34,623 bases of DNA from Ignavibacteria bacterium (GTDB taxonomy: Bacteria; Bacteroidota; Ignavibacteria; Tepidaquicellales; Tepidaquicellaceae): NCBI GenBank assembly GCA_016873795.1, contig VGWA01000013.1:1-34623 (forward strand). Direction: 5' to 3'. Position 1 is the stretch's first letter. Each line of letters begins with the position of its first letter. The notes beneath the pieces were generated by a model that searched no databases, was not told the DNA's origin, and was given only the letters and a program-made list of their open reading frames with translations. Shown piece after piece: positions 1 through 34,623 of this stretch. Both the position numbers and the translations under genes were made by a program.

Positions 1-238
1 AATTTTCTAACTGGTTAGTATTGTTATTATACATTTTATTTTCCGGGTCACGATTTAATACAGTCAGGAAGTTAGCAAAATTATTATCACTTTGCATATA
101 ATTGAAATAATTCTTGTCACTGCTAAAATTCTTATAAAGTTTAATTCCGGAACCTATTAACAATATAACAACGAAAAAAATTATTACTTTAAGTTCATTT
201 TTTGTAAAGGCAAACTTTTGAAAAATTGACTTAAGCAT
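1..238 (-). CDS. Membrane-anchored protein, N-terminal part (ComEA-like?), cut by window edge
   Basis: The frame opens with ATG at 238 and stays open to base 1, giving 79 residues of a protein whose remainder lies outside the window. The visible part has a short basic N terminus (MLKSIFQKFAFTKNELK), one hydrophobic helix at about residues 18-34 (VIIFFVVILLIGSGIKL), then a polar Asn-rich stretch. This arrangement, one anchor followed by a linker, resembles the N terminus of helix-hairpin-helix ComEA-type DNA-binding competence proteins of this phylum, where xFxxTKNELKVI is a familiar beginning. The HhH motif itself is not in view, so the function is inferred. It is separated from the next gene upstream by 107 bases and may have its own promoter. 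No Shine-Dalgarno site is seen. Confidence 0.6.
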   Translation of the reverse strand, partial: MLKSIFQKFAFTKNELKVIIFFVVILLIGSGIKLYKNFSSDKNYFNYMQSDNNFANFLTVLNRDPENKMYNNNTNQLEN

Positions 239-345
239 ACAGAGATATTTTATTTGGATTTTTTAAGTATATTAATTTATAAATTATAAATTAAATTTAA
301 AAGTGTATAAAAGTATCCACGATAAAAACGAACAATAAACTGTTG

Positions 346-1140
346 TTAGTCTGAATTAAATGCAGGAAAAAACAATCTCTCAATTGATTTCGCTTTTCCG
401 GTCAAATTATCAATTTCAAAAACAGCTCCAGAAACATGCAAATCATCCTTAGCCACTTCATGCTTTTGCGGTGTAGCATAAACGAATCTTTTAATTGATT
501 GTTCTTTTTTCATTCCAATTACACTATCATATGCGCCTGTCATTCCAACGTCTGTTATATATGCAGTTCCACCGGGCAAAATTCTTTCGTCAGAGGTTTG
601 TATATGCGTATGTGTTCCAATAACTGCAGATGCTCTTCCATCAGCATACCAGCCGAAGGCAACTTTTTCAGAGGTTGTTTCAGCATGAAAATCCACTACA
701 ACAAGATTTGTTATTGCTTTTATTCTTTCAATAACAGAATCAAAACATCTGAAGGGGCAATCGATGGTCCTCATAAATACTCGACCCTGAAGATTAACAA
801 CTGCAATTTTCAATCCTTTACTTTTTAAATCAAAAATTCCAAAGCCTTTTCCGTATGCTCCTTTAGGATAATTCAGGGGACGGAGTATTTGCTGATTTTC
901 ATTTATAAACTTGTGGGATTGAATCTTGTCCATTGTATGGTTTCCGCCAGTTAAAACATCAATTTCCAGTTTCAATAATTCCAGTGCATCCTTTTCAAGC
1001 ATACCCATTCCGTCCGTAATATTTTCCGCATTTGCAACGACAAAATCAATGTGATACCTGGATTTTATACTTGTAAGAAAAGTTTTCAGCAAGTCATAAC
1101 CCGGTATTCCTATTATATCGCCAATAAATAAAACTTTCAT
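346..1140 (-). CDS. YmdB-type metallophosphoesterase (TIGR00282 family)
   Basis: A 264-residue cytoplasmic protein, the usual length of the YmdB/TIGR00282 family of dinuclear metal phosphodiesterases; the characterised Bacillus member hydrolyses 2',3'-cyclic nucleotides and affects RNA turnover and biofilm choice. All expected metal and phosphate ligands are visible: D8 in FIGDIIG, E39 and N40 in ANAEN, N67-H68 in GGNHTMDK, H152 in VVDFHAE, and H177 and H179 in GTHTHIQTSD. It is the last gene of the packed minus-strand run and starts 3 bases after the stop of the DUF1232 gene, so it is probably co-transcribed. Enzyme class is secure; the substrate in this organism is inferred only from the family. 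Confidence 0.93.
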   Translation of the reverse strand: MKVLFIGDIIGIPGYDLLKTFLTSIKSRYHIDFVVANAENITDGMGMLEKDALELLKLEIDVLTGGNHTMDKIQSHKFINENQQILRPLNYPKGAYGKGFGIFDLKSKGLKIAVVNLQGRVFMRTIDCPFRCFDSVIERIKAITNLVVVDFHAETTSEKVAFGWYADGRASAVIGTHTHIQTSDERILPGGTAYITDVGMTGAYDSVIGMKKEQSIKRFVYATPQKHEVAKDDLHVSGAVFEIDNLTGKAKSIERLFFPAFNSD

Positions 1141-1143
1141 TTC

Positions 1144-1560
1144 TTAACTAAAATATTTTTCCACATTATAATTTTTCCACACACAATAGTTTTTCAAGTC
1201 TTCCTGCAACGATTTAAAAATTGCGGCTACTGCTATTGCATCATCAGTATATCCTAAAACCGGCATTAGGTCAGGCATTAAATCAAAGGGATTAAGAAAA
1301 TATAACACCGCAAGAACAACCAATCCCACAGACCTCCATGGAATCGTCCTATACTTCTTGTTTTTATAATCTTTAATCATTTCCAGTGACAGCTGCAATT
1401 GGTAAAAGAGTTTTGGGAACTTAATTTTATCAAGCAACTTTAATTTTTCTTTAATTCTTTTTTCTTTTTTTATAACCTCGTCAAGTTTTTCAGGAGAAAG
1501 CGGTGCCGTTTCCTTTTTCAAATAATCGTACAATTTTTTATTATTATTTATATTGTTCAT
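1144..1560 (-). CDS. DUF1232 (YkvA) domain protein
   Basis: A 138-residue protein with the YkvA/DUF1232 signature at residues 90-107 (NPFDLMPDLMPVLGYTDD), preceded by a hydrophobic helix at about 78-89 and a basic, charged N-terminal 75 residues likely to be helical. DUF1232 proteins are small proteins with one membrane-associated hairpin and no established biochemical role. It lies 28 bases after the rhomboid gene and 3 bases before the YmdB-like gene, so it belongs to the same transcript. No catalytic residues can be assigned. Confidence 0.88.
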   Translation of the reverse strand: MNNINNNKKLYDYLKKETAPLSPEKLDEVIKKEKRIKEKLKLLDKIKFPKLFYQLQLSLEMIKDYKNKKYRTIPWRSVGLVVLAVLYFLNPFDLMPDLMPVLGYTDDAIAVAAIFKSLQEDLKNYCVWKNYNVEKYFS

Positions 1561-1588
1561 TTAAGATTATGTTATAAAATTATTAAGG

Positions 1589-2593
1589 TTATCTTAACTT
1601 TTTGCTGTCACGAAACAAAATTCTTTTTTCTTCATCACTAAGGCTATCGTATCCTTTTTGACTCAATTTATCCAATATTTCATCTATTCTTTTTCTAATT
1701 TTTTCCTCCTCCGTAGCAGCATTTTTCTTCTTATCGGATTCAGACTTTTTATTCTCTATATCCGTGTATTCGGCATCTTCTGCTTCTTTATGAGGCTGAT
1801 TATACTGAACTCGTGAATTATCGGATGGATACTTCCATTTATTAATATTATTTCTATCATCATAAAAAGAATGTTTCTGTCGAGACTTCGGCCGAAAGCT
1901 TTTAAAAAACTGACTCATAACATTCTTGTTGACAAACAGGAGGTAAATCAATCCAACTACTCCTCCCCCGAGGTGAGCAATATGGGCAACTCTTGAAGAC
2001 ATTCCGGGTCCGGCATATTCCGAATAAGCATAAAAGAATTCAATAAGCATATAAAATAATACGAGGTATTTTGCCTTTACGGGAATAAGGAAATAAATAT
2101 AAATATTTCTATTAGGGAAGAGCACTCCAAAAGCAATCAATATTCCGTAGACAGCTCCCGATGCTCCAATTGTAGGACCCAATTCGTTTGTAAACAGTGG
2201 GGGAATTATCAGGTTAAATATTCCCGCTCCGACTCCGCACAACAAATAATAAAACAGAAATTTTTTAGAGCCCCAAATATTTTCTAATTCCAGTCCAAAC
2301 ATCCACAAGGCAAACATATTCAGGAACAGATGCATAAAATTTGCATGCAGAAACATATAAGAAAATAATTGCCACGGTAAAAAAAAACCAAAATCCAGTG
2401 GGTCTAAGGATATCGGGTTCAGAGCCAATAATCTATATACATAATATTCTAAGGGTACGCTTCCGAGTTTTCTATTAAAGAGAAAGAGTAGTTGTATTAA
2501 ATAAATCGCTGTGTTTGTAATAAGCAAGAATTTTATTACAGGGGGGAAAAAACTAAATCCAAAAAAGCCCGGCCTTTTGTATTGAGCGTTCAT
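1589..2593 (-). CDS. Rhomboid family intramembrane serine protease
   Basis: A 334-residue polytopic membrane protein with all rhomboid landmarks: H83 and H88 with N92 in the HANFMHLFLNMF segment, the nucleophile S145 in GASGAVYG, and the catalytic H207 in HIAHLGGGVVG. These place the Ser-His dyad within the membrane, where the family cleaves transmembrane substrates. About six hydrophobic helices span residues 20-220. The remaining 110 residues form a charged, low-complexity cytoplasmic tail ending in a predicted coiled or helical segment (EEEKIRKRIDEILDKL), a common but not universal addition in FCB rhomboids. The start ATG is 2 bases from the stop of the nucleotidyltransferase gene, indicating translational coupling. 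Substrate unknown. Confidence 0.95.
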   Translation of the reverse strand: MNAQYKRPGFFGFSFFPPVIKFLLITNTAIYLIQLLFLFNRKLGSVPLEYYVYRLLALNPISLDPLDFGFFLPWQLFSYMFLHANFMHLFLNMFALWMFGLELENIWGSKKFLFYYLLCGVGAGIFNLIIPPLFTNELGPTIGASGAVYGILIAFGVLFPNRNIYIYFLIPVKAKYLVLFYMLIEFFYAYSEYAGPGMSSRVAHIAHLGGGVVGLIYLLFVNKNVMSQFFKSFRPKSRQKHSFYDDRNNINKWKYPSDNSRVQYNQPHKEAEDAEYTDIENKKSESDKKKNAATEEEKIRKRIDEILDKLSQKGYDSLSDEEKRILFRDSKKLR

Positions 2594-2595
2594 AT

Positions 2596-3396
2596 TTAAA
2601 GTTTATTATCAAGTAAATTTACATTTCCCGTCTGTGAACGAGTTATTCCTGAAAGTGTTGAATTCAGCATTAATCCGGCATTTTCATAATCTTCAATCGT
2701 ATCAATTTCGATACAGTTATAATCTGATATATCAACAGAAAAAAATCCTGCTGTTTTATCAGCATCTATCATTTCCTGAAAAGTAACTTCATAAAATTCA
2801 TTTACATTCTTTTCCTTAACAATTTTTCTTTCCAGTATTTCAAACATAATTTTCATAGTCCGGTAATCAAATTTTTCGATTCCGATAGATTCTCCAACTG
2901 CTTTACTAATATCAACATCTTTTCCTATTTTTAAAATCCTTTTTTTCTTATCTGTTTCCACTTTAATTTGTTCTTTATCAAGTTTATCCGTATAGTTTAC
3001 GGAGATACAATCTTTATGTTCGGATTCAAGCAAAAGCTTAATTATTCTATAATCAAATAATATATCACTATCAAGGAGTAAAATGTCAGAGCTTATAAAT
3101 TTTTTAGTTAACCATAGCGAGAACGAATTGTTATTCTTTGCATAATCCTGATTACTCAACAGTTGAATCTTTGTATCCGGGAATAACTTCATGATAACAT
3201 CATTTACATAATTTTTTATCAGATTTTCTTTAAACCCAGTTACAATAACAAACTCGTCTATTCCATTCATTAAAATATTTTCAATTGTCATATGCAATAA
3301 GTTGGATTTTCCCAAGTTTAGAAGACATTTAGGAATTTCATCGGTTAACGGTCTTAGCCGTTTAGATAATCCTGCTGCCAAAATTACTGCCTGCAT
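2596..3396 (-). CDS. CTP-type nucleotidyltransferase (LicC / inositol-1-phosphate cytidylyltransferase-like)
   Basis: A GT-A fold nucleotidyltransferase. The ATG at 3396 gives the canonical beginning MQAVILAAGLSKRL; a TTG 12 bases further upstream (3408) also opens the frame but adds only four residues that the family does not have. The nucleotide loop (AAGLSKRLRPLT, residues 7-18) is followed by K23 in IPKCLL, an NNNSFSL segment near residue 90 and the metal-binding LDSD at 108-111. LicC and inositol-1-phosphate cytidylyltransferases share these features and load phosphocholine or inositol phosphate onto CMP. The gene sits 8 bases after a CDP-alcohol phosphatidyltransferase gene, so the pair probably makes and then uses a CDP-activated head group. 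The exact alcohol cannot be read from sequence. Confidence 0.85.
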   Translation of the reverse strand: MQAVILAAGLSKRLRPLTDEIPKCLLNLGKSNLLHMTIENILMNGIDEFVIVTGFKENLIKNYVNDVIMKLFPDTKIQLLSNQDYAKNNNSFSLWLTKKFISSDILLLDSDILFDYRIIKLLLESEHKDCISVNYTDKLDKEQIKVETDKKKRILKIGKDVDISKAVGESIGIEKFDYRTMKIMFEILERKIVKEKNVNEFYEVTFQEMIDADKTAGFFSVDISDYNCIEIDTIEDYENAGLMLNSTLSGITRSQTGNVNLLDNKL

Positions 3397-3404
3397 AATA
3401 TTTA

Positions 3405-4268
3405 TCAATTAACAGGGGTTAATTTTTTATTTACAAAATGCGATATAACCAATAAAATTATCATTAAAAAATTTCCAAGTCCGAGTGTTAAAAACAGATA
3501 CAATTCAATTTTATCAAGCAAAGTAAATATAATCAAAACAGTAATATGGGTTGTGGAACCAATCCAGCTCCATATCCGTATTATTATCTTGTTTGTTTTT
3601 CTATATTGTTCAGGAGAAGATTTAACAGCAGTGTTTTTAGAAAATTTCTTTTGCAAATTACAATAAAATATATAAATATCAATGAGGATTTTGTCAAAAT
3701 ATTTTCCTTTTACTTTTTTAAGATTTTGTTTTTCATTTTTAAAATCTTTTATTTCAGAATCGATATCCTGAGTTTTGTTGTACACAACAGCAAGATACAT
3801 ATTTCTATAATAATCAAAATAAAAATTTTGTAATGCTCTTGAAAGCCCTGCTGTAAAGGCAAAAATAAAAGAAATAAAAAGGTTACCGAAATAATTCTGC
3901 AAATAAAACATAATGCCAAGAAACACCGATAGTGCCATAACATAATCAATAAAACCATCTATAACTCTTCCGGTTTTTGTCCCGTTTTTTTTCAGTCTTG
4001 CCAGCTGACCATCTGCACAATCAAGTGTATTACCGGCAAAGACAAGTGCTGCTGCCAAGACAGCAAATTTATAATCGGCAAATCCATAAAAAAAGCCTGC
4101 AACAATACCCAAAAACATTGATACAACGGAAATTTGATTAGGGGTTATGTTTGTATTATAAATAATTTTGACAAAAAAAAAGGACAGGGGGCGGTAAATA
4201 ATTAAGTCAAAGATTTCTTCAACTTCAACCGATTTAAGAGATTTTTTGTATCCACCTGACAATTTCAT
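3405..4268 (-). CDS. CDP-alcohol phosphatidyltransferase family membrane enzyme
   Basis: A 287-residue integral membrane protein with the exact CDP-alcohol phosphatidyltransferase signature D-x2-DG-x2-AR-x8-G-x3-D-x3-D, here D83, D86, G87, A90, R91, G100, D104 and D108. These residues bind the CDP moiety and two metals; the family moves a phospho-alcohol between CDP and an acceptor. Six hydrophobic segments are visible: around 45-62, 65-80, 108-128, 130-150 and two near the C terminus. A basic cytoplasmic loop of about 60 residues lies between. The ATG at 4268 overlaps the polyphosphate kinase stop by 4 bases (ATGA). Coupled with the downstream cytidylyltransferase, it may transfer a CDP-activated polar head group, as described for CDP-inositol in Rhodothermus, rather than use CDP-diacylglycerol. 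Confidence 0.88.
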   Translation of the reverse strand: MKLSGGYKKSLKSVEVEEIFDLIIYRPLSFFFVKIIYNTNITPNQISVVSMFLGIVAGFFYGFADYKFAVLAAALVFAGNTLDCADGQLARLKKNGTKTGRVIDGFIDYVMALSVFLGIMFYLQNYFGNLFISFIFAFTAGLSRALQNFYFDYYRNMYLAVVYNKTQDIDSEIKDFKNEKQNLKKVKGKYFDKILIDIYIFYCNLQKKFSKNTAVKSSPEQYRKTNKIIIRIWSWIGSTTHITVLIIFTLLDKIELYLFLTLGLGNFLMIILLVISHFVNKKLTPVN

Positions 4269-6457
4269 TTTCTTTTTTTATGCTTCTTTCTATGTTCTTT
4301 TTTCATTTCCTCGAGGTGTTTCTTTTTTACCTTTGATACAAAAAACTCCTGTGCGTTAAGACTTTCCTCGGGATTATCGAGTTTGTTAAAAGGGGGAGAA
4401 GCCAAAGAAAAATCGTGAGGAAATAACAAAATCAATTCCGCTTTTCTTAAGTATTTCCCTTCGCTTGTCAGTATTCTCGTTTTTACATCATCTCTTAAAT
4501 AAGTCATTAAAATTTTAATAATATCGTTTTTTATTTGTGAGTCCTCAATTGGAAAAAGTATTTCTACTCTTCTGTCAAAATTCCTTTGCATAACATCTGC
4601 ACTGCCGGTATATAAAATCGGGTTGCCGTCATTATAAAAATAATATGCTCTGCTATGTTCAAGGAATCTTCCAACAATACTATAGACGTTGATATTCTCA
4701 CTTAATCCTTCGATCTGAGGTTTAAGTCGGCAAATCCCACGAACCAATAAATCGATTCTTAATCCCTCGTTAGAAGCCTCGTAAAGTTTACAAATTGTTT
4801 CCTCATCAACCAAGGAATTGGTTTTAATAACAATATGTCCGTTATTGTCTTTTTTATGCGATTTAATTTCATCATCAATGAGTTTAATAATTTGTTTTCT
4901 CATCGAAAAAGGTGCCACAAGTAATTTTTTGTAATTTACCTGTTTTGAATAGCCGGTAAGATAATTAAATAAATTAGTCGAGTCCTTACAGAATTCTTCG
5001 TCAGCGGTAAATAAGCCAAAATCGGTATATATACGGGCTGTAATCGGATTATAATTTCCGGTACTTAAGTGCAAATATCTTTTCATAACTTTATTTTCTT
5101 TTCGTACAACCAGAGCCATTTTGCAATGTGTCTTTAACCCGGAAATTCCATAGACAACATGTACTCCTGCGTTTTCAAGCGCTCTTGCCCACACAATATT
5201 ATTTTCCTCATCAAATCTAGCTTTAAGTTCCACAACAGCAGTAACCTGTTTTCCGTTTTCCGCTGCTTCTATTAAAGATTTGATTATAGGTGAATCCCCG
5301 CTTGTTCTGTATAGAATTAATTTAATAGCAAAAACATCGGGGTCTTCGGCTGCTTGGGCAATAAATTCACTAACCGAGCTAAAAGAGTAAAAAGGATGAT
5401 GTAAAAAAACATCTTTTTTTCTAATAGCTTTAAAAAAATCTTTTTCTTCTCTAAAAGAGGAAGAAATTCTCGGAGTAAAGGGTTCATCCTTCAATTTACG
5501 GTAATCTAATTTCATCAGGTTCATCAGGTCGCCAAGATTAAGAGGTCCGTCAAATCTGAAAACTTCGGTATCATCAAGATTCAGTTTTTGTACTAAAAAA
5601 CTAAGAAATTTTTCAGAAATATCTTTTTCTACTTCGAGTCTGACAACGATTCCTAATCTTCTTTTTTTGACTTCTTCTTCTATCAAAGTAAGCAAATCCC
5701 CGGCTTCTTCCTCCTCAAGTTCAATATCTGCATTTCTGGTTATTCTGAAAGAATAACAGCTCGATATTTTCATACCCGGAAAAAGTTTATAAGCATTCGC
5801 CTTAATAATATCTTCCAGAAAAATAAAGTTTTTTTCACTTCCGGTGTCAGAGTCAGATATTCCTTTCGTTGTCAGCGGATGTAATCTTGGAAAGTTGCTT
5901 GGGACCTGCACGGCAGAAATTTTCTCTTCCAGGTTTTCGGTTTCGGGATCCACAAGAGTCAGTGCAAGTGCAAGTGTTCTGTTAACCAGCTGAGGAAACG
6001 GATGGACATAATCAATGGCTATGGGGGTCAGGACAGGGAAAAGTTCTTCGTCGAAGTACTTATCAACAACCTTTTTGTTTTCTTCACTTAATTCTTCGTA
6101 CTTATAAAATTTTATACCAGAACCTTCCAATTTTGGAATTATTACGTAATTATAATGATCATATAATTCTTTTAACATAGTGCAAAGAGATTTGCATATT
6201 GCTTCTCTTTGTTCTTGTGCACCCATACCGTCTGATGAGAGTTCGTTTACTCGACTAACAACTTGTCTTTTCAAGCCCGAAACTCTTATCATAAAAAACT
6301 CGTCGAGATTTGTAGAAAAGATAGACAAAAATTTAACTCTTTCAAGCAGAGGTTGTGTTTCGTCAAGTGCTTCTTCTAGTACCCTGCGATTAAATTCAAG
6401 CCAGCTCAGTTCTCTGTTAAAAAAATATTCCGGATTATATTTACTCTTTTTAGTAAT
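4265..6457 (-). CDS. ppk1: Polyphosphate kinase 1, non-canonical start
   Basis: PPK1 polymerises the gamma-phosphate of ATP into polyphosphate. The two catalytic histidines are present in GLKTHCKMAL and FLEHSRAYYF (H444 and H601 if translation starts at 6457), as are HLSTGNYNP and RTSGDSPI. The protein ends in a Lys-rich tail. The start is a problem. The only TTG in frame (6328) would begin at SIFSTNLDEFF and remove the conserved N domain, yet NRELSWLEFNRR and LLERVKFL are encoded just upstream in the same frame. Between that TTG and the in-frame TAG at 6484-6482 there is no ATG, GTG or TTG. An ATT at 6457 would give a natural 730-residue protein beginning (M)TKKSKYNPEYF and is used here. It follows the DUF192 gene and overlaps the next gene by 4 bases. 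Confidence 0.85.
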   Translation of the reverse strand: MTKKSKYNPEYFFNRELSWLEFNRRVLEEALDETQPLLERVKFLSIFSTNLDEFFMIRVSGLKRQVVSRVNELSSDGMGAQEQREAICKSLCTMLKELYDHYNYVIIPKLEGSGIKFYKYEELSEENKKVVDKYFDEELFPVLTPIAIDYVHPFPQLVNRTLALALTLVDPETENLEEKISAVQVPSNFPRLHPLTTKGISDSDTGSEKNFIFLEDIIKANAYKLFPGMKISSCYSFRITRNADIELEEEEAGDLLTLIEEEVKKRRLGIVVRLEVEKDISEKFLSFLVQKLNLDDTEVFRFDGPLNLGDLMNLMKLDYRKLKDEPFTPRISSSFREEKDFFKAIRKKDVFLHHPFYSFSSVSEFIAQAAEDPDVFAIKLILYRTSGDSPIIKSLIEAAENGKQVTAVVELKARFDEENNIVWARALENAGVHVVYGISGLKTHCKMALVVRKENKVMKRYLHLSTGNYNPITARIYTDFGLFTADEEFCKDSTNLFNYLTGYSKQVNYKKLLVAPFSMRKQIIKLIDDEIKSHKKDNNGHIVIKTNSLVDEETICKLYEASNEGLRIDLLVRGICRLKPQIEGLSENINVYSIVGRFLEHSRAYYFYNDGNPILYTGSADVMQRNFDRRVEILFPIEDSQIKNDIIKILMTYLRDDVKTRILTSEGKYLRKAELILLFPHDFSLASPPFNKLDNPEESLNAQEFFVSKVKKKHLEEMKKEHRKKHKKRK

Positions 6458-6481
6458 TTTGTGTTTTTTATATAAATTAAA

Positions 6482-7087
6482 CTATTTATTATCTGATCTT
6501 AAAAATCTAATTTTATCGCCGGGTTTAACGCTGAACTTATCCGTAAACCCTGAGACAACTTCAACAACATATTTTGCATCTTCTGTGGATACATAAGCTT
6601 TTTCCGAACGGGGTATTGTGTTTTTATGAATATTTAAAATTATGTTCTTTTCAGAAACAAAAATTATATCAAGAGATATATAGGTGTTTTTCATCCAAAA
6701 GGATTGTAATTCTGCCACGGGAAAAATAAACAGCATCCCTTTATCTTCGTCCATATGATTTCTGTACATGAGACCCAATACCCTTGAATCCGGGGAATCG
6801 GCTATTTCGATATCTATACTTTTTATAAGAGAATCTGTTTCCCCACGAATAAAATCAAGTTCTCCTTCCTTGACAAATTTCGGTTCTTTAGGGCTCCCAG
6901 ACTCTGATGTCCTTTTATTGTCGGAAGTTAACATAAAAAAAATTATTATTGCTGCGATAACAAGTACAGCAAAAAAAATATATTTCAAATATGATACTCT
7001 GCCAGAGCCCGAGTTCTTTTTTACGTTAAGTTTCTTAACTTTTCTGTTTTTAGGTTTACTATTATGATATATCGGTTTCTTTTTCAT
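6482..7087 (-). CDS. DUF192 protein with N-terminal membrane anchor
   Basis: A 201-residue protein with a very basic N terminus (many Lys up to residue 24), one membrane helix at about 34-54 and a DUF192 domain at about 95-197. Typical DUF192 features are visible: RVLGLMYR, GMLFIFP, SFWMKNTYISLDIIFV and the final PGDKIRF. DUF192 proteins are secreted or anchored beta-barrel-like domains of unknown biochemical role. The protein appears complete, since the family ends shortly after the GDK motif. The TAG stop is in the same frame as the following polyphosphate kinase. A copy of the 12-base repeat ends 2 bases before the ATG (7089-7100). Confidence 0.88.
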   Translation of the reverse strand: MKKKPIYHNSKPKNRKVKKLNVKKNSGSGRVSYLKYIFFAVLVIAAIIIFFMLTSDNKRTSESGSPKEPKFVKEGELDFIRGETDSLIKSIDIEIADSPDSRVLGLMYRNHMDEDKGMLFIFPVAELQSFWMKNTYISLDIIFVSEKNIILNIHKNTIPRSEKAYVSTEDAKYVVEVVSGFTDKFSVKPGDKIRFLRSDNK

Positions 7088-7088
7088 A

Positions 7089-7100
7089 ACTAAAGTCAGG
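7089..7100 (-). repeat. CCTGACTTTAGT element, exact copy abutting a start codon
   Basis: Exact match to the 12-base element on the minus strand, ending one base before the ATG of the DUF192 gene. It would lie in the ribosome-binding region of that mRNA. It contains no Shine-Dalgarno sequence. Confidence 0.8.
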
Positions 7101-7184
7101 TATAAATGAATACTGATAAAATGAGCTGCATACGGAAAATAATTTACTACTATCCTAGGCTTCAGTAGCGTTTGATATAACCTT

Positions 7185-7225
7185 ACTAAAGTCGGGTTTA
7201 AGTTTAATTCTTTACTAAAGTCAGG
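7185..7225 (-). repeat. Two CCTGACTTTAGT elements in direct orientation
   Basis: One copy with a single mismatch (CCCGACTTTAGT on the minus strand, 7185-7196) lies just beyond the stop of the aminotransferase gene. One exact copy (7214-7225) lies inside the gene and encodes its last residues, LTLV. Both are flanked by TTA on the plus strand, so the shared unit is a little longer than 12 bases. Confidence 0.8.
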
Positions 7226-8298
7226 TCTCTCAAGTATTGTTTAATTAATTTCATCAAGTAGGCATTTTGTTCCCGTGTACCAATTGTAATTCTCGCTTCT
7301 GTTCGAAATGCTTCTTCATCAAGAAATTTAATAAGCATATTTCTTTCTTTCAAATATTTATTCAATCCTTTTCTAATATCTTTGGGTATATCAACCAGAA
7401 TAAAGTTAGCATAAGATTTATAGGGTTTAAAACCTTCAAGTTTGTTAAACTCAGAATAAAACATTTTCTTATCTTCCTGCATTTGTCCTGTAACTTTTTC
7501 ATAATACTCAGTATCGTTCAGAGCAATCTCTGCTAATTTTTCCGACAGTCTATTATATCCGAGATACCGAACAGTATATTTCAACAGTTCTTCCAAATTA
7601 GCTCCTGCAAAGGCAAAACCAATTCGACATCCGGCAAGGGCATAATATTTTGAAAAAGTACGACAAATTAAAAGATTAGGAAACTCATCAATATAGGGTT
7701 TTACATAATCGTTTTCAGTCGAACCAAATCCCCAGTATGCCTCGTCAATCATCACGAGAGCTCCTCTGCAGGCATCCAAAAAGTGTTTTAAATCTTCTTT
7801 GGGTATTCTATTACCGGTAGGATTATTGGGTGACGCTATCAGTACAATTCGAGGACGCTCCCTCTCGTAAATTTCAATCATTTTCTCCACATTATACATA
7901 TAAGAACATAGTCCGTTTTTTTTCACTATTTCCATCGGGTATTCAACATTAAATCCTCCGACTTCATATGCAACCTTTTTATAATACCACCAAGCTTCTT
8001 TAGGAATCAGTATTTTTTCTTTTCGTTCAAGATAATAGTGAATCACTTGTTTAAGTAAATCCTCGCTACCGTAGGATAAAATAATTTGCCTTTCCGGAAT
8101 ATTAAAATCCTTTGAAAGCCTCTCGGAAAGCACAGACTTTACACCACGTGAAAAATCTCTGGAATACCAGGCAAGCTCATCAAGTGTAACATTCTTTAAA
8201 AAATCATAACATTTAGGAGAAGGTCCATACTGAGACTCATTTCTGTCCAGATATTGTAATTCTTTATATTTTAACCTGACTTTAGTTTCGTTTGGCAT
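7204..8298 (-). CDS. HisC-like PLP-dependent aminotransferase (class I/II)
   Basis: A 364-residue fold-type I aminotransferase, closest in appearance to histidinol-phosphate aminotransferases. The N-terminal LDRNESQYGPSP matches the L-x-x-NE-x-P-x-G-P-S-P pattern. Other landmarks are ASPNNPTGN (residues 155-163), IDEAYW (184-189) and the PLP lysine K217 in RTFSKYYALAGCRIG with R225. No other histidine gene is nearby, so the amino donor and acceptor are undecided. The first residues (NETKVRLKYK) and the last (LTLVKN) are encoded by copies of the 12-base element in opposite orientations and look added to a normal enzyme core. A further copy sits 5 bases upstream of the ATG. Confidence 0.9.
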   Translation of the reverse strand: MPNETKVRLKYKELQYLDRNESQYGPSPKCYDFLKNVTLDELAWYSRDFSRGVKSVLSERLSKDFNIPERQIILSYGSEDLLKQVIHYYLERKEKILIPKEAWWYYKKVAYEVGGFNVEYPMEIVKKNGLCSYMYNVEKMIEIYERERPRIVLIASPNNPTGNRIPKEDLKHFLDACRGALVMIDEAYWGFGSTENDYVKPYIDEFPNLLICRTFSKYYALAGCRIGFAFAGANLEELLKYTVRYLGYNRLSEKLAEIALNDTEYYEKVTGQMQEDKKMFYSEFNKLEGFKPYKSYANFILVDIPKDIRKGLNKYLKERNMLIKFLDEEAFRTEARITIGTREQNAYLMKLIKQYLRDLTLVKN

Positions 8299-8315
8299 AT
8301 AAACCTGACTTTAGT
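8275..8315 (+). repeat. Two exact CCTGACTTTAGT elements flanking a start codon
   Basis: Exact copies at 8275-8286 and 8304-8315, 17 bases apart and in direct orientation. The first lies inside the aminotransferase gene and encodes TKVR near its N terminus. The second lies 5 bases upstream of its ATG, so the start codon is bracketed by the element. Confidence 0.82.
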
Positions 8316-8435
8316 TTAGTAATTAGTGTTTGAAAATTATTTACTTATATATATAGCTGTTATTAATTTACAAATAATTGTTTATATATAAATTTTAATT
8401 TAATATCAAAACAGACAATTTAAAAGTCAAAAACT

Positions 8436-8521
8436 TAACTAAAGTCAGGTTCAACAATTCAGGATTTAAGATTACCTGACTTTAGTTAGGTATCATTACT
8501 AAAGGCAGGCCCGACTTTAGT
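8436..8521. repeat. Inverted CCTGACTTTAGT copies forming hairpins
   Basis: Two exact copies in opposite orientation form a perfect 15-base-pair stem: TAACTAAAGTCAGGT at 8436-8450 pairs with 8474-8488, leaving a 23-base loop. Next to it are two imperfect copies, 8498-8509 and 8510-8521, directly abutting in inverted orientation and able to form a weaker stem through ACTAAAG and CTTTAGT. The region lies between the ABC ATPase and aminotransferase genes, 15 bases or more after the ATPase stop. It could act as a transcription terminator or attenuator, though no T-run follows the strong stem. Confidence 0.8.
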
Positions 8522-8550
8522 CAAGAGCAATATTAAGTGGTTGATTTACT

Positions 8551-9447
8551 TCATGACTTTAGTGACGCATGAAAATTTATTGAATATTCTTTATTATCTT
8601 CTAAAATTGTAGAGTTAACGTTAAAATATTTTTGCAAATTCGATTCTGTAATTATATCCCGGGTAATGCCGTGGGCTACTACAAAACCTTTACTGAGCAG
8701 AATACTTTTCTCCGTAAATTTCATTGCTAAACTCAAATCGTGCGTTACAATTAAAATAGTAAGTTTTTTTTGAACATTCAGAGTCTTTAATAAAGAAAAC
8801 ATTTCAAATTGATGATTAATATCCAGGTAGGTCAAGGGTTCATCAATAATCAATAATTTTTCACTTAAATCAGACATAGCGTTTAGTTGAACTAAAGAGA
8901 GTGTTATATATACCTTTTGCTTTTCGCCCCCCGAGAGCTCATGAAAGTAACGACTTTTAAAATTCACAATATCAATCTGATTCATACAAAATTCGACAAT
9001 TTTTTTATCATTTTCGTTTATTAAAAAATCAATATTTTTCTTATACGGATATCTTCCCAAGAGTAGAAAATCAAACACCGTTATCCCACCCATTCCGGAA
9101 AATTCAGGAAAGAAAGATTGAGGTAAAAAACTCAATATTTTCGATATTTCTTTACCGTTATATAATTTTAAATTTTTACCTTTAAAAAATATATTACCCT
9201 GATAACCTTGTAACAAACCCGATATTAACTTAACCAAAGTTGACTTTCCGGAACCGTTCCTTCCTATTAACGAAAGAAAATCGCCTTTTTCTATTGATAA
9301 ATTGACTCCAAAAACTCCTTTAGTACTATCACGGTGATGGTCTTCCGGAGCTTGTTTTAACTTCTCTAAATTATTTTTTTTCAACAAAGAAATAATATCA
9401 GAATCATAAGAAAAATTTAAACCGCTGATTTCTAATAATTTACTCAA
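8551..9447 (-). CDS. ABC transporter ATP-binding protein, FecE/BtuD type, orphan
   Basis: A 298-residue ABC ATPase. Walker A is GRNGSGKST (62-70), the Q-loop glutamine is Q110 in FLPQSFF, the signature is LSGGEKQ (171-177), Walker B with catalytic glutamate is LLIIDEP (198-204), and the switch histidine is in VTHDLSL near 236. The layout fits ATPases of iron-siderophore or cobalamin importers, but no permease or binding protein is within the window. An unusual charged insertion of roughly 25 residues (SLLKKNNLEKLKQAPEDHH) sits between the first strand and the sensor strand before Walker A. The C terminus, ending SLKS, is encoded by a variant of the 12-base element whose last bases supply the TGA stop. 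Confidence 0.88.
   Translation of the reverse strand: MSKLLEISGLNFSYDSDIISLLKKNNLEKLKQAPEDHHRDSTKGVFGVNLSIEKGDFLSLIGRNGSGKSTLVKLISGLLQGYQGNIFFKGKNLKLYNGKEISKILSFLPQSFFPEFSGMGGITVFDFLLLGRYPYKKNIDFLINENDKKIVEFCMNQIDIVNFKSRYFHELSGGEKQKVYITLSLVQLNAMSDLSEKLLIIDEPLTYLDINHQFEMFSLLKTLNVQKKLTILIVTHDLSLAMKFTEKSILLSKGFVVAHGITRDIITESNLQKYFNVNSTILEDNKEYSINFHASLKS
8552..8563 (+). repeat. CCTGACTTTAGT element, one mismatch, overlapping a stop codon
   Basis: CATGACTTTAGT. On the minus strand this encodes the end of the ABC ATPase (SLKS) and its TGA stop overlaps the copy. Confidence 0.7.
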
Positions 9448-9531
9448 TAATTAATGTTTGTTTGCTAAAATATTAAGAAAGATAATTAATTTCTTTAATT
9501 AAATTAATGCTATTTACTGTATATAAATGAC

Positions 9532-9562
9532 TTGTTAATATTGGTTAATTCGAGTAATTTTG
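9532..9562 (+). promoter_or_regulatory. Bacteroidetes-type promoter for secG
   Basis: TTG at 9532-9534, a 20-base spacer, then TAATTTTG at 9555-9562 match the TTG-N20-TAnnTTTG consensus of the FCB housekeeping sigma factor. The box ends 6 bases before the chosen secG ATG, so the mRNA would have almost no leader. The match is clear; use in this organism is inferred. Confidence 0.45.
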
Positions 9563-9568
9563 ATAATT

Positions 9569-9979
9569 ATGCTAACAATATTAATAATATTATTATCAAT
9601 TATCTGCATTTTACTAATTGCGATTGTATTAATGCAATCATCAAAAGGCGGAGGATTAATTTCTACTTTCGGCGGTTCAAGCGTATCAACAATGTTTGGT
9701 GCCAGAAGGACTTCTGATTTTTTATCGAAATCAACAATAGTTTTAGCTGTAATTTTTTTAGCTTCATCTTTAATTCTAAATATAATAATTTCAAAACAGA
9801 AGTCATCTATAGATGAGGGTTTGATTCAAGGAAGCGGCGGAGTAACAAACGAAAGGTACATGCCGGGACAACAACCGACAGGAACAGAACAAAACAATCC
9901 CGGAACAAATCAATCCCAACCGACTGACGGTGGTCAGAACAATCCGGAAGGGAATACTCAACCCAATACTAACCAGTAA
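9569..9979 (+). CDS. secG: SecG, protein-export translocase subunit
   Basis: SecG is the small accessory subunit of the SecYEG channel. The ATG at 9569 is preferred to an in-frame TTG at 9560 because it gives the usual start directly before the first helix (MLTILIILLSIICILLIAIV). The family motif LMQSSKGGGL follows, then the FGGSS and FGARRTSDFLSK loop and a second helix at about 53-71. The 136-residue length exceeds the typical 75-115 because of a C-terminal tail of about 55 residues rich in Gly, Gln, Asn and Pro, common in FCB SecG proteins. It is followed 28 bases later by the DUF5683 gene on the same strand. Confidence 0.93.
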   Translation: MLTILIILLSIICILLIAIVLMQSSKGGGLISTFGGSSVSTMFGARRTSDFLSKSTIVLAVIFLASSLILNIIISKQKSSIDEGLIQGSGGVTNERYMPGQQPTGTEQNNPGTNQSQPTDGGQNNPEGNTQPNTNQ

Positions 9980-10007
9980 ATTTGCAAAAATTTGTACTGT
10001 ATATTAG

Positions 10008-10907
10008 TTGCAATCACAAAGTAAATTCTTTTTTAATAATAAACTTACATTACACAAAAAAATTAGTAAGATACGGCTAAGTACACTTTTACTACCACTT
10101 ATATTATTAATTTTTATAAACAAGTTTTATTATAAAGAATCATATTCACAAACCAAAAATGCTTCCACATACAACTTCCAGTCCTTAGCAATAACAGGGC
10201 AAAAACCAACTGTTAAATTTTACTTTAATACAAAAACTAACAAATCAAACCTGACTTTATTAAAGCGTATCCTTCCTGACTTTAATTTTGACGGCAATCC
10301 GTATCCCGAGAGCTTATATTACAAAGATTGTAATCAACCGATAAGAACATCTGACTTTAGTACTGACTTTAGTAATGATTTTTTGAAACAGGTCCAGAAT
10401 AAAATTGATACCTCGGAAGTAAAACCTGTTATTAAATCTGACACAGCAATTTTCACTATGCGAAAAAATCCGTGGAAAGCCGTTGCTTTGTCAGCTATTA
10501 TTCCGGGATTAGGTCAATTCTACAATCAATCTTACTGGAAAATTCCTATAATTGCCGGTCTTGGCGGTTATTTTGGTTATGAAATAATATCAAATAACAA
10601 CAAATTTAACGATTACAAGGATAGGTATGCTGATTCACAAACGACAACAAATCCCGACGGTGATCCTGTATTAAGAAACTACAGAGAATTCTACAGAGAC
10701 CAAAGGGATCAGTTTATTTTATATTTTATATTTCTTTATGTTATAAATATTGTTGATGCCTATGTAGATGCACATTTGTTTGATTTCTCGGTCTCGGATT
10801 CTTATTTACATACGTCACAGAAATCAGGCAGGGATATGATCATATCAAAGCAAACCGGTACTCCAATAAAGAGAGGAAGCATATTAAACATAAAAATTAA
10901 TTTCTGA
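10008..10907 (+). CDS. DUF5683 family membrane protein
   Basis: A 299-residue protein. The start is TTG at 10008, immediately after an in-frame TAG; no ATG occurs before residue 150, and a hydrophobic signal or anchor (STLLLPLILLIFINKF, about 28-43) needs an upstream start. The C-terminal half carries the DUF5683 region: KNPWKAVALSAIIPGLGQFYN, the WKIPIIAGLGGYFGYEI helix, then REFYRDQRDQ and a final helix before DAYVDAHLFDF. Its role is unknown; the family is found across Bacteroidetes and relatives, often near chromosome-partition or cell-wall genes. The linker between anchor and domain is peppered with four degenerate copies of the 12-base element, giving the repetitive SDFSTDFSNDF. Confidence 0.85.
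   Translation: MQSQSKFFFNNKLTLHKKISKIRLSTLLLPLILLIFINKFYYKESYSQTKNASTYNFQSLAITGQKPTVKFYFNTKTNKSNLTLLKRILPDFNFDGNPYPESLYYKDCNQPIRTSDFSTDFSNDFLKQVQNKIDTSEVKPVIKSDTAIFTMRKNPWKAVALSAIIPGLGQFYNQSYWKIPIIAGLGGYFGYEIISNNNKFNDYKDRYADSQTTTNPDGDPVLRNYREFYRDQRDQFILYFIFLYVINIVDAYVDAHLFDFSVSDSYLHTSQKSGRDMIISKQTGTPIKRGSILNIKINF
10250..10286 (+). repeat. Two one-mismatch CCTGACTTTAGT elements inside a gene
   Basis: CCTGACTTTATT (10250-10261) and CCTGACTTTAAT (10275-10286), 13 bases apart in direct orientation. They encode LTLL and PDFN of the DUF5683 protein, in two different reading phases. Confidence 0.65.
10350..10373 (+). repeat. Tandem CCTGACTTTAGT elements inside a gene
   Basis: TCTGACTTTAGT directly followed by ACTGACTTTAGT, two head-to-tail 12-base units with one mismatch each, then a decayed third unit (AATGATTTT). 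They encode the repetitive SDFSTDFSNDF of the DUF5683 protein. The exact 12-base period is the clearest evidence for the unit length. Confidence 0.8.
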
Positions 10908-11011
10908 ACCTATATAACAAGACTCGCAAAGAAGAAGTAAAGCCAATATAAAAATTATTTACCTTGAACATAGAAATATTAATTTTTAAATTAATGTCAA
11001 TTAAAACCAAA

Positions 11012-11023
11012 ACTAAAGTCAGA
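11012..11023 (-). repeat. CCTGACTTTAGT element, one mismatch, next to a start codon
   Basis: ACTAAAGTCAGA on the plus strand, ending 4 bases before the ATG of the T9SS protein gene. Again the copy occupies the place of a ribosome-binding site. Confidence 0.7.
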
Positions 11024-11027
11024 TAAA

Positions 11028-12050
11028 ATGGAAAACTATAAAAAATTCCCGTTTTCGAGAAAAGGAAGTTGTGTTTCCACTCGTGTTTCAAATTCAACTT
11101 ATTATTATAGTAAAGTAATTATTATATTTCTTACAGTTATTATAGGAATAGTAAGTTATAAAACTACAAATTGTCAGGTAGTAACTTCTGTCGTACCCGA
11201 CTCCGGCGCACAGGGACAAAATTTTCCTGTTACGGTGAACGGCCACGATACTTTTTGGTCGTTTTCCTCATATTTCGAAATTTACTTCGAGCCGGACGGT
11301 GTATATGCACCTTCTTCCTTTATAGTTATAGTAAATGATACTACGCTGTCGGCACAACTTTACGTTAACGATACGGCTTTCAATAATTACCGAAAAATTA
11401 TTGTATCTGATGCGTTTTTAAATTTATATACAAAAGATAGTGCTTTCAGAGTTCTCTTATCCATACCTGTTCCACCAATATTATCTTATCCGCTTAATAA
11501 TGCCACAAATATACCTACAAACACGGTATTTGGCTGGGATACAAACCTGACTGTTGCCACGTACAGATTACAAATCTCTAACGATTCATTATTTACTAAT
11601 ACTGTTTTTGATACGATTGGAATACTAATTTCACCTTATCAGTTAACTTCAAATATACTAATTCCATACACAAAATATTATTGGAGAGTCAAGGCAGGTA
11701 ATATTATTGGTACAAGCAATTGGTCTTTAGTTCGCTCATTTACTACAGGTTCGTCCGGAATATCAACGATAAGTTCGGAATTTCCGGACAGATACATCCT
11801 TTTTGACAATTTTCCAAACCCATTTAATCCAACAACAAACATAGATTTTCAAATTCCTAAAACTTCCTTTGTCAAGCTAAGCGTTTATGATATGCTGGGA
11901 AGAGAAATCTCGGTTCTAATAAATCAGCAAATTAACACAGGTAAATACAGAGTGTCTTTTTCTGCAGAAAAACTTGCTTCCGGAATTTACTTTTACAAAA
12001 TGGAAACCTCTGAGTTTTCATCTGTAAAAAGAATGGTATTAATAAGATAG
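11028..12050 (+). CDS. T9SS-exported protein with Fn3-like domain and type A sorting tail
   Basis: A 340-residue predicted secreted protein. A signal segment lies at about residues 25-45 (IIIFLTVIIGIVSYKT). It is followed by an IPT/TIG-like region (VPDSGAQGQNFPVTV) and a fibronectin-III-like domain at about 145-240 (YRLQISNDSLF, YYWRVKAGN, WSLVRSF). The last 80 residues are the type IX secretion sorting domain: FPNPFNPTTNIDF, VYDMLGREI, ASGIYFYKM and KRMVLIR. Export through the Por system to the cell surface is expected. No enzymatic domain is visible, so it may be an adhesin or surface-layer component. It ends with TAG, a normal stop here because the sorting domain is complete. Confidence 0.9.
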   Translation: MENYKKFPFSRKGSCVSTRVSNSTYYYSKVIIIFLTVIIGIVSYKTTNCQVVTSVVPDSGAQGQNFPVTVNGHDTFWSFSSYFEIYFEPDGVYAPSSFIVIVNDTTLSAQLYVNDTAFNNYRKIIVSDAFLNLYTKDSAFRVLLSIPVPPILSYPLNNATNIPTNTVFGWDTNLTVATYRLQISNDSLFTNTVFDTIGILISPYQLTSNILIPYTKYYWRVKAGNIIGTSNWSLVRSFTTGSSGISTISSEFPDRYILFDNFPNPFNPTTNIDFQIPKTSFVKLSVYDMLGREISVLINQQINTGKYRVSFSAEKLASGIYFYKMETSEFSSVKRMVLIR

Positions 12051-12084
12051 AAAGTGATGAGTTATGAGTTACGATGGAACTTCC

Positions 12085-12104
12085 GGAACGTTCCTGACTT
12101 TAGT
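12085..12104. repeat. Palindrome and exact CCTGACTTTAGT element between convergent genes
   Basis: A perfect 10-base palindrome GGAACGTTCC (12085-12094) overlaps an exact CCTGACTTTAGT copy (12093-12104). Upstream there is a short tandem ATGAGTT repeat at about 12057-12071. The whole lies between the convergent T9SS and M15 genes, where a two-way terminator would be expected, but no T-run is present. Confidence 0.65.
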
Positions 12105-12130
12105 TATAATTTAACATTACATATTGAGTA

Positions 12131-12997
12131 TTATTCAATCAATAGTTCGGGACGGTACTCAAAATGCATAGTATCATAGTGATACCATTTCCCACCCCAG
12201 ATGAATCCATATTTTTCGAATACTTTCACGATCTCAAGAGGAATTTTATTCTTATAATCAATGGTTTTATCCCACCTCCAATAGTCAGAGTATTCGGTAT
12301 TAATATCGATGGCAATTCCGTAGCTGTGAGTACTTTTCCTGTTAGTTCCCGCAATAACACGATAAACAAATGTTCCGGCAGGATTATTAACATACTTTTT
12401 AAGTTCGGAAGAAAGCCGGTCTAGTTCATCAGATACAGCTTGAAGCTGCCTGTTAACTCCGTTAGCTGACGTAATTAAGATTGATTTGTTTACGGTTGCA
12501 GGCATCCATCTAACTTTTACAAGGAAACTTCTAACCTCAGTCTCGTTTTCCCCATAAATTTTTTCAAAGAATGGTTCATATCTAATCCTTCCGGGATCAT
12601 AATTCGCAGGAGGGGGATTGGGGTAGTTGTCACCCTTTATATATTCTATTGACATCATATCTTCTATATCGGGGTTATCTAATTTTTCTTCGAACGTTTT
12701 ATCTTTTATGCCGTCGTCGTAAATCATAGTAGTTCCATCTTTCCAAAATATTGTATTGTAATCAACTGAATCTATATAATCGGGATAAGCTTTTAAAATT
12801 CTTTGTAAATCAGGTGGAATATCGGAATTCACCAATATCTCTCTGACCGTTGTGTCAGAACCTAATTTAACACCAAGTTCCGGAGAGACTCCAACTTGTT
12901 GGGGCTGATTTAATACTTTAGCATCACGGTCAGGTTTGCTGCAAACAAAACTACAGCAACAAACTATAACAACAATATAAAAGAAAAATTTTTTCAT
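12131..12997 (-). CDS. M15 family D-Ala-D-Ala carboxypeptidase-like protein
   Basis: A 288-residue exported zinc peptidase of the M15 (VanY/VanX/endolysin) type that would trim peptidoglycan stem peptides. An N-terminal signal (FFFYIVVIVCCCSFVC) ends at C19, a possible but atypical lipobox. The catalytic domain occupies about residues 150-285, with ligands H224 and D231 in STHSYGIAIDIN and H278 in YDTMHFEYRPEL; D275 is in the position of the general base. Residues 20-150 form a polar N-terminal region with no recognised domain. It is separated from the transporter gene upstream by about 200 bases and converges with the T9SS gene. Family assignment is firm; physiological substrate is inferred. 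Confidence 0.9.
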   Translation of the reverse strand: MKKFFFYIVVIVCCCSFVCSKPDRDAKVLNQPQQVGVSPELGVKLGSDTTVREILVNSDIPPDLQRILKAYPDYIDSVDYNTIFWKDGTTMIYDDGIKDKTFEEKLDNPDIEDMMSIEYIKGDNYPNPPPANYDPGRIRYEPFFEKIYGENETEVRSFLVKVRWMPATVNKSILITSANGVNRQLQAVSDELDRLSSELKKYVNNPAGTFVYRVIAGTNRKSTHSYGIAIDINTEYSDYWRWDKTIDYKNKIPLEIVKVFEKYGFIWGGKWYHYDTMHFEYRPELLIE

Positions 12998-13195
12998 TTT
13001 TCATTATGTTTACATTAAAATAAAAAAGTTTAATTATCAGAGTATCAGATATTATACTAAATTATTGTTTTTTAATGAACTGATAACATCTCTGTTATAT
13101 TTCAAAAGAAAGATAATTACGAAAAAATTAAAAATTCCTAATAAATAATAAACAAATTATCTGATTAACTTTTAATCAGGTGGTTCTATAAATTT

Positions 13196-14548
13196 TCAGT
13201 GTACAGTTTTTTTTCCTTTTGGAAAAGCATTCCATATAGTTATAGTAAAGAAAATTCCAAGAGCCGCAAAAGGAATTAAGAATACAGGCCAGTAAGCCCA
13301 GTTTGTCGATGTAATATATCCAAGTGATAGTGATTGAACACCTGTACCAAGATAAACAAGACCATCGATTAATCCGACCGCAGTGCCTGCCGCTTTTCTG
13401 CCTCCAAAATCCATAGTGGCTGTTCCGCTGAGCATTCCATGTGTACCTATTACCGAAATAGAAATTAAAGCAACCAGAACACCCAGGACAACAGGAGAAT
13501 TCAAACTGAAAATCATGATGATAGTTACAATAAAAATAGAAGAATATAAAATTCCTGCAACGGGTGCTCTTCTTGAACCAAAAAACTTATCCGACATCCA
13601 ACCGGCAAGCATACCACCCCCTGCTCCAGCAAGAGCAAGTATGATCCCCCAATTATTAAGCCAGAAATTCCAGACTCCAGCCAGTTCCGGAACAAGTTTA
13701 ATTTGTTCCTTTGAATATATCGGGAACCAGTGCATAACTCCATTCCTCAAAACTCCCGTACAGAATTCAATCAATCCCACAATAATTATTACTTTATTTG
13801 TAAAAATTCTTTTTAATATATCCGATAATTTAAATTTAGTTTCTTCTTCGCCCGAAGAAGCATCGCCAGTATTAAAATCAACGAACCCTGCTTGAGAAGG
13901 TTGGTCTTTTAATAATATTAAATCAATAATAAACCAAACGATTAAGATAAAAGCAGGTATAAAAAATACAAACCAATACTGCGGGTTATCGGGACTGATT
14001 TTTTCGGTAAAATTAACTATTGCCTGACACCAGTCAAATGCAAAATATAAACCAAGCGAAATCAAAATTCCAAATATTCCCCCAAAAACTCCCCGCTCAC
14101 GTACATGAAACCATGCAGAATTAACTTTAACAATTGCTACCGCACCAAAACTCTGAAAATACATATTAACTGAATAAAGAACTGAGAAAGCAATTGTTAA
14201 ATTAAGATTCCAACCATATGCGAGAATTCCGTAAAGAATAATGCCCATGATAAAATTCATAAATGCAGATCCTGCCGCACTTGCAAGAATTGCTTTTTTG
14301 CCTCCGAATTTATCTGTGATAGGACCGTTTATTAAAAACGAAAACGCATAAGTAATCGTACCAGCCGCGAAAATTATTCCGAATGCTTCTTTTGTCATTA
14401 AATCTCCAAGAGCATTTTTCGAAACGGTAAGATTATATCTTGCCATATACAAAAAGGCATAAGTAAGGCCGAGGGGTAACCAGTTCAGAATCCGGCGTTT
14501 TTTATATTCAGGTGAATGTATAGGTTTTCCGGTTGTTGTAAATTCCAT
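13196..14548 (-). CDS. Major facilitator, organophosphate:phosphate antiporter (GlpT/UhpT-like)
   Basis: A 450-residue permease with about 12 membrane helices and a central loop near residues 220-245. The N-terminal YMARYNLTVSK (R37, K44) matches the OPA family, where the arginine helps bind the substrate phosphate; the loop-2 motif GPITDKFGGKKA is also typical. OPA members exchange glycerol-3-phosphate or hexose phosphates for inorganic phosphate. The substrate here is not determined. The gene lies 22 bases after the cupin gene and is probably the last of a folD-prmA-cupin-transporter transcript. Confidence 0.88.
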   Translation of the reverse strand: MEFTTTGKPIHSPEYKKRRILNWLPLGLTYAFLYMARYNLTVSKNALGDLMTKEAFGIIFAAGTITYAFSFLINGPITDKFGGKKAILASAAGSAFMNFIMGIILYGILAYGWNLNLTIAFSVLYSVNMYFQSFGAVAIVKVNSAWFHVRERGVFGGIFGILISLGLYFAFDWCQAIVNFTEKISPDNPQYWFVFFIPAFILIVWFIIDLILLKDQPSQAGFVDFNTGDASSGEEETKFKLSDILKRIFTNKVIIIVGLIEFCTGVLRNGVMHWFPIYSKEQIKLVPELAGVWNFWLNNWGIILALAGAGGGMLAGWMSDKFFGSRRAPVAGILYSSIFIVTIIMIFSLNSPVVLGVLVALISISVIGTHGMLSGTATMDFGGRKAAGTAVGLIDGLVYLGTGVQSLSLGYITSTNWAYWPVFLIPFAALGIFFTITIWNAFPKGKKTVH

Positions 14549-14570
14549 TATTTTTAACTTCGTTTATTTT

Positions 14571-14897
14571 TTATTTCATATGAATTGCAAGCCAAATGCA
14601 GATGGGATTTTTACTTGTAAAATCGACACGGTGTTTAGTGTTGCGTGGGATGAACAAAAATGTACCGCTTTTAAGGAATTTGGTTTTGCCGTTTCTAAAT
14701 TTTATCCGAGAGTTCCCCTGTAATAGAATAACCCATTCGTCCTTATTCTGGGAAAGCCATACATCATTTGGTGTTTTTTGTCCGCTAGATATAATTCTTT
14801 CTATTTTAACATTTATGCCATTAAATATTAAATCAAATACCTCAGTGTCATTACAAGTTCCTTTGATTGTGAATATATTTCCCGTTTTATTTTTCAC
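14571..14897 (-). CDS. Small cupin-fold protein
   Basis: A 108-residue single-domain cupin beginning at GTG (14897), since the closest ATG (14904) is in another frame. Cupin motif 1 is degenerate around DEWVILLQGNSRIKF and motif 2 is seen as LKSGTFLFIPRNTKHRVDF with the conserved histidine. The usual HxH of motif 1 is replaced by DEW, so only part of the metal site remains. Small cupins of this size often bind sugars, act as isomerases or sense ligands; nothing distinguishes these here. It starts 8 bases after the prmA stop, so it is translated from the same mRNA. Confidence 0.82.
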   Translation of the reverse strand: MKNKTGNIFTIKGTCNDTEVFDLIFNGINVKIERIISSGQKTPNDVWLSQNKDEWVILLQGNSRIKFRNGKTKFLKSGTFLFIPRNTKHRVDFTSKNPICIWLAIHMK

Positions 14898-14905
14898 AAT
14901 TCATG

Positions 14906-15760
14906 TTAGGTAGTTTTTTCAGAATAAATACCAAGCCATTTGGATTTATATATTAAATCTTTAACCAAAAAATCGTTTGTGGACAGAATTTCCAGTATGG
15001 ATTTCTCTTCTTTTTTCAGTATTCCGGAAATGAACAGTTTCCCTTCCTGTTTCAGCTTTTTATATATTAACATAATATTATTTACTATTACTTTAAAATC
15101 TATGTTTGCACAGATTATATCAAAATTCCTTTCTCTTATTTTTTTCAGATCAGTATTATAAAGTTTAACCTGTTTTAGAACCTTGTTTTTTTTCAAATAC
15201 TCTTTTGCATTAAATACTGAATCTTTATCGATATCTATGGCAACAGCCTTATGAAGACCAAGTTTAATTCCAGCAATCGAAAGCAGAGCCGTACCACATC
15301 CATAATCAAGCATATATTTATCTTCGGGGGAAATATAATCACACATCAACCCGAGCATCACCTGTGTTGTTTCGCTATACCCTGTTCCAAACGACATTTT
15401 CGGCTCAATTTCGATTAGTAATTTATTTTTATACTTTCTAATTTTATTTTTTTTCCAAGGGGGATAAATAACAATTTTGTTTTTTATATTGATTATATCT
15501 ACAGATTTTTCCCACAGTTTATACCAATCCCTACCTTTATAAGTATTAACAGAAATAAATACAGGCTCGGTGCTTTTTAAATTTCGGAAAGAGGATAATA
15601 ATTTAATTAGCAATTTTTCCTTACCTTCAGGGAAAAAAACAGTTAATTTATTATTGTCCTCCAGAATATTGTTTACACCATTTATATACAGGGTTTTGAA
15701 CACCAGGTCCGTATCTTTATCAACGAAAGAAATTAATACTTTATAATAATTTCTAATCAA
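14906..15760 (-). CDS. prmA: Ribosomal protein L11 methyltransferase (PrmA)
   Basis: A 284-residue SAM-dependent methyltransferase. The C-terminal domain holds the SAM site (MLDYGCGTALLSIAG, residues 150-164, and the acidic end AIDIDKDSV near 174) and the preceding MSFGTGYSETTQ is the PrmA-specific FGTGxHxTT motif with Tyr-Ser in place of the usual Thr-His. The N-terminal 90 residues fit the L11-binding domain. PrmA methylates several amino groups of ribosomal protein L11. The start is TTG at 15760, overlapping the folD stop by 4 bases (TTGA); the next methionine is far inside the protein. The changed FGTG motif is a mild oddity. Confidence 0.88.
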   Translation of the reverse strand: MIRNYYKVLISFVDKDTDLVFKTLYINGVNNILEDNNKLTVFFPEGKEKLLIKLLSSFRNLKSTEPVFISVNTYKGRDWYKLWEKSVDIINIKNKIVIYPPWKKNKIRKYKNKLLIEIEPKMSFGTGYSETTQVMLGLMCDYISPEDKYMLDYGCGTALLSIAGIKLGLHKAVAIDIDKDSVFNAKEYLKKNKVLKQVKLYNTDLKKIRERNFDIICANIDFKVIVNNIMLIYKKLKQEGKLFISGILKKEEKSILEILSTNDFLVKDLIYKSKWLGIYSEKTT

Positions 15761-16638
15761 TAGATATTTCCTTTTGCAGATTCAAGAGTATTTTTAATAA
15801 GCATGGCAATAGTCATTGGTCCAACCCCACCGGGAACCGGTGTGATTTTTCCGCATTTTTCAAAACAATCATTAAAATCCACGTCTCCGACAATTTTATA
15901 ACCCCTTTTGCTCATCGCATCTTCAATACGATTTATACCCACATCAATTATAACACAGTCTTTTTTTATCATTTCGGATTTCAGATAATTAGGTTTGCCA
16001 ATTGCTACGATTATTAAGTCCGCATTCAAAGTATAATCCTCAATATTTTTCGTCAGACTGTGACAAACTGATACTGTGCAGTTAAATTGTTTTTGTATTA
16101 GTATGTTTGACATGGGTTTACCAACAATATTACTCCTTCCGATTATTACCGTGTTTTTTCCTCTTGTTTCGATATTACTTCTCTTTAACAATTCGGTAAT
16201 TCCATAGGGAGTACAGGGCAAAAAACATTTGTCTCCTAATATTAACCTTCCGATATTCTCAGGATGAAAGCCGTCAACGTCTTTCTTGTAATCTATTGCT
16301 TCAATAATTTCCAGTTCGTTAATATGGACAGGAAGAGGAAGTTGAACTAAAATGCCATGAATTTTCTCGTTTTTGTTAAAACTGTCTATTAACTGAATTA
16401 TTTCTTCTTTTGTAACATTATCGGGAAGTTTTTCTGTAACTGAAAAGAAACCCACTTCGTCACAGGTCTTTGATTTGCTATTAACATAGATTTCAGAAGA
16501 AGGATTATTCCCAACCAATATAAAAGCCAAGCCGGGGGTAATTTTCAGGTTTGATTTTAAATCAACTGTTTCCGTCTTGATTTCCTGCTTTATTTTAGAC
16601 GCAATTTTTTTTCCATCAATAATTTTATTCTCAATCAT
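15757..16638 (-). CDS. folD: FolD, methylene-tetrahydrofolate dehydrogenase/cyclohydrolase
   Basis: A 293-residue bifunctional enzyme interconverting 5,10-methylene- and 10-formyl-tetrahydrofolate with NADP. Active-site Y51 and K55 lie in YVNSKSKTCDEVG, followed by VQLPLP (98-103), DGFHPENIGRL (122-132), TPYGITELL and the nucleotide-binding GRSNIVGKP (167-175). The C-terminal PVPGGVGPMT is intact. Length and motifs are fully typical. The gene starts a minus-strand run (folD, prmA, cupin, transporter) and may supply one-carbon units together with gcvT further along the window. Confidence 0.97.
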   Translation of the reverse strand: MIENKIIDGKKIASKIKQEIKTETVDLKSNLKITPGLAFILVGNNPSSEIYVNSKSKTCDEVGFFSVTEKLPDNVTKEEIIQLIDSFNKNEKIHGILVQLPLPVHINELEIIEAIDYKKDVDGFHPENIGRLILGDKCFLPCTPYGITELLKRSNIETRGKNTVIIGRSNIVGKPMSNILIQKQFNCTVSVCHSLTKNIEDYTLNADLIIVAIGKPNYLKSEMIKKDCVIIDVGINRIEDAMSKRGYKIVGDVDFNDCFEKCGKITPVPGGVGPMTIAMLIKNTLESAKGNIY

Positions 16639-16728
16639 TGGTGAGTCACTTAATTCATAATTAAATTGGTTTTACGGTTTTAATCCCAAGGTAAAGGGAT
16701 TCATTTGTTTTTTATTTTGTGGTATATA

Positions 16729-17169
16729 TTAGGGTTTATATCCCGGTTTATATTTAGGGTCATCCGGATCAATAGGTCCGTTATCATCTCTTATAAATGC
16801 ATCAAAGTATCCTTTTGTTCTGACATATTCAAGTATTTCTATTGCTTTATTTATATCGACAAACTCTCCCCCAACGAGTAGTTTATACAGACCATCCGGG
16901 TATAATCTTATTTCAACTGAATATTTAAGTTTTTCTCTTGCGACCTTTGCAAAATCATCTGCATAATTTTTATTTGCGAATGCTCCTATCTGAACATTTA
17001 ATTTATACTTGTATACAACAAGTAATGTTTCTTTGGCAATAACAGGCTTTGTCGTATCTACCACATAATATTCTTCGTCCTCGTCACAACAGTCATCTCC
17101 TGAATAACACGAAACAAAAACCAAAGGGAACAGTAAAAACAACAAGTAAAATAGTTTAATCTTTCTCAT
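16729..17169 (-). CDS. SPOR-domain lipoprotein (first of a tandem pair)
   Basis: The start is placed at ATG 17169 rather than at an upstream in-frame ATG (17202), because it gives a clean lipoprotein signal: MRKIKLFYLLFLLFPLVFVSC with the lipidated cysteine at C21. The mature protein begins with an acidic, Cys-rich segment (DDCCDEDEE). The C-terminal SPOR domain, about residues 55-130 (LNVQIGAFANKNYADDF, LYKLLVGGEF, YFDAFI), binds denuded peptidoglycan glycans, usually at division sites. Its neighbour at 17215-17613 is a shorter paralogue with the same architecture, so the pair probably arose by duplication. The C terminus here has an extra Asp-Pro-rich tail. Confidence 0.85.
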   Translation of the reverse strand: MRKIKLFYLLFLLFPLVFVSCYSGDDCCDEDEEYYVVDTTKPVIAKETLLVVYKYKLNVQIGAFANKNYADDFAKVAREKLKYSVEIRLYPDGLYKLLVGGEFVDINKAIEILEYVRTKGYFDAFIRDDNGPIDPDDPKYKPGYKP

Positions 17170-17214
17170 AAACTTTATATTTAAAAAGTAATGAAAACTC
17201 ATTGTAATGAATTT

Positions 17215-17613
17215 TTATTTAATAACTTTAATAAAGGCATCGGGATACCCTGATGTCTTAACTCTTTGAAGATACACTTCCGCATCCGCTCTTTCATCAA
17301 ATTTACCCACAGTTATTTTATAGAGTCCTGAGGGTGTTATTTCAATTTCCACTTTGGTTTTTAAAGTATCTTCCGCCTTTGTAACAAATAAATCAACATA
17401 ATCTTTTTTTGAGAATGCTCCGATTTGAATTGTAAATGTGTGTTTTGTTACCTCAACTTTTTCAATTATTCTAACAGTATCGACCCGGATAATAACAGTA
17501 TCTTTTTTTGTTGTGGGCGTTTTTTCCACATCATCAGATGATGAACAGGATGAAAAAAACAACGGTATTACCGTAATAATCGCAAAGTAAAAAAGTAATT
17601 TAAGTTTTTCCAT
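17215..17613 (-). CDS. SPOR-domain lipoprotein (second of a tandem pair)
   Basis: A 132-residue lipoprotein with signal MEKLKLLFYFAIITVIPLF ending at C23 (FFSSC). A Ser-Asp-Thr linker leads to a SPOR domain at about residues 55-130: HTFTIQIGAFSKKDYVDLF, LYKITVGKFDERADAEVYL and GYPDAFIKV. It is closely similar in layout to the adjacent SPOR lipoprotein, 12-45 bases away depending on the start of that gene, and the two are likely co-transcribed. Both would sit in the outer or inner membrane facing the periplasm and bind peptidoglycan. Confidence 0.9.
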   Translation of the reverse strand: MEKLKLLFYFAIITVIPLFFSSCSSSDDVEKTPTTKKDTVIIRVDTVRIIEKVEVTKHTFTIQIGAFSKKDYVDLFVTKAEDTLKTKVEIEITPSGLYKITVGKFDERADAEVYLQRVKTSGYPDAFIKVIK

Positions 17614-17688
17614 TTTATTATAGATATATATTGTTATTTATTTTTTGTTTCGGTCCAAGGATCCAAAAGTTCAGTGCATTATGACAAA

Positions 17689-17700
17689 CTTGACTTTAGT
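17689..17700 (+). repeat. CCTGACTTTAGT element, one mismatch
   Basis: CTTGACTTTAGT, located 6 bases beyond the stop codon of the S9 peptidase gene, in the gap before the SPOR pair. Confidence 0.65.
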
Positions 17701-17706
17701 TCAGAC

Positions 17707-19584
17707 TCACTTTTTTAAAAAATTATCGAGAAAATTTATTTTTTCATTAAAGACTCTGATAATATTAGACACTTTTGAAAAACCATGACCTTCGTCATCA
17801 AGTAAGATGTATTTTACGTTTTTTCCCTTTTTTAAAAGCCTATTAACAATTTGTTCCGATTCTTCCTGCACTACCCTCACATCATTTTTTCCCTGAATAA
17901 CCATCAACGGGCAGATAATATTATCAACATAGTTAATCGGAGATCTTTCTTTAAGCATTTTTTTATCGCTTTCAATATTTCCTATCAGTCTGTCTGCCCC
18001 TTTTTTCCAATATTCGGGCAAAGACTTTAAAAATGTAATCAGGTTAGAGGGTCCAAACATATCAACTGCGCATTTCCACATTTCCGGAGCTTTAGTTACC
18101 GCAGTCAGACATAAAAATCCACCGAAACTGCCTCCTACTATTGCAATTCTATTTTTGTCAATATAACTTAACTTTTTTAAATAATCTATACCATATAAAA
18201 TATCAACAAATTCCGCTCCACCCCAGTCTTTATAGATCAGCTTCTGAAATTTACCTCCATATCCCGTGCTGCCTCTAAAGTTTGGTACAAAAACAATATA
18301 TCCTGCATTACTCAGTACCTGAATGTGCTTATTAAAAGAGTGTTTTTCCTGCCATTCGGGACCGCCGTGTACCCAGACAATTACCGGATTCTTTTTATTT
18401 TTATCGGTACCCATGGGAATATATAAAAGACAATGAATTTTCAATCCATCAAAGCTATCATAAAAAACATCTATGGGTTTTGTAAAACAATTTTTAACAA
18501 CTTTCTCTGTTAAAGAATGAGTCTTTTGTATTTTTCTCTTCTTTATCAGGTCATAAACATAAATATCGGGGGGGGTCTGTGGACTATCAAATAAAAAAAC
18601 GATTTTTTCACGATTTTTGATTTTTCCTCTTGGCTTTTTCGAGCCGGTAATCCGATTTCCAGAAGAAATAAATTTAAAATCAGTGTAATTCCCTACAGGT
18701 AACTTATTCTCCAAATACTTTTTGTTTTTGATATCGAAAAGTTTGAGAATAATTTTACCATTATTATTAACGCTATAAATAATATGTTTAAAATTTTCCG
18801 GGAATTCATATCCGTGTATATCCCAATCCTCTGTAACAAACCACTTATGTTTGTTTTTTTGTATGTTATAAATTTTAATGCCTTTAAAATCTCTATCCTG
18901 ATCCGAGATATAAAAGATGTTTTCGGATTTATCATCGAATTCAGTATTAGAATTAAAAACATCAATATTGATATCGTGAGAGGTAATGTTTTTTATTCCC
19001 CTGTTTATTGTATCATAAAGCAGAATATCCTGATTAATATTACTATAAATAACATTATATGTAATATATCTGTTGTCTTTGCTTAATGACAATGGTACTA
19101 CCGGAAAATAGCCGTCAAAAGATTTTACTAATATTTTTTCGGACGTTTCTAAATTAACGAAATAAGAATCAAAATTATACTTGTTTCTTTTATTAGTGGA
19201 TATTAGCAGGAACTCTCCGTTTTTATCAAACTTATGAACATTACATTGTGAATTTTCAAACCCGGAAGACAAGCAAATAATTTTTGAGTTCAACAAATCA
19301 AGTTTATAAATTTGATATTGTTCATTTCCGTTTTCATCACTTGTAAAAACCAGTTCATCTCTCTTGGGATTGCAGAGTACTTTTTTTACGGAATTCTTCC
19401 AATCTGTTACCTGAGTTGTTTTTCCACCACTAACCGGTACCTTCCATACCTGAGGCAATCCGGTTGCATTTGTTATGTAATAAATATTTTTATTGTCGTA
19501 AGATATCGAAAAATTTCCTATCAAACGAATCGAAAAAAAATCTTCAACGCGAATTCTCTTAACTCTTTTCCTTTTTTTATCCAT
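17707..19584 (-). CDS. S9 family peptidase (prolyl oligopeptidase / acylaminoacyl-peptidase type)
   Basis: A 625-residue serine peptidase. Residues about 15-340 form a degenerate beta-propeller (repeated short strands such as KDNRYITYNV and FDKSENIFYISDQD) and the C-terminal 260 residues are the alpha/beta hydrolase. The triad is complete: S486 in GGSFGGF, D568 in GKNDVRV and H600 in DEGHGF. HGGP near residue 413 supplies the oxyanion hole. No signal peptide is seen; the N terminus is strongly basic, so a cytoplasmic location is likely. Members cleave short peptides, often after proline or removing acylated residues. Confidence 0.93.
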   Translation of the reverse strand: MDKKRKRVKRIRVEDFFSIRLIGNFSISYDNKNIYYITNATGLPQVWKVPVSGGKTTQVTDWKNSVKKVLCNPKRDELVFTSDENGNEQYQIYKLDLLNSKIICLSSGFENSQCNVHKFDKNGEFLLISTNKRNKYNFDSYFVNLETSEKILVKSFDGYFPVVPLSLSKDNRYITYNVIYSNINQDILLYDTINRGIKNITSHDINIDVFNSNTEFDDKSENIFYISDQDRDFKGIKIYNIQKNKHKWFVTEDWDIHGYEFPENFKHIIYSVNNNGKIILKLFDIKNKKYLENKLPVGNYTDFKFISSGNRITGSKKPRGKIKNREKIVFLFDSPQTPPDIYVYDLIKKRKIQKTHSLTEKVVKNCFTKPIDVFYDSFDGLKIHCLLYIPMGTDKNKKNPVIVWVHGGPEWQEKHSFNKHIQVLSNAGYIVFVPNFRGSTGYGGKFQKLIYKDWGGAEFVDILYGIDYLKKLSYIDKNRIAIVGGSFGGFLCLTAVTKAPEMWKCAVDMFGPSNLITFLKSLPEYWKKGADRLIGNIESDKKMLKERSPINYVDNIICPLMVIQGKNDVRVVQEESEQIVNRLLKKGKNVKYILLDDEGHGFSKVSNIIRVFNEKINFLDNFLKK

Positions 19585-19816
19585 AAAAGAGTGTTTTGAT
19601 AAATATAGAAATAAGCATATTAATTTTCAATGATTTATTTTAAAATCTTTTAATAAGTACCAAATAAATAACAAATCGCCTTAATACGGTAAATTTTAAT
19701 GAATTTTTTACAACTATAAACTTCTTAATATTCAGTTTCATCCATTAAAATTTTATCACAATTTAATAGTGATGAAGATTAATGTTAATATACTTATATT
19801 TGAGAAAAATATTAAT

Positions 19817-20839
19817 ATGTCAAAACCAGAATCAAGAATGAAAAAATTCTCAAATAGAATCAGTAACAAAATAGATGAGATATTTATTCAAGAAAAATCG
19901 TTGTCCCTTTCGAGTTTAAATTTAATTAATAAAGAGGAGGAATTAAAAATAATCAAGCAATTAATAAGTTTCATAGACCTGACTACCCTAGAGGGCACCG
20001 ACACAAAAGAAAAGGTAAAAGAATTATGCAAAAAAGCAAAAAATCCCTTAAGCTATTTCCAGGGTTTTGATTCACCGCAAAGCAATATTAATGACAGCAG
20101 CAATAAAAAGCCGATAACCGATATTCCCTCTTTTTCAAAGAACAATAACAATTTTTTGCACTGTGCCGCAGTTTGTGTCTATCCGTGTTTTATTAATATT
20201 GTAAAGAAATCACTTAAAGGAAGCAATGTAAAAACTGCATCAGTTACAACTGCGTTTCCTTCCGGACAATATCCTATGGAACTAAAACTAAAAGATGTAA
20301 AATATTGTGTAAAAAGCGGTGCAGATGAAATTGACATGGTAATTTCAAGAGGAAGGTTTCTTTCGGGCAACTTTAATTATGTCTACAATGAAGTTAATAA
20401 AGTTAAAAAAATTTGTACTTCAGACCTGTCAGTAGGCAAATCCAACAAAAAAAGAAAGAAAGTAACTCTGAAAGTAATTTTAGAAACGGGTGAACTTGGT
20501 ATGTTAGAAAACATAAGAAAAGCAAGTTTTATTGCAATGTCTGCAGGTGCAGACTTTATAAAAACATCAACCGGAAAGATACAGCCTGCTGCTACATTAC
20601 CTGCAACCCTTGTGATGGCCGAGGCAATAAGAGAATTTTATAATGAAACAGGAATAAAAAAAGGGTTAAAACCTGCAGGGGGAATAAAAACTACAAAGCA
20701 AGCAATAGAATACTATATGCTCATAAAGAATGTGCTCGGTGATGAATGGCTTATACCTGAACTATTCAGAATAGGGGCATCTTCTTTACTTGATAATTTA
20801 GTGCAAGAATTAGTGGTTAGAGGATCCATGAGTGCGTGA
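19817..20839 (+). CDS. deoC: Deoxyribose-phosphate aldolase (DeoC), enlarged
   Basis: DeoC splits 2-deoxyribose-5-phosphate into glyceraldehyde-3-phosphate and acetaldehyde. The catalytic core is intact: D173 in ADEIDMVIS, K219 in LKVILETGEL and the Schiff-base K249 in FIKTSTGK, followed by KPAGGIKT. At 340 residues it is longer than the usual 220-260. There is an extended N terminus, a low-complexity Asn/Ser-rich insertion at about residues 77-114 (between LCKKA and HCAAVCVYP), and a second basic insertion at about 200-215 (SVGKSNKKRKK). The ATG at 19817 was chosen; GTG 19769 and ATG 19772 would add 15-16 AT-coded residues without family support. It converges with ftsK. Confidence 0.9.
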   Translation: MSKPESRMKKFSNRISNKIDEIFIQEKSLSLSSLNLINKEEELKIIKQLISFIDLTTLEGTDTKEKVKELCKKAKNPLSYFQGFDSPQSNINDSSNKKPITDIPSFSKNNNNFLHCAAVCVYPCFINIVKKSLKGSNVKTASVTTAFPSGQYPMELKLKDVKYCVKSGADEIDMVISRGRFLSGNFNYVYNEVNKVKKICTSDLSVGKSNKKRKKVTLKVILETGELGMLENIRKASFIAMSAGADFIKTSTGKIQPAATLPATLVMAEAIREFYNETGIKKGLKPAGGIKTTKQAIEYYMLIKNVLGDEWLIPELFRIGASSLLDNLVQELVVRGSMSA

Positions 20840-20852
20840 ACTCGTCAAGCAA

Positions 20853-20915
20853 GACATGTTGTATGGGTATATGAATCCGCCACTGCGGACATGTTGTATG
20901 GAGGTATAAATATAC
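20853..20915. repeat. 14-base direct repeat with adjacent small palindromes
   Basis: GACATGTTGTATGG occurs at 20853-20866 and 20888-20901. Between them is a small inverted repeat CCGC-CACT-GCGG (20877-20888), and directly after the second copy is GTATA-AA-TATAC (20904-20915). The unit lies between convergent deoC and ftsK genes, where a terminator or a dispersed intergenic repeat would be expected. The palindromes are short and no T-run follows, so terminator activity is uncertain. Confidence 0.6.
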
Positions 20916-20941
20916 GATTGTAAAACGAAATATATGAAGGA

Positions 20942-23638
20942 TTAAAGTATATTTTCAAGTTCATCTTCGGTTATAAGAATTTCTCGTCCTTTTGCTCCCT
21001 GGCTTGGTCCAACGATTCCTGCATGTTCCATTTGGTCAACTATTCTTGCTGCTCTCGCATATCCGAGTTTCAATCTGCGTTGAAGAGTTGAAGTAGAACA
21101 CTGTTGTAATTTTAAAATCAGTCTTGCCGCTTCTTCAAACATCTCATCTCTTTCTCCGGCAGCCCCTCCATATCCATGTTTTTCAATCAATGGCGGAAGC
21201 AGATACGGTTTTTTAAAACCCGGTTGTTTACTAACATATTCAACTATTTTCTCACATTCCTCCGTTGTAATATATGCGTTTTGTATTCTTATGGGTTTCT
21301 GAGTGGAAGCCGACATATATAACATATCTCCATTTCTAAGCAGCTGTTCAGCTCCTGACATATCAAGTATTGTTCTCGAGTCGATTTTAGATGCAACCTG
21401 ATAAGCTATTCTTACCGGAAAGTTTGCTTTAATAACTCCGGTTATCACATCAACTGAGGGTCTTTGCGTGGCAACGATAAGGTGAATTCCTACGGCGCGT
21501 GCCATTTGAGCAATCCTGGCAATAGGATCCTCAATATCTTTCTTAGCAGTTATCATAAGGTCCGCAAGCTCGTCAATAATTACAACTATATAAGGCATTC
21601 TTCTATGTTTAACATCCTCAGTGTTTTTCAGCGTTCCTTCTTCATATCTTTTATTATAATCTTCAATATATCTAACACCTGCATTTGCCAGTCTGTCATA
21701 TCTTTGCTCCATTTCGAGTTCGACGCTTTTCAGTATAGATACAGCATTTTGAGGAGTTGTTATAATACTTTCATTTACATCCGTTGTTGTAGCAATAAAA
21801 TGTTTTCTTAGTTTAGAATATAAACTCAGCTCGATTTTTTTAGGATCAATTAAAATAAATTTCAAATCTGAAGGATGCAGTTTAAAAAGCAAAGAGGCAA
21901 TAATTGTATTAATCCCAACGCTTTTACCCGAACCGGTTGCTCCTGCAATCAGGACGTGCGGCATTTTGGAAAGATCATCAAGATATATTTCACCGTCTAT
22001 TTTTTTCCCAAAAGCAACTGTTAATCTTTTTTTACTATCGATAAATTTAGGTGCTGATAGCACTGATTTTACCTTAACAATTTGAAACTTACTATTTGGA
22101 ATTTCGACTCCAACAGTACCCTTTCCGGGAATCGGGATTATCATTCTGATGCCCCGTGCTTTCATAGCAAGGGCAATATCATCCTGAAGAGATTCGATTT
22201 TCGATAATTTAACATCCGGCGCCGGAATAAGTTCATACAAAGTAACCACAGGACCAGGGGTAGCAAATACTTTTTCGATTTTTATTCCGAACATTAAAAG
22301 TTTTTCCTGTAACAGTCTGCCGTTCTCCGTTAATTCTTCATCGGGAATAGACTCAAATTCTTCTTTGGTCGGTTCATTTAAAAGGTCAAGAGCAGGCGGA
22401 ATATAATTTTCAATTTTTTCTTCTGCAAAATAATCTTCCTCCGACAATTCCTGTTCCGAATCCTCATCCGCATCAGTTTTCCCTCCTGAAACCGATGAAT
22501 ATATCTCTTTTTCGTAATCTGATTTTTCCCGGGATTCAGAGAGTTTAATTTCTTTTGTTTTCGTTTTAACATGAGCCGGAATAGATTGCCGGGATCTTTG
22601 GGAATCCTTTTCGACCTGTTCCTTTACGGGGGAGCTCATCCCCTCTTTCTGAGATTCTTGCGACTCCGCATCGGAATAAACATCTTCAGGTAACTCTGTT
22701 TGTCCCGGTCTATTTATTTCTGTTTCCTTAATAATAGCACTTTCAGAGATTAAATCTCCGGATTTACCGTATTTTGTTCTAAGTATTCTTTCCTTTTCTT
22801 TCTTTAAAGCGTCCTCATACAACTTTTTTGTATCCCGTGCGGAATCTTGTTCCTTCAAATTGATTTTTTTATCTGTTTCGAGAGATTTTTCCTCAAATTT
22901 TTTCTGTCTTTTTTCTTCTAATTCTTTTTTTTCTTTTTTAAATTTATCCTTAATCCTGTCAACAAATAATTTAAGACGGGCAAATGTCTTTAAAATACTG
23001 CTGTCAAAAATCAGGAATAGAATTATAACAAGCGTAAAAAGTAAAATTGCAAACGCTCCGACGCTTCCTGTCAGTTGATAGAAAACATTTGCAAGGAAAT
23101 CTCCAACCGCACCTGTAAACTGTACTGGAATTACCGAGCTGCTCCAGAATTTTTCAAATAAACCTGCGAATGTACAAAGATTCAGAATCAGAAAAGTTAA
23201 ATAGATATTAAAAGTAATATATCTGTTTAGCTCCTTTTTCATTAATAAAGCATAACCAAGCACAAACAACATCACGGAAATAAGAACAGAAAAATATCCA
23301 AAAAGATTAACAATAAAAAAGTGCGAAGTTAAAGCCCCGACAATCCCCAATAAATTACTGATACCAAGTGAAAACTGTTCGGTCTTAAAAATCAGCCCAA
23401 TTAACTCAAAGAATTTTTTATCGTCGATTTTACCGATATCCGAAGAAGAATAAGTAATTAGGGTAATAAACAAAAATAATCCGATCAGAAACAGGATAAA
23501 TCCGAGGATTTGTTTTTTTGCCTGAATACTAATTGAAAAGTCTTCTTCCTTGCCGGATTTCTTTTTCCTGTTATTTGCAGATTTTACGTTTAAATTAGAA
23601 TTAAACCTGTTAAGTCTCGATTTCATTTTTTTATTCAT
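20942..23638 (-). CDS. ftsK: FtsK/SpoIIIE DNA translocase
   Basis: An 898-residue septal DNA pump that clears chromosomes during division. Four or five membrane helices fill residues about 43-212, followed by a long charged linker (about 225-420, rich in Lys, Glu and Ser). The RecA-like motor contains Walker A GATGSGKS (566-573) and Walker B VVIIDELADL (685-694). The C-terminal winged-helix gamma domain, about 830-898 (STLQRRLKLGYARAARIVDQME), recognises orienting DNA sequences. All parts of a full-length FtsK are present. The start ATG is 20 bases after the comB-like stop, so the two are probably in one transcript. The linker is shorter than in Escherichia coli but normal for the FCB group. 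Confidence 0.97.
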   Translation of the reverse strand: MNKKMKSRLNRFNSNLNVKSANNRKKKSGKEEDFSISIQAKKQILGFILFLIGLFLFITLITYSSSDIGKIDDKKFFELIGLIFKTEQFSLGISNLLGIVGALTSHFFIVNLFGYFSVLISVMLFVLGYALLMKKELNRYITFNIYLTFLILNLCTFAGLFEKFWSSSVIPVQFTGAVGDFLANVFYQLTGSVGAFAILLFTLVIILFLIFDSSILKTFARLKLFVDRIKDKFKKEKKELEEKRQKKFEEKSLETDKKINLKEQDSARDTKKLYEDALKKEKERILRTKYGKSGDLISESAIIKETEINRPGQTELPEDVYSDAESQESQKEGMSSPVKEQVEKDSQRSRQSIPAHVKTKTKEIKLSESREKSDYEKEIYSSVSGGKTDADEDSEQELSEEDYFAEEKIENYIPPALDLLNEPTKEEFESIPDEELTENGRLLQEKLLMFGIKIEKVFATPGPVVTLYELIPAPDVKLSKIESLQDDIALAMKARGIRMIIPIPGKGTVGVEIPNSKFQIVKVKSVLSAPKFIDSKKRLTVAFGKKIDGEIYLDDLSKMPHVLIAGATGSGKSVGINTIIASLLFKLHPSDLKFILIDPKKIELSLYSKLRKHFIATTTDVNESIITTPQNAVSILKSVELEMEQRYDRLANAGVRYIEDYNKRYEEGTLKNTEDVKHRRMPYIVVIIDELADLMITAKKDIEDPIARIAQMARAVGIHLIVATQRPSVDVITGVIKANFPVRIAYQVASKIDSRTILDMSGAEQLLRNGDMLYMSASTQKPIRIQNAYITTEECEKIVEYVSKQPGFKKPYLLPPLIEKHGYGGAAGERDEMFEEAARLILKLQQCSTSTLQRRLKLGYARAARIVDQMEHAGIVGPSQGAKGREILITEDELENIL

Positions 23639-23658
23639 TCTGCCGGTGATTCTTTAGT

Positions 23659-24543
23659 CTATTTTCCTCCTGACTTGTCAGGTTCGGGATGAATTTTAGG
23701 AACTTGTTCTTTCCCTGTAATATCTATTCTTTTCATTCGCAGTTGCTGTTTCTGAAATTCTTCACTTTCGATTTTTTCGCGTAATTTCAAAACACTATTC
23801 TTATAAATAGGCAGATACGGATACGAATCGAGCATGGAACATATTTTTAAGTCCTCATCAAATCCCAGTGAAGTCAGATACTTCCCATGTTCACTTGTTT
23901 TCAGCATACTATAAATTTTTTCGGACGAAGGACTGTTATTATCAATCGCATAAATATCAGCAAGTTTCACTGCAACCATTTCAGGATCTTTTAAAACGTA
24001 GCTGTCGCTATTTATATTTAGTGATAAAGGCTGAAAAGATAGTAACCGGTTAATTATCAGTCCGGCACAAACAACATCTTCCAGACAAAAATTATTAAGT
24101 TTTCCCGCACACAATATTGTAAAGTCTTCATTCAATGATTTTATATACTCCACTACTTTAGACAGATTAACAAAACTACCAAGCACACAATTTTTAGCAA
24201 ATCTTGACTTTACAATTGACACTGTTCCGTTTGTCGTACTGAATATCAAGGATTTATTTGTAATTTTTTCCGGGGTAAATTCAAGAGGAGAGTTGCCGAG
24301 ATTAAATCCCTTAATAATTACTCCTTCTCTCTCGCCGCAGAGAAGCGAATTCCCCGAACCTCTTGCTATCTTTGCAGCTTTTGAAGCTGTTTCAGAAGGT
24401 ATTATATCTTTAGCACCGTTCGTTAACGCAACAATCATTGTTGTCGTTGCTCTTAAAATATCAACGACTATAACGTTTCTATCTTTAAGCAACAAATCAT
24501 CGGTAACAAGAGATTGTGTCAGGTATAATGTTATGTTTATCAA
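23659..24543 (-). CDS. 2-phosphosulfolactate phosphatase family (ComB-like)
   Basis: A 294-residue protein with the ComB pattern: VVDILRATTTMIVALTNGA near residues 26-44, LLCGEREGVIIKGFNLGNSPLEF at about 68-90, and FSTTNGTVSI near 104. The characterised archaeal enzyme dephosphorylates 2-phospho-3-sulfolactate in coenzyme M synthesis. None of the companion enzymes is within the window, and bacterial members are often annotated without a tested pathway. Translation starts at TTG 24543; no ATG is available before the conserved core. A C-terminal extension of about 45 charged residues ends in TAG. The 14-base palindrome CCTGACTTGTCAGG lies within its last codons. Confidence 0.85.
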   Translation of the reverse strand: MINITLYLTQSLVTDDLLLKDRNVIVVDILRATTTMIVALTNGAKDIIPSETASKAAKIARGSGNSLLCGEREGVIIKGFNLGNSPLEFTPEKITNKSLIFSTTNGTVSIVKSRFAKNCVLGSFVNLSKVVEYIKSLNEDFTILCAGKLNNFCLEDVVCAGLIINRLLSFQPLSLNINSDSYVLKDPEMVAVKLADIYAIDNNSPSSEKIYSMLKTSEHGKYLTSLGFDEDLKICSMLDSYPYLPIYKNSVLKLREKIESEEFQKQQLRMKRIDITGKEQVPKIHPEPDKSGGK

Positions 24544-24653
24544 TTAATAATTTATATTTAAAATTAAGTAAAAATAATTAATATATAAGAACAAACATTA
24601 AAAACGACTGCCAAACCGATGTAGAGCAAAGATTCAATTTGCGGAAAAAATAT

Positions 24654-25322
24654 CTATTTTGAGGGCAATTTAGAAGCCAGCCAACTAATAAATGAGCCCG
24701 GATTTCTTGTTTGGATCCATAATTTTCCGGTTCCGTTAAATTCAGCTACCAGGCCTTCCCCGCTAAATAAAGTTGATTTAAGTCCTCCGACTTTCTTAAC
24801 GTTATATGAAAGTCCATCGGTAAAAGCCACAATATGTCCGGTATCACAAATAAACCTGTCGTTATTAAGGTCTCTTTCAAAAATAGCACCGAAAGAATTA
24901 ACAAATATATCTCCGGAACCTGAAGCTTTCAGCATAAATAATCCTGCTCCGCCAAAGAAACCTTTTGCACCAGCCCACTGAGTATCCAGGTTAACAGTAA
25001 CAGAACTGCACACATAAGAGCCGGATTGAATATACATATTTTGGTTTTGCAGTTGAAAATGCTTAATATCCCCGGCAAACGGAGCACAGAAACCAATCTC
25101 TCCCGGTCCTTTTCTCGCGACGAACTTATTCGTAAAAAATGATTCTCCTCCAAGAACAGATTTCTTCAGGGCACCCATAAAACCACCCTTTGTTGACGTT
25201 TCAATTTCTATATTCCAGCTCATAAAAACCATCGCTCCGGCTTCTGCCTGCACTTCTTCGTTTTCGGCAAGCCCTATATGAATAAGAGCTTCCGAAGGTT
25301 GAAATAAAATTTTGTGCTGCAT
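24654..25322 (-). CDS. TIGR00266/AIM24 family protein
   Basis: A 222-residue protein matching the TIGR00266 (AIM24-like) family throughout: EEVQAEAGAMVFMS at about 21-34, GGFMGALKKSVLGGESFF (46-63), GPGEIGFCAPFAGDI and the Gly-rich AKGFFGGAGLFMLKASGSG. The fold is a double-stranded beta-helix, and the family is widespread but functionally undefined. No signal peptide or membrane helix is seen. It is flanked by gaps of 110 bases (to comB) and 89 bases (from gcvT), so an independent transcript is possible. Confidence 0.93.
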   Translation of the reverse strand: MQHKILFQPSEALIHIGLAENEEVQAEAGAMVFMSWNIEIETSTKGGFMGALKKSVLGGESFFTNKFVARKGPGEIGFCAPFAGDIKHFQLQNQNMYIQSGSYVCSSVTVNLDTQWAGAKGFFGGAGLFMLKASGSGDIFVNSFGAIFERDLNNDRFICDTGHIVAFTDGLSYNVKKVGGLKSTLFSGEGLVAEFNGTGKLWIQTRNPGSFISWLASKLPSK

Positions 25323-25411
25323 AGTTTAAAAAATTAAAAGTTAATAATTAAAAATTATAAATAGAACACGATTACTCAGCCAGTTATCAATATATTATCA
25401 CCGAATATTTT

Positions 25412-26491
25412 TTATAAGAACGGAGTTTTTACTATTTTTGCTTTAACCTTTCGGTTTCTAATGGAAATCTCAATTTGTTTTCCGATTTCATTATAACCTG
25501 TTTCAACGAAAGCAAGTCCGATATTTTTGTTAAGTACAGGAGAAAGAGCGCCGCTTGCAACAATTCCAACTTTTTTATCTCCTGAGTACACCTCCTGTCC
25601 GTGTCTTGCTACCATTTTATCCTCAACAATAAACCCAACAAGTTTTCTCTTTAATCCCTCTGATTTAGCTTTTAGTATGGCATCTCTTCCGTTAAAATCA
25701 CCTTTATCTAATTTCGTAATCCATCCCAGACCGGCTTCAAGCGGATTAGTTTTCTCGTCCATATCATTTCCATATAATCTGAATGCATATTCAAGCCGTA
25801 AAGTATCTCTTGCGCCCAGACCCACCGGTTTAATATTGTATTCTTTTCCAGCTTTGAATATCGAATTCCAAAGAGCTTCGGATTTTTGAATATCCGAACA
25901 CGAATAAATTTCGAAACATACTTTCTCGCCTGTATAACCCGTGCGTGAGATAATCACTTCCTGGCCTGCTACTTTTCCAAATTCAAAGCAATAATAATCG
26001 ATTTTACTCAAGTCGGTATCGGTTAATCTTTGCAGTACATTCGCTGCATTTTTTCCCTGTATTGCCAGAAGTGAAGTTTTGTCGGCAATGTTTATTATCT
26101 GCACATCTCCAAAAATATTTTCATTCATCCATTTTAAATCTTTATCAATATTGGCTGCATTAATTACGAGCATTAAATAATCTCCACAGTGATAAACCAG
26201 CAAATCATCAACCATACCGCCATTTTTATAACACATGGAAGAATATTGCACTTTCCCTTTACTAAGTTTAGACACATCATTTGTAGTTAACTTTTGTACA
26301 TATTCGTAAGCATCTTTTCCTTTTATTTCAACTTCCCCCATATGAGAAACATCGAACACACCCACAGATTCCCTGACTGCTTTATGTTCGGAAATTATAC
26401 CATCATACAACACAGGCATTTCATATCCTGCAAATTCTACCATTTTAGCGCCAAGATTCTTATGAATATTATTGAAAGCTGTTCTTTTCAT
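25412..26491 (-). CDS. gcvT: Aminomethyltransferase, glycine cleavage T protein
   Basis: A 359-residue T protein of the glycine cleavage system, which releases ammonia from the aminomethyl group on lipoyl-H protein and transfers the carbon to tetrahydrofolate. Diagnostic segments are MVEFAGYEMPVLY, GVFDVSHMGEVEI, the MVDDLLVYH region near residue 92 with the folate-site aspartate, RTGYTGEKVCFEIY, GLGARDTLRLE and NPLEAGLGW. Length is standard. The genes for P and H proteins are not in the window. It begins 39 bases after the fsa gene on the same strand and may share its transcript. Confidence 0.96.
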   Translation of the reverse strand: MKRTAFNNIHKNLGAKMVEFAGYEMPVLYDGIISEHKAVRESVGVFDVSHMGEVEIKGKDAYEYVQKLTTNDVSKLSKGKVQYSSMCYKNGGMVDDLLVYHCGDYLMLVINAANIDKDLKWMNENIFGDVQIINIADKTSLLAIQGKNAANVLQRLTDTDLSKIDYYCFEFGKVAGQEVIISRTGYTGEKVCFEIYSCSDIQKSEALWNSIFKAGKEYNIKPVGLGARDTLRLEYAFRLYGNDMDEKTNPLEAGLGWITKLDKGDFNGRDAILKAKSEGLKRKLVGFIVEDKMVARHGQEVYSGDKKVGIVASGALSPVLNKNIGLAFVETGYNEIGKQIEISIRNRKVKAKIVKTPFL

Positions 26492-26530
26492 ATTAAATTA
26501 TTTTGTAAATTAATTATTAAAAGAGAATTT

Positions 26531-27178
26531 TTATGAATTTAGTTTTTTCCAATCCTCAAGAAATTTTGAAAGTCCAATATCCGTCAGTGGGTGTTTAACC
26601 AATTGTTCAATGACTTTAAACGGCATTGTACAGACATCTGCTCCAATTAAAGCAGATTCGACAAAATGCAGCGGATGACGCACAGATGCAACCAGGACTT
26701 GGGTTTCGTATCCATAATTATTATATATATTTACAATTTGAGCAATTAAATCCATTCCACTGGTGGATACATCGTCAAGCCTGCCAACAAAAGGACTAAC
26801 AAGATAAGCTCCGGCTTTTGCAGCTAAAACTGCCTGCGAGGGGGTAAAACATAGTGTCATATTGGTTTTTATTCCTTCTGAAGAGAGAATCTTTACGGCT
26901 TTCAGTCCTTCTTTAATTAAGGGAACTTTAATAACAATATTTTTATGTATTTTCACAAGTTCTTTTGCCTCTTTAACAATTCCAAGGCTATCAGTTGAAA
27001 TAACCTCCGCGCTGATATCACCATCTACAATTTCGCATATTTTTTCCAGCAGAGTTTTAAAATCTTTAAAACCTTCCTTTGCCACAAGTGACGGATTGGT
27101 GGTAACTCCGTCGAGAACTCCCATATCAGCAGCTTCCTTTATCTCTTTCAGGTTTGCTGTATCTATAAATATTTTCAT
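26531..27178 (-). CDS. fsa: Transaldolase-like fructose-6-phosphate aldolase (FSA/TalC family)
   Basis: A 215-residue small transaldolase. The N-terminal [16 protein letters not shown] gives D6, [12 protein letters not shown] holds T26-T27-N28-P29, and the Schiff-base lysine is K84 in IVIKVPL. Length and motifs fit the TalC/FSA clade, whose members act as transaldolase in the pentose phosphate pathway or as fructose-6-phosphate aldolase; sequence alone does not separate the two. It is divergent from trxB with a 191-base shared upstream region and precedes gcvT on the same strand. Confidence 0.93.
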
Positions 27179-27312
27179 ACACTTTTATGTTTTATTTAAT
27201 AAAATGGTTTAAACATAAAAGTAAATATTATAAATTATTTTAAAAAGTCAATTTTAACTGAATTTACCCGAATCCTGATTAGATAAGACTATTTCCGGTA
27301 ATAATTATTTAA

Positions 27313-27343
27313 TTGATTAAAACATTTAATAACAATATTTTTT
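27313..27343 (+). promoter_or_regulatory. Probable promoter of trxB
   Basis: TTG (27313-27315), a 20-base spacer and TATTTTTT (27336-27343) match the FCB pattern TTG-N20-TAnnTTTG with one mismatch, 26 bases before the trxB ATG. The surroundings are very AT-rich, so chance matches are easy. Confidence 0.3.
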
Positions 27344-27369
27344 TTCATTAATTAAACAATATATAATAT

Positions 27370-28317
27370 ATGTTTGAAAAAAATCACAGCAAAGTCACCA
27401 TTATCGGGTCAGGTCCTGCAGGATACACAGCCGCTTTATATACAGCAAGAGCAAATCTCAGCCCGGTAATTTTCGAAGGCAGCCAACCGGGCGGGCAGTT
27501 AATGATTACAACAGAAATAGAAAACTACCCCGGTTTTGAGAACGGTATAGCAGGTCCTGCACTTATGGAAATAATGAAAAAGCAGGTTGAAAGATTCGGA
27601 ACAAAGTGTTATTATAAGACAATTATAAAAGCCGATTTGCAAAGTAAACCTTTTATATTGACAGCAGATGATAATACTGAATATACTTCCGATATTGTTA
27701 TAATCGCAACCGGTGCTTCAGCTAAGTTTCTGGGAATTGAGTCGGAAAAAAAATACATGGGTTACGGAGTTTCGGGTTGTGCCACCTGTGACGGTTTCTT
27801 CTTCAGAAATCAAAAAGTAACCGTGGTCGGCGGCGGGGACACCGCAATGGAGGAAGCAAATTATTTAAGCAAATTAGCGTCGGAAGTTACTGTAATTCAT
27901 AGAAGGGACGAATTCAGGGCATCAAAAATTATGTCTGACAGAACAAGAAATAATCCGAAAATTAAACTTGCCTTAAATTCTATTGTTGACGAAATACTTG
28001 GTGGAGAAGAAAACGGAAAAAAATTTGTAACAGGGGTTAGGATAAAAAATGTAAAGACAAATGAACTTTCTGTAATTTCCTGTGAGGGTGTATTCGTTGC
28101 AATAGGTCACAAGCCAAACACGGATATTTTTAAGGGACAGATTGAAATGGACGATGTAGGTTACATTAAAACAGAAAAAAAATCGACCAAAACTAATATA
28201 CCGGGTGTTTTTGCGTGCGGCGATGCACAGGATAATTATTACCGACAGGCAATAACCGCTGCCGGTACCGGCTGTATGGCAGCAATCGATGCCGAAAGAT
28301 ATTTGGAGCCAGTATAG
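27370..28317 (+). CDS. trxB: Thioredoxin-disulfide reductase
   Basis: A 315-residue FAD/NADPH enzyme that keeps thioredoxin reduced. FAD binding is at GSGPAGYTAA (13-22), the redox pair is C137 and C140 in SGCATCDGFF, NADPH binding is at GGGDTAMEEA (154-163), and the second FAD motif is VFACGDAQD near residue 280. Everything matches the low-molecular-weight TrxR family. No thioredoxin gene is adjacent. It ends in TAG, which confirms TAG as an ordinary stop codon in this genome because the family ends at this point. Confidence 0.97.
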   Translation: MFEKNHSKVTIIGSGPAGYTAALYTARANLSPVIFEGSQPGGQLMITTEIENYPGFENGIAGPALMEIMKKQVERFGTKCYYKTIIKADLQSKPFILTADDNTEYTSDIVIIATGASAKFLGIESEKKYMGYGVSGCATCDGFFFRNQKVTVVGGGDTAMEEANYLSKLASEVTVIHRRDEFRASKIMSDRTRNNPKIKLALNSIVDEILGGEENGKKFVTGVRIKNVKTNELSVISCEGVFVAIGHKPNTDIFKGQIEMDDVGYIKTEKKSTKTNIPGVFACGDAQDNYYRQAITAAGTGCMAAIDAERYLEPV

Positions 28318-28685
28318 CTATATTATTTCTTTTGTTTTAGTTTCTTAGAATCGGCTAATTAAAGTTTTTACTTCTATACCTTTCAATAAATATCACATAT
28401 AACAATCCTATAAATTATTATCTCCAATGGCACTTTAAAATTGAAATTATTGAATATAAATTTCAAAAACATTTTTTTAAAATTTCACAATAATTACTAA
28501 ATAAATATTAATTCTGCCCATATTAAAAAAAATCCGGCAATGACATTGTAATAAAGGAATTTTGAAAACAATAAATGATTTCTTAACCAAATTGGAAAAA
28601 GGACATACAAAATATAATATTTGAGTTTCAAATTTATTTTCGCTAAATTTGTATTATAAAAATTTAAACAAAGGAGGAAATTATT
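28318..28685. other. Long AT-rich intergenic region (368 bases)
   Basis: No credible gene, tRNA or strong hairpin is seen between trxB and the ATP-grasp gene. The last 65 bases hold a promoter match (28620-28651) and a strong Shine-Dalgarno site AAGGAGG at 28671-28677, 8 bases before the ATG. The first 300 bases are A/T runs and may contain untranslated leader or decayed sequence. Confidence 0.7.
28620..28651 (+). promoter_or_regulatory. Consensus Bacteroidetes-type promoter of the ATP-grasp gene
   Basis: TTTG at 28620-28623, a 20-base spacer and TAAATTTG at 28644-28651 are a perfect match to TTTG-N19-21-TAnnTTTG. Transcription would begin about 30 bases before the ATG, leaving room for the AAGGAGG ribosome-binding site. 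Confidence 0.6.
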
Positions 28686-29672
28686 ATGAAAAAGGTGGGT
28701 TTAATTTTCGGAAATGATACAGAATTTGCGCTTGAAGTAATTAATAAAATAAACAACAAAGACGAAAAAGGAATATATGCAGAGCCTGTTTTACTTGATA
28801 AAGTATTTATGGATTCAAAATCAGATTATGCCGTCATTATTGACAGGATCTCATATTATGTACCATTTTTCCGTGCGTTTCTGAAAAGTGCGTCCTTATC
28901 AGGAACAATAGTTATAAACAATCCTTTTTGGTGGAGTGCCGACGAAAAGTTTTTTGAATGTTCAATAGCAAGTGCAAACGGTATTAAAGTACCTAAAAGC
29001 GTACTGCTCCCTTCAAACGAACATCCTGATTTCACAGATTCACAAACATTCAGAAATCTGATGTTTCCTCTTGATTGGGAATCAATATTCGACTATGTGG
29101 GATTTCCAGCCATGGTTAAGCCTTTATATCCAAGTGTATGGAAAAATGTATACCGGGTAAACAATCAGGATGAATTTTTTAACGCTTACAATCAATCCGG
29201 TAAAGTTACAATGATATTACAGGAGGTAATAGATTATTCCGATTATTTCAGGTGCCATTGCGTTGACAGGAAATTTGTGAGAATAATGAAATACGAACCT
29301 AAAAACCCGGAAGATTTAAGATACGTCAGTTCCGGTGAACTTGAAGACCGAAAACTAAATGCAAAAATTACCGAAATGGTAATCAAAATAAATGAGAGTC
29401 TTGGATACGACATTAATTCCGTTGAAATCGCGTTGAAGGATAATGAATTATATGCAATAGACTTTTTTAATCCTGTTCCTTATTCTGAACCGGCATATAT
29501 AGGAGAAGAAAATTTTGATTGGCTGACACAAAAGGTTGCAGATATGGCTATAAGAAAAGCAAAAGAGTACAAGAAAGGAAAAATAAATTTAACATGGGGG
29601 AATTATTTATTCGCCTCAAAAATTAAAGTCAGTAAACAATCAAAGAAAAGCGTTACAGCGAAAAAGTCCTGA
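28686..29672 (+). CDS. ATP-grasp fold protein of unknown substrate
   Basis: A 328-residue protein with ATP-grasp organisation. The N-terminal alpha/beta region begins KKVGLIFGND, the central lobe has K145 in GFPAMVKPLYPS and the adenine-hinge E180 in ILQEVIDYSDYF, and the metal ligands E247, D259 and N262 lie in SVEIAL and AIDFFNP. This resembles D-Ala-D-Ala ligase/RimK-type ligases, which join a carboxylate to an amine through an acyl phosphate. The usual arginine-rich signatures of D-Ala ligase are absent, so the substrate is unknown. A basic Lys/Ser tail follows residue 310. It stands alone with a consensus promoter and an unusually strong Shine-Dalgarno site, which suggests high expression. 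Confidence 0.85.
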   Translation: MKKVGLIFGNDTEFALEVINKINNKDEKGIYAEPVLLDKVFMDSKSDYAVIIDRISYYVPFFRAFLKSASLSGTIVINNPFWWSADEKFFECSIASANGIKVPKSVLLPSNEHPDFTDSQTFRNLMFPLDWESIFDYVGFPAMVKPLYPSVWKNVYRVNNQDEFFNAYNQSGKVTMILQEVIDYSDYFRCHCVDRKFVRIMKYEPKNPEDLRYVSSGELEDRKLNAKITEMVIKINESLGYDINSVEIALKDNELYAIDFFNPVPYSEPAYIGEENFDWLTQKVADMAIRKAKEYKKGKINLTWGNYLFASKIKVSKQSKKSVTAKKS

Positions 29673-29682
29673 ACCAAAAACA

Positions 29683-30111
29683 TTACCCATAGAATATGTG
29701 TGCCGTTGCCGTATCTACAATATGCTCTTTCACCTGCATATCATAAAGAAACAAGTCCCGTAGAGAGATCATACCAATCAGTTTATTTCCTTCAACAACC
29801 GGAATATGCCTAATCTGTTCTTGCTGCAGTATTCGCAGGCATTTCTCCGGGGTATCATCAGAATTAATGAAAATCACCTCATTAGTCATAACTTCATCCA
29901 CTACTATTTCTTTAATGTTTTTCTCTTTGGCAACACACCTTCTCATTAAATCTCTTTCAGAAAAAATACCGATCAGTTTATTTTCTTCATCAAGAACAGG
30001 CACTGCTCCTATGTCATAACCGTCCATATATTTAACAATATCATACACGCACATTCCCGATTTAACGTATAACATTTGTTTACCTTCAACGAATTTTTTT
30101 AATGTCGCCAT
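29683..30111 (-). CDS. CBS-pair signalling domain protein
   Basis: A 142-residue protein composed of two CBS domains, about residues 8-65 (YDIVKYMDGYDIGAVPVLDEENKLIGIFSERDLMRR) and 75-135 (MTNEVIFIN, CLRILQQEQIRHIPVVEGNKLIGMISLRDL). CBS pairs bind adenosine nucleotides and regulate a partner; as a stand-alone protein the partner is unknown. The ATG at 30111 was chosen over an upstream in-frame ATG because AAAGGAG lies at the right distance before it and the upstream extension is hydrophobic AT-coded sequence. The last gene of its direction before the ATP-grasp gene, with which it converges over 10 bases. Confidence 0.9.
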   Translation of the reverse strand: MATLKKFVEGKQMLYVKSGMCVYDIVKYMDGYDIGAVPVLDEENKLIGIFSERDLMRRCVAKEKNIKEIVVDEVMTNEVIFINSDDTPEKCLRILQQEQIRHIPVVEGNKLIGMISLRDLFLYDMQVKEHIVDTATAHIFYG

Positions 30112-30200
30112 TTTAGTACTCCTTTTATAGTACAATACTAATATATAAAATATAATTTTGAAATTCAATTCGCCAAGACGAATCAAAAAGTAAAACAAAA

Positions 30201-30229
30201 AGTCCTTTTAGTAAACCACTAAAAGGACT
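30201..30229 (-). terminator. Strong intrinsic terminator
   Basis: AGTCCTTTTAGT (30201-30212) and ACTAAAAGGACT (30218-30229) form a perfect 12-base-pair stem with a 5-base loop, followed on the minus strand by TTTTTGTTTT. It lies 36 bases beyond the stop of the large T9SS gene and would end its transcript before the CBS gene. Flanking A and T runs on both sides would also allow function in the other direction. Confidence 0.85.
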
Positions 30230-30264
30230 CTTTTGCTAATATTTTATTTAATCCGTTAAAATTA

Positions 30265-32271
30265 TTACTTAACCAATGTCATTTTCTTAACATCAGCAAA
30301 TCCATTTACTTCCAATTTATAGAAATAAACTCCACTCGAAAGATTCGATGCATTAAAGTCGACTATATAATTACCGGCATTCTTCACTTCGTTTACTAAA
30401 GTTGTAATTTCTCTTCCTAGTACATCGTAAATCTTTAAGGTAACAAACCCGTTTCTGGAGATTGAGAAATTAATTCTTGTTATTGGATTGAATGGATTCG
30501 GATAATTCTGACTGAGTGTGTAGTTCTCCGGAACATTTGTGGTTACTATCGGGGTGACTCCGGTTAATGGTGAACCATATCTTGAAATTCCGCCGTTGCT
30601 TCTTACTCCCCAAATTGTATTTCCGGTTCTGGCTTTGGTGAGATGGTAGAAACTTCCTGCCGGTGCAGTGTATTGAGTCGTCCAGTTTGCTCCGTTATTT
30701 GAACTGTAATATACAGGCGTTGACATTGGAGTTACCCACCATTCGGTTCCGCTGCCCGTTATTCCGGATACCGATGTTGCTACTGGTGATGTCAGACTGC
30801 TCCAGGTGCCGCCGCCGTTTGTTGTTACATATAATGATGTGCCTCCGGATAGTCCGACATTGTCGTTATTAAACCAGATTATATATGAATTGGTTGCCGG
30901 TGTGGTCTGCTGACCCCACGTCGCTCCGTTATCCGAAGAATACATTATAAACGCTGCATTCGTTCCAAACCAGATTTTGCTTCCGCTTATATAAAGCGAA
31001 TTATTCCAGCCAGCTTGCGTCGTCGGTACATATAGTCCGGCTGAATCCCAGTTGCTTCCGCCGTTACTTGTTTTCCACAATGACCATCTGCCGCCTACAG
31101 GGTCACCCGTCATAAAGCCGTTGGTCGGGGAGGTCATATATACTGCATTCAGGAAGCCGCCTGTCTGAGACAGAACTTCTACCCAGTTCGTGCCGCCGTT
31201 GGTGGTTTTCCATACGTATGCGCCTGCACTTGGGTCTCCGATAACGATTGCATTATCGGCATCTATTCCCCAGATGTTATAAAGAGGATTTGCTACTGCA
31301 ATATTACCGCTTACATTTACCCAGGTTTGTCCTTTGTCGGTTGTTCTCAATACTTTTCCTTGTGCTCCACATGTCCAGGCAATATTATCGTCAACCGCTG
31401 ATACTGAATATAATGCAGTTGTTAAACCTGACGTTTGTTCGGTCCAGGAAGGAGGAGTTGATGGAATTGCTGTTCCGTATATTACAAAAGGCAATCCTTG
31501 CGGAGTTGTACCGTCCAAACCGGGAGCCCAACCCGTTGGACCTTTTTGTTTACAGTTACCGGTTTGCAGTTGACCGGCTATTGTTCTCGGGGGAGCCCAT
31601 GGACCGGAAGTTAGGGTACCGGCAAACTGTGCTCTCATCCAGTAAGTTCCGGGACCCAGTGTAACATTTACTGTATCTACAACTGCCATAATAGGTCTTT
31701 GATTATTTGTAAGTGCAGTCCCGGTTACCCTGTAAATATTGGTAAAGTAAGTACTCTTCATTTTGTTTCCACTCGTATCCGTTGTGTGAAGAGTTGACCC
31801 TACCGAATCGGGATTATTATTGTTGCCCGAAAATATTGCAAGTTTGCATCCAGTTATGGTTGAGGTTGTAGTTGACCCTGTTTGGTATGAAAAGAATTTA
31901 ATTGAGTCAATCTGCCACTGAAAACCTTCGGGTACAACAAAGTCATCACCCATAGAATAGCCGGTTGACTGTGCCGCTCCGAAACCGTATAGTGTTCCAC
32001 CGGTAGTAATTGCACTTGCATCTGCACCGCCAAATCCCTGTCCGGGGTGAGATACTAACTGGCTTGAATCACAAAGAACCGCATATGGATTATCACCGGG
32101 TACAGAAATTGGTGTCTTACTCCCGGTCATATTGGCATATTCCAATGTGTTTGTAGCCGAAGACAAATCACTAAGAGTAACCTCATCTTTAGGTCCGTCG
32201 TTTACTATATAACTGTAACCGAACAGTCCGATAATGAGAACTCCAAGCAATAGATAGGATAGTTTTTTCAT
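30265..32271 (-). CDS. Secreted T9SS protein with Ycf48/BNR-like repeats
   Basis: A 668-residue protein with a signal peptide (MKKLSYLLLGVLIIGLFGYSYI). Residues about 70-260 form a beta-rich domain of unknown type (GFQWQIDSIKFFSYQTG, WAPPRTIAG). Residues about 280-570 hold at least six BNR/Ycf48-type units with the GGTNW-like motif: KGQTWVN, GGTNWVEV, GGSNWDS, NGATWGQ, GGGTWSS and NGANWTT, which would build a beta-propeller. The last 80 residues are the type A sorting domain (NYPNPFNPITRINFS, YDVLGREITT, SSGVYFYKL). It has its own promoter, an AAAGGAG site and a strong terminator, so it is a monocistronic, probably abundant surface or secreted protein. Its ligand is unknown. Confidence 0.92.
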   Translation of the reverse strand: MKKLSYLLLGVLIIGLFGYSYIVNDGPKDEVTLSDLSSATNTLEYANMTGSKTPISVPGDNPYAVLCDSSQLVSHPGQGFGGADASAITTGGTLYGFGAAQSTGYSMGDDFVVPEGFQWQIDSIKFFSYQTGSTTTSTITGCKLAIFSGNNNNPDSVGSTLHTTDTSGNKMKSTYFTNIYRVTGTALTNNQRPIMAVVDTVNVTLGPGTYWMRAQFAGTLTSGPWAPPRTIAGQLQTGNCKQKGPTGWAPGLDGTTPQGLPFVIYGTAIPSTPPSWTEQTSGLTTALYSVSAVDDNIAWTCGAQGKVLRTTDKGQTWVNVSGNIAVANPLYNIWGIDADNAIVIGDPSAGAYVWKTTNGGTNWVEVLSQTGGFLNAVYMTSPTNGFMTGDPVGGRWSLWKTSNGGSNWDSAGLYVPTTQAGWNNSLYISGSKIWFGTNAAFIMYSSDNGATWGQQTTPATNSYIIWFNNDNVGLSGGTSLYVTTNGGGTWSSLTSPVATSVSGITGSGTEWWVTPMSTPVYYSSNNGANWTTQYTAPAGSFYHLTKARTGNTIWGVRSNGGISRYGSPLTGVTPIVTTNVPENYTLSQNYPNPFNPITRINFSISRNGFVTLKIYDVLGREITTLVNEVKNAGNYIVDFNASNLSSGVYFYKLEVNGFADVKKMTLVK

Positions 32272-32324
32272 TTTTGTTCTCCTTTTTTGGTTTATGAATA
32301 ATTATTTAAACAATTAAATGTATA

Positions 32325-32355
32325 AAAAGTTAACAATATTATTATTCATTGTCAA
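32325..32355 (-). promoter_or_regulatory. Promoter of the large T9SS protein gene
   Basis: On the minus strand TTGACA (32355-32350), a 17-base spacer and TAACTTTT (32332-32325) satisfy both the sigma-70 spacing and the FCB pattern TTG-N20-TAnnTTTG with one mismatch. It lies about 50 bases before the ATG, followed by an AAAGGAG site. Confidence 0.5.
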
Positions 32356-32503
32356 GAAACAAAAATATCATTTACTAAAAAAAAGAAGTTATTAGGGGTA
32401 ATAGTCAAATGATATTATACGGTGATTTATCGGTGGAATTATGATTTATACAATATAAAGTTGAAATATAAATGATTTATTCGGTTTACCGATTAATAAT
32501 AAA

Positions 32504-33289
32504 CTAATTATAAGTGTATTTTGCGGCATTCTGGATTCTCTTTTCAATCGAGGGGTGAGAGTGAAAAAGGAATTCCACTATTTTATTGGGGGTTTTATAG
32601 GAAAGGTTTTGTTTAGATAGTTTTTCCAGAACTGATATATAAATATCTGCTTTTTTTATTACAGAAAGAGAAAATTTATCGGCTTCCCGTTCATATCTTC
32701 TTGAAAGTATGTTTGAAATAGGTAAAGTCAACAATCCATACCCGGACAAAAGTAAAGCAAGCACGGGCAATGCGGAAATCTGCTGAATATTTACATAACC
32801 CGAAATTGACACAAAATATTGATACAAAACAGAAACAGCATATAAACCCGAAAATGTAAGAACAAATGATAACGCTATTAATTTTAAAATATGTTTTTTC
32901 TTGTAATGTCCAGGTTCATGTGCAAAAACCGATAAAATTTCATCCTCTGTAAAATTATCCAGCAAAGTATCTGATATAATAATCCTTTTGGCTTTTCCAA
33001 GTCCTGTAAAGGCAGCATTTGCCTTTTTTGTATTCTTACTGAAATTAAATGAATAAATCCCCTTTATACTTATATTATTATTCAGACATAAATCGGATAT
33101 TTGTATTTTCAGAGACTCGTTATCAAGCGGTTCAAATTTATAAAAGAGCGGAAATATTAATAATGGTGCAAGTCTGCCAAGCAATAAAGAAAACAAAAAA
33201 ATAAATAATCCAAAAATAAACCACCAGTACTCCCCAAACTGACTTATAGTAAAATAAAACCCAATTAAAATCGGAGTTCCAATAATCAT
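32504..33289 (-). CDS. Ste24/M48 endopeptidase, C-terminal part of a split gene
   Basis: The first ATG after an in-frame TAG gives a 261-residue fragment containing the catalytic domain of a CAAX-type (Ste24) metallopeptidase. The zinc motif is HEPGH (124-128) and the third ligand is E200 in SRRYEREADKFSLS; several membrane helices surround it. Ste24 enzymes are membrane proteases for protein quality control. Family members normally begin about 110 residues earlier, and that missing part is encoded in the same frame immediately upstream (33332-33625). The proline in HEPGH is unusual, since Leu, Ile, Phe or Ala is common there. The fragment may be inactive, translated by reinitiation, or joined by readthrough. 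Confidence 0.88.
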   Translation of the reverse strand: MIIGTPILIGFYFTISQFGEYWWFIFGLFIFLFSLLLGRLAPLLIFPLFYKFEPLDNESLKIQISDLCLNNNISIKGIYSFNFSKNTKKANAAFTGLGKAKRIIISDTLLDNFTEDEILSVFAHEPGHYKKKHILKLIALSFVLTFSGLYAVSVLYQYFVSISGYVNIQQISALPVLALLLSGYGLLTLPISNILSRRYEREADKFSLSVIKKADIYISVLEKLSKQNLSYKTPNKIVEFLFHSHPSIEKRIQNAAKYTYN

Positions 33290-33331
33290 AGCAATGAATG
33301 ACGACTTAAGTTTCTCCTTGATATATAACTT

Positions 33332-33625
33332 CTATGCCTGGTTTGATAATTTATATTTATGCTTGACTTTAGTTTCGAGAATAAATTCTGAATAGATATT
33401 GACAGGTGTGTTTACGGTACTAAAAATCAAAAACGTTATGAAGCAAAAAATCAGAAAAGCCGGATAAGAAACAGATGCAATCGTATATGAAAACTTTTCC
33501 AATCCCCTGAAAAAATCCAATAAAATAAGTAATATGAGCAAAAGAAAAATAAAAACGAACTTAAAAAAGTAAATACTAGTTTTTATTTTTGCATATTTTT
33601 TAGCCCTTTTTTGTATTTCGCTCAT
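33332..33625 (-). CDS. Ste24/M48 endopeptidase, N-terminal part, ended by in-frame TAG
   Basis: A 97-residue product with two membrane helices (about 16-37 and 48-70) and the Ste24 N-terminal segment NIYSEFILE...HKYKLSNQA, which corresponds to the family pattern FxxE-x-x-(F/Y)-x-x-x-N/S-x-Q-T. It stops at TAG (33334-33332). Reading on in the same frame gives KLYIKEKLKSSFIAM, the expected continuation (family WLKDELKS), with no frameshift. So this and 32504-33289 are one gene. Four residues, TKVK, interrupt the conserved stretch and are encoded by a copy of the 12-base element. It begins 10 bases after the YIP1 gene stop. Confidence 0.85.
   Translation of the reverse strand: MSEIQKRAKKYAKIKTSIYFFKFVFIFLLLILLILLDFFRGLEKFSYTIASVSYPAFLIFCFITFLIFSTVNTPVNIYSEFILETKVKHKYKLSNQA
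33362..33373 (+). repeat. CCTGACTTTAGT element, one mismatch, inside a conserved gene
   Basis: CTTGACTTTAGT, read on the minus strand as ACTAAAGTCAAG, encodes TKVK inside the Ste24 N-terminal domain. The flanking TTCG is shared with the copy at 8275. Confidence 0.75.
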
Positions 33626-33635
33626 AAAATACCAA

Positions 33636-34448
33636 TCAAAAAACCAAACTTACAGAACTCGAAATCAACACGTAAAGAACCCAGAGTCCGAAGACAACAG
33701 GAAATGTAGCTGAATATTTCACGTTGCCAATTTTCGATAGTCCGACTGAAACAACTGCAAAGTACCAAATAGTAATAAAGTCAAGTTTTAGAAAAAGCGT
33801 GTTTAAGAATTCACCAACTGTTTCCTTTTTAAAGACAGCCGCCAGTCCGACACTGGATATCTCTCCAAGAAGAATTGATAAAAAGGTTGCTAAAAGACTC
33901 CCGATTGCAGATATTAACATAGCAAGACCAAGAACATTAAGGATATTAACATATAAAAACTCTCCCTTAAATATCCTTAAAGCCAGCATATACAAAAGGC
34001 TCAATAGAAAAAATACAGCAATCTGAACAAAAATCGGAACAACCAGCATAGTAATAATCATAATAGGATTATTCGGATCCATAAACTTTTGAGTTTGTTC
34101 CAGTGTAATATCCGCTTGTTCTCTTGTCATTTTACCGCTTTTGACATCTTTTTCAAATCTCTCTTCAATCTTTTTTAACTGTTCGTCCATTACCTTATCC
34201 ATCAGTTCGCTGTCGGAACGAAAGATTAATGTTGCTATTATTCCAATAACGATTGAAATAATAAAAGGTAAAACCCAATATGATTTTCGAGGAGTTTTGG
34301 AAATTGTATAAAAAGTATTTCCGGGTTCCGTAAAAACTCCGACCATTGCTTCTGCTGTTGTAAGAGGCTGTGGTTTTTCTTCCGGATCAAAGTCGGGTTG
34401 TAATGATTGGTTCTGATTCAGGATTTGTTCTTCACTAACGTCAGGCAT
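33636..34448 (-). CDS. YIP1 family membrane protein
   Basis: A 270-residue protein with a polar N-terminal 45 residues (rich in Gln, Pro and Glu), then five hydrophobic helices at about 57-75, 127-150, 165-190, 205-235 and 245-268 and a helical charged loop at 78-115 (KVMDEQLKKIEERFEKDVKSG). The start of the domain, MVGVFTEPGNTFYTI, is the characteristic beginning of the bacterial YIP1 family. The family is thought to bend or organise membranes, but the bacterial role is undefined. It begins 6 bases after the nadD stop and ends 10 bases before the Ste24 gene, so all three are one transcript. Confidence 0.87.
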   Translation of the reverse strand: MPDVSEEQILNQNQSLQPDFDPEEKPQPLTTAEAMVGVFTEPGNTFYTISKTPRKSYWVLPFIISIVIGIIATLIFRSDSELMDKVMDEQLKKIEERFEKDVKSGKMTREQADITLEQTQKFMDPNNPIMIITMLVVPIFVQIAVFFLLSLLYMLALRIFKGEFLYVNILNVLGLAMLISAIGSLLATFLSILLGEISSVGLAAVFKKETVGEFLNTLFLKLDFITIWYFAVVSVGLSKIGNVKYSATFPVVFGLWVLYVLISSSVSLVF

Positions 34449-34454
34449 AATATT

Positions 34455-34623
34455 TTATTTATATAAATTGTTACTAAAAATATATTTTTTAACTTTTGGT
34501 ACAACAAGGAAGTCTATTGATTTATTAATTTTTACATAATTTCTAATCATAGATGAGGAAATACCGAGAATTGGGGTATTCAGCATAATTATCTTTTTAA
34601 TATATTTTCTGCTGACTTTGGAA
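34455..34623 (-). CDS. nadD: NadD, nicotinate-nucleotide adenylyltransferase, C-terminal end only
   Basis: Only the last 56 codons lie in the window; the gene enters from the right edge. The visible sequence contains the C-terminal NadD pattern: NTPILGISSSMIR (family ISSTxIR), then a KSIDFLVVPKVKKYI stretch and the final NNLYK before TAA. ISSxxIR binds the nucleotide phosphate and the SI-(D/R)-(F/Y)-LVP segment is typical. NadD makes NaAD in NAD synthesis. It is the first known gene of the nadD-YIP1-Ste24 run. The match is clear despite the small size. Confidence 0.85.
   Translation of the reverse strand, partial: SKVSRKYIKKIIMLNTPILGISSSMIRNYVKINKSIDFLVVPKVKKYIFSNNLYK

Follow-up and report, generated by a model that had tools for sequence, protein, structure and literature searches.

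Why does the N-terminal motif of a Ste24-like peptidase carry four residues, TKVK, between two parts that directly adjoin in its relatives? This question is raised by a gene in the window, which is the whole stretch of 34,623 nucleotides that was analysed, and which belongs to an Ignavibacteria bacterium represented by a metagenome bin of 2.70 Mb in 273 contigs (97.6% complete, 4.2% contaminated). A sequence-only reading of this DNA had taken the 12 bases behind TKVK for a one-mismatch copy of a short element inserted in frame, and had proposed that the element spreads in the form of a 12-base module. In the present study, this proposal was followed up by alignment, by counting in the bin and in related genomes, and by comparison of empty and filled sites. 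The TKVK codons very probably represent a copy of a mobile, dispersed DNA unit of only 12 bp, which has a 13-bp sister; this confidence applies to the mobile 12-bp unit alone and not to the agent that moves it.

The insertion in the Ste24-like gene

The locus has the following features.

32504..33625, minus strand: Ste24-like M48 peptidase gene, its frame split by an in-frame TAG (Pfam PF16491 and PF01435)
33332..33334, minus strand: the in-frame TAG stop of this gene (sequence reading)
33362..33373, minus strand: element copy ACTAAAGTCAAG, encoding TKVK in frame; an exact sub-variant, without counterpart in 26 of 26 orthologues
33377..33378, minus strand: TC half-site of the target, TCGAA^ on the minus strand (sequence reading; sites genome-wide favour C at -4 with T at -5)

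Protein families were assigned by Pfam, in which PF16491 is the N-terminal and PF01435 the C-terminal part of the Ste24-type M48 peptidase. The four residues lie in the ORF 33332-33625 (minus strand) in the context ...FILE-TKVK-HKYKLSNQ..., and this ORF ends ...SEFILETKVKHKYKLSNQA*. The alignment included 26 orthologues from relatives (11 of the same family and 15 of the same order), and in every one LE or ME is followed directly by HKY, HKF, HTY or HRF; TKVK between LE and HKY was present only in the window copy, and there was no other gap at this place. Since all 26 orthologues are without TKVK and have nothing between these residues, exactly 12 bp were inserted. The supposed mismatch turned out to be a real sub-variant, the AAG form, of which the fetched DNA contains 21 exact matches. 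A single in-frame TAG, 27 bases beyond the insert, parts the gene into two halves, and an internal stop is absent from the full-length orthologues among those listed. The gene is therefore probably decaying here, as a probable pseudogene, or else the stop is a sequence error. Because of this stop codon, LigA and RNase R, described below, are stronger evidence than Ste24 that intact proteins tolerate the insert.

Two related units and their copies

The 12-bp unit, v1, is ACTAAAGTCAGG (general form ACTAAAGTCARG). It has 100 exact copies in the bin compared with 0 for the reversed control, and when one mismatch was allowed the genome-wide counts were 210 and 14, respectively. De novo counting of 12-mers also gave v1 as the most over-represented word (100 vs 0.11 expected in 850 kb). 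In the window, ACTAAAGTCAAG had 26 matches with at most two mismatches where 4.45 were expected, and none of 100 shuffles reached 26. The 13-bp sister, v2, is ACTGAAAGTCAGG (general form ACTGAAAGTCARG), with 39 exact matches in the genome and no more than 2 in 28 family members; its commonest version, A-CTGA-AAG-TCAG-G, is a minimal inverted repeat, and v2 minus one G is v1. Both units exist in AGG and AAG forms, and ACTAAAAGTCAGG is a rarer variant with 6 copies. In 442 other genomes of the phylum v1 reached at most 3 copies each; these include 58 relatives, of which 57 had none or one copy and the remaining one had three.

Besides the TKVK copy, the window contains the copies listed here, including the abutting pair with a 12-base period to which the earlier reading had pointed, and which is real. 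Evidence is the window sequence unless given.

7089..7100, plus strand: ACTAAAGTCAGG copy, intergenic
7185..7196, plus strand: copy with one mismatch, intergenic
7214..7225, plus strand: ACTAAAGTCAGG copy, part of the added C-terminus DLTLVKN of a HisC-like aminotransferase (ORF translation)
8275..8286, minus strand: ACTAAAGTCAGG copy encoding TKVR after MPNE at the aminotransferase N-terminus, which without the insert has the length of the G004 orthologue
8304..8315, minus strand: ACTAAAGTCAGG copy upstream of the aminotransferase gene
8438..8449, plus strand: ACTAAAGTCAGG copy, intergenic
8475..8486, minus strand: ACTAAAGTCAGG copy, intergenic, facing the copy at 8438..8449
8498..8521, no strand assigned: two abutting inverted copies, one mismatch each
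8552..8563, minus strand: copy with one mismatch, C-terminus of an ABC-ATPase ORF (SLKS*)
10250..10261, minus strand: copy with one mismatch in the DUF5683 ORF 10008-10907 (window sequence, Pfam)
10275..10286, minus strand: copy with one mismatch in the same DUF5683 ORF
10350..10373, minus strand: two abutting 12-base copies, one mismatch each, encoding SDFSTDFS
11012..11023, plus strand: copy with one mismatch, intergenic
12093..12104, minus strand: ACTAAAGTCAGG copy, intergenic
17689..17700, minus strand: ACTAAAGTCAAG copy, intergenic

The right end of the window (34341-34623) overlaps positions 1-283 of contig C60; the two differ at 4 of the 283 positions, which is strain variation, and C60 likely continues the window on the right.

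Insertions in proteins and the reading frame

In LigA, four extra residues were found at each of two separate element copies compared with 6/6 orthologues, and RNase R has four extra residues at its copy compared with six. The same was seen in a ferredoxin/Fe-hydrogenase-like protein (C28_4639, two orthologues) and in a radical-SAM protein (C2_6674, one orthologue). The aminotransferase, called HisC-like from our own reading, carries the element at both termini (its orthologue is 79% identical). One-mismatch matches in RmuC-like (C47 10352) and GlgB-like (C68 2598) genes we take to be chance. In-frame copies were also noticed in two phage-like genes. One is portal-like (C150 2668), with relatives in two IMG/VR contigs whose match begins only after the insertion point; the other, by our reading capsid/protease-like (C191 617), also has a degenerate run of 12-bp repeats, ELKSGLKTGLEAGLKSG, and a search for phage relatives of this gene found none.

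ORFs of at least 100 aa make up 88% of the DNA, and they hold 25 of 121 v1 and 1 of 41 v2 copies (Fisher p=0.0055). The coding copies occupy all four stop-free frames and neither of the two stop-containing frames. Because 12 is divisible by three and stops are missing from four of the six frames, each unit adds four residues to a protein; units of 12 bp are retained in frame within genes, whereas the frame-shifting 13-bp units hardly are.

Empty sites, filled sites and target preference

Empty/filled pairs with nearly identical flanks differ by the unit alone; examples are C38 18460 vs C93 3049 (58/59 flank bases the same) and C32 2877 vs C32 3062-3121 (59/60). The site CCCACGACTA^AAGTCGTGGG is filled with ACTAAAGTCAAG at C58 1326, C58 8120 and C32 2877. 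Of the tails in one family of sorting-domain paralogues, three lack the unit (KFKMLNSGFAEI or close to it), three contain a single insert (KFK-LKSG-...) and one contains two; C188 is such a tail with a second, inverted insert (LKSG-M-PDFS), and the pattern on C140 is alike. For v2, empty sites show an insertion of 13 bp (C165 340 and C9 28551 vs C3 and C142). In the empty/filled pairs the target bases were neither duplicated nor lost, the placement being ambiguous by one A in some of them. These pairs and the four-residue inserts in unrelated genes, together with the 26 Ste24 orthologues, therefore support the spread of the element as a 12-base module. The proposal stands with three amendments: there is a 13-bp sister, intergenic copies are the majority, and a stop codon lies in the Ste24 gene itself.

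At distinct v1 sites, C was found at -4 in 72/105, T at -5 in 56/105 and A at -1 in 74/105; at distinct v2 sites, G at +4 in 31/38, A at +5 in 25/38 and A at -1 in 29/38. C at -4 or G at +4 was present at 89 of 105 v1 and 34 of 38 v2 sites, compared with 25% expected. Units thus insert some three bases away from a TC or GA half-site (TCNNN^NNNGA), of which one half is sufficient, and they do so in either orientation; neither half-site was present at 16 of 105 v1 sites, so that half-site use is a preference and not a rule. By sequence reading, TCNNN precedes every insertion validated by orthologues, namely those in Ste24, LigA (both), RNase R, the ferredoxin and the radical-SAM protein.

New units often adjoin an older copy: 21 of 162 copies abut another, compared with 0.2% at random positions, and neighbours within 150 bp were direct in 49 cases and inverted in 15, some of these 64 neighbours stemming from longer tandem repeats. 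The unit finishes with TCAGG and v2 starts with ACTGA; therefore, each junction can itself be a target, which fits the abutting copies.

Some copies may have multiplied through duplication of longer repeats (37-bp units, 81-bp tandem units, paralogous genes) and not by fresh insertion. Repeats at C2 60567-60953 (about 81 bp, tandem), C28 15620-15701, C32 2833-3121 and C58 1299-1339 surround a palindrome, CCCACGACTTTAGTCGTGGG, which contains ACTAAAGTC and in which the 12-mer landed repeatedly. A 37-bp repeat, ACTGAAAGTCCTA-ACTAAAGTCAGG-AAGGCAGGCAGG, at C32 186-283 and C60 9000-10483 apparently consists of nested 12/13-bp units.

How the unit may move

Several points count against a mobile unit. 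Besides the loose use of the half-site and the possible multiplication through longer repeats, a 12-bp unit is much shorter than the ends that known transposases recognise, and the carrier is one genome, a metagenome bin of 273 contigs. Because only this genome carries the unit, a new insertion is without confirmation from an independent strain. The search for moving machinery covered three families, RVT_1 reverse transcriptase (PF00078), Y1_Tnp transposase (PF01797) and Ku, and gave no family match for any of them in the bin, which is 97.6% complete.

Units enter whole at TCNNN^ or ^NNNGA half-sites, in either orientation and often beside an older copy. Their own ends appear to carry the target half-site, TCAGG at one end and, in v2, ACTGA at the other. 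Because unit ends and targets would share this half-site, the most likely agent, put forward tentatively, is a trans-acting cut-and-paste enzyme with TCNNN specificity, that is, a strand-cleaving and rejoining recombinase or nuclease that would cut at TCNNN both in targets and in unit ends. The more specific claim, that a bacterium has an active enzyme which writes or pastes one constant 12-base sequence into its chromosome wherever TCNNN offers a site, is rather doubtful.

Ranked next is templated synthesis, which is less likely but a real contender. Here a broken or stalled 3' end, TCNNA, would pair briefly with a copy or an RNA, gain one unit and rejoin, and the TCAGG of the new unit would prime the next round, as telomerase does, by means of a polymerase or an RNA-templated enzyme. 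Filled sites do read TCnnA followed by ACTAAAGTCAGG, C at -1 almost never occurs (1/143), neighbours mostly have the same orientation, and the TCAGG end of the unit would account for tandem arrays with a 12-bp period. However, the base at -1 is mostly A whereas the unit's own end is G, the half-site of v2 is on the opposite side, which a single template does not explain, and the missing PF00078 match in the bin, at 97.6% completeness, counts against telomerase-like repeat addition.

The unit could also be an excision scar, left when a longer transposon with ends ACTGA.../...TCAGG inserts bluntly and departs, leaving 12 or 13 bp of its two ends. The inverted repeat of v2, CTGA-AAG-TCAG, would suit such an origin and the two lengths could be two excision outcomes, but the DNA read showed no long element that ends in this way, the insertion sequence repeated at contig ends terminates differently (CACATCTGTCCAAAATAA / CACTGCTGTCCAAAATAA), and neither tandem arrays nor the excess of direct neighbours would be expected; hence, we consider a scar improbable.

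Distribution of the copies in the genome

The density of exact v1 copies is 37 per Mb, many contigs have about 2-8 units per kb of non-coding DNA, and C1, C5, C6, C7 and C12 had none in the parts read. The 20 smallest contigs read as N and were set aside. At C12 1-1170 there is an array, tandem and of about 110 bp, that contains the hairpins CAGACTACAAAAGTCTG and has a core resembling the element family (ACT..AAAGTC). Intergenic copies are spread over tandem, divergent and convergent spacers in proportion to the length of these; therefore, nothing points to a role in termination or regulation, and a terminator or other positional function was rejected.

The multi-copy insertion sequence, which breaks the assembly, was located as follows.

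Ends of C8, C10, C47, C60, C63, C93, C124, C165, C188, C15 and C120: insertion sequence with ends CACATCTGTCCAAAATAA and CACTGCTGTCCAAAATAA

Comparison of C93 and C63 suggests that one site is polymorphic for it. Identical insertion sequences occur on contigs rich in the unit and on contigs free of it (C60, C63, C93, C124, C165; C15, C120), and the G+C content of rich and free contigs is similar, 0.349 and 0.344. The uneven distribution is therefore read as regional clustering within one genome.

An artefact of sequencing, assembly or binning (an adapter or linker, or two organisms in the bin) is very unlikely. The source is a metagenome bin with copies concentrated on some contigs, and a mixed bin keeps a small likelihood because other small repeats are also commoner on the rich contigs, which a 4-mer classifier can tell from the free ones, though weakly (AUC 0.65). 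On the other side, the bin is 97.6% complete and 4.2% contaminated, rich and free contigs share the insertion sequences, and the copies are depleted in ORFs (22/100 vs 88% of the DNA), respect the frame, with the frame-shifting 13-mer nearly absent from ORFs, have a target preference and include diverged examples. The least credible origin is a functional signal of the DNA-uptake type (like the 12-base DUS of Neisseria), gained by selection or biased transformation: many copies of a fixed 12-mer in both orientations would suit it, but the low density, the lack of terminator bias and the large contigs C1, C5, C6 and C7 without exact copy in the parts read speak against it, and orthologues and empty sites, which show a 12-bp insertion and not substitution, refute it for the tested copies, later recruitment of a function being possible.

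Outside this genome, clustered copies were found in no viral contigs, direct pairs in no genome contigs, and similar DNA in no plasmid records. An inverted-pair match in JAUHYU010000001.1 is a lone 27-bp hairpin with two copies in 5.1 Mb and was judged a coincidence.

Comparison with known systems and meaning

The mobile unit of 12/13 bp is, on the best reading, close in behaviour to the cyanobacterial 'very small mobile repeated elements', yet shorter. MITEs are likewise non-coding mobile repeats, and they usually duplicate their target; the unit here leaves no target site duplication, and its empty sites differ from filled ones by the unit alone. MITEs are also described as 70-300 bp long with terminal repeats of 15-30 bp, which a unit of 12-13 bp does not have. 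Rickettsia palindromic elements (RPEs) are palindromes roughly ten times longer than the 12-bp unit. In PMC3733652, which cites Ogata et al. 2002, RPEs are placed in frame within genes of likely functional proteins, a likeness to the ORF copies seen here, where only 12 bp and four residues are added. REP/REPIN are also short dispersed repeats with an inverted-repeat core, mostly extragenic, and according to PMC3116915 REPs are about 20-60 bp and depend on the RAYT (Y1) transposase; the bin has no PF01797 match, and a hairpin doublet is not needed here.

The nearest likeness is to the small dispersed repeats (SDR), called very small mobile repeated elements by Elhai et al. 2008 (as cited in PMC4390886, PMC3116915 and PMC2884548). 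They are described as about 20 bp in length and possibly mobile (PMC2884548), and SDR5 as inserting precisely within HIP1 (PMC4390886). Both are non-coding repeats, very short and dispersed, that are considered mobile, and for the present unit there are many copies (100 v1 and 39 v2 exact) as well as sites that occur both empty and filled. In contrast, SDR are about 20 bp and cyanobacterial, whereas the unit here has 12-13 bp, a TCNNN^NNNGA-like target and belongs to another phylum, the comparison being by description only. The literature searched, with most subscription papers outside it, gave no mobile DNA smaller than 12-13 bp, which is weak evidence.

A mobile 12-bp unit would bring the minimum length of mobile DNA down to 12 bp. 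It would also offer a simple system, with insertions that can be counted, in which to study the spread of very small repeats, a question that has stood since the cyanobacterial SDRs. It would also be a natural source of short in-frame insertions, including in normally essential proteins such as DNA ligase. If an enzyme that writes the sequence does exist and works from a template, for example an RNA, bacteria would possess a telomerase-like writer of interspersed DNA, and no smaller mobile DNA would be known.
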